Of a DNA stretch of 52,930 nucleotides, positions 1 to 52,930 are shown piece by piece. The stretch lies in assembly GCA_030608565.1 (NCBI GenBank), contig JAUWDY010000007.1:1-52930 (forward strand), in the 5' to 3' direction. This DNA comes from Candidatus Bathyarchaeota archaeon. GTDB lineage: Archaea; Thermoproteota; Bathyarchaeia; Bathyarchaeales; Bathyarchaeaceae. Position numbers and translations under genes: made by a program. The notes under the pieces were generated by a model. It had not been told where the DNA came from. It saw nothing but the letters and a program-made list of their open reading frames with translations, and searched no databases. Position 1 is the first letter of the stretch. The number at the start of each line of letters is the position of its first letter.

Positions 1-28
1 CAGGCTCTAGTGCATTTGCGCATTTTGA

Positions 29-145
29 TTCAACGATGAATATTTCATTCCAGCACATGCGAAACATTCTGCCGAGTTCTTAAGCAAGTTCAGAGCTTTG
101 GATTTCTTCGGAGAGAAAATGAGATACAAACCTAAAGTTCACTAA
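29..145 (+). pseudogene. Possible C-terminal fragment of a decayed gene
   Basis: An open frame without a start runs from a stop at 26-28 to the TAA at 143-145 and would encode about 38 residues rich in aromatic and basic amino acids (near the end FFGEKMRYKPKVH). Frame 1 immediately upstream is also protein-like (QALVHLRILIQR), so a frameshift near base 36 could join the two. I do not recognise the family. A transposase tail is possible because another transposase fragment lies at 7208. Weak evidence only. Confidence 0.2.
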
Positions 146-179
146 GAGCACGCATAGGAATGCATGCATCCGTTGTGTT

Positions 180-480
180 GATGTGTAGCTTTTTGTGTGT
201 TTTTGTCTCTTAGTGTTTTCTTTGTGTTTTGTTTGTATGTTGGTTTTTCTGTTTTTGTTGTGGTTTTTCTTTTTTCTGGTTTTTTGTAGATTCTAATGTT
301 TGTTTCTATGTTTTCTATGCTGGTATACTGTAGATTCTTTTGTCTGGTTTGTTCTTTTCTTGTCTTCTTTCTTTGTCTTGTACAATGTTGAATTATCGTT
401 TTCTTCGTCTGTTTTCGTTCTTTCTGGTCTATTTTCTACTAGTCTTTTTTCTGTATTCTATTTTGTTTGCAGTTCACTAA
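180..480. other. T/G-rich, strand-asymmetric non-coding stretch
   Basis: The plus strand here is dominated by T with some G and almost lacks A and C, with many runs of 4-6 T. An open frame at 300-596 exists only because the composition avoids stops; its translation is a low-complexity mix of F, S, V and L. No RNA gene or motif was recognised. The oligo-T runs could terminate plus-strand transcription entering from the left. Confidence 0.5.
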
Positions 481-532
481 TGGAACTAGGAAACATTCTT
501 AGTCTACCGATAGAATTGAGAAAACACCTGAA

Positions 533-592
533 CGGGGGTTTGGGGGCGGAGCCCCCATTGATTAAGTGTGTGTGGGCACCACAGACCCCCCG
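533..592. other. GC-rich three-way-junction-like structured element
   Basis: Three nested inverted repeats occur in otherwise AT-rich DNA. The outer stem pairs CGGGGG (533-538) with CCCCCG (587-592) and can extend through TTT/AGA. Inside are hairpin GGGGGC-GGA-GCCCCC (542-556) and hairpin TGTGG-GCA-CCACA (571-583). This could be a structured RNA, a small palindromic repeat or a terminator before the tRNA at 756. No coding role is seen. Function unknown. Confidence 0.4.
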
Positions 593-755
593 CTGAAAAG
601 CTTTTTTCCTTCTCTTGTATCGAAATTGGATATATACCAAAAACAGATACATGTTGAACTTTTCATGAGTCGTTCCAATGTTCTATGTCTCAAGTCAGTA
701 TTGTTCTTGAGAAAGATTTTTAGAAGCCTTGTTAAACTTCTAGTCTAGCGAAAGA

Positions 756-832
756 GCGGCCGTAGTCTAGTTTGGTTAGGACATCAGCCTGCCACGCTGA
801 CGACCCGGGTTCAAATCCCGGCGGCCGCACCA
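756..832 (+). tRNA. tRNA-Gly(GCC), CCA encoded
   Basis: The acceptor arms GCGGCCG (756-762) and CGGCCGC (822-828) pair fully. The discriminator is A829 and CCA is encoded at 830-832. The anticodon arm is TCAGC-CTGCCAC-GCTGA, giving anticodon GCC. The T arm CCGGG-TTCAAAT-CCCGG is canonical. There is no intron. With the second tRNA-Gly at 14214, in the same orientation and with a nearly identical 3' half, it brackets the accessory region. Confidence 0.95.
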
Positions 833-900
833 ATGTTGCGGAGGAGGCACACAAGGTATCTGGGTCTGGCTCTATTTCCTCTTCAAAAGCGCGCGCCGTA

Positions 901-910
901 ATATTTAAAT
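901..910 (+). promoter_or_regulatory. TATA box of the ABC permease gene
   Basis: ATATTTAAAT matches the archaeal TATA consensus. A transcription start about 25 bp downstream (near 930) would leave little or no leader before the ATG at 935. It lies too close to the ATG at 917 for that codon to be on the transcript. Confidence 0.6.
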
Positions 911-934
911 TGGTTAATGAAGAAAATGAACCCT

Positions 935-1924
935 ATGATCAAACTGAAAGAAATTGAATTATTTTTGTTAAATAATTTGGTTTGGTTCATTGTTATTGGG
1001 TTTTTTCTTGTTATGGGTTTTTTTATACCGCGGGGTTGGTTCACGCTAAGAAATATTGACCTCATTTTATACGTTTCCACTCCACTAGCTATTGTTGCAT
1101 TTGCGGAGGCAATAGTTGTCATATCGGGGGGTATCGATATATCGCTCACCGAAATTGTCGGCTTTGCAGGAGTTCTTATGGGAGTGACGATGGTTCATTG
1201 GACCACGGGGCTACCTGGATTTGTAAGTATTATAATGGTTGTAGGATTAGGAACTCTGTTGGGGATGATCAATGGATTTTTTGTAGGCAAGGTTAAACTG
1301 AGTCCAATTCTCGTGACAATAGCAACATACCTCGTCTACATGTGGATAACTCGATTTTTCATGACAAGAACGATCGATGGTAGCGAATTGCCAAGCATAC
1401 TCCTTTATCCAGGATCCGGCATACTTTTCGGTTTTCTAAGGTTTCCTATTCTCATTCTTATTGGTGTCTTCTTGTTGCATTGGATTCTAATAAATTACAC
1501 CTCTTTTGGCAATAGAATATTTGCTGTCGGTGGAAATCCAGCTTCTTCGGAGATGCTTGGAATCAGCGTTGGAAGAACATACTTCTGGGTATATGCACTC
1601 GCTGGAACACTTGGTGGACTTGCCGCTTTGATTTGGATTGGTTTTGTTGGGTGTGTCCCAACGACTTTGGCTGACGGGCGAATCTTTATGGTCTTTGCTG
1701 CAGTGTTCATCGGAGGAGTTTCTATGGCTGGAGGGAAAGGTAGTCTAGGAGGTGTATTAGGTGGCGTTCTTCTGCTATCAACGATTTCGGCGGGAACGAC
1801 GATGTTAGCTATGGACCCCAGGTTAAGAGAGGCGCTTATGGGGGTCGTGATGCTTATGGCGATTATTATTAACAAGACGAGAGAAAGATTGATAGATAAG
1901 ATACTTTTACCGGGGGAACATTGA
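935..1924 (+). CDS. Sugar-type ABC transporter permease (RbsC-like)
   Basis: Inner-membrane permease of the BPD_transp_2 (RbsC/XylH-like) family, forming the channel of a sugar or related ABC importer. The protein is hydrophobic throughout, with about eight to ten membrane segments. The family signature is visible in the second third of the N-terminal half as VISGGIDISLTEIVGF, matching the GGIDLSVG motif of ribose-type permeases. Length (about 330 residues) is normal. In-frame ATGs occur at 917, 926 and 935; I chose 935 because the TATA box at 901-910 predicts transcription starting near 930. The ATPase and binding protein follow at 2284 and 4589, each with its own TATA box, so the three subunits are not a simple operon. 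Substrate is not determined. Confidence 0.85.
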   Translation: MIKLKEIELFLLNNLVWFIVIGFFLVMGFFIPRGWFTLRNIDLILYVSTPLAIVAFAEAIVVISGGIDISLTEIVGFAGVLMGVTMVHWTTGLPGFVSIIMVVGLGTLLGMINGFFVGKVKLSPILVTIATYLVYMWITRFFMTRTIDGSELPSILLYPGSGILFGFLRFPILILIGVFLLHWILINYTSFGNRIFAVGGNPASSEMLGISVGRTYFWVYALAGTLGGLAALIWIGFVGCVPTTLADGRIFMVFAAVFIGGVSMAGGKGSLGGVLGGVLLLSTISAGTTMLAMDPRLREALMGVVMLMAIIINKTRERLIDKILLPGEH

Positions 1925-1955
1925 ATGAAATGCCCTAAGGGGGTGAAATCGAGTA

Positions 1956-2318
1956 ATGAGTTTTGATGAATTATCAACTAATGTAATTTCTAGGGAGCTA
2001 TGTACAGGTCGTGGTGATTTTTCCGCCGAACTCGCATATATCTCCTGCAGTGGAGTAGGGGTGGATAGTTGGACTTCTATGATTACGACAAGTACTGGTG
2101 CTAATCTTTTTTATGGTGCTGTAAAAAAAATGGTTAAAGTTGAACCAGCGGAAAACTCACAAAATTCGACAAAACTCTTGGTTAACCTGTCAAGGATGAA
2201 AAGGAGTCGTATTAATTCTTATCCCATGAGATTACAAGCGCGTGAAAAATATTTAAATATGAAGCAGCAAAAAAGGGATAAATTTGAAGCCGCAACTAAG
2301 AGCAGTGAATATTCATAA
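1956..2318 (+). pseudogene. Possible decayed FrhB/FdhB-like N-terminal fragment
   Basis: A 120-codon frame starts at an ATG 9 nt after a strong ribosome-binding sequence (AAGGGGGTGA, 1937-1946). The first 30 residues contain MSFDELSTNVISRELCTGRG, resembling the start of F420-reducing hydrogenase beta-type proteins, where a ferredoxin motif of the form LCTGCGxCxxVCP would follow. Here the iron-sulfur cysteines are mostly gone. The remainder looks unlike any family and runs across the TATA box of the next gene. Best read as a remnant; a small real gene cannot be excluded. Confidence 0.3.
2250..2259 (+). promoter_or_regulatory. TATA box of the ABC ATPase gene
   Basis: TATTTAAATA lies about 29 bp before the TTG start at 2284, so the transcript should begin at or just before the start codon (leaderless or nearly so). 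Confidence 0.6.
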
Positions 2319-3027
2319 ATGGTATGAATCAGTTCATGCCCTTAAAGGGGTAGATCTTGAAGTTTACCCATGTGAGACAATAGGATTATTGGGCGATAAT
2401 GGTGCTGGCAAATCAACGCTCGTAAAAATTTTGGCAGGAGCACTTCCTAAGAATAGAGGAAAAATCTATTGGAGAGAAAAGGAAACCGAAATTTCCTCAG
2501 TGCGTGAGGCTCGGAAGTTAGGAATTGAAACAGTTTATCAAGATCAAGCAGTAGTAAATGGTATGAGTGTAGCACAAAATATTTTTTTGGGAAGAGAGCT
2601 GAAGAAACGCTTAGGCCCAATCGAAATTCTTGATAAGAAAAGAATGGATGAAGAAGCTAGAAAGATTACAGAGTATTTAGGTTTAAAGATAGCGACACCG
2701 AAGCAAGAAGTCCGATTTTGCTCTGGTGGAGAAAGGCAAGGGGTAGCGATAGCGAGGGCTATACACTTTAAAGCCAAGCTGGTTATTCTGGATGAACCTA
2801 CAACTGCTTTATCGGTTCAAGGTGCTGAGAAAGTGTTAAACTTCGTGAAACGCTTGAAAAGGGAAGGGATGAGTTCCATTTTCGTAACCCATAACATTCA
2901 CCATGTGTATCCCGTCGCGGACAGATTCGTTATCATATCTCGTGGAAAAGTAGTGGAAAAAGTTAAGAAGAGTCATATTACAAAAAACCAACTTATATCT
3001 AAATTACGACCCAGTGAAAGTAACTAG
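2284..3027 (+). CDS. ABC transporter ATP-binding protein, sugar type
   Basis: Cytoplasmic ATPase that powers the neighbouring importer. Walker A is GDNGAGKST (residues 37-45), the signature is CSGGE (146-150), Walker B is VILDE (167-171), and the H-loop histidine is H203. At 247 residues it has a single nucleotide-binding domain, unlike the ~500-residue double-domain RbsA type, so it would act as a homodimer (as in FrcA-like transporters). The start is TTG, supported by the TATA box at 2250-2259 and by homology beginning a few residues later. The next gene begins 28 bp downstream on the same strand, suggesting co-transcription with the C45-type hydrolase. Confidence 0.9.
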   Translation: MKPQLRAVNIHKWYESVHALKGVDLEVYPCETIGLLGDNGAGKSTLVKILAGALPKNRGKIYWREKETEISSVREARKLGIETVYQDQAVVNGMSVAQNIFLGRELKKRLGPIEILDKKRMDEEARKITEYLGLKIATPKQEVRFCSGGERQGVAIARAIHFKAKLVILDEPTTALSVQGAEKVLNFVKRLKREGMSSIFVTHNIHHVYPVADRFVIISRGKVVEKVKKSHITKNQLISKLRPSESN

Positions 3028-3055
3028 TAATTAATTAGATCTGTGGGCGTTAGAA

Positions 3056-4198
3056 ATGAAAAAATTCCCTAAGTTCCCAAACGTTATTGAGCTTTCGGGT
3101 AAGCCTTATGAAAGAGGACATGTGTATGGCTCAAAATGTAAGAAACTAATCAAGAAATACTTGGACATATGGTTTTCGTGGCTTTCTTCAGTCCAACCTC
3201 CTGATATCTCGTTAACAAAAGAGCAAGCGTTAAACCTAAGCTCTAAATACCTTCCTTATGCAACGGATTATGCCCCTGAGTTGATAGAAGAATGTCGTGG
3301 TTTAGGAGACGGGGCAAACATAGACTTCGGGGAAATATTTTTTCTCAATTGCTCCTTGGATATACTTGATTTTATTTTTGCTTCATTGAGATGGAAGTAT
3401 TCCACACGTGGCGCCTCGATGAAAACATGGGTACCGCGATTCGGGTGCACAACCTTTATGGCATCGGGGAAAGCCACAAAAAGCAATAGTAATGTGATAA
3501 TGGGCCAAACCTTCGATATGATACGGGGGGAAGCCTTGCAGGAATCTGCGGTTCTGCTGAAGATTAGCCCAGAGAAAGAGCCAACCTCCATCCACTACTC
3601 CATCGCTGGCGTGGTAGGTTTTAATGGCCTCAATTCTTCAGGAATCGGGCTAGTTTACAACAAGATAGCTACCAGTGATTCAGGACCAGGAGTCCCTCAA
3701 CCCTTCATAGCCAGAAAAGCATTGCAGCAGGAGAGGATAGGAGATGCGGTAGATTCTATTCTAAACTGTAAGAGGGCTTCAGGATCAAATCATATTGTGG
3801 GCGATAAGAATGGGGAGATATTCAATGTAGAATGTACAGCAACTGCCCATGAAGTTCTGATCCCGTTAAATGGCATTGTAGGGCATTCTAATCACATTAT
3901 GTCTGAATGTCTGAAGCCGTTTAGTATCTACACTCCGGATTATACCAACAGCCTAGTGCGGTGGAGTCGAATAAACAAGTACTTGAATGATGAAAAGGGT
4001 AAAATAATTGTTGAAGGCTGCAAGGAGTGGCTAAAGGATCATGTAAATTACCCATTATCACTATGCAGTCATGAAGAACCACCCAGTGAAATCAAAACCA
4101 TGTCAGGGATGATCATGTTACCAAAGGAACTGAAAATTCTTGTCACCTACGGAAATCCATGTAGCCAGCCATACATTGAGTACCGAATCCAAAAATAA
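3056..4198 (+). CDS. C45-type Ntn hydrolase (acyl-CoA:6-APA acyltransferase-like)
   Basis: Resembles the peptidase C45 / penicillin acyltransferase-like family of N-terminal-nucleophile amidohydrolases, which free their catalytic Cys by self-cleavage and then cut or transfer acyl-amide bonds. The N-terminal motif KPYERGHVYG (16-25) is typical, and the predicted nucleophile is Cys131 in FGCTTF, followed by the family-like stretch VIMGQTFD (147-154). Length of 380 residues fits. No signal peptide is visible, so it is probably cytoplasmic. It sits 28 bp after the ABC ATPase gene, which suggests that the transporter imports an acylated or amide-containing compound processed here. Substrate unknown. 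Confidence 0.75.
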   Translation: MKKFPKFPNVIELSGKPYERGHVYGSKCKKLIKKYLDIWFSWLSSVQPPDISLTKEQALNLSSKYLPYATDYAPELIEECRGLGDGANIDFGEIFFLNCSLDILDFIFASLRWKYSTRGASMKTWVPRFGCTTFMASGKATKSNSNVIMGQTFDMIRGEALQESAVLLKISPEKEPTSIHYSIAGVVGFNGLNSSGIGLVYNKIATSDSGPGVPQPFIARKALQQERIGDAVDSILNCKRASGSNHIVGDKNGEIFNVECTATAHEVLIPLNGIVGHSNHIMSECLKPFSIYTPDYTNSLVRWSRINKYLNDEKGKIIVEGCKEWLKDHVNYPLSLCSHEEPPSEIKTMSGMIMLPKELKILVTYGNPCSQPYIEYRIQK

Positions 4199-4532
4199 AT
4201 AAGCTGTAAGTTAATCACCGCAAATTTTCATGGCCCTACAAATGGCTAAAGTCCGATAACTATTCCATCCTAATAATCTGTCTAGATGGTGACTGCACAC
4301 TGAATTCTCCGCTTTAGTATAGGCCTCACCTCCCCAATCATTGAATTGGAGTGTAAAAACAGGGTTACATACGTGGTATTGGACGTGCACTGATGCGCAA
4401 TTCTGAGATATGAACTCTTTGGTACTTTCCGTAGTCCCGAAAGTGCTGTGGGTTTTTTGGTGGGTGTGAACCACATGTCTCTATAGTGATACCGGTTGAT
4501 TCGAGGATATATGGTTGTATACATGCGTTCGC
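4199..4532. other. Gap between hydrolase and binding-protein genes
   Basis: No convincing gene. A minus-strand frame (4474 to 4211, 87 codons) contains a protein-like stretch around NPVFTLQFNDWGGEAY, but it lacks a promoter or ribosome-binding site and I cannot assign it; it may be a decayed fragment. A GTTTTTTGG tract lies near 4452. Confidence 0.35.
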
Positions 4533-4543
4533 AATATTTAAAT
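4533..4543 (+). promoter_or_regulatory. TATA box of the binding-protein gene
   Basis: AATATTTAAAT within GCAATATTTAAATAG. Transcription should start near 4562, which is also an in-frame ATG; a second ATG with a ribosome-binding site lies at 4589. Confidence 0.6.
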
Positions 4544-4588
4544 AGTCAACAAGAGAAACCAATGCGTATCATAAAAAGGCGGTATAAA

Positions 4589-5743
4589 ATGAAGGAAAAT
4601 AAAGGTGTATCTTCGACAGTGATTGTGGCGGTAGCTGTTATTATTGTGGTGCTCATTGGGGCAACGGTTGCGTACATCTACACACGTCCCCCAGGAGAGG
4701 AAGAAACAAAGTATTCCATTGGGTTCGTTTCTCGACCATACGGCGGATGGGGCGGCTGGCAAGATGCTTTTTGGCTAGGGTTCGATATGGCTTGTATGGA
4801 ACTTGGGATCACGGGTATCCATCTTGAATCACGTGGCGAATCAGCGGAAGATCAAGTCGAAGCTGGCATGCGGATTTTGACGATGGGCGTTGATGCTCTT
4901 ATAATTGCTCCTTGGGATTCCATAGGTACAAAACCCATAGTTGAAGCAGCTAAAGCGCAGGGGATTCCAGTCGCTTGTGCAGATGGAGATATAGACTCGC
5001 CTCTGGTTGATTTTTACGTTGCTTTCAACAATTATGATGCTGGAGTGGACACGGCAGAGGCTATGGTTGAGTACATAAGAGATAACATAGAACCTATTGG
5101 CGAAGTAAGCGGTTATATCTTAGTGTACTCGGAGCCACCGGCAAATTTGGCTTCTTGGGAGCGCGGCGAGGGATTCAGAAGCGTGATGGAGAACTATCCA
5201 GACATCCATATAGACGAGCATATGCCAGGAACCGGTGAGAGAGGTGAAGTAATGGAAGATGCTTTAAGTGCACTCCAAGCTCGTGACTATGTTGGGTCTT
5301 ACTGTGTCAGTGGCAACAAAGCGTGCGGAGTGGTAGATGCAATGTTGACTCTTGGTATGGATCCAACAGAATATGCTATCTTCACGATAGATGCAATGCC
5401 ATCCGTAATAGGATATATGAAAGACGGATACATACAGTTTGCTTTTGACCAGCCACCCCAATTTTACCTCCCAATTGCAATACACTACCTACTGAAGATT
5501 CTTGAGGAAGGTCCAGACGCTTTACCCGAAGTGGGTGATATAATTACTTCTGGGAATCTTACCCTTCCAAACCCAGAAATCGAAGGTGCGTACTTCTGGT
5601 CGTATAGTGAATACTGGGAGCCCTTAAAAGTCATAGAGCACTTTGACCATATCCAGCTCAGAACCAATGCACTTTCAGTAACCACAGATATAGCTGATGA
5701 AGATTGGCTATGGGGAAACATGTGGCGCGAGTACTTCGAATAA
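4589..5743 (+). CDS. Sugar-type ABC transporter substrate-binding lipoprotein-like protein
   Basis: Extracytoplasmic solute-binding protein of the periplasmic-binding-protein type I (Peripla_BP_4, ribose/xylose-like) family. After a short basic N-terminus comes a hydrophobic anchor (about residues 8-30, VIVAVAVIIVVLIGATVAYIY), then a charged linker and the binding domain beginning KYSIGFVSRP. Family features include a G-x-D-A-L-I-I-A-P-W-D segment and a later DGDID stretch. The start at 4589 has a ribosome-binding site (AAGGCGG) and gives a clean signal anchor; the ATG at 4562 would be leaderless. It completes the transporter with the genes at 935 and 2284. It ends at an oligo-T terminator and faces the convergent ceramidase-like gene. 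Confidence 0.85.
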   Translation: MKENKGVSSTVIVAVAVIIVVLIGATVAYIYTRPPGEEETKYSIGFVSRPYGGWGGWQDAFWLGFDMACMELGITGIHLESRGESAEDQVEAGMRILTMGVDALIIAPWDSIGTKPIVEAAKAQGIPVACADGDIDSPLVDFYVAFNNYDAGVDTAEAMVEYIRDNIEPIGEVSGYILVYSEPPANLASWERGEGFRSVMENYPDIHIDEHMPGTGERGEVMEDALSALQARDYVGSYCVSGNKACGVVDAMLTLGMDPTEYAIFTIDAMPSVIGYMKDGYIQFAFDQPPQFYLPIAIHYLLKILEEGPDALPEVGDIITSGNLTLPNPEIEGAYFWSYSEYWEPLKVIEHFDHIQLRTNALSVTTDIADEDWLWGNMWREYFE

Positions 5744-5754
5744 GCACCCATTCC

Positions 5755-5761
5755 TTTTTTT
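5755..5761 (+). terminator. Oligo-T terminator after the binding-protein gene
   Basis: A run of seven T starts 11 bp after the stop codon, in the 23-bp space between two convergent genes. Oligo-T tracts act as intrinsic terminators in archaea. Confidence 0.5.
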
Positions 5762-5766
5762 CTACA

Positions 5767-7125
5767 CTAGATCGTATGTTTTTCAATTATTTTGGTCGCC
5801 AATTTTAAACTTTTTTTCACAAGCAACTCTCCCGCTCTGTTTGAAACTTTGCTTGAATTCGCGGTCCATGTCTGATATCCACCAAGTTTGAAAGCTTGCA
5901 CGGTCGGTATGTATCCTATCCAATCATTAGCCAATTCTACAATAAACGTCGTGTAATTCTTTTTATTTAGTTCCCTTTTAATTTTCAATCCAAATTCTAC
6001 GAAAAGTTCTCCAGGTATTCCAACAAGTAAGCCATTACCTATCCTAACGACTTGTAGCAATGTATTAACAGTATTCTTGTATCTTCTCTTTAACCACTTA
6101 AATTCATATCGATATGTTGCTAAGATTTTCTCTTTGATTTCTCTACTAAAAGTTTGATGATCAAGAGTCTTCCTTATATCTTCCTCTTCGAGTCGTGTAA
6201 ATTTTCTTAAAGGTACAGAAATCTCTTCCTTCAAACTATCAATTTCCATCTTGGAATAAACTTTTATGCCCTGAATTATATCTGAGATCTTGTGGGCCAA
6301 CTGCTTCCCATTCCGTTCTACTGCATTAGAATATTTTAATAAAGCATCTTCCGATAACCATGCTTCTACTGGATGAATATTACCATAAGCCCCTGGCGTA
6401 AATATGGCGATCCCCCCAAACTTCTTTTCTAAAAGATCGGAGGTAATACCAGGATAGTCAGCAAAATATCTATTTTCCGCATGTGTACAGGGATGACAGG
6501 AATAATTGTACAAGATGGCAATCGTCCTTTTATCTTGTCCTCTTATATGGATTACCCCTACTTCAGGGTCAACAGGTCCTGTTGGTCTCACTATTTCGTC
6601 TCTTGTAAAATCTACTAACGCGATTGTACCATCTTTTAGCAAGTATCTGCTGTTTTCTCCGAAACCATCTACCATCTGGCTGGAACCTATTCCTACATCT
6701 GCTTCGGCAAGATTTTTGGTGGCTGAGATAATGGATTTGGATATAAGATCAACGACTTTTTTTGTATAGGTCTTGTTCTTCACAGGAAGTGTCTTGCCAA
6801 ACAGATGAGAAGATATCCGGGGCCCAGAATGTGTGTGCGTTGCGCAAATCATTATATTCTTATCTGGAATTCCTGTCTCGTTTTCGACTTTTTCGCATAT
6901 TCGATGTGTGTATCTTTTTTCCAAAAATAATAAATCACAACTTGCAATCCCTACTTTAGTATTATTGTCCGACAAAACCAGAGCCCTTGCGTATAGCTCG
7001 CTGTCCTTCCCACAAGCCGTTCTTTCCTTATGAGCAAAGCCACTCATTTCTAAGCCTAGTGGTGGCGTAATTTTTATTTTTGCAGCCCCTGCTTTTGTTT
7101 TACCCTTTTTTATTTTTTTACTCAT
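5767..7125 (-). CDS. Neutral/alkaline ceramidase-family hydrolase
   Basis: Member of the neutral/alkaline non-lysosomal ceramidase N-terminal family, zinc amidases. Family features are the opening KAGAAKIKITPPLGLEMSGF and the metal-binding motif ICATHTHSGP (about residues 95-105). The usual catalytic-serine motif GDVSPN appears as GAYGNIHP, so the serine is absent, as in many distant prokaryotic relatives; ceramide is therefore unlikely as substrate. The ATG at 7125 is preferred over a TTG at 7134 and follows an AT-rich leader from the TATA box at 7165-7174. About 450 residues with no signal peptide. It sits beside a transporter and a second amide hydrolase, suggesting catabolism of an acylated sugar or amide. 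Confidence 0.7.
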   Translation of the reverse strand: MSKKIKKGKTKAGAAKIKITPPLGLEMSGFAHKERTACGKDSELYARALVLSDNNTKVGIASCDLLFLEKRYTHRICEKVENETGIPDKNIMICATHTHSGPRISSHLFGKTLPVKNKTYTKKVVDLISKSIISATKNLAEADVGIGSSQMVDGFGENSRYLLKDGTIALVDFTRDEIVRPTGPVDPEVGVIHIRGQDKRTIAILYNYSCHPCTHAENRYFADYPGITSDLLEKKFGGIAIFTPGAYGNIHPVEAWLSEDALLKYSNAVERNGKQLAHKISDIIQGIKVYSKMEIDSLKEEISVPLRKFTRLEEEDIRKTLDHQTFSREIKEKILATYRYEFKWLKRRYKNTVNTLLQVVRIGNGLLVGIPGELFVEFGLKIKRELNKKNYTTFIVELANDWIGYIPTVQAFKLGGYQTWTANSSKVSNRAGELLVKKSLKLATKIIEKHTI

Positions 7126-7164
7126 TCTGACCAACTTTTTTCATAAAAATATTACTAGTTAGGT

Positions 7165-7174
7165 TTTTAAATAA
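7165..7174 (-). promoter_or_regulatory. TATA box of the ceramidase-like gene
   Basis: On the minus strand this reads TTATTTAAAA, about 45 bp before the ATG at 7125. Confidence 0.5.
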
Positions 7175-7207
7175 TTTAAAGGTTCTACGTCGACGTTGTT
7201 AACTCCT

Positions 7208-7366
7208 ATGAGAGATTCTCCGTCGTGTCCCGATCTCCACATCACGGTCGATACCAAGACGAAGCAGGTCCTGGAGATTAAGGTAACGGAACGGATCGGA
7301 GACAGCAAGGAGGTTATGCTAAAACTGTTCGCTTACAGCTTGATGCTTAAAGTGGCAAAAGGGTGA
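7208..7366 (+). pseudogene. Transposase fragment (IS5/IS4-like DDE)
   Basis: A 52-residue frame contains DLHITVDTKTKQVLEIKVT followed by ERIGDSKE, the pattern around the central catalytic region of DDE transposases of the IS5/IS4 type (HVAVDxKTKExLxxEVTDERVGDSK). The flanking transposase domains are missing, and no terminal repeats were found, so it is a relic. Confidence 0.5.
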
Positions 7367-7542
7367 GGTACGGGGAAGCCCTGCCGAGCCAAAAAATGAA
7401 GTGAGTGAAAATCGTTGATGCATGCATGACTACTGCAGAACCCACATGTCGGTGAAAGGGCCGCCGTCAGGCGGCGAAGGAGGATTCAAAACGTGGCTGG
7501 AGGTGGTAAGTTAACACCATCCAGCAAAAGTACCAAAAACAT
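7367..7542. other. Non-coding stretch with two hairpins
   Basis: It holds a perfect hairpin GCCGCC-GTCA-GGCGGC (7460-7475), a second inverted repeat CTGGA/TCCAG enclosing GGTG/CACC (7497-7524), and a TGCATGCA palindrome (7419-7426). These may be the end of the insertion sequence whose transposase fragment lies at 7208, or transcription terminators. No gene is seen. Confidence 0.4.
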
Positions 7543-7552
7543 ATTATATATT
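7543..7552 (+). promoter_or_regulatory. TATA box of the aldolase gene
   Basis: ATTATATATT, about 37 bp before the ATG at 7585. It probably drives the four-gene run 7585-11461. Confidence 0.55.
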
Positions 7553-7584
7553 ACAGTAGTTTTAAGTAAAACACAGGAATCGAA

Positions 7585-8487
7585 ATGAGGAGTTCACAAA
7601 TCAATGGAGTGATACCCCCTCTTACTACTCCTTTTACTAGAGAGGGAGATATATATGAAGATGGGCTGAGAAAACTTCTAGATTTCCAGATTGAGAAGGG
7701 GAGCCATGGAGTATTTCTCTGTGGTACCTACGGCTCAGGACCCCTAATGTCTGTAACCGAGCGCAAGAATGTAGCAGAGATCTCAGTGGATCAGATTAAA
7801 AACCGTATCACTACCATAGTGCAAGTGGGAACACCAAGTACCAAGGATGTAGTCGAACTCGCAAAGCATGCGGAGGAATACGGGGTAGATGCGATCGGTT
7901 GTGTACCTCCTTTTTACTATCGACATGACGCACAGTCAGTCTTAGAACATTTTAAGCAGCTAGTTAAAGCGGTAGAAATTCCTGTCTACGTGTATAATAA
8001 TCCTAAGACATCTGGATTCACAGTGACACCTCAAATCCTAGCTAAGATGGCCGACCTTGGGGTTAAAGGGATAAAGGATAGTAGTTTCAGCCTAATTGAG
8101 TTCTCACATTTCCTGATAGAGCTTAGAGACCGAAAAGACTTTACTTTTATAATAGGTACTGAAGCACTAGCTATGCCAGCAATACTCTTGGGGGCTAAAG
8201 CAGTTATCTCTGGACTTGCTAATTCCTTCCCTGAAATAGTGGTAGATCTCTACAACGCGACAATAAAGGGAGACATTGAAAAAGCGGCCAAACTGCAACT
8301 TAAAGTTAATGAAGCCAGAAAAATACTCCACATACCCAAATCGGCAAATGCAGCCTGTTACGCTATGCTGAACGAGAGAGGTATTGATGTCGGCATTCCT
8401 AGGCCGCCAGTGCTACCGGTCCCAACCGAAGAGGTTGAGTTGATGAAGAAAGAATTCATGCGAATAGGTTTATTAAAAAACCCGTAA
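7585..8487 (+). CDS. DapA/KdgA-family aldolase (likely 2-keto-3-deoxy acid aldolase)
   Basis: Class I Schiff-base aldolase of the dihydrodipicolinate synthase/N-acetylneuraminate lyase family. The catalytic Tyr is Y137 in YVYNNP, the Schiff-base Lys is K164 in GIKDSS, and the phosphate/carboxylate loop is GTYGSGP (47-53), closer to the GTTGLGP of archaeal KDG aldolases than to the GTTGES of DapA. Full length at 300 residues. It is followed by a KDG-kinase-like gene and a sugar-acid dehydratase, which points to cleavage of 2-keto-3-deoxy sugar acids (or their phosphates) to pyruvate and an aldehyde, rather than lysine biosynthesis. Exact substrate inferred. Confidence 0.8.
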   Translation: MRSSQINGVIPPLTTPFTREGDIYEDGLRKLLDFQIEKGSHGVFLCGTYGSGPLMSVTERKNVAEISVDQIKNRITTIVQVGTPSTKDVVELAKHAEEYGVDAIGCVPPFYYRHDAQSVLEHFKQLVKAVEIPVYVYNNPKTSGFTVTPQILAKMADLGVKGIKDSSFSLIEFSHFLIELRDRKDFTFIIGTEALAMPAILLGAKAVISGLANSFPEIVVDLYNATIKGDIEKAAKLQLKVNEARKILHIPKSANAACYAMLNERGIDVGIPRPPVLPVPTEEVELMKKEFMRIGLLKNP

Positions 8488-8534
8488 TGATTGAAGAACC
8501 GGGCACATAACTGAATTTGGGACGAGGCGTTAAA

Positions 8535-9578
8535 TTGGAACAGAAGAAAAAAGTTGTGACTTTTGGAGAGATTATGATGCGCCTTTGCCCGCCAAGATTT
8601 CAAAGATTTAATCAGGCCACATCTTTCGATGTAATGTATGGCGGGGCAGAAGCAGGCGTCGCAGTAAGCTTGGCGAACTTTGGTAGGCCAGTCGACTATG
8701 TGACTCGTCTTCCTAAAAATGATCTGGGAGATGCGTGTTTGAACTTTATCCATCAATTTGGAGTAGGTACAGAACAAATTATACGTGGTGGGGAGAGATT
8801 GGGGATCTTCTTTAATGAGATCGGAGCTGTTCAGAGAGGAGATAAGGTAATCTACGATCGGGCCAATTCATCTTTCGCGACCATTAACCCAGGAATGTTT
8901 GATTGGAAATCGATCTTCTCCGATGCCAGTTGGTTTCACTGTACGGGGATAACACCAGCCATTAGTCAGGGGGCTGCGGAAGTCTGTTTGGAGGCAGTGA
9001 AGAAAGCGAAGGAAGTGGGGGTGACTGTGTCCTGTGACTTGAACTATCGCTCAAAACTTTGGAAGTGGGGCAAAACGGCAAGAGAAGTGATGTCTGAGCT
9101 TGTAAGATATGTGGATGTTGTTATTGGTAATGAGGAAGATGCAGACAAAATTTTCGGGATTAAAGCTCCTGACGTAGATATTACCACAGGTAAGGTAGAT
9201 GCCGAAAAGTATCTTTTCGTCGCCAAGAGATTAAAGGAAGAATTTCCAAATCTCCAAAAAGTAGCAATTACCCTCCGGGGAAGCATTAGTGCAAGTCACA
9301 ATACTTGGTCGGGTGTTTTGCACGATGGCGATACATTCTATAAGGCTCCAGTTTATCAGATAACACATATTGTTGATCGGACCGGAGGGGGTGATGCCTT
9401 CACGGGAGGCTTAATCTACGGATTTTTAACATATGGCAACGATCTTCAGAGAGTATTGAATTTCGCGATTGCGGCTTCTTGCTTAAAGCATACAATACCC
9501 AGTGTGTTCAACATAACCACAATTGAGGAAGTAGAAAGATTAATGGAAGGAGTTGTCTCTGGTAGAATAAAAAGATAG
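8535..9578 (+). CDS. PfkB-family sugar kinase, 2-keto-3-deoxygluconate kinase-like
   Basis: Ribokinase/PfkB-family kinase. The N-terminal motif GEIMMRL and the glycine pair YGGAEAG bind substrate, DLNYRSKLW (168-176) is the segment characteristic of KDG kinases, and the C-terminal anion hole with catalytic Asp is DRTGGGDAF (Asp287). The likely reaction is ATP-dependent phosphorylation of 2-keto-3-deoxygluconate or -galactonate. I chose the TTG at 8535 because GAGG (8524-8527) lies 7 nt before it; a TTG at 8517 would add six residues. It lies 47 bp after the aldolase gene and 31 bp before the dehydratase, consistent with one transcript. Confidence 0.8.
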   Translation: MEQKKKVVTFGEIMMRLCPPRFQRFNQATSFDVMYGGAEAGVAVSLANFGRPVDYVTRLPKNDLGDACLNFIHQFGVGTEQIIRGGERLGIFFNEIGAVQRGDKVIYDRANSSFATINPGMFDWKSIFSDASWFHCTGITPAISQGAAEVCLEAVKKAKEVGVTVSCDLNYRSKLWKWGKTAREVMSELVRYVDVVIGNEEDADKIFGIKAPDVDITTGKVDAEKYLFVAKRLKEEFPNLQKVAITLRGSISASHNTWSGVLHDGDTFYKAPVYQITHIVDRTGGGDAFTGGLIYGFLTYGNDLQRVLNFAIAASCLKHTIPSVFNITTIEEVERLMEGVVSGRIKR

Positions 9579-9609
9579 AAGGAATAACCAAAAAATGGAG
9601 GGTCACAAA

Positions 9610-10791
9610 ATGAAAATTACGGAAGTGGAGGTTATACCGCTTTTAGTACCTGATGCGAAATTAATTAGAAGTGCCTGCGTTATACGCGTACATACTGATG
9701 AAGGCATCGAAGGTATCGGCGAAGTTGATGCTCCATCCCTAGTGGTTCAAGCAATTATAAAAACTAAGGAATTTCAGAGGTCAGCTTCAGAACCATTGGG
9801 CGGGGCTTGTGGGCTACAAACATCAATAGTGGGAGAAGATCCAACGCAAGTTGAACGTCTTTGGCAAAAAATGTATCAAGATACATTCCTCTACGGTCGC
9901 GGAGGAGCGGTCATGGCTGCGATGGCAGGCATCGATATGGCCCTATGGGATATCGCGGGAAAGGTGCAGGGTAAACCGATATGTGAGCTTTTGAGTGGCA
10001 CCTTTGATGTTGTTGGTTGGGGCAAGGAAGTAAAATCAGAGGTGAAACCTTATGCTACTGTCTACCTTTCAGGGAAAACACCCGAGGAGATTGAAAAGAA
10101 TTTTAGAGATGTTGTGAAAAGTGGTTTCGGGGCGGCTAAGCTTGAAAGTGAAATAGATGGATTTGGTTTGAAAGATGTTGAGACAGACATTAGTTTGGTC
10201 GAGGCGGCTCGCAAGGCTCTTAAGGATAAGCGAGATCTGATGATCGATGCACAATATTGTTGGACCAATTTTAACCGAGCATTAGCAACCGCTCGTAAGC
10301 TTGTCGATTACAATGTCTTCTTTCTAGAAGCACCATTCCCCCCAGACTGCTTAGAGGCTTATGCGCGGCTTTCACAGGCAATTGATACCCCTGTTTCATG
10401 TGGGGATGGGGGCGACACCACGAGACGGGATTTTTTAGACTTGATGGAACGAGGAAAGGTTGGAGTGGTTCAACCCAGCATAGTTCGAGCGGGGGGTATT
10501 ACTGGGGTTCTACGCATCGCAGAGCTGGCTTTCGAAAGAGGGGTGGTGTGTATCCCTCATTGTTGGGCCAGAAAAATCGGTGTTGCAGCTGAGGCCCATC
10601 TCGCTGCGGTTGTGCCAAATATGCCATACATCGAATATCCATTTCCGGTTCCCCCCTCCCCCATGGTGTCTGAATTGGTAGAACCAAGTCTTTTACCTAA
10701 GAACGGGCTGATTGATGTACCCAAATCTCCGGGATTGGGGATCAAGCTAAACGAAAAATTTATCGAGAAATATCGCGTAGACGCATTTTGA
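9610..10791 (+). CDS. Enolase-superfamily sugar-acid dehydratase (mandelate racemase/MLE-like)
   Basis: Enolase-superfamily enzyme that would abstract a proton next to a carboxylate and eliminate water from a sugar acid, giving a 2-keto-3-deoxy acid. Predicted Mg ligands are D213 (MIDAQ), E240 (FLEAP) and D266 (CGDGG); the general base/acid His is H317 (IPHCW). The KxK motif of mandelate racemase is K177-L-E179, so the second Lys is lost, and the third metal ligand is Asp rather than Glu. The ATG at 9610 follows GGAGGGT (9597-9603) by six bases, which excludes the upstream ATG at 9595 that overlaps this site. It lies between the KDG-kinase-like and cyclase-family genes. Confidence 0.8.
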   Translation: MKITEVEVIPLLVPDAKLIRSACVIRVHTDEGIEGIGEVDAPSLVVQAIIKTKEFQRSASEPLGGACGLQTSIVGEDPTQVERLWQKMYQDTFLYGRGGAVMAAMAGIDMALWDIAGKVQGKPICELLSGTFDVVGWGKEVKSEVKPYATVYLSGKTPEEIEKNFRDVVKSGFGAAKLESEIDGFGLKDVETDISLVEAARKALKDKRDLMIDAQYCWTNFNRALATARKLVDYNVFFLEAPFPPDCLEAYARLSQAIDTPVSCGDGGDTTRRDFLDLMERGKVGVVQPSIVRAGGITGVLRIAELAFERGVVCIPHCWARKIGVAAEAHLAAVVPNMPYIEYPFPVPPSPMVSELVEPSLLPKNGLIDVPKSPGLGIKLNEKFIEKYRVDAF

Positions 10792-10819
10792 TACATAAAA
10801 TAGAAAGTAGAGAAGAAAA

Positions 10820-11461
10820 ATGGTTGAAAAGAAAATAATTGACTTAACCCGTGAGATTAGATCAGACATGATGACTTTTCCTGGTTTATCTAGACCTGTT
10901 GTAGAATGGTTAGCGACAGTAGAGCAGGAGGGCTATTATCTTTCTAAAATCACGTTTGTAAGCCACACCGGGACGCATATAGACGCCCCAAAACATTACT
11001 TAAAATTTGGGAAACCAATTAATGAAGTTTCACTAGAAAGATTGATTGGTGATGCAATAATCATAAATGTTGAAAAGGAACCAGATTCGATTATTACGCT
11101 AGCAGATTTTAAAGGAATTGTGGACAATATAAAAGATGGCGATATAGTAATCGTTAATACTGGAATATACCGCAAATATGGTACTTCTGATTTCACTAAT
11201 CATTTTCCAACTATAGATGGGGAAGTTATCCATAAGTTAATAGGGAAGAAGATTAAGGCTTATGGCACGGATGCTCTGTCTATAGATCCATTGAACAGCG
11301 ACGAACCGAATCATCGGGCCCTCCTCGAAAATGATATCCCCATAATTGAAAATTTAGCTAATTTAGAGAACATTACGAAAACTCGCTTTACGTTTATAGC
11401 TTTGCCACTTAAAGTGAAAGACGGCGATGGAGCACCTTGCCGAGCGGTTGCTTTATTGTAA
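10820..11461 (+). CDS. Cyclase-family metal hydrolase (kynurenine formamidase-like)
   Basis: PF04199-type cyclase / arylformamidase family. The signature HTGTHIDAPKH (about 54-64) carries the metal-binding His, His and Asp. Length of 213 residues is typical. Relatives hydrolyse amide or cyclic ester bonds. No tryptophan-degradation gene is nearby, so by context it may open a lactone or amide in the sugar-acid route. It starts 28 bp after the dehydratase gene, probably in the same transcript, and is the last gene of the plus-strand run. Confidence 0.75.
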   Translation: MVEKKIIDLTREIRSDMMTFPGLSRPVVEWLATVEQEGYYLSKITFVSHTGTHIDAPKHYLKFGKPINEVSLERLIGDAIIINVEKEPDSIITLADFKGIVDNIKDGDIVIVNTGIYRKYGTSDFTNHFPTIDGEVIHKLIGKKIKAYGTDALSIDPLNSDEPNHRALLENDIPIIENLANLENITKTRFTFIALPLKVKDGDGAPCRAVALL

Positions 11462-11770
11462 AGCCATACCTTTTAATAGAAGATAACGAATTTTGAGCCT
11501 CCTGATTATCGCCAATGCGCATGATTTTTCCTCACCAGTTCAGTTCTAATAGCTACCTCCACCCCCAACATCGTAGGCACCATCCTAAACGGTATTACCA
11601 CCATCAAGTAGTGGCGTGATTTCCAATACCATTATCACTAATGTTTCTTCGCAAGATCCTCCAATACAATCATGCATGCAGCTTGTTGCTTCATAAATCT
11701 ATCCTTTATTGTGCTACCTCATTAGCTGAATCATAGATTCAGCCTAAACACTGATTGATCTGTTTGCTGT
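11462..11770. other. Convergent intergenic space
   Basis: About 300 bp between convergent genes. No gene or RNA was recognised. It contains a TGCATGCA palindrome (11673-11680) and an imperfect inverted repeat TGAATC/GATTCA near 11727-11740 that could be a terminator. Confidence 0.4.
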
Positions 11771-12784
11771 TTATATGGGTTCTCCGTATGTCTCTCTTAG
11801 ATAAGGAAGGACTTTTTCGCTATACACACTTGTAAACTTTTCTTCATTAGGGCTAGAACTGAGAAATTGGAAATGGTTAAATCCAGCTTTTATATATTTT
11901 TCTATTCTTTTGATATGTTCCTCGGGGGAGGTTGAAATAATCATATTTTCGGTCATAGCTTTCTCACCCACCAAATTTCCACATGCTTCAATTTCTCGAG
12001 GGTCATATATGGGATACTTAAAAACTACTGGTAATAGTGGGCCCCTCCAATATTTACATGATTCCACAGCTTTATCATAATCTTCGTCGTATGAAACGTG
12101 GAGTTCTATTATTTTCTCTATCAACGCTGGATCTCTCCCTGCCTCCTTTGCACTTTTCTCCAAGGTCGAAAGAAGAGCCTTACATTTCCCCAGCGACGTC
12201 TCTATTGTTGCGAAACCATCAGCGTATTTTCCTGCTAATTTTGCTGTAGTCTGGCCACTCGCTGATACATATAATGGTATCGGCTTTTGGGGCCGCGTGT
12301 AAAGAGTTGCTTTTTTGAGTCTGTAAAATTCTCCTTTAAAGTCTACAGCATCAGATGTCCATAATGCTTTTATTATCTTTATCGCTTCTTCTAATCTTTG
12401 GAGTCTTTCTCTAAATTCAGGCCATTCGCATCCAACGGGTATTTCACTCACAGCTTCTCCAGTTCCAAGAGAAAGAAAAATCCTATTCGGATACAATGTT
12501 CCCAAAGTTGCAAAAGCTTGTGCAACCACCGCAGGATTATAACGTAAAGTAGGGGCTGTCACAAATGTACCCATCCTCACTTTATTGGTCCGCTCAGCAA
12601 TAGCTGAGATTATGACCCAAGCGAAACCACAATTTGCGTTTGTGTGAACCCATGGGTGAAAATGATCACATACCCCTATCGTTTCGAAACCTTTTTTTTC
12701 GGCAAGAACGGCAAAATCAACAAGTTGATCTGGCCTATACCAACTTTCTGGAGCCACAACATACCCTAAAGTCAAGGGAGGCAA
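11771..12784 (-). CDS. F420-dependent LLM-class oxidoreductase (FGD-like)
   Basis: TIM-barrel luciferase-like, F420-dependent oxidoreductase. The motif DHFHPW (40-45) matches the F420-dependent glucose-6-phosphate dehydrogenase signature, including the catalytic His and Trp equivalent to His40 and Trp44. The later segment SLGTGEAVSE is also typical of FGD-like enzymes, where it contributes the conserved Glu. The likely reaction is oxidation of a sugar, sugar phosphate or alcohol with hydride transfer to F420. The TTG at 12784 is favoured because AAAAGG lies seven to eight bases upstream; the TTG at 12793 abuts that site. It is transcribed with the upstream dehydratase gene (39-bp gap). Sugar substrate inferred from neighbours. 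Confidence 0.8.
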   Translation of the reverse strand: MPPLTLGYVVAPESWYRPDQLVDFAVLAEKKGFETIGVCDHFHPWVHTNANCGFAWVIISAIAERTNKVRMGTFVTAPTLRYNPAVVAQAFATLGTLYPNRIFLSLGTGEAVSEIPVGCEWPEFRERLQRLEEAIKIIKALWTSDAVDFKGEFYRLKKATLYTRPQKPIPLYVSASGQTTAKLAGKYADGFATIETSLGKCKALLSTLEKSAKEAGRDPALIEKIIELHVSYDEDYDKAVESCKYWRGPLLPVVFKYPIYDPREIEACGNLVGEKAMTENMIISTSPEEHIKRIEKYIKAGFNHFQFLSSSPNEEKFTSVYSEKVLPYLRETYGEPI

Positions 12785-12822
12785 ATTAAGCAACCTTTTA
12801 ATTTTTAATCAATATGTGAACG

Positions 12823-14013
12823 TTATACATCTTCTATATATTTTTCAATAAATCTATCATTTAACTCTATACCAAGACCTGGTTTGTCAGAAGGTTTTAC
12901 AAATCCTTCTTTGTCAATATCAAAAGGATTCTTTATTAAATTCATTGTTAAGGCATTTCCGTCCGTTTGGTCATATTCAACGTATTCACTATTTGGTATC
13001 GAACAAGTTAAGTGTATAGCCGCTGCAAGATCTATCGCAGAATTATACGAATGAGGTATACACAACATATGATGAGCAGATGCCATTATAGCTATTTTTC
13101 TTGCTTCTGTTATACCACCTGTCCATGTAACCCCCGGCTGAACAATATCTACACATCTATTCTTAATTAGCTCTTTGAATTCATACTGCGTATACGCAGT
13201 TTCACAACCAGCTACGGGTATGTCTATGCGTGAATTTATTATTTTGAGCCCTTCCTTATCATCTGTGGGTATTGGCTCCTCAATGAAATAGAGATGTTGG
13301 TCTTCAAGTCTATTCACCATTTTTATTGTCGTTTTAACGTTCCACGCGTTGTTTGGATCCACTAGTAAATCTGTTTTTTCTCCTATAGCTTCTCTAACAG
13401 CCTTGACCCTTTTAAAATCAAGTTCGAGGCTACTCCTACTAACTGCTTTATATTGATTAAACACTTCATCTTTGGATTCTGGATCACGCCCAAGCTTCAT
13501 TTTCACAGCAGTAAAATTCTTCTCACGCACAAAACTTTCCATTTCTTTCGAAAGTATTTCAATGTCATTCACGTTATCAGTATAGAATCCCGCACTTGCA
13601 TAAGCTTTCACTTTATTTTTAAATCCTCCTAAAAGCTGGTATAGGGGAGTTTCTTTTATTTTACCTATTAAATCCCAAATGGCTATGTCTATTCCACTCA
13701 TTCCACAAATTACCAATCCTCTACGTCCATGTTGCATTGTACCCATATACATTTTTTCCCATATCCTCTCAGAGAACATTGGATTTTCCCCTACAACGTA
13801 TTTACTTAACTCCTTTTCGATAATTGTCTTGGTAGTGATATTTGGTCCACCAAAAATAGCTGCTTCACCAATCCCTTCTATGTTTTCATCGGTTTTGACT
13901 TTGACCAAAACCATTCTCCTTTCAGTTATTGGTCCTTGAGCCCAGTGAACAGTTTCCTTTAGTGGATACTTTATAGGGATAGCTTCTATTTCTGTGATTT
14001 TCATTTTAACCAT
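12823..14013 (-). CDS. Enolase-superfamily sugar-acid dehydratase (mandelate racemase-type)
   Basis: Second enolase-superfamily enzyme in the region, with a complete mandelate-racemase-type active site: KxK at K171/K173 (VKMKLG), metal ligands D219 (VDPNNAW), E245 or E246 (IEEPI) and E271 (GCETA), and base H321 (IPHSY). Length of 396 residues is normal. It probably dehydrates or epimerises a sugar acid. It differs from the paralogue at 9610, which lacks the second Lys, so the two likely act on different epimers. The ATG at 14013 lies about 32 bp after the TATA box at 14041-14050, fitting a leaderless transcript shared with the F420-dependent oxidoreductase. Confidence 0.85.
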   Translation of the reverse strand: MVKMKITEIEAIPIKYPLKETVHWAQGPITERRMVLVKVKTDENIEGIGEAAIFGGPNITTKTIIEKELSKYVVGENPMFSERIWEKMYMGTMQHGRRGLVICGMSGIDIAIWDLIGKIKETPLYQLLGGFKNKVKAYASAGFYTDNVNDIEILSKEMESFVREKNFTAVKMKLGRDPESKDEVFNQYKAVSRSSLELDFKRVKAVREAIGEKTDLLVDPNNAWNVKTTIKMVNRLEDQHLYFIEEPIPTDDKEGLKIINSRIDIPVAGCETAYTQYEFKELIKNRCVDIVQPGVTWTGGITEARKIAIMASAHHMLCIPHSYNSAIDLAAAIHLTCSIPNSEYVEYDQTDGNALTMNLIKNPFDIDKEGFVKPSDKPGLGIELNDRFIEKYIEDV

Positions 14014-14040
14014 CTCGCGCGCGCGACATGAGCATGCGGA

Positions 14041-14050
14041 AATATATAAA
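14041..14050 (-). promoter_or_regulatory. TATA box of the second dehydratase gene
   Basis: TTTATATATT on the minus strand, about 32 bp before the ATG at 14013. Confidence 0.6.
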
Positions 14051-14213
14051 GTTTACTTTGAAAGGCTCTGTTAACTCTTAGGGTGATGGGAAATCGTGTT
14101 ACCTGTCGCATGCATGCAAAGCCCTTTTCAATCAACACTTCTTCGTAAAGCCTCGGAATCTATTTAAATTTCTAGCATACACAAAAATAGGACAGTACTA
14201 AAACATCTGATTT

Positions 14214-14303
14214 GCGGCCGTGGTCTAGTCTGGTTAGGACACAGTTAATGGTGTAAGCCTTCCAAGCCTGCAATCCCGGGTTCAATTCCCGGCGGCCGCA
14301 CCA
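14214..14303 (+). tRNA. tRNA-Gly(UCC) with a 12-nt intron at 29/30, CCA encoded
   Basis: Acceptor GCGGCCG (14214-14220) pairs with CGGCCGC (14293-14299); A14300 is the discriminator and CCA is encoded. The T arm is CCGGG-TTCAATT-CCCGG. The anticodon arm only closes if 12 bases (14245-14256) are removed: CAG + GC pairs with GCCTG around loop CTTCCAA, anticodon TCC (14261-14263). The spliced length is 75 nt. A TATA-like CTATTTAAAT lies near 14158. It marks the right end of the accessory region. Confidence 0.9.
14245..14256 (+). other. tRNA intron, 12 nt, bulge-helix-bulge
   Basis: Intron TTAATGGTGTAA. Folding gives outer helix AGG (14236-14238)/CCT (14258-14260), central helix ACAC (14239-14242)/GTGT (14251-14254), and 3-nt bulges AG|T and AA|G, each cut after the second base, with a 5-nt end loop. 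Position 29/30 is a known non-canonical archaeal site. Confidence 0.8.
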
Positions 14304-14632
14304 TTCTTGCAAGCAAGGGCGTACTTTCGTACGTCGATACACAATCTGTTGTGTAATCAGAAGCTGTTAGGCGTTGGATTTCTTGTTTAAGGAAATTTTC
14401 ACATGTCCTGCTTATGTTCAAGCCCATTCGGCTACATGGTTGGCAGCCACATAATCAGATTGTCACCTGGTGGCGGAGATAGCCCTTTTGTTAAACAAAG
14501 CGAAAAATCCATTGTTGAACAAATCAAGTCCACTGACATGACCCATACGCGCGTAGAAAGGATTTTAGCCCTCCCTATTTCACTGTCAAATGACCCTAAC
14601 CTTCTCATCTGCGTGGTAAGGATAGCTGACCA
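14304..14632. other. Intergenic space after tRNA-Gly(UCC)
   Basis: About 330 bp with no supportable gene. Frames on both strands overlap the tRNA or lack starts with ribosome-binding sites. This is the boundary between accessory genes and the translation cluster. Confidence 0.4.
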
Positions 14633-14908
14633 TCACTCCTCTTCTTCAGCGGTCTCCGAGTATAAGGTGCACCCTAACACGGTCCCAGGCTCCAATTCAA
14701 GCTCTTCAACCACGATTTTGGGAACTCTGAATCGACCATCCTTGCTAAGTCGAACGTAAAAAGATTCTCCAGTGTGGGCTTCGCTGCTCCAAACGCGGAC
14801 CTTCAAAACCTCGCGAGCGTTCAGCTTATGCTTCCACATGATTAGAACAGGGACCTGAATGCGGTTTCCCCTCTGCAGCCTAGCGAGAAACTTCTCGTCA
14901 CGCAACAT
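14633..14908 (-). CDS. Small protein with two AbrB/MazE-like hairpins
   Basis: About 91 residues built of two similar halves: ARLQRGNRIQVPVLI followed by an L-x-x-x-V segment, and VRLSKDGRFRVPKIV followed by LELEPGTVLGCTL. Each looks like a swapped-hairpin AbrB/SpoVT strand pattern (R-x-x-VP), so the protein may be a monomeric tandem version of a DNA-binding domain normally formed by a dimer. The C-terminus is acidic. The ATG at 14908 follows AAAAGG by about nine bases; a TTG at 14914 is less likely. It is alone, with a TATA-like ATTAAAGTT upstream. DNA binding is inferred. Confidence 0.6.
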   Translation of the reverse strand: MLRDEKFLARLQRGNRIQVPVLIMWKHKLNAREVLKVRVWSSEAHTGESFYVRLSKDGRFRVPKIVVEELELEPGTVLGCTLYSETAEEEE

Positions 14909-15368
14909 CGGCAAAGCCTTTTCCCACCTTATTCAGCCCTATTCAGCCTATTCCAAACTTTAATCCACGTTAGATGACGTAAGTTAAGCCCTTCTTAAAC
15001 CTTTTTCTTGAAAACAAGCTTGAAACGGACTTATCAAAAAAATAGAAATAGGGTAGGGTTCTATAAAGAGATGAGCCCCCGAGATTGAACTGGCAAATGT
15101 AAAGCTTGCAGAGATTTCCGCAAACACAGGCACTCAATTTATAAGGCCTGATGAGCCGTGCAGGATCCTCATCAAAATGGATTTCGAATTAACAGAAAAA
15201 GAATCTCATAAGCGGCAATCAAATGATGGAAGCTAGAACGGAGTTTTTGTGTATGCTGCAAACAGCCTTGAGACGTGATTAACCTCAGCTACAGAATAGA
15301 GGATGCGTCTGTCAACATTGATGTTCCGTAAAGACGAAACTCTGCGAAGCTAGTAGATATGTGTGGAG
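14909..15368. other. Intergenic space before nep1
   Basis: About 460 bp. One startless open frame of about 55 codons (roughly 15077-15236, ending TAG) is protein-like but has no start codon or ribosome-binding site. No RNA gene was recognised. Confidence 0.35.
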
Positions 15369-16064
15369 CTAACGTTCAAGTCTTTTCTTTGGCAAGTGAA
15401 TGCAACGTTCGTATTCATAGATTATTCTCGCAGTGACAGCCCACGCTTCCAGCATCTCGGGGTCTATGCGGACTACCTCGTTTGCTAATTTGATGGTTGT
15501 TTCCGTGAAGTGGCCGTGGGGAAAACCGCCGATGAGGACGACTAGCCTTTGTTTGTCTGAGACTTTTGCCATAGCATTCTCCAGCGTGTTGGGTGATCCT
15601 CTACTGCTAAAGGCTACAACGTATGAGGGCTTGATTTTATGAAGTAGTTGCGGCAGCGTTTCACGTTCCAACATGAGCAAGCTTGGTCCAGTTGATGGAA
15701 TTCTACCTAACTCGAACAGTTGTTCCACAAGTCCAACGAATCGGTTATAGTTTCTTGGCAACCGAGCTTCAGGATTCACAGAGATCACGTAATCGTTGAA
15801 GGTGTGCACGTAGGTTTGGAGAAGTTGTTCCTTGTTAAGGGGTGAGCCTAAGGCTTCAAGCAAGGAAAAATGAACGATGTCCGGTCGCCCTCTCTTCTCG
15901 TTTTCCTCAAGCCTTTTCATCGCAGCGTGGTGATAGGAACGGTCAAGAAGAAGGAATTGTGAAGGCTTCCCACGTCTTTTCGAGTACTGTTTGACAGCGG
16001 GATGTTTCCACAAGTTTTTGGGAATTGTTTCTATTGCCGACTCAGCTAATATAAGAATTAGCAA
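15369..16064 (-). CDS. nep1: Nep1, 16S rRNA pseudouridine N1-methyltransferase
   Basis: SPOUT-family methyltransferase (EMG1/Nep1) that methylates N1 of a pseudouridine in the decoding region of small-subunit rRNA and helps 30S assembly. Recognisable blocks are LDRSYHHAAMKRL (about 41-53), RGRPDIVHFSLLEALGSPLN (59-78), and the C-terminal knot sequence VVLIGGFPHGHF with the SAM-binding GGFPHG. Full length (231). The start is TTG at 16064, preceded by GAGAGGT five bases upstream. It diverges from rnp4 at the head of the translation cluster. Confidence 0.93.
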   Translation of the reverse strand: MLILILAESAIETIPKNLWKHPAVKQYSKRRGKPSQFLLLDRSYHHAAMKRLEENEKRGRPDIVHFSLLEALGSPLNKEQLLQTYVHTFNDYVISVNPEARLPRNYNRFVGLVEQLFELGRIPSTGPSLLMLERETLPQLLHKIKPSYVVAFSSRGSPNTLENAMAKVSDKQRLVVLIGGFPHGHFTETTIKLANEVVRIDPEMLEAWAVTARIIYEYERCIHLPKKRLER

Positions 16065-16137
16065 CTTAACCTCTCACTCTAGGGAGAAGTCTGTGTCGAT
16101 AAAAACTTATGGAAAGCGTGTGAATGTATTAACTGAA

Positions 16138-16449
16138 ATGAACGCCACGAGACGGATAGCCTTGCAACGTATTCATATTCTCTTTCGCCTCGCTAAAGAG
16201 ACCATTCACGAAGACCCCCAGTTAGCGCAGAGGTATGTGAAGGTGGCGAGAAAAATTGCCATGGCTACCAAACTGCGACTGCCGAAAGAGTATAGGCAAC
16301 TGATCTGTAAGCATTGTAAAAGCTTTATCTTGCCAGGTGTAAATTGTCGTGTACGGATACAACAGAGAAGGGAACCACACATGGTTGTAACATGCTTCAA
16401 CTGTGGCAAACACTCGCGCATACCACTAAAAAGTAGGAAAAAGAAATGA
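16138..16449 (+). CDS. rnp4: RNase P protein component 4 (Rpp21)
   Basis: Archaeal Rpp21 homologue, a zinc-ribbon subunit of ribonuclease P that matures tRNA 5' ends. An N-terminal helical region starting MNATRRIALQRIHILF is followed by CKHC (about 60-63) and CFNC zinc-ligand pairs, then a basic tail. The open frame extends upstream to 15991, but that part overlaps the divergent nep1 gene; the ATG at 16138 gives the normal family start and length (103 residues). It overlaps yhbY by four bases, indicating translational coupling. Confidence 0.88.
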   Translation: MNATRRIALQRIHILFRLAKETIHEDPQLAQRYVKVARKIAMATKLRLPKEYRQLICKHCKSFILPGVNCRVRIQQRREPHMVVTCFNCGKHSRIPLKSRKKK

Positions 16450-16739
16450 TAACATCCAAGATGAAGCGAAGAATAAAGCGTAAACTGAACGTTGAGAAGC
16501 CAACCGTGTGGGTTGGAAAGGAAGGAGCAACACCACAAATACAGAATGAAATCAGCAGTCAACTAGAGAAAAAGAAAATGGTGAAGGTGAAGATGTTAAA
16601 GACCGCGTTAAAAGATGAAGACGCTAAGAATGTCGCTTCGAAAATTGCGCAACAGACGGAGTCTACTCTAATCGATGTTCGCGGTCACACGTTCATACTC
16701 TACAAATCGAGAAAAAGAAAAGGTGAAAAGTCTTTATAA
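16446..16739 (+). CDS. YhbY/CRM-domain RNA-binding protein
   Basis: Small CRM-domain protein of the YhbY family, associated with pre-50S ribosomes and RNA binding. The family core KPTVWVGKEGATPQIQNEI (19-37) includes the GxxG-type loop region, and the fold ends at GHTFILYKSRK. 97 residues, full length. The ATG overlaps the rnp4 stop (ATGA). Confidence 0.88.
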   Translation: MITSKMKRRIKRKLNVEKPTVWVGKEGATPQIQNEISSQLEKKKMVKVKMLKTALKDEDAKNVASKIAQQTESTLIDVRGHTFILYKSRKRKGEKSL

Positions 16740-16786
16740 GAGGCTTCCTCAAGTAGTGAAGGAAAATTAGTCAAGGAGAAGAAGTC

Positions 16787-17242
16787 TTGCCAACGCCCCA
16801 TGACATACCAGCATCTATTCTAATTGAAAAGGTAACCAAACACCTAAAAGATAATGTGGATGGAGTGGTTCCACCCACATGGGCCCCTTTCGTGAAGACA
16901 GGCTCTCATGTTTCAAGACCTCCGCAGAACCCAGAGTGGTGGTTTACAAGATGTGCCTCGCTTCTACGTAAGATTTACTTAAAGGGACCAATTGGGATAG
17001 AGCATCTTAGATCGGAATATGGCGGAAGAATTGATCGAGGAGTAAAACCTGAACACGCTAGGAGAAGCGGTGGTTCGATTATTAGAAAAGCCATACAGCA
17101 ACTTGAAGCCGCCGGGCTTGTAGAACCCTTAAGAAATAAAGGGAGAGTAGTCACCGGAGAAGGAAGGCGACTGCTAGACAGATTGTCCACCGAAATCAAG
17201 AAAAACTTGGAAAAAAAGCTTCCAGAACTGAAGAAATATTAG
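16787..17242 (+). CDS. rps19e: Ribosomal protein S19e
   Basis: Small-subunit protein found in archaea and eukaryotes, needed for 18S/16S maturation. The sequence contains the conserved DIPASILIEKVTKHLK (5-20), WWFTRCASLLRKIYLKGPIG and RSGGSIIRKAIQQLEAAGLVE blocks and is full length at 151. The start is TTG with AAGGAGAAG just upstream. Part of the rnp4-ftsY cluster. Confidence 0.95.
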   Translation: MPTPHDIPASILIEKVTKHLKDNVDGVVPPTWAPFVKTGSHVSRPPQNPEWWFTRCASLLRKIYLKGPIGIEHLRSEYGGRIDRGVKPEHARRSGGSIIRKAIQQLEAAGLVEPLRNKGRVVTGEGRRLLDRLSTEIKKNLEKKLPELKKY

Positions 17243-17251
17243 GTGTGCAAG

Positions 17252-17581
17252 ATGAGCGAGGCGGAACTAGAAGAACTGCGAAGGAGAAAACTCCTAGAAC
17301 TGCGACAACGAATAGCACAAGAGCAACAACAGATTCAGGCAAAACAGCAATTTGAAATGCAGAAACAAGCCGTACTTCGCCAAGTACTCACAACCGACGC
17401 CAGACGGCGCCTCACCAACCTAAAAATGGTGAAGCCAGAATTTGCCGAGCAACTTGAACTCCAACTCATCCAGCTCGCACAACAGGGCAAGACCAGCATC
17501 CCAATAACCGATAAACAATTGAAAGAAATTCTAATAAAGTTGCAGTCTCATCGTAGAGAAATCAAAATCAGGAGAGTCTAA
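17252..17581 (+). CDS. PDCD5/TFAR19-family DNA-binding protein
   Basis: Homologue of the MTH1615/PDCD5 family: an N-terminal charged helix ([20 protein letters not shown]), a Gln-rich linker, and a three-helix core with [24 protein letters not shown]. Family members bind DNA and, in eukaryotes, the chaperonin CCT; the archaeal role is unclear. The ATG at 17252 is preferred; a GTG at 17243 abuts the preceding stop. Four bases of spacer separate it from L39e. Confidence 0.85.
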
Positions 17582-17583
17582 TA

Positions 17584-17739
17584 ATGGCGAGAAACAAACC
17601 GACAGCGAAAAAACGCAGATTGGGAAAGGCGGGAAAACAGAAGAAACCGGTTCCTACTTGGGTTATTCAGAGAACGAGTGGGCGTGTGAGAACCAACCCG
17701 AAAAGGAGACGTTGGCGACAGAGGAAAATAAAGGCTTGA
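17584..17739 (+). CDS. rpl39e: Ribosomal protein L39e
   Basis: A 51-residue, very basic protein beginning [17 protein letters not shown] and containing the L39e signature [23 protein letters not shown]39e lines the ribosomal exit tunnel in archaea and eukaryotes. Its start is two bases after the PDCD5 gene's stop and it is followed by L31e, the usual archaeal order. Confidence 0.95.
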
Positions 17740-17750
17740 AGGGAACGTGG

Positions 17751-18236
17751 ATGAAAGAGACCACTGAAGAAACGGAAGAGGAAGAAGCGATCACGGAAGA
17801 GGAGGCTGAAACCGTAGAAGAAGCTGCGGAAACTGAAGAAATCGTGGAAGAAGAGGAAGTTGTTGAAGAAAATGTTGAGGAAGCTGAAGCTGAGGAAGAG
17901 GTAGAAGTTAAAGAGGCGAGGAAAGAGGAAATAGTAGAAGAAGATATTGTTGAAGAAAAAGTCTACACGATACCACTAAGCAGGGCATGGATTTCTCCAC
18001 GTCAAAAACGGGCTCCACGAGCCATCCGCCTCGTTAAGAGTTTTATTCACAGGCATATGAAGGTCAAAGAAGAAGCCTTAGAAGAAGGAGAAGAAGGGGA
18101 AAGAGTGGTCATCAGCAACGAAGTGAACGAAAAAATCTGGAGCAGAGGAATCCAGAAACCGCCACGAAAAATCCGCGTTCGGGCAGCCAAGGATAAAGAG
18201 GGAACAATAACCATCTACTTGGCAGAAGGAGACTAA
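17751..18236 (+). CDS. rpl31e: Ribosomal protein L31e with a long acidic N-terminal extension
   Basis: Large-subunit protein at the exit-tunnel rim. The L31e core begins at about residue 72 (YTIPLSRAWISPRQKRAPRAIRLV) and ends with RKIRVRAAKDKEGTITIYL. Before it lie about 70 residues that are mostly Glu, Val, Ala and Thr (for example EEEEVVEENVEEAEAEEE), roughly doubling the usual ~90-residue length. The ATG at 17751 is 12 bases after the L39e stop with AGGGAA between; the frame also extends upstream through L39e, but that part is a shadow. The extension could bind a basic partner or rRNA-free assembly intermediates; this is inference. Confidence 0.9.
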   Translation: MKETTEETEEEEAITEEEAETVEEAAETEEIVEEEEVVEENVEEAEAEEEVEVKEARKEEIVEEDIVEEKVYTIPLSRAWISPRQKRAPRAIRLVKSFIHRHMKVKEEALEEGEEGERVVISNEVNEKIWSRGIQKPPRKIRVRAAKDKEGTITIYLAEGD

Positions 18237-18239
18237 TGC

Positions 18240-18911
18240 TTGGCGATATTCCTCTTCGACATCTTTGGCAACGCAAGTATAGGCGTTTATTGTCTGACCA
18301 CTGATAAAATGGCGATTGTTCCTCCGCAAGTCACGGATGCTAAGGCGAAGAGACTGGAAGAATGGTTAAAAGTGAAGGTTATCCGTTCAACTATCGGTGG
18401 TTCAGTGGTTATGGGAGCCTTAGCCTGCGCAAACTCCAATGGCATAGTTCTTCCACACGCTACCAACGAGGAGGAGGTTCAAGCTGTAAAATCAGTTTTA
18501 GACATCAACGCTGCAGTTATGCAGACAAAAAAGACGGCTTATGGGAACCTCGTTCTGACGAACGACCATGGAGCGATTGTTGACCCTGGATTAAGAGGGA
18601 AAGACGTAACAAAAATAGAGGATACTCTGGATGTTGAGGCAGTTCCGGGAGAAATAGCAGGGCTGCCATACGTTGGGTCCCTCGCCACCGCTACGAACAA
18701 GGGTGTGTTAACCCATCCGTTGCTGAAAGAGGAGGAACAGAAAGTTTTGACGGACGTGTTGAAGGTTCACGTGGATGTGGGGACCATAAACTGTGGAATA
18801 CCGTATGTCTCCACCGGACTTTTAGGAAACAAATATGGCGCAGTAGCTGGATCGGTGACAACTGGACCCGAATTATTTATGATAGGGCAAGCATTGGATG
18901 TGGTGAAATAA
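18240..18911 (+). CDS. eif6: Translation initiation factor aIF6
   Basis: Anti-association factor that binds the 50S subunit and blocks premature 30S joining. The pentein-like repeats are visible (for example VVMGALACANSNGIVLPHATNEEE and LVLTNDHGAIVDPGL). Full length at 223. The start is TTG at 18240, preceded by GAAGGAGA; the ATG four bases upstream is out of frame. It sits between L31e and L18a, the conserved archaeal arrangement. Confidence 0.95.
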   Translation: MAIFLFDIFGNASIGVYCLTTDKMAIVPPQVTDAKAKRLEEWLKVKVIRSTIGGSVVMGALACANSNGIVLPHATNEEEVQAVKSVLDINAAVMQTKKTAYGNLVLTNDHGAIVDPGLRGKDVTKIEDTLDVEAVPGEIAGLPYVGSLATATNKGVLTHPLLKEEEQKVLTDVLKVHVDVGTINCGIPYVSTGLLGNKYGAVAGSVTTGPELFMIGQALDVVK

Positions 18912-18912
18912 A

Positions 18913-19161
18913 ATGAGTGAAGTCAAAGTTTTCCGGGTGACGGGAGAGATTAAGAAGCCGAACTTACACACGAACTTTAGAAAGGAAATCAGAGCTCTAA
19001 AACCCAAAGATGCTGTTGAAACAGTTTACAAGGAGATTGGGAGCAAACATCGAGCTAAACGCTTCCAGATCAAAATTGTAAAGGTTGAGGAAATAGGTCC
19101 AGAAGAGATTGAAAATCCTCTCATAAAGAAGTTAACGTTGGGAGAAGAAAGTGACAAGTAA
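18913..19161 (+). CDS. rpl18a: Ribosomal protein L18a (LX/L20e)
   Basis: 82-residue archaeal LX protein with the characteristic VKVFRVTGEIKKPN start and FRKEIRALKPKDAVETVYKEIGSKHRAKR block. It starts one base after the aIF6 stop and overlaps pfdA by 11 bases, indicating coupled translation. Confidence 0.93.
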   Translation: MSEVKVFRVTGEIKKPNLHTNFRKEIRALKPKDAVETVYKEIGSKHRAKRFQIKIVKVEEIGPEEIENPLIKKLTLGEESDK

Positions 19162-19615
19162 AGAGGAAACCTTCCGCAGGCTAGCGGTTGAACTTCGAAT
19201 CTTGGAAGGGACAGCTGAAGCTTTACAATCTAGGATAGGCTTTGTAAACGCTGCCTTAACCGAGCTTAGAGTTGCAGATATGACCTTGGAAGGGTTAGGG
19301 AAGGAGAAGAAAGACGCGTCGCTTTTCGTCCCAATCGGAGGCGGTTCATACGTAAAGGCAAAGCTTGAAAGCACGGACAAAATGATCGTAGGCATAGGGG
19401 CAAACGTAGCTGTTGAAAGAACAGTGAAAGTGGCTAAAGAAAGCATGGGCAACCGCATAGCTGACCTAGAAAAAACGAGAACAAGTCTTCATCAACAAAT
19501 AACTCAAGTCATAGGAAGGATTCAAAACAACCGATCCCAGCTTCAAGAACTCACAGCAAAACTCAGCGAAAAGGAGAGGGGAAAGGGTGTTCGAAAAACT
19601 AAGAACACGAGTTAG
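19151..19615 (+). CDS. pfdA: Prefoldin subunit alpha
   Basis: Chaperone subunit that delivers unfolded proteins to the thermosome. It has two coiled-coil arms (about 1-45 and 95-150) linked by a beta-hairpin region with SLFVPIGGGSYVKAKL. The start is GTG, overlapping the L18a stop, and the end overlaps the ftsY start. Length 154 is normal. Confidence 0.92.
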   Translation: MTSKEETFRRLAVELRILEGTAEALQSRIGFVNAALTELRVADMTLEGLGKEKKDASLFVPIGGGSYVKAKLESTDKMIVGIGANVAVERTVKVAKESMGNRIADLEKTRTSLHQQITQVIGRIQNNRSQLQELTAKLSEKERGKGVRKTKNTS

Positions 19616-20492
19616 CAACCTCGTCAACAAGGTAGCAACAACAGAACTAAAAGCCGATCAACTTCATCCAATTCTAGAGGACTTTAAATTAAGCCTAATC
19701 GAAAACGACGTAGCTATGTCCGTTGCCGATCACATCTGCGAAGAGATGGAAAAACGGCTAAATGGAATCCAAGTGAAACGGCTGGAAGACCGTAAAAAGA
19801 TCGTGGAAAGAAAACTGCAAGAAATTTTGCTTGAAATCATGGCTACCAAAGAAAAAATCAACCTTTTGGAAAGTGTGGGAGAAAAGCGGAAAACAAATGA
19901 GCCATACGTGATCGTTTTCGTCGGGATCAACGGAACTGGCAAAACCACGAGCATAGCGAAGGTGGCGAAATTGCTGATGAAAAATGGTTGTTCGGTTGTC
20001 CTCGCCTGTAGTGACACTTACCGTGCCGGATCTATCGAACAGTTGGAGGAACACGCCAAACGATTGGGCGTCCGCATGATTAAACACAAATATGGGGCAG
20101 ACCCAGCTGCTGTAGCCTACGACGCTATTAGTCATGCAAAGGCGCATGGGATAAACGCTGTGCTCATTGACACCGCGGGGCGTATCCAAACGAACAGAAA
20201 TCTCATGAACGAGCTGGCGAAGATTAAGAGAATTATTACTCCAGATTTCACCGTTCTCACGGTGGACGCTCTCACCGGAAACGACGCTGTCATGCAAGCT
20301 GAGGAGTTCCACAAGAGCGTGGGCATAGATGGAACCATATTGACTAAGGTGGATGCCGATGTGAAAGGAGGCTCAGCTCTCAGCGTCACATATGTGACAG
20401 GTAAACCCATCTTGTTCATCGGGATTGGTCAAGAATATAGGGACCTACAAGAGTTTAGCCCTGAACAATTTACACAAATGATTTTGAAGTAG
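19587..20492 (+). CDS. ftsY: Signal recognition particle receptor FtsY
   Basis: SRP-GTPase that docks ribosome-SRP complexes to the membrane translocon. A short N domain is followed by the G domain with P-loop GINGTGKTTSIAK (about 112-124), DTAGR (about 197-201) and the TKVDAD base-recognition motif. The acidic A domain is nearly absent, as in several archaea. The start is GTG with AGGGGAAAG upstream, overlapping pfdA by 29 bases. Confidence 0.95.
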   Translation: MFEKLRTRVSNLVNKVATTELKADQLHPILEDFKLSLIENDVAMSVADHICEEMEKRLNGIQVKRLEDRKKIVERKLQEILLEIMATKEKINLLESVGEKRKTNEPYVIVFVGINGTGKTTSIAKVAKLLMKNGCSVVLACSDTYRAGSIEQLEEHAKRLGVRMIKHKYGADPAAVAYDAISHAKAHGINAVLIDTAGRIQTNRNLMNELAKIKRIITPDFTVLTVDALTGNDAVMQAEEFHKSVGIDGTILTKVDADVKGGSALSVTYVTGKPILFIGIGQEYRDLQEFSPEQFTQMILK

Positions 20493-20506
20493 AAAACTCT
20501 CTGCCC

Positions 20507-20896
20507 GTGCGCACATTAGATTTATGCAGTGGATGTTGCATGTTGGAAGCAGATTTTCCGTTTAAAGCTAGGATAGTCTATCTGATCTTGTCCAAAAAAC
20601 CTGAGGAAGCATTGGAGCGACTTAGTGAGTACTACAACGTTGAAGTCCCCAAAGTAAAGATCGGTATGCCGAAAGGTCATGTGAAGAATCGGGGCTGTTA
20701 TGTCGCTGGAAAGAAGATAATATATTTCTCAAACTATGATGCTTTTTACAGCCCATATGTTGTACTTCACGAGTTTTATCATCACTTACGGACCAAATGT
20801 AGAAAGCACAAAGGTACTGAGAAACTAGCTGACGCATTTGCTAAAGGTTTTTTGGAAGCGTACAAAGAGTTAGCTGGCATTCATAGTTCCAAATAA
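20507..20896 (+). CDS. Predicted small zinc metalloprotease-like protein (HEFYH)
   Basis: 129 residues with a clear zincin motif LHEFYHHLR (87-95; HExxH at 88-92) and possible third ligands E105 or D109 in GTEKLADAFA. A conserved-looking LxxYYxVxVPKV segment precedes it and Cys residues cluster at the N-terminus (CSGCC). No membrane segment. It lies 14 bp after ftsY on the same strand, probably read through from the cluster. The start is uncertain: GTG at 20507 or ATG at 20540. Function unknown; peptidase activity is inferred from the motif alone. Confidence 0.65.
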   Translation: MRTLDLCSGCCMLEADFPFKARIVYLILSKKPEEALERLSEYYNVEVPKVKIGMPKGHVKNRGCYVAGKKIIYFSNYDAFYSPYVVLHEFYHHLRTKCRKHKGTEKLADAFAKGFLEAYKELAGIHSSK

Positions 20897-20970
20897 AAGC
20901 CGTTCTCTTGCTTGAATGTCGCGCAAACTATGAAACAGAAAAAATGAGTAAAGGGGATATCCACTTAATT

Positions 20971-21885
20971 TTATGTTTTGCCCAATAGTTTTAGCAGAAT
21001 TCCCTTTGCGGAATATAGTCTGTTTTCGCTTTGTTCATAGATTATCGAGTTTGGGCTTTCGATTACGTCGGCGCTTATCTCGTAGCCTCTGTGAATCGGC
21101 ATGTCATGCATAATTAGGGCATCGCCGTCCTTCAGCAGTTTTCTGTTCACTTGATACGGCTTCATCAATCCAATCCGTTTCTCCTTTTTCTCTTTAAGCT
21201 TTGGGTCGAGGAAAAACTCCATGTCCACCCAAGTGTCGGTGTAAACGATGTCGCTGTCTTGCACCGCTTTCTTAACATCTAATGTCGTCTTATACAAACC
21301 CGTCCTTTCAGCCTTTTGAATAAGTTCCTTGTCAACAGACTGTTTGTTCACTATCGGCGTCACCGTGGTAATCTCCACTCCCATTCTAGTGCAGCCTTCT
21401 ATCAGAGAATTGCACACGTTGTTGTGAACTCCTATGTAAACAAGCTTCAGTCCTTCTAGGGTACCCTTCTTTTCTTTTATGGTCATCAAATCTGAAATAG
21501 CTTGGCAGGGATGATACTTTTCGCAACATCCGTTGATAACTGGAACCTTGGATGCCTCAGCCATTGCTTTTAGGTCAGCATGATGCAGCAGACGTGCCAT
21601 GATGCAGTTAACGTTTCTTGAGAGGTATCGGGTTTCGTCTCTGATGTCTGCTAAGGCGAAGTTTGTTGCCCTCCAATCCAAAAAGACGGCGTGACCTCCC
21701 AGCTGGGTCATTGCTACTTCAAAAGACACCCTTGTTCTAGTCGAGGTTTTCTGAAATGTCATCGCTAACGATCTGTCCTTTAGCATAGTTCTGTACTCAA
21801 CTGGGTTCCTCTTAATTTCTAAAGACTTGTCGATCACGTCTTTGATCTGTTCTGTAGTCCAGTCTTTAAGGGTTAGTAAATGCAT
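20971..21885 (-). CDS. Ornithine carbamoyltransferase-family protein with altered substrate motifs
   Basis: Aspartate/ornithine carbamoyltransferase family. The carbamoyl-phosphate site is intact: STRTR (48-52) and HPCQ (125-128). The parts that bind ornithine are changed. The SMG loop (DxxxSMG in OTC) reads DTWVDME (217-223), and the HCLP motif reads HDMPIHRG (260-267), so the catalytic-site Cys is Asp. It may be a true but divergent OTC or act on another amine. The ATG at 21885 is preceded by AAGGTGAG; an upstream GTG at 21897 lies inside that site. No other arginine gene is adjacent. Confidence 0.8.
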   Translation of the reverse strand: MHLLTLKDWTTEQIKDVIDKSLEIKRNPVEYRTMLKDRSLAMTFQKTSTRTRVSFEVAMTQLGGHAVFLDWRATNFALADIRDETRYLSRNVNCIMARLLHHADLKAMAEASKVPVINGCCEKYHPCQAISDLMTIKEKKGTLEGLKLVYIGVHNNVCNSLIEGCTRMGVEITTVTPIVNKQSVDKELIQKAERTGLYKTTLDVKKAVQDSDIVYTDTWVDMEFFLDPKLKEKKEKRIGLMKPYQVNRKLLKDGDALIMHDMPIHRGYEISADVIESPNSIIYEQSENRLYSAKGILLKLLGKT

Positions 21886-22147
21886 TTTTGTTCTCACCTT
21901 TCTTCTTCGCTTTGAACAGTCAAATCAATAATATAAGTTTAAGTGCTCTTTCTACACTCGTGTTGTATCTATCAAGCCTCTTCATCAACTACCCTACTCA
22001 CCGGTCTCACCCTTGACCGATTTATCTCGCCTGATGTTCTATCTCTAAGTTTCTTAGTGTTTTATTTGCACTCTGCAGAATAGGTGTGGTGGAAGTGAAA
22101 CCTTATTTTCTAATCTGCTTCTTAGCATGTTATTAGAAGGCATAATC

Positions 22148-22963
22148 ATGATTTTGATGGTGACTTCCACGAAAGACATTGCTGGCATGAACATCACTCA
22201 ACAACTCCTAGATCATTATGAATTTGAAAAGCAGTCAGAATTGTTTCGTAAACACCCAGTGTACCTTAAAAGAGTTCAGGACCGTGAAGTCAAGCTGGTT
22301 TTCATCGATGAAGAGATTGTTCACACCCAGTTTATCACCGATTTTTTCACTCCCGAATTGTTAGTCTTTTTATCTCGACACGCGAGCGCAAGTGGAATCC
22401 CCACTCTTTCGGTTCACACTCCTGGCAACCTCGGTGAAGCAGAGCTCGGCGGAATCGCAAGAAAAGTCTCGGTGTCTCCGGCAAGCGCGATGAAAGAGGC
22501 CCTCCTAGAAATGGCTAAGAGGAAAGAAGAAATGAAACTGAACTACGAAGTTTCCTATGAAGGTACGCATCATGGGCCTTCTCTAGATGTGCCAACTATG
22601 TTCGTGGAGCTGGGAAGTTCGTTGAAGCAATGGAAGGATGTGAGGGCTGCAGAAACCGTTGCTCATGCCGCAATGGTCGCAGTTTCTAAGCTGTCAGAAT
22701 ATCCAACTGCTTTGGGCATTGGAGGCCCACACTACAACAATAAGTTCACACGAGTTGTGCTCACCACTGAAATAGCTTTCGGACATATGATCCCAAAATA
22801 TGCTATTCCACAAGTGGATGCTGAGATGATAAAGCAGTGTGTTGAAAGAACAGTGGAAAAGGTAGAGTTAGCTGTGCTTGAGTGGAAAGGAATTAGGGGA
22901 GCTGATAAAGATAGGTTGATTCTAGCTCTGAACGAGATTGGTATGCCAGTGAAAAAACTTTGA
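22148..22963 (+). CDS. dtdA: D-aminoacyl-tRNA deacylase (DtdA/DTD2)
   Basis: Archaeal-type D-Tyr-tRNA deacylase that removes D-amino acids from tRNA. Family blocks are HPVYLKRVQDREVKLVFIDEE, SYEGTHHGPSLDVPTMFVELGSS (about 140-162) and GIGGPHYNNKFT (about 192-203). The ATG at 22148 follows AGAAGG by about eight bases; the frame also opens at 22127. Full length at 272. It stands alone upstream of secE. Confidence 0.9.
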   Translation: MILMVTSTKDIAGMNITQQLLDHYEFEKQSELFRKHPVYLKRVQDREVKLVFIDEEIVHTQFITDFFTPELLVFLSRHASASGIPTLSVHTPGNLGEAELGGIARKVSVSPASAMKEALLEMAKRKEEMKLNYEVSYEGTHHGPSLDVPTMFVELGSSLKQWKDVRAAETVAHAAMVAVSKLSEYPTALGIGGPHYNNKFTRVVLTTEIAFGHMIPKYAIPQVDAEMIKQCVERTVEKVELAVLEWKGIRGADKDRLILALNEIGMPVKKL

Positions 22964-23011
22964 TTGGAATACATGACTGATGTTTGTAAGTGCACGCCGG
23001 AGAAAATACTC

Positions 23012-23019
23012 TTTTATAC
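23012..23019 (+). promoter_or_regulatory. TATA box of the secE-spt5-rpl11 operon
   Basis: TTTTATAC, about 36 bp before the secE ATG at 23051. Confidence 0.5.
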
Positions 23020-23050
23020 TAGTATTGTCGTTTGAAAGATGCGAGAAACC

Positions 23051-23218
23051 ATGGGGTTAAGATCATTCTTCCAATCGTGTGCGAGAATGTTGAAGCTTGC
23101 TACAAAGCCGGGAAGGAGCGAGCTATGGCTTTCTATAAAGGTTTGTTTCCTCGGCACAGTTGCCATTGGCGCTATCGGTTTTCTGATTCACCTTATAGCC
23201 ACCATGTTAGGGGAGTAA
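23051..23218 (+). CDS. secE: Preprotein translocase subunit SecE (Sec61 gamma)
   Basis: 55 residues: an amphipathic N-terminal half (MGLRSFFQSCARMLKLATKPGRSELWL pattern, with the conserved KPGRSEL) and one C-terminal membrane helix (about 29-51). This is the size and layout of archaeal SecE, which clamps SecY. The frame is closed by a TGA at 23033, so the ATG at 23051 is the first start. It precedes spt5 and rpl11 as in most archaea. Confidence 0.92.
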   Translation: MGLRSFFQSCARMLKLATKPGRSELWLSIKVCFLGTVAIGAIGFLIHLIATMLGE

Positions 23219-23236
23219 CAGTAAAAACTGAATGGA

Positions 23237-23716
23237 ATGTTGAATATGGAAAAAGAGAAGTTTTCTTCAATGATTTTTGCTGTGCGAACCACGGCTGGGC
23301 AAGAAAAAAACGTAGCGAAGCTCATTGCAACTAGGGTTAAGACGGGTGAACTTCCGATAAAAGCTGTTCTTGTGCCAGAAATATTGAAGGGCTATGTGTT
23401 CGTTGAAGCAGATGGTCCTCATTTCGTTGATAAAGTGATAGCGGGAATTAAACACGTGAGATCCAGAGTTCCGGGAACTGTGGGTTTCTCAGAGGTTGAG
23501 AGGTATATCATTGTAAAGCCGGTTATCGAGGAACTGGACACAGGAGATGTTGTGGAGATCATGGCAGGTCCATTTAAAGGAATGAGAGCAAAGATTACAA
23601 GGGTTGACCGAACAAAGGAAGATGTGACCCTTGAGCTACTGGAGGCAACGTTCACCTTACCCATCACAGTTCACGCCGACTATGTAAAGCCTATGAAGGC
23701 AAAAGAGGGACAATAA
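23237..23716 (+). CDS. spt5: Transcription elongation factor Spt5 (NusG-like)
   Basis: NGN domain followed by one KOW domain. The NGN starts FAVRTTAGQEKNVAKLI and contains LVPEILKGYVFVEAD; the KOW core is VVEIMAGPFKGMRAKITRVD. It binds the RNA polymerase clamp and raises processivity. The start is ATG at 23237 or 23246. Ends directly at the rpl11 start. Confidence 0.94.
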   Translation: MLNMEKEKFSSMIFAVRTTAGQEKNVAKLIATRVKTGELPIKAVLVPEILKGYVFVEADGPHFVDKVIAGIKHVRSRVPGTVGFSEVERYIIVKPVIEELDTGDVVEIMAGPFKGMRAKITRVDRTKEDVTLELLEATFTLPITVHADYVKPMKAKEGQ

Positions 23717-24208
23717 ATGAGCGAGAAAAAGGTTGTTAAAGCCTTGGTGAGCGGTGGCCAAGCAACCGCTGGACCTCCGTTGGGGCCAGCTTTAGGACCA
23801 CTCGGAGTCAATGTCCTTGCTATCGTGAACAAAATCAACGAGGTAACAAAAAATTATGCTGGCCTGAAAGTACCTGTGAAAATAACTGTGGACGCGGAGA
23901 CAAAGGAGTTTGAGGTAAGTGTGGGAACGCCGACTACTTCCGCGTTGATCGTTAGCGAGTTGGGTGTTTCGAAGGGCTCTGGGGCTCCGAAAACGGAAAA
24001 AGTAGGAAACTTTTCTATGGCGCAGGTTGTTCGCGTAGCGAAGATTAAACGTTCTGAGCTTTTGGCGAGAGATCTGAGGGCTGCGGTTAAAGAGGTTTTA
24101 GGTAGTTGTGTGAGTATGGGTGTAACTGTGGAAGACAAGGACCCGCGTGAGGTTCAAAAGGAAATTGACGAGGGGAAGTATGACGCGTTGTTTGAGAAGG
24201 AGCAGTGA
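23717..24208 (+). CDS. rpl11: Ribosomal protein L11
   Basis: Stalk-base protein. The N-terminal GGQATAGPPLGPALGPLGVNV block is unmistakable and the C-terminal rRNA-binding domain follows (for example SVGTPTTSALIVSELG). 163 residues. The ATG follows the spt5 stop immediately. Unlike in many archaea it is separated from L1 by about 300 bp with a terminator and promoter. Confidence 0.96.
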   Translation: MSEKKVVKALVSGGQATAGPPLGPALGPLGVNVLAIVNKINEVTKNYAGLKVPVKITVDAETKEFEVSVGTPTTSALIVSELGVSKGSGAPKTEKVGNFSMAQVVRVAKIKRSELLARDLRAAVKEVLGSCVSMGVTVEDKDPREVQKEIDEGKYDALFEKEQ

Positions 24209-24264
24209 TGTTTGCTAAATTGTGAAAAATTAATTTTCTGTTCTGTGTAAAGTGGGACTCCGTG

Positions 24265-24318
24265 TTTTTTGTGTGTAGGGTTTGTTTTTAGCTCTGTTTT
24301 GGTTTTTGTTGCTTTTTT
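24265..24318 (+). terminator. Oligo-T terminator cluster after rpl11
   Basis: Several runs of 5-6 T within 55 bp downstream of the rpl11 stop, as expected of archaeal intrinsic termination. This separates secE-spt5-rpl11 from the L1 operon. Confidence 0.55.
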
Positions 24319-24463
24319 CTTATAGCGGCTGTGGCTTCTTTGATCTTTTCGGCTTCGGTGAATATTCCAATTTGACTAGAGATAGTTAGGATATTACTCT
24401 AATCCCACAACATAGTACAAAAACGAAAACTTCCACTGTCATAAACTCTTTTCGCAAGAATCT

Positions 24464-24472
24464 TTTTATAAC
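24464..24472 (+). promoter_or_regulatory. TATA box of the L1-L10-L12 operon
   Basis: TTTTTATAA/TTTTATAAC in TCTTTTTATAACTGG; transcription should start near 24493, giving a short leader to the ATG at 24508. Confidence 0.55.
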
Positions 24473-24507
24473 TGGCTTTGATACGTCTCTGGCACGAGGC
24501 CTCAAGA

Positions 24508-25158
24508 ATGCCATTAGACGAAAAAAATCTTCTTCAGACGATTAAGGAAGTTAAGGAAAAGTCTAAAAAAAGAAGTTTTGTACAGTCCATCGAACTTATC
24601 ATAAGCCTCCGGGACATAGACCCGAAAAAGCCTGAGGGCAAAATACAAGAACTTATTGAACTTCCGAATTCTACAGGAAAAGAAAACAGAGTATGCGTGA
24701 TCGCCTCCGGAGAAATGGCTTTGAAAGCCAAAAAGGCAAACGCAGACCTTGTTATTAAAAGAACTGAGCTTCAAGCTCTAGCTGGCGATAAGAAGAAACA
24801 AAAGGAGTTGGCAAAAGCCTACGACTTCTTCATTGCAGAAGCCCCGTTAATGCCACTCGTAGGAAAGATTCTTGGCGCCACTCTGGGACCAAAGGGAAAG
24901 ATGCCGACACCCGTGCCTCCACCAGCAAATATAGCGGAGCATATAAAGAAACATCGGAAAATGGTGTTTATAAGGCTGCGGGGGCAACCAGTTCTTCAAT
25001 GTCGTGTGGGAACCGAAAACATGGAAGATAGCAAAATCGCTGAAAACTCTCAGGTAGTAATAAGAAGGGTTGAAGGGAAACTTAGAAGAGGAATAAAAAA
25101 CATCAGGTCAATCCAATTGAAAACAAGTATGGGTTCACCGATTAAAATGAAAATGTAG
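24508..25158 (+). CDS. rpl1: Ribosomal protein L1
   Basis: L1-stalk protein. Conserved block PLMPLVGKILGATLGPKGKMPTPVP (about 112-136) and the C-terminal KTSMGSPIKM. The ATG at 24508 has GAGG upstream; the frame opens at TTG 24478, which is upstream of the predicted transcript start. No L1-binding autoregulatory structure was identified in the short leader. Confidence 0.95.
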   Translation: MPLDEKNLLQTIKEVKEKSKKRSFVQSIELIISLRDIDPKKPEGKIQELIELPNSTGKENRVCVIASGEMALKAKKANADLVIKRTELQALAGDKKKQKELAKAYDFFIAEAPLMPLVGKILGATLGPKGKMPTPVPPPANIAEHIKKHRKMVFIRLRGQPVLQCRVGTENMEDSKIAENSQVVIRRVEGKLRRGIKNIRSIQLKTSMGSPIKMKM

Positions 25159-25160
25159 AT

Positions 25161-26063
25161 GTGAGAAAGAACATGTTGCGTCAAACGGTGCTAGCGAAGG
25201 CTGAGGAGGTCAAAGAAACAAAAGCCCTCATAAAGCAGTATAAGGCTCTCGGAGTCGCCAGCCTACAAAAAGTTAGAGCTGCCCAACTTCAAGGATTGAG
25301 GAGAAAACTGAAGAACAGCGCCCACTTTCATGTGATCAAGAACAGTATAGTAAAAAGGGCAATTGCCGAGTGCAAAGACAAGCCCGGGCTTGAAAAACTT
25401 GAAGAACACTTGAGCGGAGCTAACATCTTCCTCTTCACCAGCCTCAACCCATTCAAACTCGTATTGCTTCTCGAAAAGAGTAGAATGAAGGCCACTGCGA
25501 AGGCTGGCGATGTAGCGGCATACGACGTGACCGTTTCAGCTGGAAACACTGGACTACCTCCAGGTCCAATCATCAGTCAACTAAGCGCCGTAGGCCTACC
25601 CACAAGAATCGAGGGCGGAAGCGTATGGGTAACTCATGACACTTTGGTGGTGAAAAAGGGGGGCGTTATACCAATGAATCTTGCAAACATACTTTCAAAG
25701 CTTGGCATAAAACCAGTAGAGATTGGACTTACCATGAAGGTGGTATACGACAACGGACTAATCATAAATGAAGAACAGCTACGAATAGATCTAGAAGAGT
25801 TTCAACGAAGCCTCAAGGAAGCCCACACATACGCGTTCAGTTTATCACTGAATGCTGCATATCCACTTGCAGAAAACATTACCCAGCTTCTTCAAATGGC
25901 ACATCACGAAGCGTACGGACTAGCTCTAAACGCAGACTTACCCGCTCCCGACACAATAGCTGATCTCGTAAGGAAAGCTCACGTGGAAATGCTAAGTTTA
26001 AAAACGAGGTTAGCTGTAGCCAGCGAAAAGGCTACGTCAACAAGTTCTGTTCAGAAAGGTTAA
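25161..26063 (+). CDS. rpl10: Ribosomal protein L10 (P0)
   Basis: Stalk platform protein carrying L12 dimers. The N-terminal rRNA-binding domain contains LRRKLKNSAHFHVIKNSIVKRA, the insertion domain contains GNTGLPPGPIISQL, and the C-terminal helical spine (about 210-290) would bind several L12 dimers. It ends SSVQKG without the acidic tail and GLGALFG peptide that many archaeal P0 proteins share with L12. The start is GTG at 25161 or ATG at 25173. Confidence 0.94.
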   Translation: MRKNMLRQTVLAKAEEVKETKALIKQYKALGVASLQKVRAAQLQGLRRKLKNSAHFHVIKNSIVKRAIAECKDKPGLEKLEEHLSGANIFLFTSLNPFKLVLLLEKSRMKATAKAGDVAAYDVTVSAGNTGLPPGPIISQLSAVGLPTRIEGGSVWVTHDTLVVKKGGVIPMNLANILSKLGIKPVEIGLTMKVVYDNGLIINEEQLRIDLEEFQRSLKEAHTYAFSLSLNAAYPLAENITQLLQMAHHEAYGLALNADLPAPDTIADLVRKAHVEMLSLKTRLAVASEKATSTSSVQKG

Positions 26064-26105
26064 AAAGGGGATTGTGAAAAGAGAGAAGAGGATGGTGAAT
26101 AGATT

Positions 26106-26414
26106 ATGGAGTACGTGTATGCCGCAATGCTTCTGCACAAAGCTGGAAAACCCATCAACGAGAAGAGCATAACCGAAGTGCTCAAAGCAGCGAAAATTAA
26201 TGCAGATCCTGTCAGAGTCAAAGCTCTGGTGGCTTCCTTAGCTGAGGTTGACATTGAGGAAGCAATTAAATCTCCATCAGCGCTGATGGCACCTGCACCG
26301 GCTGCTGCAGTAGCTCCAGAGGCTAAACCAGCGGAAGAGAAAAAAGAGAAGAAGAAAGAAGAGAAAGCAAAGGAAGAGGAAGCACTCGAAGGCCTCGGAG
26401 CTCTATTTGGATAA
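26106..26414 (+). CDS. rpl12: Ribosomal protein L12 (P1-type)
   Basis: Archaeal/eukaryotic stalk protein, 102 residues. It has an N-terminal dimerisation domain ([21 protein letters not shown]), an Ala/Pro hinge, a Lys/Glu-rich linker and the C-terminal GLGALFG motif that recruits translation GTPases. Confidence 0.95.
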
Positions 26415-26604
26415 GGCAATTTCTGATTAAGAAAACTGTACCAACTTTCTACAAGTTATGGTAAACTCAGAAGCCTTTGTGAAAAACATAATCAAAACTG
26501 AGAATCAGACGTCAAAGGATGCGCCTTAAATTCCTGAGGTCCTTGACTTATTTTAGAACAGTTTTGGTGAGAAATGTAACGGTTAAATGCTTCCTTAAAC
26601 TCTA

Positions 26605-26613
26605 ACTTTTAAA
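26605..26613 (+). promoter_or_regulatory. TATA box of alaS
   Basis: ACTTTTAAA, about 35 bp before the ATG at 26644; the transcript is probably almost leaderless. Confidence 0.55.
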
Positions 26614-26643
26614 TCTACGGGGTTCTTACTTGATGAGTGATGG

Positions 26644-29445
26644 ATGATGAAACGTTTTCCTGAAAGCGAATATCACGTTCCCTTCTTCGATGAGTACGGG
26701 TACGTTCGGAAATTGTGCCCGATTTGTAAAGAGTATTTTTGGACGCAGAATCCCGATCAGAAAACCTGTGGAGAATCCACTCCTGAAGGTTGTGCACCTT
26801 TAACTTTCATTAACAACCCACCCACTCGCAAGCGTTACAGCCTTCAAGAGATGCGTGAAGCTTTTCTTTCCTTCTTTGAGAAGCAAGGACATGAGAGGAT
26901 TACTCCTTATCCTATTGTAGCTAGGTGGAGAGACGACCTTTACTTCACCCACGCCAGCATCATCGACTTTCAACCCTACGTTACGAACGGAATCACTCCT
27001 CCACCAGCCAATCCTCTTGTCATCAGTCAGCCCTGCATCCGATTTATCGACGTGGATAACGTTGGACCCACCTTCGGTCGACACCTAACCATCTTTGAGA
27101 TGGGTGGTCATCACGCGTTTAACTATCCAGATAAGGAGATTTACTGGAAAGACCAAACCGTGCGATACCATCACGAATTTGTTACTAAGGACTTGGGAGT
27201 AAAGTCTGAGGAGATCATTTACAAAGAGGACGTATGGTCGGGTGGAGGAAATGCTGGCCCTGACCTCGAGAGCATTGTTCGAGGACTAGAGCTTGCCACA
27301 TTGGTATTCATGAAGTTCAAGGTAGTCAACGGCGAATTCGTCGAGTTGCCCATACGAACCGTCGACACCGGATATGGGATTGAACGATACACATGGCTGT
27401 CGCAAGGATCTGTAAGCTGCTTCCATGCGGTTTATGGACCAGTCTTAGATACAGTTCTGAAGATGGCGGGCATAAGCAAAGTTGATAACGAATTACTGGC
27501 GAGAGTGGCGAAAGTATCTGGTGTGATGAGTGTAGAGAAAACAATTGACCGAAAAGGAATTCGGAAAAGGGTTGCTGAACAAGTAGGAATAGGCTTAGAT
27601 GAGCTTAATGAAATAATGCTTCCAATCGAAAGCGCCTTCGCCATTGTGGATCATGCCAAATGTCTAGTGTTCATGCTCGCCGAAGGCATCGTACCCTCCA
27701 ACGTACGGGAAGGATACTTAACTAGACTGATAATTCGCCGAACCTACAGACTGGTCAAGACACTCGCAATCGAGGAAAAACTGCCAGACCTCATCGACAT
27801 GCAAATAAAATCTTGGTCAAAAGATTTTCCTCACTTAAAGGAAATGCGGGATGAAATCTTAGAAATCCTCCTAGTGGAGCAAGATAAATTTAAACAAACT
27901 CTCAAAAGAGGAGAGTCACTCGTCAAGCGAATAACTCAAGAATTGAAAATGAAAGCCGTCTCTCAGATTCCAACTGAAACGCTACTAGAGCTCTATGACT
28001 CCCATGGGCTTCCGCCTGAAGTTGTTCGAGAAACTGCTGAAAACTTAGGGATTCAAGTGAAAGTCCCTGAGAATTTTTACATGATGGTTGCTGAGAGGCA
28101 CGTTCAGGCTCCTCCTCAGCGAGAACTGGAGAAAATCGAAGGGTTAGAAGCCAAGGTTTCCGATCTTCCAGAGACGCAAATGCTCTATTATAAAGACTCA
28201 TACCTCCGCGAGTTTGATACACGTGTTCTTCGAGTTGTAAACAACAAGTACGTGGTATTGGAAAAGACGGCGTTTTATCCTGAAGGGGGAGGACAACCCG
28301 CGGATCATGGACCCTTAGAATTTACGGAAAACACGTCGGAAGTTGTGGATGTTCAAAAATTAGGAAACATCATCGTTCATGTTCTTAAAGGTCCAGTTCC
28401 AAAAGAAGGCGATGTGGTGAAGGGAACTATCGATTGGAAGCGAAGAAGCATTCTGATGAAACAACACACCGCAACCCACATCATTAACGGCGCAGCGAGA
28501 CGAGTCCTTGGACAACACGTCTGGCAATGTGGAGCCCAAAAGGGTCTAGACCGCTCAAGACTAGACATCTCCCATTTTCGACGTTTAACGCTGGAAGAAA
28601 CCCAAAAAATCGAAGCACTCGCAAACGAGGCTGTGATGCGGAAGATTTCAGTTGAAACGTCTTGGATGCCTAGGGGAGAAGCGGAGAAACTTTATGGCTT
28701 CCAACTCTATCAAGGTGGAGTGGTTCCGGGAAAAGAGGTTCGTGTTGTGAAAACTGGAGACTGGGACGTTGAAGCCTGCGCAGGAATCCACGTGAAAAAC
28801 ACGGAAGAAATTGGATTCATAAAAATCATCCACACAGAAAGAATCCAAGACGGCGTCGAACGCATCGTGTTCAGCGCAGGGCTACCCGCTCTAACATCAG
28901 TGCAGGAAAGCGACAAATTGCTTTGGAAACTTTCTGAGGTCTTGAATGCACCACATGAAAAGCTTGTAAAAACCGCAGAACGCCTCGTTAGAGAGTGGAA
29001 AGAAGTTCGACGTAGGGAAAAGCAACTCATCAAAGAAATTGCTGTTCGAGAAAGTTTGAAGTTGAAGGAGCACGAAGTCAGAAAGGCAAAGCCAATTGAA
29101 GGAGTGAATTTTGTGACACAGAAGTTTGAACCGTTAGATGTCAACCGCATGATTCAAACAGCCAGTGAAATAGTAAAAGCACAGCCGAACGCAATCTCAA
29201 TATTTTATGGGACGGACGACAAGAACGCGAGGATTGTGGTGATGGCTGGGAAAGATGCAGTAGAATGTGGCATAGACGCTGGTGAGATAGCGAAAGAGAT
29301 TGCGTCGTTGCTGGGTGGCGGTGGCAGCGGAAGGCCTGACTTTGCTCAGGGAGGAGGGACCTTGGTCAAGAATATTTCAAAGGTGCAACAAAAGGCTGAG
29401 AAAGTCGTAAGAAAACAACTGGCGCAACTAAGGGAAACGGATTAA
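26644..29445 (+). CDS. alaS: Alanyl-tRNA synthetase, archaeal type
   Basis: Class II synthetase charging tRNA-Ala. The archaeal N-terminal zinc-like segment CPICKEYFWTQNPDQKTCGE (about 20-39) precedes the catalytic core (motif 2 region FGRHLTIFEMGGHHAFNYP). The editing domain has HTATHIINGA (HxxxH, about 620) and the second metal-binding set ending CAGIHV (about 718). The C-terminal domain ends with GGGGSGRPDFAQGGG. Full length at 933. It is monocistronic by promoter position; leuS follows. Confidence 0.96.
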   Translation: MMKRFPESEYHVPFFDEYGYVRKLCPICKEYFWTQNPDQKTCGESTPEGCAPLTFINNPPTRKRYSLQEMREAFLSFFEKQGHERITPYPIVARWRDDLYFTHASIIDFQPYVTNGITPPPANPLVISQPCIRFIDVDNVGPTFGRHLTIFEMGGHHAFNYPDKEIYWKDQTVRYHHEFVTKDLGVKSEEIIYKEDVWSGGGNAGPDLESIVRGLELATLVFMKFKVVNGEFVELPIRTVDTGYGIERYTWLSQGSVSCFHAVYGPVLDTVLKMAGISKVDNELLARVAKVSGVMSVEKTIDRKGIRKRVAEQVGIGLDELNEIMLPIESAFAIVDHAKCLVFMLAEGIVPSNVREGYLTRLIIRRTYRLVKTLAIEEKLPDLIDMQIKSWSKDFPHLKEMRDEILEILLVEQDKFKQTLKRGESLVKRITQELKMKAVSQIPTETLLELYDSHGLPPEVVRETAENLGIQVKVPENFYMMVAERHVQAPPQRELEKIEGLEAKVSDLPETQMLYYKDSYLREFDTRVLRVVNNKYVVLEKTAFYPEGGGQPADHGPLEFTENTSEVVDVQKLGNIIVHVLKGPVPKEGDVVKGTIDWKRRSILMKQHTATHIINGAARRVLGQHVWQCGAQKGLDRSRLDISHFRRLTLEETQKIEALANEAVMRKISVETSWMPRGEAEKLYGFQLYQGGVVPGKEVRVVKTGDWDVEACAGIHVKNTEEIGFIKIIHTERIQDGVERIVFSAGLPALTSVQESDKLLWKLSEVLNAPHEKLVKTAERLVREWKEVRRREKQLIKEIAVRESLKLKEHEVRKAKPIEGVNFVTQKFEPLDVNRMIQTASEIVKAQPNAISIFYGTDDKNARIVVMAGKDAVECGIDAGEIAKEIASLLGGGGSGRPDFAQGGGTLVKNISKVQQKAEKVVRKQLAQLRETD

Positions 29446-29550
29446 AGTAAGCGTGTTCATTAGGGTTGTTGGTGCTGAACTTGAGGGATAATGTTCTCCT
29501 CGAAGACTAACCGAACCTTTAATAATCCTCAGAGTAGTTCAGAAAGTTTC

Positions 29551-32433
29551 ATGGAAATTTTAAAACAGATCGAAGACAAGTGGCGCAAAGAGTGGGAAAA
29601 AGCAAAGGTTTTTGAGGCAAATCCAGATTCTACAAGAAAAAAATGTTTTGTAACTTTTCCATACTCCTACGCGAATGGGCCACTCCATGTGGGACACGGC
29701 TTCACAGCTACACGCGTCGACGCTTATGCACGGTTTAAACGGATGCAAGGTTACAACGTTCTGTTTCCGTGGGCTTGGCACTGGACAGGTCAGACTATAG
29801 CTGGAGCAAGTGAACGAGTGAAAGCGGGGGACAAAGATTTCGTTCGGGCCTTAAGGGAAATCGACGGCGTTTCAGAACAGGACTTGAAAAAGTTTGTTGC
29901 CCCAGCGTATATGGCCACCTACTACACGAGAGAGAACAGGGAAACAGTAAAGCACATAGGGTTTTCAGTTGATTGGAGAAGAGATTTTCACACTACCAGC
30001 CCTACATTCAACAAATTTATTGAGTGGCAGTACAAGCGACTACGGGAAAAAGGATACGTCGTCAAAGGAACACACCCCGTTGTATGGTGTCCGCACTGTG
30101 AAAGCCCCACCGGAGACCACGACCGACACGAGGGAGAAGGCGTCCGACCCGAAGAGTACACGTTAATGAAATTCAAAATTGAAGACGCATACCTGCCTGC
30201 GGCTACGTTCAGACCTGAAACAATTTACGGCATAACCAACATGTGGATAAATCCAGACGCCACCTACGTTAAAGCTCAAGTCAACAATGAACAGTGGATT
30301 ATCAGCGAGGAAGCCACCAAAAAATTAAAAGAACAAAGACGAAAAATCAAAGTCATAAGCCAATTCAAAGGCAGAGAAATTATCGGAAAACATTTTGTAA
30401 ACCCCATCAACAACAAAAAACTGCTGGTACTGCCGGGCTGGTTCGTAGATTCCTCACACGCAACTGGAATCGTGTACAGCGTCCCTTCACATGCTCCCTA
30501 CGATTGGCTAGCATTAAGAGACCTGCAGACAAAACCTGAGTCGCTCAAAGAGTTCAACATCGAACCCACTTCAGTGAAGAACATACAGCCCATCTCCATG
30601 ATTCAGGTGGAAGGATCCACAGAGCACCCAGCCATCGAATTAGTGGAACAAATGGGAGTGAAAAATCAATACGACCCAAAAGCCGAGGAAGCAACGAAAT
30701 CATTGTACAAAAGAGAGTTTCACAGCGGCGTTCTGAAGGACCTTTGTGGAGAGTACACTGGAAAAACCGTTTTTGAAGTGAAAGATCGTTTGATCCAAGA
30801 CTTTAAGCAGAAGGGCATCGCCGATTCCATGTACGATCTGCCTCAACGAGTCATCTGCCGCTGTTTAACACCTTGTATAGTTAAGGTGCTTGAGGGCCAA
30901 TGGTTTCTGAGATATTCAGATCAGGCTTGGAAAGAAAAAGCCAAGGAGGCACTGAACAAAGCGTCTGTTTACCCCGAATCCGCCGTACAGTGGTTCATTA
31001 ACGTCATTGACTGGTTAAAAGAGTGGCCTTGCGCCAGAAAAACCGGTTTAGGAACGACGCTGCCATGGAGTCCAGGCTGGATCGTGGAAACGTTGAGCGA
31101 CTCAACGATCTACATGGCTTTCTACACAATAAACAAGCACATCAAACATTTCAACATAAAGCCAGAGCAGCTGACAGTTCAAGTATTTGATTATGTCTTT
31201 CTCGGCAAAGGTAACGTAGAAAAAGTAGCTGAAAAATCACATATAAGCCATGCTGTCTTGGAGTCGATGCGAACAGAATTCGTATATTGGTACCCTGTAG
31301 ACTTCAGGGACTCCGCGAAAGAGCTAGTTCCAAATCATCTAACTTTCTTCCTCTTCCACCACGTAGCACTGTTTCCGCCAGAACACTGGCCTAAGGCGAT
31401 AGGTGTAAACGGGATGTTGATGATCGAAGGAAAGAAAATGTCGAAGTCGAAAGGCAACTTCGTAACGTTGAGAAGTGCCCTAAACCAGTATGGAGCAGAT
31501 GCCACTCGTTGCGCGTTGCTGTTGGGCGCGGAAGACATGGACGACCCAGATTGGAGAAGCGAAAGTATCCGTGAGGTAAAGGGCAAGCTTGAAAGCTTCT
31601 ACAACTTGACTAACAGCTTGATTGAGGCGAAGGGGGAAGATGAGAAAGTAGGTCATTTGGAGAAATGGCTGATTAGTAGATTAGAGCACCGAACCAAAAA
31701 AGTAACAGAAAGCATGGAGATAATGAAAACGAGAACAGCCATAGAAAACGTGTTCTTCGAAGTTTGGAACGATTTTCGCTGGTATAAACGAAGAAAAGAA
31801 CGCCCTAACACAAGGATTCTTAGAGAAGCTATGGAAACTTGGATACGCCTGCTCGCCCCATTTGCACCCTACATCTGTGAAGAACTTTGGAGTAAGCTGG
31901 GCAGAGAAAGCTTCATTTCATTTGCTGAGTGGCCCACCTACGACGAAAAAAAGGTTGATATCCGAGCAGAAGAAACAGAAAGCCTAGTCAAAAACGTGTT
32001 AGATGATACCTTCAACATTCTACGCGCAACCAAAATCAAGCCAAAAAGAATCTACTATTATTCAGCTGCACCTTGGAAATGGAAAATCTATCTGAAGCTA
32101 ATGGAAAAGTCAGTTTCCACCAGAGTTGTTCAAAGCGAGGTTATGAGAGAGTTGATGAAAGACCCTGATATGAAAAAAATGGCAAAAGGAGTCGCGAAAT
32201 TCGTCGGCCAAGTCGTCGATGAAATCAACCGAATGCCAGACGACAAGAAAAATAGACAATTAAAGGCTGGGGTTATTGATGAAAACCAAGCGTTGAAGGA
32301 AGCTGAGGCTTTTTTCGACCGTGAACTCAACGCAAAGATTCTCACGTATCCTGAAGAAGACGCACAACGTCATGACCCGAAGAAAAGAGCGGAGTCAGCT
32401 AAACCATACCGTCCAGCTATTTACATCCAATAG
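29551..32433 (+). CDS. leuS: Leucyl-tRNA synthetase, archaeal type
   Basis: Class I synthetase with HIGH-type motif HVGHG, a large CP1 editing insertion including the TFRPETIYG region, zinc-like cysteines (WCPHCESPTGDH), and KMSKSKGN (about residue 650). Length of 960 is normal. I chose ATG 29551 because a TATA-like CTTTAATAA (about 29517-29525) lies inside the longer frame that opens at 29491; homology also begins at MEILKQIEDKWRKEW. Confidence 0.95.
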   Translation: MEILKQIEDKWRKEWEKAKVFEANPDSTRKKCFVTFPYSYANGPLHVGHGFTATRVDAYARFKRMQGYNVLFPWAWHWTGQTIAGASERVKAGDKDFVRALREIDGVSEQDLKKFVAPAYMATYYTRENRETVKHIGFSVDWRRDFHTTSPTFNKFIEWQYKRLREKGYVVKGTHPVVWCPHCESPTGDHDRHEGEGVRPEEYTLMKFKIEDAYLPAATFRPETIYGITNMWINPDATYVKAQVNNEQWIISEEATKKLKEQRRKIKVISQFKGREIIGKHFVNPINNKKLLVLPGWFVDSSHATGIVYSVPSHAPYDWLALRDLQTKPESLKEFNIEPTSVKNIQPISMIQVEGSTEHPAIELVEQMGVKNQYDPKAEEATKSLYKREFHSGVLKDLCGEYTGKTVFEVKDRLIQDFKQKGIADSMYDLPQRVICRCLTPCIVKVLEGQWFLRYSDQAWKEKAKEALNKASVYPESAVQWFINVIDWLKEWPCARKTGLGTTLPWSPGWIVETLSDSTIYMAFYTINKHIKHFNIKPEQLTVQVFDYVFLGKGNVEKVAEKSHISHAVLESMRTEFVYWYPVDFRDSAKELVPNHLTFFLFHHVALFPPEHWPKAIGVNGMLMIEGKKMSKSKGNFVTLRSALNQYGADATRCALLLGAEDMDDPDWRSESIREVKGKLESFYNLTNSLIEAKGEDEKVGHLEKWLISRLEHRTKKVTESMEIMKTRTAIENVFFEVWNDFRWYKRRKERPNTRILREAMETWIRLLAPFAPYICEELWSKLGRESFISFAEWPTYDEKKVDIRAEETESLVKNVLDDTFNILRATKIKPKRIYYYSAAPWKWKIYLKLMEKSVSTRVVQSEVMRELMKDPDMKKMAKGVAKFVGQVVDEINRMPDDKKNRQLKAGVIDENQALKEAEAFFDRELNAKILTYPEEDAQRHDPKKRAESAKPYRPAIYIQ

Positions 32434-32500
32434 TTTCTTTTCTGTTACATTAGTATGAATTGCCTTTAGTGTTAACATGAAAAAGAAAAATCTCAAACGT

Positions 32501-32926
32501 TCATGTCGATTGGGTTTTGGGTCGTACTTTAAGGTAGTTTGCTTTTTTGTGTTTAGTCTCTCTGTACTCTTGAATGGCGCTTGCGAATGAGAATGTGGAA
32601 GCTAACAGCAATGGTATACCAACCTCTAATAGAGATAAGTGTCCGCCATCATAAGCGAAGGAAAGAAATAGGAATGAGAAACCTAATTCGATGACAGCAA
32701 ATACTAATAGTGCTACGCCAAGAAAAGCGCGGGTTTTCTTGCCCAAACGCCCTAAAATTTGAAAAGAACTCAAGCCGATGACAGTAAACATGAGACCGAT
32801 TATGACCAAATTCCCTGCTGCACCCGCCTTACTTGAGTAGGAAACGAATGCGTAGTAGTAGAAGATGCTTGCCAACCCAATGTTAGCGAGACCACTGCAT
32901 ATCATAAAAACTGAGGAAAGCCTCAT
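32501..32926 (-). CDS. Small four-helix membrane protein, unknown
   Basis: About 141 residues with four predicted membrane segments (roughly 5-25, 38-58, 68-88, 97-117) and a basic C-terminal tail, so the tail is probably cytoplasmic. I do not recognise the family. The ATG at 32926 fits the minus-strand TATA box AAATATTTAAAG (about 32952-32963); GTG codons at 32935 and 32932 are alternatives. It is convergent with leuS. Confidence 0.6.
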   Translation of the reverse strand: MRLSSVFMICSGLANIGLASIFYYYAFVSYSSKAGAAGNLVIIGLMFTVIGLSSFQILGRLGKKTRAFLGVALLVFAVIELGFSFLFLSFAYDGGHLSLLEVGIPLLLASTFSFASAIQEYRETKHKKANYLKVRPKTQST

Positions 32927-33158
32927 TAACACCACTAAAATGAACGTTACATTTCTTTAAATATTTATTTGATTCGACACTATTTCTGCCACTGCATAGT
33001 TGTCCAACAATTCTGTCTCTTACCTTCTCCTTTCGATGTTAAGCGAAACCTCTCTTCAAAGGCAGTTGATTTAACATGTTAAAACCCTCTTGGATTTGTT
33101 CTAAAAAATGGACTTATAAGGCTACGTTGAAGAGAATATCTGTGAGTGTGCCTTTCTA

Positions 33159-33605
33159 TTGTCAGCTGAAGACAAGAAGAAGCTGGAATTCGAGCTTCGC
33201 GGCAAAGCTTGGAAAGTCTACTGGCTTCTTTTGAAAAGAGGTTGCCCAATGAGTGTAAGGGAGGTTCAAAGGGCTTTACATTTTAGCAGCCCCAGCGTAG
33301 CACAGCATCATCTCGACCGTTTGTGTGATTTGGGCTTGGTTCAGAAGCAAAGCGTAGGGGGCAGCTATTTATTGACTAGCAAGGTTAAAATCGGAGTGCT
33401 TAGGCATTTCGTTAAGCTGGGAAGGTTGCTGTTTCCCAGATATTTCTTTTACGCGATTTTCTCCACAACATTCTACATAGCTTATCTCGCAACATTGATG
33501 CAAAGCTTCACGAGGGAGAACTTGTTTATCACCATTTTCGGAGCAGTGGTTTCAGCTATATTCTGGTATGAAGCTCTCCGAGTGTGGCGTCTAAAACCCT
33601 ATTAA
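33159..33605 (+). CDS. Winged-helix regulator with two C-terminal membrane helices
   Basis: An N-terminal ArsR-like winged helix (about 10-85) with recognition-helix region FSSPSVAQHHLDRLCDLGLV is followed by two hydrophobic segments (about 97-117 and 122-142). This layout suggests a membrane-bound transcription factor sensing envelope state. The start is TTG. The next gene, 70 bp downstream, encodes a secreted beta-propeller, a plausible target. Confidence 0.75.
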   Translation: MSAEDKKKLEFELRGKAWKVYWLLLKRGCPMSVREVQRALHFSSPSVAQHHLDRLCDLGLVQKQSVGGSYLLTSKVKIGVLRHFVKLGRLLFPRYFFYAIFSTTFYIAYLATLMQSFTRENLFITIFGAVVSAIFWYEALRVWRLKPY

Positions 33606-33676
33606 CCGTTTGTTCTAATTTCTGGACAGAATGTACCAAAAATTAGGATAAAATACGAGCATTTCCCATTATTAGA

Positions 33677-35476
33677 TTGGTGCTGAAATTGCAGAGAGAA
33701 ATTAAACAAAAAACGGTAACATATGGAATTGCTGCAATACTTTTAGCCATCCTATTCGCCACAATATGTTTCAACTTCGGCGTTCAACTATATATCCCAC
33801 CAGTCTCTATACCGCTTAACACGTTCTCAAGCTACGAAGAACTAGAGGACTTTCTGAAAACTAACATGGAGCAAGCAGAAAACATCGGACAACAATACTG
33901 GTCTCCCTTCAGAGGCGGCGACATGAAGAACCTGCTTAGCCTAGACGCGGAAACCGCGCCTGCACACTCGACAACCAACATTCAAGTTGCCGGAGTAGAT
34001 GAAGGAGACATTGTGAAGACGGATAGAGAATACTTATACGTGGTTTCAAGCAACGATGTTTATATACTGAAAGCTTACCCACCTGAACAAGCCCAAGTGC
34101 TTTCTAAGATAACTCTCAACGAAACATACGACATGAAAATTTATGTCAATGGAGACAAGCTGGCTGTTTTGGGAGGTAATTTTGCACCCATACGCATATC
34201 CTACACTTATACCGGAGAAGCATTCGTCAACGTCTACGACATTTCAAACAAAACACATCCTCGTTTGACGAGAACGTTGAGCTTAAACGGCACCCTTTCC
34301 GGCTCGAGAATGATCGGCAACTACGTTTACGCTACGGTGAATCAACTGGCAGTGCATCCAAACACCAACAAGACACATCTGGAAGTGGCTCTCCCCAAAA
34401 TCTCTACAGCCGACGCTGTCAAAGAGATCCAAGCGACAGAAATACGATATATCAATGTTCCAGACGCTTTCTACTATTTCACAACAGTAATCGCAGTCAA
34501 CATCATAAACGATGCACAGGAACCAACATATGAAACGTTCTTAACAGGCTCAACTGCATGTATGTACGTTTCACAGAGCAACATGTACTTGACCATTCCA
34601 AACACAAGCGTATGGATTCTATCTGCAGGAGTAAGTGGAACACGTGATGAAACCCTCATTTACAGGGTTAAACTGGACGGAGAAGAAATAGTCTGTGAAG
34701 CTGAAGGCGCCGTCTCTGGCTACGTGCTTAATCAGTTCAGCATGGACGAGTACAATGGGTTTTTCAGAATAGCAACAACAAAGTGGACGAATGATGGTTC
34801 CAAAAACAACCTCTACTCATTGAACATGAGCCTGAACATTGTTGGAGAACTTGAAGGTCTTGCTCCAGGCGAGCGTATATACTCAGCAAGGTTCATGGGC
34901 GACAGATGTTATCTTGTAACATTTAAACAAATAGACCCCTTCTTCGTGATAGACCTCAGCAGTCCAACTGAACCCAAGGTTTTAGGCGAGTTGAAAATAC
35001 CAGGGTTCTCAGGCTACCTTCATCCCTACGACGAAAACCACATAATCGGTATAGGTAAACAGGACAGCAACGTGAAACTGTCGCTTTTCAACGTCACAGA
35101 TGTCACCGCACCGACAGAGACAGTCACCCCCTTCATTGTGCAAGGCGACTGGTCAGACTCAACGGTCTTAACGGATCACAAGGCGTTTCTATTCGATAAG
35201 TCAAAACAACTACTAGTCCTTCCAGTTTCATCAAACTGGTACTATGCGAAGCACTATTGGCAGGGCGCATATGTTTTCAACATAACTTTAAGCGATGGAT
35301 TTGTCCTGAAAGGCGACGTTACTCATCAAGAGAGTGAGGTAAACGGATGGGACAGTAACTACTTGGTGAAGAGAGTGCTTTACATTGAAAATACACTTTA
35401 TACGGTGTCCAACAAGAAAATCAAGATGAATGACCTAGAAACTCTGCAAGAAATCAATGAAGTAAAACTGCCATAA
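33677..35476 (+). CDS. Membrane-anchored beta-propeller protein (PF09826-type)
   Basis: 599 residues. One N-terminal membrane anchor (about 15-37) is followed by an extracellular domain whose start STTNIQVAGVDEGDIVKTD (97-115) is the hallmark of the secreted beta-propeller family found in archaea and some bacteria. Many Asn-x-Ser/Thr sites suggest S-layer-side glycosylation. Exact function unknown. The start is TTG 33677 or GTG 33680, about 27 bp after TATA-like GGATAAAATAC. Ends at an oligo-T tract. Confidence 0.8.
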   Translation: MVLKLQREIKQKTVTYGIAAILLAILFATICFNFGVQLYIPPVSIPLNTFSSYEELEDFLKTNMEQAENIGQQYWSPFRGGDMKNLLSLDAETAPAHSTTNIQVAGVDEGDIVKTDREYLYVVSSNDVYILKAYPPEQAQVLSKITLNETYDMKIYVNGDKLAVLGGNFAPIRISYTYTGEAFVNVYDISNKTHPRLTRTLSLNGTLSGSRMIGNYVYATVNQLAVHPNTNKTHLEVALPKISTADAVKEIQATEIRYINVPDAFYYFTTVIAVNIINDAQEPTYETFLTGSTACMYVSQSNMYLTIPNTSVWILSAGVSGTRDETLIYRVKLDGEEIVCEAEGAVSGYVLNQFSMDEYNGFFRIATTKWTNDGSKNNLYSLNMSLNIVGELEGLAPGERIYSARFMGDRCYLVTFKQIDPFFVIDLSSPTEPKVLGELKIPGFSGYLHPYDENHIIGIGKQDSNVKLSLFNVTDVTAPTETVTPFIVQGDWSDSTVLTDHKAFLFDKSKQLLVLPVSSNWYYAKHYWQGAYVFNITLSDGFVLKGDVTHQESEVNGWDSNYLVKRVLYIENTLYTVSNKKIKMNDLETLQEINEVKLP

Positions 35477-35487
35477 CCAAACTCCTC

Positions 35488-35495
35488 TTTTTTTT
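35488..35495 (+). terminator. Oligo-T terminator after the beta-propeller gene
   Basis: A run of eight T beginning 12 bp after the stop codon. Confidence 0.5.
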
Positions 35496-35596
35496 ATCTT
35501 TAGCAACCTAATTAGGCGTCTTCAGTTACATTATTGAACAAAAGTGGGTTCCTATAACATTACACGTTTGTGCAATCAATTTCTGAGAAACATTAG

Positions 35597-35684
35597 CGGG
35601 CCCGCGGGGAATTGAACCCCGGATCTTCGGCTCTCCCCCGTGTGCTAGAAGGCCGACGCCTTATCCAGACTAGGCCACGGGCCC
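35597..35684 (-). tRNA. tRNA-Arg(UCU) with a 13-nt intron at 37/38
   Basis: On the minus strand GGGCCCG (35684-35678) pairs with CGGGCCC, with discriminator G (35597); CCA is not encoded. The D arm is GCCTAG...AAGGC and the T arm CGGGG-TTCAATT-CCCCG. The anticodon stem TCGGC/GCCGA closes around CTTCTA plus A after removing 13 nt (35633-35645, GCACACGGGGGAG). Anticodon TCT. The intron can fold with central helix CTTC/GGGG (two G-U pairs) and bulges TA|G and AG|A. Spliced length is 75. Confidence 0.9.
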
Positions 35685-36071
35685 TCTGTCAAAATCTAAA
35701 CGATAGACAAATCCTTTATACCTTTCGTAACCTACGCCACAATCTAATGCTTAAAAACACTTGCAAAAACGGGGCTTCAGATAAAACTCACCCAACCCTC
35801 CATAAATTTTCGCGTAATTCAAACTTACGTAATCAAAGCATAGACTGAACCTTCACTAAGCTAAGAAACAAAACAAAGCCCAAACCACAAATAGACAACA
35901 ATCACCAAAACACCTCCTCTAGAGAGTTACAAAAATTTATTTCCGAACAAAAAAGGTAACAAGTTCACAATCGACTTTCAAAAGCATACGGAAACTATAA
36001 ATCTCATCAAGTCAAAAATAGATAAGCACACTTTCACCGTTTAACTTGTCGATGTATAAAAGGGATACAAA
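35685..36071. other. Intergenic space before the HTH-PRTase gene
   Basis: No gene seen. Two TATA-like elements occur: ACTATAAATC (about 35994-36003) and ATGTATAAAAGG (about 36053-36064). The second is too close to the ATG at 36072 to leave room for a transcript start, so the first more likely drives that gene. Confidence 0.4.
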
Positions 36072-36809
36072 ATGAGTAGCACACATGCAGAAGACTTGAA
36101 ACTCCGACTAATGACTATCGAACTACTCAGAACAGCAAAGAAACAGTACACCTATCGAGAATTATCCGCTAAAACAGACCTACCCGTAACAGTTCTAAGC
36201 AGATATGCCAAAGGACATGTCCTACCAAATGCAGCGAGAGCCAAGCAACTCTGGAACATCCTAACAAAACTCGTAGGTTTAGAAACTGAACTTCACAGAA
36301 TAATTCGATTCAATGAAGACGGATATTTCGACAACACTTGGATCGTGGGAGACTTCAACATACTCAAACAAGCCGCTCACCACGCCCTCGCAACGTTCGC
36401 TGGAAAACGCGTAACAAAAGTCTTAACCGCTGCCGTAGATGGAATACCACTCGCAACAATGGTTGCAAATTCGCTCGGCGTCAATCTTGCAATAGCAAAG
36501 AGAAATAAAGAGGTAGGTGTGCCAGCATTTTTAGAAGAAACATACGTGCTCAGAGACTCCGGCGTAACCATGACTCTGTATCTGCCGAAAAACGCCATCA
36601 AAAGAAGAGATAGTGTGCTCGTAGTAGACGATATGATAAAAACCGGGGAAACCCAAGTAGCCCTTGTCAACCTCGTTCAGAAGGCAAAAGCCGAGGTTTC
36701 AGGAATTTACTCCCTGATCGCCATCGGAGACGAATGGCAAAAAAGAATAAAACTACCCAAAAGTTGTTCAGTTCAAGTCGTGACGAGGGTTAAGCCGAAG
36801 AAGAAGTAG
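36072..36809 (+). CDS. HTH-phosphoribosyltransferase fusion regulator (GfcR/PurR-like)
   Basis: An N-terminal helix-turn-helix (about 10-60, TYRELSAKTDLPVTVLSRYAKGHVLPN) is fused to a type I PRTase domain with the PRPP loop VLVVDDMIKTGET (about 189-201). Archaeal fusions of this kind include GfcR, which controls sugar-degradation genes, and orotate-PRTase-like proteins; the PRTase domain may sense nucleotides or PRPP instead of catalysing. The start ATG has AGGGATA upstream. Its 3' end overlaps the convergent HhH gene by 20 bp. Confidence 0.8.
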   Translation: MSSTHAEDLKLRLMTIELLRTAKKQYTYRELSAKTDLPVTVLSRYAKGHVLPNAARAKQLWNILTKLVGLETELHRIIRFNEDGYFDNTWIVGDFNILKQAAHHALATFAGKRVTKVLTAAVDGIPLATMVANSLGVNLAIAKRNKEVGVPAFLEETYVLRDSGVTMTLYLPKNAIKRRDSVLVVDDMIKTGETQVALVNLVQKAKAEVSGIYSLIAIGDEWQKRIKLPKSCSVQVVTRVKPKKK

Positions 36810-37515
36810 CTAGACAAGACGGTTGAAAGGCACATTTTTGACATTTTTTCTTTCTGCAAAAGTCCTTGCCAAGTCTAAGCAGAGCGGTTTCAAAGTTCAC
36901 AAAAGTTTTCTTTGCTACCTTATTTTTTGTCCAGTACTCTTTTAGCGCTTCTAACGCCTTCTCAGGATTCTCTTCTTTTATTATTCCCAAGTTTTTTGCC
37001 GCCAAGACAACCAGAGGAGTGGGTCTAGGGTTTGCTTTTTCCCATAGGTTTCTCAGTTCTCGCAGGAAAATGCTTACAGTCACGTCTCCTATGCCCTTTC
37101 CCAAATTCTTCAAGCGTTTTTCTAAATCGGTGGAATCTAGAGAAAGTTGATGAAGACTGTTTAGGCTTCCTCCATAAAGCGTAACTAGGTTGCTCATAAC
37201 CTCCAGAAGCTTGTCGCTGGTACGAAAGTCATACCTTGTATATGTTCCCTCATCAAGTATGTCAACTAACCCTTGCCATCCTGTTTGAATGATTTTCTGT
37301 GGCGTGAGCACGCCATATTTTTTGAAACATTTGTAAGTCTTTATGGCTGAGGCTTCTCTAATCGGAGCACCGAATAGAATTGAAACTAAAAACCACTTGA
37401 AAATCTCTCCGTCGTCCCTACCCTCTAAGCTTATTCCCAAAACTTCCGAGTATTTCTGTCCGAAATTCCTAACCAATGGCTTTGTGACGCTTTTCAAATC
37501 AACGGACTTTTTCAT
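36790..37515 (-). CDS. HhH-GPD DNA glycosylase-like protein with Fe-S cysteine cluster
   Basis: Distant member of the endonuclease III/HhH superfamily. The helix-hairpin-helix is LKNLGKGIGDVTVSIFLREL (about 136-155), followed at the C-terminus by C-x4-C-x2-C-x5-C (CRKKKCQKCAFQPSC), close to the 4Fe-4S loop of endonuclease III. The expected catalytic Lys of the hairpin (LPGVGxKTA) is not obvious, so it may be a monofunctional glycosylase or a DNA-binding relative. The ATG at 37515 is preferred over 37533, which overlaps a TATA-like TTAATATG. Confidence 0.65.
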   Translation of the reverse strand: MKKSVDLKSVTKPLVRNFGQKYSEVLGISLEGRDDGEIFKWFLVSILFGAPIREASAIKTYKCFKKYGVLTPQKIIQTGWQGLVDILDEGTYTRYDFRTSDKLLEVMSNLVTLYGGSLNSLHQLSLDSTDLEKRLKNLGKGIGDVTVSIFLRELRNLWEKANPRPTPLVVLAAKNLGIIKEENPEKALEALKEYWTKNKVAKKTFVNFETALLRLGKDFCRKKKCQKCAFQPSCLATSSSA

Positions 37516-37571
37516 TGCGGCGCACCAAAGCATATTAAAAAAGGTGAGTGGTGAATAAAGGAGTTCTGACG

Positions 37572-38597
37572 GTGAGAGCTATGAGAACCATAGAGTGGAG
37601 AGACGGCGTAGTTATAACTATAGATCAGACGAGACTCCCCAACAAAACCCTCTTCTTAAAGATGAAGAAATGTGAAGAGGTGGCTTCCGCCATCAAAGAG
37701 ATGAGGATGAGGGGAGCCCCACTCATCGGTGTGGCAGCAGCCTACGGCTTAGCCCTCACGGCTTATCATTCGAAAGTCGAGAAAAGAGAGGAGTTGATGA
37801 GGCAGATTGAGGAGTCAGCAAAGGTTTTGAAGGAAACGAGGCCGACGGCTGTGAATCTTTTCTGGGCGGTTGACCGAATCTTGAAAAAAGCGCGTGAGAC
37901 TTTTGGTGATGCGAAAGCTGTGACTAAAGTCGTAGTTGATGAGGCTCAAAGGATGGCGGACGAGGATGTTGAAGTTAACCGCAAGATTGGTGAGCATGGG
38001 TCCAAGCTGATTGACAATAAAGACGTCATTCTAACTCATTGTAACGCAGGCAGTCTAGCTACTGTTGATTATGGCACTGCACTGGGAATTGTACGAACTG
38101 CGTGGGAGCAAGGCAAGGAAATCAAAGTGATTGCCACCGAAACGAGGCCTAAACTGCAAGGTGCTAGGCTTACGGCATACGAGCTGAAACGCGACGGCAT
38201 TCCAGTTACATTGATCACAGACAACATGGTGGGATATGCTATGTCTAAACGATTAATAGACAAAGTTGTAGTGGGGGCTGACAGGATAGTTCGAGACGCT
38301 GTGATAAACAAAATCGGCACCTACACCATCGCGGTGCTGGCTCACGAACACAATGTTCCATTTTATGTCGCCGCCCCTAAATCAACGTTTGATTCGGTCC
38401 ATACTTCAAAAGATGTGATTATTGAAAAGAGAAATGTTGAGGAAGTAACGTATGTTGGTTCTCAAAGAATTGCTCCAATTGGAGTGAAAGCATTGAATCC
38501 AGCGTTTGACATTACTCCAATGAAATACGTAAGCGCCATCATATGTGAAACTGGTGTCTTATCCACAACCGAATTTGAAGGGCTTGTGACTGTTTAA
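37572..38597 (+). CDS. mtnA: S-methyl-5-thioribose-1-phosphate isomerase (aIF2B-like)
   Basis: MtnA/aIF2B family isomerase in methionine salvage. Motifs are MRGAPLIGVAAAYG, the catalytic-Cys segment THCNAGSLAT, ETRPKLQGARLTAYEL, and VVGADRIVRDAVINKIGTY with the catalytic Asp. The neighbouring family of ribose-1,5-bisphosphate isomerases shares the fold, but these motifs fit MtnA better. The GTG at 37572 follows GGAG by eight bases; a GTG at 37548 and an ATG at 37581 are alternatives. It diverges from the HhH gene; both could use the CATATTAAAA box near 37531. Confidence 0.88.
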   Translation: MRAMRTIEWRDGVVITIDQTRLPNKTLFLKMKKCEEVASAIKEMRMRGAPLIGVAAAYGLALTAYHSKVEKREELMRQIEESAKVLKETRPTAVNLFWAVDRILKKARETFGDAKAVTKVVVDEAQRMADEDVEVNRKIGEHGSKLIDNKDVILTHCNAGSLATVDYGTALGIVRTAWEQGKEIKVIATETRPKLQGARLTAYELKRDGIPVTLITDNMVGYAMSKRLIDKVVVGADRIVRDAVINKIGTYTIAVLAHEHNVPFYVAAPKSTFDSVHTSKDVIIEKRNVEEVTYVGSQRIAPIGVKALNPAFDITPMKYVSAIICETGVLSTTEFEGLVTV

Positions 38598-38680
38598 AAG
38601 CATAGTTGGGACGTGTTATTCGCACGATAATAATGTATTTAAACTCTAGAAATTGACAGACGAAAACGGAAAGAGGCGAA

Positions 38681-39925
38681 ATGGATCAACATACAATTTC
38701 AAAGGAAACTGCCAGGCGATTTCTCATCACTAAACAGGGATTCCACCAAGGAAAGGAAAAAACTGGGACATTGGAGGCAATCAAGCGGCTGGAGTGTATC
38801 CAGATCGATCCCGTTAATGTTGTCCACCGCAATCACCATCTGGTTCTCCACAGCAGAGTAAGTGACTACAAACCCTCCTATCTGGATGCGTTACTCTACA
38901 AGGACAGAGCGGTCTTTGAATACTGGTGTAATGCGAAATCAATAATCTCCATGGAGGAGTTCCGGTATTTTCGCTATCGGATGCAGAATTATATGGCGTT
39001 TCATTCCCCCTTCTATGAACGCCTGAAAGCGAAGCGAGAAGAACTGAAAGGTACGACTTCTCATGTTCTATCGACGATCGAGACTGATGGCCCACTGTGT
39101 GCACAGGATTTTAAGCGGGAGGGAGAAGTTGGGAGCAAAACAGCCAAAGGTGTTCTAAACCTGCTTTGGGACCGCGGCGAGGTGATGATTCACCATGTAG
39201 AGGGAAACCGTCGATACTACGACTTGGCAGAGCGCATCTTACCCAAAGACATAAGCATCGAAGTGCCCAACAGAGAGGAATACAATCTGTTCATGATTAG
39301 GAAGTATATGCGGGCTTATGGATTCGTTGATGTGCGCGACTGGAGGTTCGGCTGGCTTTCGCTTAAAGCTCCGCAACGTAAGCTAGTAGTAGAAGAGATG
39401 GTCAAAGATGGAAAAATCTATCCGGTGAAAATCGAAGGCATTAAACACATCTATTATGTTTTAGAGGAATATTTGAACGCTCTCGAAACCATAGAAGATT
39501 CCCTTCTTGAAGAAAAAATCCATTTTATCGCCCCGCTTGATAACCTACTCTGGAACCGGAGGATGATTTCCGAGGTATTCGACTTCGTTTACGTTTGGGA
39601 AATTTACAAGATTCCAGAGAAAAGGCAATTTGGCTACTACGTCTTACCAATCCTTTATGGCACAAGGTTCGTTGGAAGAATCGATCCGAAATTGGACAGA
39701 ACGAGCAAAACGATGATCGTTAATTCCTTGTTTCTGGAGAAAGAACGCTTTGATGACTCCCTCGTCGTTGAATTGGCAGTTGCACTAAAGAGGTTTCTCT
39801 GGTTTCACAACGTCTCCCAAGTCAAGATAGTGAAAACCAAACCGAAGAGGTTAAAGAACACGCTATTAGTTGAATTGAATCAATCTGCCAGTGATGTTCA
39901 GGGAGAAATGGTTAAGAGGATTTAA
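38681..39925 (+). CDS. AlkZ/AlkX (YcaQ)-family DNA glycosylase
   Basis: HTH_42 / winged-helix DNA glycosylase family. The defining catalytic motif appears as CIQIDPVNVVHRNHHLVLHSR (about 38-58): Q-I-D, the QxD form found in AlkX/YcaQ, which unhooks interstrand crosslinks and excises alkylated purines, rather than the QxQ of AlkZ. Winged-helix repeats follow, and the C-terminal region has FIAPLDNLLWNRRM. 414 residues, full length. Start ATG with AGAGGCGAA just upstream. Confidence 0.82.
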   Translation: MDQHTISKETARRFLITKQGFHQGKEKTGTLEAIKRLECIQIDPVNVVHRNHHLVLHSRVSDYKPSYLDALLYKDRAVFEYWCNAKSIISMEEFRYFRYRMQNYMAFHSPFYERLKAKREELKGTTSHVLSTIETDGPLCAQDFKREGEVGSKTAKGVLNLLWDRGEVMIHHVEGNRRYYDLAERILPKDISIEVPNREEYNLFMIRKYMRAYGFVDVRDWRFGWLSLKAPQRKLVVEEMVKDGKIYPVKIEGIKHIYYVLEEYLNALETIEDSLLEEKIHFIAPLDNLLWNRRMISEVFDFVYVWEIYKIPEKRQFGYYVLPILYGTRFVGRIDPKLDRTSKTMIVNSLFLEKERFDDSLVVELAVALKRFLWFHNVSQVKIVKTKPKRLKNTLLVELNQSASDVQGEMVKRI

Positions 39926-39956
39926 ATCTTAAACGATGCATGATAGCGTTAGAAAC

Positions 39957-40544
39957 ATGGTTGGATGGATCACAGCTTTGAAGCAATCGAAACGTGCAGC
40001 TGAAACGAATCGCAATGCGGAATCAAAGATAGAAGCCTCACTTAAAGAGAAGGGGGTCCTCGTTTCTTCACCAGAAGACATTGAAGAGCTTTCCTTACGA
40101 GGTTACGGTGTGTCTGAAAACGAAGGGTTAATGCTTACTTTTTATGAGGCTTTGTTTCTGCTCGGTAAGGGAATTATCGCGGTGAAAAAAGAGAAAACAG
40201 GAGGAAAAGTGAATTTTCAAACTCTCCTCCAACGTTTTCAATCTATTGATGAAGATGCTTGGGTTAGATATTTAATATACCGAGACTTACGGAGCCGAGG
40301 ATACGTTGCAAGAGAAGGCTTCGGATTAGGAATAGACTTCCGTGTGTACGAACGAGGGGAATATGGGAAGGAGACCGCCAAGTACATGATCTTTGGAATT
40401 CAGGAGGGGCAGCCGGTTTCCGTAGAGGAGTTGGCACGTTCCCTGATGGATGTTCAGAGTCTAAAAAAAAGGTTGGTGTTGGCGGTTATAAACAGAAGAG
40501 GAGAAGTTGTGTATTACTCTCTTTCGCAACTGACTCTAAAATGA
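39957..40544 (+). CDS. endA: tRNA-splicing endonuclease homologue lacking the catalytic histidine
   Basis: Homologue of archaeal tRNA-intron endonuclease. The C-terminal catalytic domain aligns clearly: YLIYRDLRSRGYVAREGFG (105-123), DFRVYERG with Tyr131, and SLKKRLVLAVINRRGEVVYY with K170/K171. Where active subunits have the third triad residue, His (KEHS in M. jannaschii), this protein has KETA (T140), and no His occurs anywhere in its 195 residues. It may be the structural beta subunit of an (alpha-beta)2 enzyme. The ATG at 39957 lies ~33 bp after the TATA box TTTAAATC; the ATG at 39936 is too close to it. Followed by hisS after 21 bp. Confidence 0.88.
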   Translation: MVGWITALKQSKRAAETNRNAESKIEASLKEKGVLVSSPEDIEELSLRGYGVSENEGLMLTFYEALFLLGKGIIAVKKEKTGGKVNFQTLLQRFQSIDEDAWVRYLIYRDLRSRGYVAREGFGLGIDFRVYERGEYGKETAKYMIFGIQEGQPVSVEELARSLMDVQSLKKRLVLAVINRRGEVVYYSLSQLTLK

Positions 40545-40565
40545 AACACGTAATGAAGTGGTGAA

Positions 40566-41858
40566 ATGTCACCGTTCAGAACAGTTCGAGGAATGAGGGA
40601 CTTTCTGCCAAAAGAAGCGGAAAAAATGAGATATGTAGAGCAGGTTACGAGAGATCTTGCTCAACTCTACGGTTACAGAGAGGTCATCACTCCAATCGTG
40701 GAATCGTATGATCTTCTGGCGGCAAAATCAGGTGAAGAAATTCGAAAGCGCATGTATGCCTTTGAGGACCTAGGTGGTCGAAGGGTGGCTCTGCGGCCGG
40801 AGTTCACCGCTTCTATAGCTAGGTTGATAGCAACCAAGATGAGGAATGAGCCCAAACCTATGAGACTTTTCTGCGTGGGGAGCCTCTATCGTTATGATGA
40901 ACCGCAGTATGGACGCTTTCGAGAGTTTTGGCAAGCCAACTATGAGCTTATAGGATCCACTAAACCGGAGGCAGACGCGGAGATTCTGATGCTTACCTAC
41001 GATTTGATGGAAAAATTGGGCTTGCGTAACTACTGGCTTAAGATTGGGCACGTTGGAATTATTCGTGGAATCTTAGCTCAAGAGGACGTGAAAAAAGAAC
41101 AACAGAACATGGTTATGCAGTTGCTGGATAAAAAACAATGGGACGAAGCACTTACAGCAGCACGAGAATTAGGTGTTTCGCAAAGGTGCGTAACAACCTT
41201 AAAAAACGTTTTTAAGATAAGGGGAAAAGACGTCTCTCAAGTTCTTAAGAAGACAGAGGAGAATGTTAGAGACTATGAAAGTGCTGTTGCTGCCGTGGAA
41301 AATCTGCGAGAAATCACTGAATTAACAAGAAAAAGCAACGCCAAGTTTGAGATGTTAGTCGAGGCGGGGTTCGCACGTGGTCTCGAATACTACACAGGTA
41401 TGATATTCGAGCCCTATGTTCCAGAGATGAATATAGCATTAAGCGGCGGAGGACGCTACGACAAACTCATTGAACTCTTTGGAGGTGAGCCAACTCCAGC
41501 TGTGGGAGTTGCGCAAGGAATGGACCGTCTTGCACTTGCCGTGAAAAAGCAGAAGTTTTCCCCGAAAATTCCAGAAGGAAAACGAGTTGTGATTATTCCT
41601 ATCGGCGAGAAACTGAGGGCAAGAGTTCTTGAACTTTCATTAGCTTTGAGAGGAGTAGGCATACCAGTTGAGGTTGAGGTTATGGGGCGCACGGTTTCTA
41701 AGGCTTTACAAGATGCGGATAGAAGGAACGTTACTCATGCTGTTATCGTGGGGTCTGAGGAGCTTAAGGAAAACAAAGTGGTTTTGCGGGACATGAAAAA
41801 AAGAGAACAGAAAACGGTCAAGATAAGAAATCTTTCTCAAGAAATCTTGAAAACATGA
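40566..41858 (+). CDS. hisS: Histidyl-tRNA synthetase
   Basis: Class II synthetase. Motif 2 is in LFCVGSLYRYDEPQYGRFREFWQ, the His-specific LEYYTG lies in ARGLEYYTGMIFE, and motif 3 is in ALSGGGRYDKLIELFG to GVAQGMDRLAL. A C-terminal anticodon-binding domain follows (VVIIPIGEKLRARVLELSLALR). 430 residues. It starts 21 bp after the endA homologue, so the two are probably co-transcribed. Confidence 0.95.
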   Translation: MSPFRTVRGMRDFLPKEAEKMRYVEQVTRDLAQLYGYREVITPIVESYDLLAAKSGEEIRKRMYAFEDLGGRRVALRPEFTASIARLIATKMRNEPKPMRLFCVGSLYRYDEPQYGRFREFWQANYELIGSTKPEADAEILMLTYDLMEKLGLRNYWLKIGHVGIIRGILAQEDVKKEQQNMVMQLLDKKQWDEALTAARELGVSQRCVTTLKNVFKIRGKDVSQVLKKTEENVRDYESAVAAVENLREITELTRKSNAKFEMLVEAGFARGLEYYTGMIFEPYVPEMNIALSGGGRYDKLIELFGGEPTPAVGVAQGMDRLALAVKKQKFSPKIPEGKRVVIIPIGEKLRARVLELSLALRGVGIPVEVEVMGRTVSKALQDADRRNVTHAVIVGSEELKENKVVLRDMKKREQKTVKIRNLSQEILKT

Positions 41859-41965
41859 GTTGATGTAATAGGCCCCATTCTCGTTATCTACTATAAGACC
41901 TGCAACGCGATATTGATAGTCACGATTGAGATATTATAAAGAAAATAATAGAAAGCAAAGAAGCT

Positions 41966-43048
41966 TTAGATAGCAAGTGGCTCAGACGGCCTAATTCTTC
42001 TTACAATTGTCCTGAAGAGTTTGTATAATCCAAAAATTGTAACCGTGAACCACCCAAAAATACCTAAAATCGTAGTAATATCCAAGGTTATGGAAAAAAA
42101 TGGATCGACTATTGGATAAAAATCTGAGGCGCGTTCGATAATACTTCCATAATAGTTGAAAAACCAGTGGATGAGTATTGGAGCTTGAACGCCATAAAGC
42201 AAGTATGCAAGGCCCATGGCAAAGCCGACCATAGATGCTGTCGTGATTTTTCCAACTTCCCAGCCACCACCAAATAGGTAGTGGACTAATCCAAAAGCGA
42301 CAGACGTGAAAATAACTATACCCCACTCACCTAAGCTAATTCCACCTATGACACCAAAGTCACTCACAGTCTTCGCACCAACCATCTTTTTCGCTCCATC
42401 AGGATATATCAAGCTCAAAAAGAAGAGCTTCAGACGTTGCCCCCACGACCGCATCGACGCAGAATTTCTTCCAACCCAAAACAAGTAAACTATTAGAAAC
42501 GCCCCGATAGGGCTCACTCGAAACCCGATTTCTTCAAATAACGAAGCATAAGTTACCAGAAAGAAGGCTTCGAAAGGGTCTCCCGGCAAGGGAGCCTCAC
42601 CAGTCGGAACCCCATGTGTCTCCTGAAAACCGGTTATAGCTATGACGGCAACGAGCAACATGCTGGTTATGACAGGCATGGCGAACAACCAGTTATTGAA
42701 AAGACCACAAGTAATACGTGAAAAGCATCTTCCAACAACCTCATGAAGTCTTTCTCTGAATTTCCATGCGGCAACAAAACAGAGAACGAAAACGCCCCAG
42801 AGAAACAAAAAGACCAGTCCTGCGTTAAGCTCAACAGGGATGACAAAAAAGATCGCAACGAACAACTGGAGAGGAAGCCCCTGCATATACTGAAGCATAC
42901 TAAAAGCTGATCCTTCTGGAGTGAAGAAAAACAGAGCTAGCCCCAAAAACATCGCCAAAACATAGGAAGAAACAAGAAGCAACACGGTGATGGTAAGGGC
43001 GCCCACAAGAATCAGTTTGAGAGTTCTTTTCACCTCGCTAAGAGCCAT
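41966..43048 (-). CDS. CPBP-family intramembrane metalloprotease
   Basis: Multi-pass membrane protein (about eight helices) with all three Abi/CPBP motifs: EEIGFR (about 172-177), FGLVH (252-256) and HWFFN (294-298), the metal-ligand and catalytic positions of Rce1-like proteases. Substrates may be prenylated or membrane-anchored proteins; no partner is adjacent. Start ATG at 43048 with a GTG one codon earlier. Confidence 0.85.
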   Translation of the reverse strand: MALSEVKRTLKLILVGALTITVLLLVSSYVLAMFLGLALFFFTPEGSAFSMLQYMQGLPLQLFVAIFFVIPVELNAGLVFLFLWGVFVLCFVAAWKFRERLHEVVGRCFSRITCGLFNNWLFAMPVITSMLLVAVIAITGFQETHGVPTGEAPLPGDPFEAFFLVTYASLFEEIGFRVSPIGAFLIVYLFWVGRNSASMRSWGQRLKLFFLSLIYPDGAKKMVGAKTVSDFGVIGGISLGEWGIVIFTSVAFGLVHYLFGGGWEVGKITTASMVGFAMGLAYLLYGVQAPILIHWFFNYYGSIIERASDFYPIVDPFFSITLDITTILGIFGWFTVTIFGLYKLFRTIVRRIRPSEPLAI

Positions 43049-43165
43049 CACAGAGCGCTCCGATCGTTTACATTACGTTCTAAAACGTTCTCTAATAACA
43101 TTAACTACATATGTAACATGGCGGGCGGGACGGGATTTGAACCCGCGACCCCGAGCTTAGGAGGC

Positions 43166-43189
43166 TTACACCAACTACAGTTGAGTTGT
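43166..43189 (-). other. tRNA-Arg(CCU) intron 2, 24 nt, position 29/30
   Basis: Strict BHB: outer helix AGG/CCT, central helix GCAC/GTGT, bulges GA|A and AA|G, and a 5-bp inner helix CAACT/AGTTG. The 3' end GGTGTAA is identical to that of the tRNA-Gly(UCC) intron. Confidence 0.8.
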
Positions 43190-43211
43190 TCGTGCCCTAT
43201 CCATGCTAGGC

Positions 43212-43237
43212 GTCGGTAGAAAGTTAATCTCTTTCTT
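43212..43237 (-). other. tRNA-Arg(CCU) intron 1, 26 nt, position 9/10
   Basis: Outer helix GGG (1-3)/CCT (11-13), central helix CGGG/ACCG with one G-A mismatch, bulges TA|A and AC|G, and inner helix AGAAAG/CTTTCT. The predicted cuts leave U8 and A9 joined to G10. Confidence 0.7.
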
Positions 43238-43260
43238 TACCCGCCCAGCCCCGCCCACTA

Positions 43261-43644
43261 ACACATTTTTAATCAGTTAAGTGTTATAACCGTAACGCCT
43301 CACACTCTTAGACTGTAACCATTTATCACCGCACGCATGCATGTACAAAACAGATGACCCCCTAGGTAGGGAACTTGCGGTTAAGGAGCACGCGTGCGTT
43401 TGCAACACGTGGAACCCGTATTCTCTAATAGGGCCGCCGTCGATTCCCATCTTTTCCTATCTATTCCTATCGTGGGATAAAACATTTCCAAGCTTAGCCT
43501 CAAAAAACCAACACGAAACAAGCTTTATGAAAAACAAAAAATTATAGGGGGGTCTAAAGAGAGAGACATGCAAATAACGTAACAAACATATAAAAGAAAG
43601 CACAAACAACCACGCATTAAAGTTTATTAGCTTCGAAAGCAACA
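43261..43644. other. Intergenic space upstream of the 16S promoter
   Basis: About 380 bp with no supportable gene; both strands are frequently stopped. It holds a GCATGCAT palindrome (43335-43342). Confidence 0.4.
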
Positions 43645-43654
43645 CTTATATATG
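43645..43654 (+). promoter_or_regulatory. Predicted 16S rRNA promoter (TATA box)
   Basis: CTTATATATG preceded by a purine-rich CGAAAGC. Transcription would start near 43675, giving a ~200-nt leader with small hairpins (GACCTAA/TTAGGTC about 43791-43815; CCAAG/CTTGG about 43815-43829). Confidence 0.6.
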
Positions 43655-43827
43655 CAGAAAAACACGCCAAACGGCGAAAAAAATCTGCACAGCCGTAACC
43701 CAAGTGGCGGCTTCAACCCAGACAAAAAAGGCGAACAAACGCCCTAGAATGACGGGAGTTGACTTCCAGTTACGGCAACAAAAAATGCAGACCTAAAAAC
43801 CACAAAACTTAGGTCCAAGAAAGGCTT

Positions 43828-43857
43828 GGCGCAATCCCCAAATCCAGCCGATTATGC
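43828..43857 (+). other. 5' arm of the 16S processing stem
   Basis: GGCGC (43828-43832), CCCC (43836-43839) and CCAGCCGATTATGC (43844-43857) pair with the 3' arm at 45578-45608, closing a helix around the whole 16S gene. The 4-bp CCCC/GGGG helix flanked by bulges resembles a bulge-helix-bulge processing site. Confidence 0.75.
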
Positions 43858-43882
43858 GGCTAAAATCCCCAAACCATATATA

Positions 43883-45566
<1,684 letters not shown>

Positions 45567-45577
45567 AGTTTGGCTGT

Positions 45578-45608
45578 GCATGATCGGCTGGAGGGGAAAA
45601 CAAGCGCC
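45578..45608 (+). other. 3' arm of the 16S processing stem
   Basis: GCATGATCGGCTGG (45578-45591), GGGG (45593-45596) and GCGCC (45604-45608) pair with the 5' arm at 43828-43857; the 14-bp part has a single U-G pair. Confidence 0.75.
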
Positions 45609-45831
45609 AACATTTTGTTTGTGTGAATATGTGTAACGGTTTCTATTGGGCTGCTATACGAGCCAACTGAATGAATACAAGGGTTGTTTCGTAAACGTAT
45701 TGAGATTAGAGAACTCCATGTGGGGCAGAAGATTTCTTATGTTCTTGTAACGCTTTCCTTTTCGTGGGAATCTACATAAAGTATATCAAGTCAAGCAGAG
45801 TATGGTAGGGTTCTAAGGGGAGGAGAGTAAC

Positions 45832-46722
45832 GTGGAGAAAGGGCTCCTAATATACATAGACGGCAAGTTTTACCCTAAATCAGAGGCAAAAGTTTCTGTT
45901 TATGATCACGGTCTGCTATATGGAGACGGCGTTTTCGAAGGAATTCGCGCCTACGATGGCGTGGTATTCAAACTGAAAGAACACATAGACAGACTATACA
46001 GTTCAGCGCACACGATCATGCTACAGATACCGTTGACAAAGAATGAAATGATACAAACTGTTCTGGAGACGCTTAAGAAGAACAACCTTAAAGACGCTTA
46101 CATTCGTCTGGTGGTTACAAGAGGAGTCGGCGATCTTGGGCTCGACCCGAGAAAATGCTCAAAGCCAACAATAATCGTCATCGCTCAACCAATGAAACCA
46201 TTACATGGCGTAGCGGCAAAAGAAAAAGGCGTAACAACGCTGATTTCATGGGTAAAAAGAGACCCAGTTGACGCAACTTCGCATGAAATAAAGTCGCTAA
46301 ACTATCTGAACAGCATACTAGCCAAACTTGAAGCCAACGTCGGCGGCGTAGACGAAGCCATATGCCTAGACAAAGTAGGTTTTGTTTGCGAAGGAGTAGC
46401 AGAGAATATATTTATCGTCAAAGAAAAGAAATTATTTACTCCGCCAGTTTCCACCGGAGCCTTGCCAGGAATAACAAGAAACAGGGTTATGGCGTTAGCA
46501 GAGGAAATGGGATACGCCATGGCAGAAAGAAACATTACCCCAACCGAATTATTCAACGCTGATGAGGTCTTCTTCACGGGGACCGCGGCAGAAATTGTTG
46601 CAGTAAGAGAGGTAAACAAACGAACGATAGGCGATGGCAAGCCGGGTCCTATCACAAAACGGCTGATGCAAGGGTTCAATAAAATTGTAACGGATCCGAA
46701 AGAAGGAATAAAAACAATCTGA
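45832..46722 (+). CDS. ilvE: Branched-chain amino acid aminotransferase
   Basis: Fold-type IV PLP enzyme transferring amino groups to and from Leu, Ile and Val. Key segments are SVYDHGLLYGDGVFEGIRAY (22-41), the PLP Lys K154 in HEIKSLNYLNS, and the phosphate-binding TGALPGITR and GTAAEIV. Full length at 296. The start is GTG, preceded by AGGGGAGGAGAG. Convergent with the aminotransferase at 46745. Confidence 0.93.
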   Translation: MEKGLLIYIDGKFYPKSEAKVSVYDHGLLYGDGVFEGIRAYDGVVFKLKEHIDRLYSSAHTIMLQIPLTKNEMIQTVLETLKKNNLKDAYIRLVVTRGVGDLGLDPRKCSKPTIIVIAQPMKPLHGVAAKEKGVTTLISWVKRDPVDATSHEIKSLNYLNSILAKLEANVGGVDEAICLDKVGFVCEGVAENIFIVKEKKLFTPPVSTGALPGITRNRVMALAEEMGYAMAERNITPTELFNADEVFFTGTAAEIVAVREVNKRTIGDGKPGPITKRLMQGFNKIVTDPKEGIKTI

Positions 46723-46744
46723 AGAACCCTCCTTTAATTGCGCA

Positions 46745-47929
46745 TTACATAAATCGTTCCAACCGATCAAACGCGGTCTTCAGAACTTCAATCGACGGCA
46801 GAAAGACCCCTCTGAAATGCCCTGAACCGTAGGTTACGTCAAAACCTGAACCATGGACGAGAAGAATTCCCGTGTTTTCTAAAACGTCACGAACAAATTG
46901 AAAATCGTTTTTCCACCGTGAGCCTATTTCGTGGACTTTTGGGAAAACATAAAACGCCCCTTCAGGCTTGGCGCAACTAATTCCATCTAACTCGTTAAGT
47001 CGCTTCAAAGAGTAATCTCGTCGCTCTCGTAGTTTTTCAACCATTTCTTTAATGTGATCTTGTGGACCCCTTAACGCTTCTATCCCAGCTCTTTGAACCG
47101 GGGTGTTGCAGCAAAGTCGTATCCTCGCTTCTTTTACCACGTTGTCTCTAAGCTCCCGCAACTTTCCTTCAGGATCATAAAAGTACATGTAACCCAGTCT
47201 CCAACCAGTCATGAGGTAAGCCTTAGAAAACCCGTTTAATCCTAACACTGGCACATCTTCTGCTAAGTGAGACGTGCTTACAAACTTCTTTTCGTATACA
47301 ATTCTGTCGTAAATCTCGTCGGAAATGAGGAGTAGACCATATTCCCCCGCTAAGTTCACCATTTCCTTTACAATTTTCTCATCGTATAACGCGCCGCAAG
47401 GATTGTTCGGATTTATAACGACTATTCCTCGAGTTGCGTCAGTCACCTTTGACCGGATATCGCTAACATCAGGTTGCCAGCCATTCTCTTCAACAGTTCG
47501 ATACGAAACAGGTTTACCACCAAAGAAATTCACGTATGAAATGTATGGTGGATACGTGGGGCCTGGGACAAGAATTTCGTCGCCTTTATCCACAATGGCT
47601 GCCATTATCATTTGTATAGCTTCTGAAATGCCGTTTGTAACGATCACGTTTTCTGGAGAAATTTCGACGCTGTTCACCTTTTTTTCTTTTTCACAAACAG
47701 CTTCCCGAAGTTCTAGTACGCCTTCAGAGGATGAGTACCCATTAAAACCCTCCTTCACCGCCTCGAATAACGCCTGCTTCACGTGCTCCGGCGTGTCAAA
47801 CCCAAATTTCACTGGGTCACCAATGTTGAGATAAATTATTTCTTTCCCTTTCTTTTCCAACTTCCTAGCGTAAGGGATGACGTCTCTGATGGCGTATTCA
47901 ATGGCGCTTACTCTTTCAGTAACCCGCAT
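46745..47929 (-). CDS. Class I/II aminotransferase (alanine/aspartate type)
   Basis: Fold-type I PLP enzyme. It has NPNNPCGA (173-180), the PLP-contacting SDEIYDR (203-209), the Schiff-base Lys K236 in NGFSKAYLMTGWRLGY, and a C-terminal Arg in the substrate pocket region (GHFRGVF). Sequence type is that of archaeal alanine-glyoxylate/aspartate aminotransferases; the exact amino donor is not resolvable here. 394 residues. It may share metabolic use with ilvE (pyruvate and 2-oxoacid transamination). Confidence 0.88.
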   Translation of the reverse strand: MRVTERVSAIEYAIRDVIPYARKLEKKGKEIIYLNIGDPVKFGFDTPEHVKQALFEAVKEGFNGYSSSEGVLELREAVCEKEKKVNSVEISPENVIVTNGISEAIQMIMAAIVDKGDEILVPGPTYPPYISYVNFFGGKPVSYRTVEENGWQPDVSDIRSKVTDATRGIVVINPNNPCGALYDEKIVKEMVNLAGEYGLLLISDEIYDRIVYEKKFVSTSHLAEDVPVLGLNGFSKAYLMTGWRLGYMYFYDPEGKLRELRDNVVKEARIRLCCNTPVQRAGIEALRGPQDHIKEMVEKLRERRDYSLKRLNELDGISCAKPEGAFYVFPKVHEIGSRWKNDFQFVRDVLENTGILLVHGSGFDVTYGSGHFRGVFLPSIEVLKTAFDRLERFM

Positions 47930-48002
47930 TTTTCACAACCGTTTGAAGTGTTGTTGTCGGGTTTTAAAGCCTTTTTTGCTCAATTTGGGAACATGCCTTG
48001 CA

Positions 48003-49289
48003 TTAGATGATTAGTTTCTCAGGTTCTACCCTGCGTTGGGTGATGCTCAAGTCGCTGACCTTGAACTTCTTGTCTCCATAGAGTACGGCGTACTCTTCTC
48101 CAGCGTATAGAGAAGCTGCGATTCTGCCAATGGCATCTGCTTTCATGTTTCCGCTTCCACTGGCACCTCCTACTACCAGTAGGTCGTTCTCCTCGAAAAT
48201 AACTGGTTGTCCATCAAGCGTGTTCATTGCATATTGGCCCGCCCACGATGTGAACGGTTGACTTCCAGCAAACTGTGGGAAATATTTGATGGCAACTTGG
48301 TAGATTCCGTACTGGTAATAGTTCTCCTCCGGTTGAGGCTCGTCTTCAAGTTTGAACGCTCTTGGGAATTCGTCACCATAGCTGAACCAGAAAGCGTTCT
48401 CCTCAAGTGCAGGCTTAAGGTAGACCCTCGGCTTGGGCAAGATAGTGAACGGCATGCAACCTTCAGGGTTGAATCCCTTGACCCACAGCAGCTCCTTAAG
48501 CGCATTTGTTTCGGCTCTCACAGAGAAAAGTTGCCTCTTTTTCGGCTTTATGTGGGCATCTACACCGACTGGATCAAGGAGCGCGGCTGTCCAAGCACCT
48601 GCCGCTACAATGGTTTTCTTAGCTTTGATAGCACCCCGGTTCGTTTTGACTCCTGACGCTGTTGAATCTTGCCAAAAATATGGTTCGCCGGGAATTCCTA
48701 AAGGTTCACGTGGTTCAACAAGTATGCTCTCAACCTTTGTGTTATATCGAATTTCACCGCCCAATCTTTTGAACTCTGATTCGTAGAAGTTGACGATGGA
48801 ATCTATGTCTATTGACCCAGCTTTTGGAATTAAAATTCCTACGTCTACGTCTACTAAGCCCATTAGCTTAGAATCTTCATCTTTCGTGACATGGGTCCTA
48901 AGCTTTAGTTTTTCAGATAATTCATGTGCATCATACACTTTATGTTTTAAGCCTCTTTCAGCCATAACCTTTAACACTGGTTCAGCCCATCGATAGTCTT
49001 CGTTGCTGAAGAGCCACAGGTAGCCAACCCACTTCAACTTCAAGTCTATGCCGAGGTCTTTCTGAACGTGTTTGAAACACTCGATTGTTGTGTCAACAAG
49101 TGCAAGATTCGTTCGTGAGTAGAAGAAGCTTCTGAACATAGCTGCACTTTTAGCCGTGTTTCCTTGACCAGCAGCGCCCATCTTATCAACCACGAGAACT
49201 CTCTTCTTAGGTTTCATTTTCTTAATGTAATAGGCAGTGGACAGCCCTAGAAGACCAGCACCGATGACAACCGCATCATACTCGGTCAT
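48003..49289 (-). CDS. FAD-dependent oxidoreductase (DAO family)
   Basis: D-amino-acid-oxidase/glycine-oxidase-type flavoprotein. The Rossmann dinucleotide motif is VVIGAGLLGLSTAY near the N-terminus; KSAAMFRSFF is the usual Arg-containing segment after the second strand; and the C-terminal FAD contact is DLLVVGGASGSGNMKADAIGRIAA. About 428 residues. Substrate unknown (secondary amine, D-amino acid or glycerol phosphate). The ATG at 49289 follows GAAGGGA; a TTG at 49319 is upstream of that site. Confidence 0.8.
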   Translation of the reverse strand: MTEYDAVVIGAGLLGLSTAYYIKKMKPKKRVLVVDKMGAAGQGNTAKSAAMFRSFFYSRTNLALVDTTIECFKHVQKDLGIDLKLKWVGYLWLFSNEDYRWAEPVLKVMAERGLKHKVYDAHELSEKLKLRTHVTKDEDSKLMGLVDVDVGILIPKAGSIDIDSIVNFYESEFKRLGGEIRYNTKVESILVEPREPLGIPGEPYFWQDSTASGVKTNRGAIKAKKTIVAAGAWTAALLDPVGVDAHIKPKKRQLFSVRAETNALKELLWVKGFNPEGCMPFTILPKPRVYLKPALEENAFWFSYGDEFPRAFKLEDEPQPEENYYQYGIYQVAIKYFPQFAGSQPFTSWAGQYAMNTLDGQPVIFEENDLLVVGGASGSGNMKADAIGRIAASLYAGEEYAVLYGDKKFKVSDLSITQRRVEPEKLII

Positions 49290-49405
49290 GTCATATATCC
49301 CTTCGAAAGTATCGCTCAATAACCGTTAATTGTTATCAATCCTTAAGAAAATATGGCATTAAGCTTTTCCCATAAATTTTACTAGTAACGCATAGTCTGC
49401 TGATG

Positions 49406-50814
49406 TTACACTGTTTGAGGAATTCTGTATGTGTAAGTTGCCTCATAGCCTTCAGAAGTTTCTACAGTGATTACAACGTCTTTTCCAGAACTGGGACTCC
49501 AATTCCATGAGCACATAAATGTAATATCAGTGCCTGAGGGAAGTATGAATGGAAGGGAAGGAACGGTATCATCCGTTAGTTCTGCAACGATTATATTTCC
49601 TATGTTTACGCGGATTTCTGTGATGTTAGCTTCTTCGGGAGAAAACTCTGAATTTTGGATAGTAATGTTAAAATGGTTTGTATCAGTCGGGTCGAAGCCT
49701 ACATGAGTAATGTTTAGGATTATGGGGGTGGAGTGACTTGAGTACGCCATGTCGTGAACCCTTGTAGCGTGTCGACGACTACTGTAACGTTTTTGTCTCG
49801 GTGTTCCGTCCAATTCCATGGACATACGAAAGTGGCCGAGGAGTTTGAATCAAGTGTATATGGAATAGCTGGGTTCACATAAGTTCCGTTTTCCACAGTC
49901 CATTCTCGGACTGTTAGGTTTCCTATGTCTACTGCTATTCTTGTGATGTTGACGTAGGTTGGGGAGGTTTCATTGTTTGTAACATTAACCGAGAAGTAGC
50001 TTGTGTTTGCAACATTGAACAGTATTTCAGTAATATTTAGGGTTACTGGGAGAGGTGTTGTTTGGATGGTATAGTTCATGTAACCTTGTAGAGTGTGCAC
50101 AGCAACGGTTACACTTGTGTTTTGATAATCGGTCCAATCCCACACGCAGTTGAAATCTTGTGTGTCACCGGGGTTAAGCGTCCATGGAATAGGAGTTATC
50201 TCTGTTACGTTTTGTTTGATTCCATTTGCAGTTACTACAATATCCGTAATGTTAACGTATGTTTCAGACACTACGGCGTTTTGAACGGTTATATTGAAGT
50301 GAGTAACGCTTATCATCGAGTTGAAGCGAGCGTCTTTGATACTCAAGTTCACGAGACGTGTTTCTGTTTGAAATGTTGGGCCGGTTCCCTCCTCAAGAAA
50401 AGCGACGATTCCTACGGTTTCACCCGTGTAGTTCGCCCAGTTCCAAATGCATTTAAATGTTTCAGACACGCCCTTCTCGGGGAATTTGTAGGGAAGCGAA
50501 GGATTCACTTCTGTTACATTGCGAACATGCGTGTTGTTATTTGTTAACACCACGATTTGTGTGATTTTAGCTGTTTCCTCTGACTCATAAGAAGTTGGAC
50601 ATTGGATGGTTACATTGAAAAATGACGTGTCTTGATAGGGAAACACAATGTTTGTTATATCTACTGTGGGGTTCTCTGGAACCGAAATGCCGAGTTTCAT
50701 GATATAACCTATTTCCCAGAGATACGAAAGAAATGCTCCAACTGTGAATGCGATTAGCAATAACAGAATAAGAGAAAGCCTTCCAATGGCGTGTGTGTTT
50801 CGAATCAGCCTCAT
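49406..50814 (-). pseudogene. Membrane-anchored repeat surface protein interrupted by a frameshift
   Basis: The first frame (50814-49720) encodes an N-terminal membrane anchor (about 12-33) and three ~95-residue repeats, each of the form VTLNITxIxF ... FNVTxQN ... Y-NITxI ... F-C-W-N/D-W. A fourth repeat, IILNITHVGF to MCSWNWSP, continues in another frame to 49406. The break is at a G5 run (49724-49728, C5 on the coding strand); one extra base there would join the frames. It could be a broken gene, phase-variable, or an assembly error. Very rich in N-x-S/T sites, so probably a glycosylated envelope protein. Confidence 0.65.
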
Positions 50815-51022
50815 ACCTTTCCCTCATGAATGCGTTTTCAACTAGTGTTTTAGTGTTCAAATCTTTTCCGATGGCATATAAACATTCGGTCTTTCGCAGT
50901 AGTTAAAGCTGGATAGCAACGTTCAAACACACAGAACTTCGGATGCTTTTTTGCTGTGTACCGCGTTTGCAGGTAGGGACAAAAAAATAAGTAGGGCAGT
51001 AGAAAATGGCGTAAATCGGAAC

Positions 51023-51031
51023 GCTTATAAC
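51023..51031 (+). promoter_or_regulatory. TATA box of the QueT-like gene
   Basis: GCTTATAAC; a start near 51050 would give a leader of about 70 nt containing the inverted repeats described next. Confidence 0.5.
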
Positions 51032-51054
51032 ATGAAAAGAAGAAGTTGTTCTTT

Positions 51055-51116
51055 TGGCGGGTGAGTGGGCTCCTCCCAACCGTTCCGCCATAAAAACCCC
51101 GGGTACAGGGAGGTGA
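51055..51116 (+). promoter_or_regulatory. Structured 5' leader, possible riboswitch, of the QueT-like gene
   Basis: Helix TGGCGG (51055-51060)/CCGCCA (51085-51090) encloses TGGG (51066-51069)/CCCA (51075-51078). The loop segment CCTCCC (51072-51077) is complementary to the ribosome-binding GGGAGG (51108-51113), which lies in a perfect GGAGGTGA site. Alternative pairings could hide or expose that site. No known riboswitch consensus was recognised. Confidence 0.5.
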
Positions 51117-51120
51117 AAAA

Positions 51121-51618
51121 TTGGATGTCAGAGATCTAAGCCTAACAACGGTTGTCGCTGGTTTATATGCAGTTTTAGTGTATTTTTTGGCTGGGATTAG
51201 TTTTGGGTTAGTACAGGTAAGGGTGGCAGATGCGTTAATACCTTTGTCGATAGTGTTTGGCTGGCCGGTGACAGTTGGGGTGACAATTGGATGCACGATT
51301 GGAAATGTTGTAAGCCCGATGCCGAGTGTTGTTACGGATATGACATTTGGTGCATTAGCTAATTTTGTCGCAAGTCTGTTGGCTTGGAAAATTGGAAGTC
51401 GAAAGGATCACAAGAGAGCAAATGAGTTTGTTGGATGCACGGTTGCCACTGTGGTAGTGACGTTAATTGTGGGGACGTATCTAGCGTGGCTGACTCAGAT
51501 GGATGCGTGGATTTGGTGGCTGGGTATCGGTGCTGGATCGATGATTAGCATCAACATACTAGGCTACATGTTAATTCAAGGGGTTAAGAAAGTCAAACCT
51601 GTTCAAGAAAATCAATGA
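51121..51618 (+). CDS. QueT-like ECF transporter substrate-binding membrane subunit
   Basis: 165-residue membrane protein with about five or six helices, resembling the QueT family of ECF-transporter S components (queuosine-precursor uptake in bacteria). The family stretch ISFGLVQVRVADALIPLSIVFGWPVTVGVTIGCTIGN lies at about 26-62. The start is TTG, four bases after a perfect GGAGGTGA. In archaea the cargo could be a 7-deazaguanine or another vitamin-like compound; this is inference. The next gene encodes another S-component-like protein. Confidence 0.75.
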   Translation: MDVRDLSLTTVVAGLYAVLVYFLAGISFGLVQVRVADALIPLSIVFGWPVTVGVTIGCTIGNVVSPMPSVVTDMTFGALANFVASLLAWKIGSRKDHKRANEFVGCTVATVVVTLIVGTYLAWLTQMDAWIWWLGIGAGSMISINILGYMLIQGVKKVKPVQENQ

Positions 51619-51711
51619 AACAAGCAAATAACTGGGTGAGCTATCAAAAACTCTTAAGACTCCTTTGTAGGTTATACGGAAAGCTGGAAGAAAGTATAGG
51701 TCGAAGGAAAG

Positions 51712-52455
51712 GTGAAAGGAAAAACATCAAATTCAAGGTTTGCCACAAGAAACTTGGCTCTAGTCTGCGTTTTCGCGCCTTTGTGCACCATCTTCTCTTT
51801 CTGGTCTCTATTTCCAATAATCGGTGCCATTGGAACATTCATCAAGGTAACGGCGGTCATAGCTCCATTGATTGGAATAATACTTGGGCCATACATGGGG
51901 GCCTTTGCAGTGGCTTTAGGCGGAGCTGTTGGCACCTCTATAGCGCAAACTGGGCCTTTCGGTGCTCTCAGTTTTATTCCTTGGACGGCTACAGCCTTCT
52001 GTTCCGGTCTTTTATACAGTCATAAATGGCGGCTGGCAGCTGTCCTATATTCAGTGTTGTTGCTAATGTTTACATTTTACCCGACAGTAGGGCCAGCTTG
52101 GTTGCATCCATACCTCGTTTGGTTCCAGCTTATCGGATTAGCTGTTTTGCTGTCTCCATTGCAGTTAAGAGCCGTGGTGCTTTCACAACAAACGAATCCT
52201 GAAAAGCTGATTTTCGGAGTTGCTGTAATCTCTTTTATATCTGCTTTGTTTGGTCAGATTGCCGGTAGCCTGATGTTTGAGATGATGTATTGGCCAACAC
52301 TATATCCTGAATTGGATTTTTGGACATCCCTTTGGCAGACTCTTACCTTTGTATATCCTATCGAAAGAACGATAATCACAGTGATGGTTGCGTTTATGGG
52401 AGCGCCGCTTATTAAGGCACTTAGGGCATGGGGATACAAAATAGGGGGAAAGTGA
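51712..52455 (+). CDS. ECF S-component-like integral membrane protein
   Basis: 247 residues with about seven membrane segments. The N-terminal half (FPIIGAIGTFIKVTAVIAPLIGIILGPYMGAFAVALGGAVGTSI) has the glycine-rich layout of ECF S components, but the protein is longer than usual. The start is GTG at 51712 with AAGGAAAG upstream. It lies 93 bp after the QueT-like gene and 7 bp before cofE. No ECF ATPase or T subunit is in the window. Specificity unknown. Confidence 0.6.
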   Translation: MKGKTSNSRFATRNLALVCVFAPLCTIFSFWSLFPIIGAIGTFIKVTAVIAPLIGIILGPYMGAFAVALGGAVGTSIAQTGPFGALSFIPWTATAFCSGLLYSHKWRLAAVLYSVLLLMFTFYPTVGPAWLHPYLVWFQLIGLAVLLSPLQLRAVVLSQQTNPEKLIFGVAVISFISALFGQIAGSLMFEMMYWPTLYPELDFWTSLWQTLTFVYPIERTIITVMVAFMGAPLIKALRAWGYKIGGK

Positions 52456-52462
52456 AAAACAT

Positions 52463-52930
52463 ATGCAGCTTTTCGGGATACACACTCGACTAATCGAGCC
52501 TAAAGCCAATCTTATTGACGTAACCCTTGATGGTTTGCGAAGGCAAAAGGTATCAATGGAAGATAGAGATGTGCTTGTGATTGCCAGTAAAGTTGTTGCC
52601 GTTGTTCAAGGGCGTCTTGTGAGATTGAGTTCGATAGAGCCCTCTGAAAGAGCTAAGAAAATTGCTGAGAAATGTAACATGGAACCTAGTTTTGTGGAAG
52701 TTGTGTTGCGGGAGGCGGAGAAAGTTTATGGAGGAGTTTCCAGAGCTTTGCTCGCCTTGAAAAACAACGTGTTGATAGCAAATGCTGGAGTTGACCACAA
52801 GAATGCACCTAGAGGATACGTTGTTTTATGGCCCGAGAAGCCCCATGAAAGCGCTGAGAAAATTCGGAATGAAATCTTAGAAAAGACGGGTAAGCATGTT
52901 GGAGTTTTGATCATCGACAGCCGAGTTACT
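52463..52930 (+). CDS. cofE: Coenzyme F420-0:L-glutamate ligase, N-terminal part (runs off the window)
   Basis: The first 156 codons are present. Family features include VLVIASKVVAVVQGRLV, ANAGVDHKNAPRGYVVLWPEKPHESAEKIR (with the conserved NAGVD) and VGVLIIDS. CofE adds gamma-linked glutamates to F420-0, finishing coenzyme F420. It starts seven bases after the preceding membrane-protein gene, suggesting a shared transcript. The product would serve the F420-dependent oxidoreductase at 11771. A related archaeal paralogue with another substrate cannot be ruled out from half the protein. Confidence 0.85.
   Translation, partial: MQLFGIHTRLIEPKANLIDVTLDGLRRQKVSMEDRDVLVIASKVVAVVQGRLVRLSSIEPSERAKKIAEKCNMEPSFVEVVLREAEKVYGGVSRALLALKNNVLIANAGVDHKNAPRGYVVLWPEKPHESAEKIRNEILEKTGKHVGVLIIDSRVT

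Follow-up and report, generated by a model that had tools for sequence, protein, structure and literature searches.

A histidine-free EndA homologue as the predicted structural subunit of a two-subunit RNA-splicing endonuclease in Bathyarchaeia

Introduction

Archaeal EndA enzymes of four known types have already been identified in genome sequences, in a study that includes Bathyarchaeia (PMC12918454). The alpha2-beta2 type is found in Nanoarchaeota, Thaumarchaeota and Crenarchaeota, all of which are rich in unusual tRNA introns (PMC4090602). In Aeropyrum pernix, the enzyme is built from an alpha subunit of 186 amino acids and a beta subunit of 170 amino acids, and a Lys in a loop of the alpha subunit is held responsible for its broad substrate specificity (PMC6379350). 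The beta subunit of Pyrobaculum aerophilum is 96 amino acids long and has no N-terminal domain, and the EndA of Methanopyrus kandleri is devoid of the Crenarchaea-specific loop (CSL) (PMC6379350). For the ARMAN-2 enzyme, PMC12397907 describes a phosphate that is contacted by a conserved Tyr and a conserved Lys.

The present analysis concerns a gene for an EndA homologue in the window, i.e. the whole stretch of 52,930 nucleotides that was analysed. Its product very probably serves as the structural (beta) component of an archaeal RNA-splicing endonuclease of the ordinary (alpha-beta)2 type, and we refer to it as beta and to its paralogue in the same genome as alpha.

The histidine-free EndA homologue

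Translation of the gene (Table 1) yields a protein of 195 residues with no His at all. Pfam assigns the families tRNA_int_endo (E 1e-21) and tRNA_int_endo_N (E 1.9e-10) to it, both above the cut-off, and the protein therefore carries the N- and C-terminal domains of EndA. Its predicted fold agrees with this assignment, as it resembles the Methanocaldococcus jannaschii enzyme (1a79) with a TM of 0.88 by target and also matches the structural chains 3ajv_A, 3iey_B and 3if0 from the A. pernix and N. equitans enzymes. The named database relatives belong to Candidatus Bathyarchaeota. In the alignment to 1a79, the segment KETAKYMI lies opposite KEHSVYLV, so that Thr140 occupies the catalytic His position, while Tyr131 and Lys171 line up with the catalytic Tyr and Lys. 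Translation and alignment agree with the original prediction, which had described a His-free EndA homologue of this length with a conserved Tyr and Lys and with the His replaced within KETA.

An ATG at 39936 would open a longer reading frame with one additional His (MHDSVRN...). The congener G003, which is 98% identical, has ACG and no ATG at the matching site; this supports the start at 39957 and disfavours the earlier one. The total lack of His is incidental, because 14 of the 51 orthologue rows are likewise entirely His-free and because a protein of this length would contain no His with a chance of about 3% at the His frequency of its neighbours (1.8%). The loss of the catalytic His is a different matter and, judged from the alignments, is not due to chance, since it is universal among the orthologues.

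Table 1. Positions in the window of the beta subunit gene, its triad codons and the candidate substrates
Feature	Position	Strand	Details
endA beta, predicted non-catalytic (structural) RNA-splicing endonuclease subunit	39957..40544	+	195 aa; PF02778 + PF01974
Tyr131 codon, catalytic Tyr position, kept	40347..40349	+	Tyr in 51/51 orthologue rows
Thr140 codon, catalytic His position	40374..40376	+	T35/P6/S6/A3/V1, His 0/51; alpha paralogue His 42/42
Lys171 codon, catalytic Lys position, kept	40467..40469	+	Lys in 51/51 orthologue rows
pre-tRNA-Gly(UCC), probable substrate	14214..14303	+	12-nt intron 14245-14256, 5' strand of anticodon stem (about 29/30)
pre-tRNA-Arg(UCU), probable substrate	35596..35684	-	13-nt intron 35633-35645 (37/38); removal gives tRNA-Arg(tct)
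16S rRNA gene, probable substrate	43883..45566	+	Insertion of ~180 nt between about 44031 and 44212, BHB-like ends

A predicted catalytic paralogue in the same genome

The window's own genome (G000) is a bathyarchaeial assembly of 1.76 Mb and 98.5% completeness. A protein search (E 1.9e-16) and a Pfam family search both show exactly one other EndA in it, at C12:66604-67128 on the minus strand. The alpha sequence reads GCDFAVYKQGPGVDHAPY...TVRKRF, and the full Tyr-His-Lys triad is read from GCDFAVYKQGPGVDHAPYM...TVRKRF. This protein therefore qualifies as the catalytic subunit, alpha, which leaves the structural beta role to the protein at 39957-40544. An alpha4-type enzyme, defined by a single EndA gene with a full triad, does not describe this genome, which has two EndA genes and a beta without His. 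The original prediction had regarded beta as a probable structural subunit paired with another EndA that is catalytic and encoded elsewhere, and had proposed a search of the complete genome for such a Tyr-His-Lys protein; the search returned the expected partner, and the pair is present in most relatives.

The alpha protein contains an insertion, YGKPxGIxKPKxxxF, that is invariant among alpha sequences and absent from beta. It lines up with the loop of the A. pernix and S. tokodaii alpha subunits, i.e. with the CSL, including its conserved Lys, and assigns the enzyme to the CSL-bearing subtype. The predicted alpha monomer resembles A. pernix alpha with a TM of 0.90. The RtcB ligase is encoded in the same genome.

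Beta carries an RRGE motif (residues 180-183, window 40494-40505), followed by V-YY, and the motif is invariant in a 14-row orthologue alignment. At the same position alpha shows an acidic stretch, PDLE. The presumed L10 loops, as read from the alignment only, are acidic in alpha (PDLE) and of mixed charge in beta (NRRGE), and the RRGE motif may mark a contact between the two subunits.

Conservation of both subunits among relatives

EndA was searched for in 61 genomes, i.e. the own genome and 60 relatives. A match was obtained in 60 of the 61, and 49 contained at least two. The resulting alignment holds 51 rows for beta and 42 for alpha, with the own protein counted twice in each because two overlapping loci were recorded. 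Tyr, His and Lys are each present in 42 of 42 alpha rows, and the beta rows, without exception, have an incomplete triad in which Tyr and Lys are retained and His is replaced, mostly by Thr (Table 1). The same pattern is seen in 110 further bathyarchaeial beta rows, which partly overlap the set of 51: His is absent from all 110, and Tyr and Lys are kept. In the tree, alpha (support 100/99) and beta (99/91) are cleanly separated, and the division between them is therefore old.

In 40 rows from genomes elsewhere in the class and phylum, the His position is usually taken by P, G, A, T, S, V or E; Tyr is sometimes Phe, and Lys is nearly always kept. The lone row of the phylum sample with a Tyr-His-Lys triad (L242) clusters with M. 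jannaschii and apart from beta in the tree. It comes from a genome with an estimated contamination of 7% and may be foreign.

Some relatives yielded just one of the two EndA genes, for which gaps in the assemblies are the simplest explanation. In G001, a member of the same genus represented by a single contig of 92% completeness, alpha is found at L254 and no beta match was obtained at E values up to 10; here, beta was likely lost in the assembly. In the congener G002, the sequence of the beta gene breaks off at a stretch of N, and a true absence of beta from this genome was accordingly rejected.

Candidate substrates in the window

Three probable substrates of the enzyme lie in the window (Table 1). 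When the intron is removed from the first, a standard tRNA-Gly(tcc) results; as it stands, ARAGORN labels this gene Thr(GGT). The tRNA-Gly(UCC) intron is non-canonical in that it lies in the anticodon stem, which bears out the earlier claim that this genome has such introns. Automatic annotation would mislabel the gene as a tRNA-Thr(GGT). The earlier count of three intron-bearing pre-tRNAs holds for two, Gly(UCC) and Arg(UCU); a third was not identified, and the third tRNA reported by ARAGORN, Gly(GCC) at 756-832, needs no intron.

The insertion in the 16S rRNA gene is A+T-rich and lies within the loop of a helix. In G015, the site is uninterrupted and the helix reads CCCCGGGAAACTGGGG. The insertion is shared by G003, G014 and G001, and its stem shows a change on both strands that preserves pairing (ACTC/GAGT in G001). 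Its ends are able to form a structure that resembles a bulge-helix-bulge (BHB), with a GGG/CCC central helix, A-rich bulges and an intron stem of CCACGC/GCGTAG. The insertion is probably a 16S rRNA intron, and we infer that EndA removes it together with the two tRNA introns.

A probable two-subunit splicing endonuclease and the alternatives

The assignment as structural beta rests on the sequence, the paralogy, the conservation and the predicted fold shown above, and the way in which the subunits assemble and share the work is deduced by analogy from relatives of known structure. Two beta and two alpha subunits would form a heterotetramer in which alpha provides the Tyr-His-Lys triad and the CSL-like insertion. 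Both bulges of a BHB RNA would be cleaved by the pair of alpha sites, after which RtcB would join the exons. Beta, which has lost the His of the triad, would not cut alone; it would space the active sites of the two alpha subunits so that both bulges can be cut, and would help to bind the RNA.

The invariance of Tyr131 and Lys171 in the 51 orthologue rows, together with a Lys that is nearly invariant over the phylum sample, could also be read as the signature of a stand-alone or co-catalytic EndA that works by Tyr and Lys without His. Such a new catalytic arrangement is very improbable and was rejected, because a paralogue with the full triad exists in the same genome; the original prediction had reserved it for the case of a sole EndA, which does not apply. 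In addition, Phe replaces Tyr in several members of the phylum, and T, S, P, A, V, G and E all occur at the His position. This position is free to vary, and beta therefore has no conserved substitute acid or base. That the His was lost through a sequencing or assembly error, or that the gene is a decaying copy, has a negligible probability. The intact, 98% identical orthologue of G003 has the same residue at the His position, His is absent from all orthologues, which rules out a sequencing error as the cause, and the frame is open with conserved motifs on its flanks.

Against the assignment as structural beta stand the relatives with one gene of two, such as G001 with alpha only, and the fact that every bathyarchaeial beta row keeps Tyr and Lys, which goes beyond the obvious need of a pure scaffold. 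A His-less beta that keeps both residues is mildly unusual and is a small unexplained point. One possible reading, although it is the less probable one, is that beta is structural with respect to cutting and that its Tyr/Lys pocket still contacts a phosphate of the RNA or lends stability to the interface, which would account for the retention of the two residues; this would refine the structural assignment rather than oppose it. The conservation of both residues despite the loss of His favours it, as does the parallel to the ARMAN-2 enzyme described in PMC12397907. However, both residues sit in conserved core motifs (DFRxYeRG and KKxLxLAV) and could have been retained because the fold requires them, and other families tolerate the change from Tyr to Phe. 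It is doubtful that the Tyr-Lys pair kept across Bathyarchaeia still joins the reaction or substrate binding, for example by holding a phosphate of the RNA at the other two sites, which would make beta half-active and more than a scaffold. Alpha and a structural beta together give this genome all parts of a conventional two-subunit splicing endonuclease, and its introns need no new chemistry.

Comparison with known systems

A close parallel is the (alpha-beta)2 EndA of A. pernix (PDB 3P1Z, 3AJV), which is likewise encoded by two separate genes and combines a catalytic alpha subunit, with Tyr-His-Lys and the CSL, with a full-length two-domain beta subunit as its structural partner, as in Bathyarchaeia. 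The bathyarchaeial beta is, however, far nearer to catalytic EndA (1a79, E 6e-26) and keeps Tyr and Lys, whereas a sequence comparison scarcely picks up A. pernix beta (3p1z_A, E 0.99). The CSL-bearing catalytic alpha and a structural beta are also shared with the P. aerophilum enzyme (PDB 2ZYZ), but the bathyarchaeial beta has the N-terminal domain that its P. aerophilum counterpart lacks.

The alpha4 EndA of M. jannaschii (PDB 1A79) has the same two-domain fold and is the best full-length single-subunit sequence match to beta. It is encoded by one gene with the full triad, whereas in Bathyarchaeia the His has been lost from beta and is supplied by a second gene. The (alpha-beta)2 enzyme of M. 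kandleri (PDB 5X89, a subunit fusion) resembles the bathyarchaeial pair in having a separate EndA-like beta and a catalytic alpha, with N-terminal domains on both, but in M. kandleri beta the Tyr is gone as well (FRAF), whereas the bathyarchaeial beta keeps it. The two-part arrangement of EndA is already known from related archaea.
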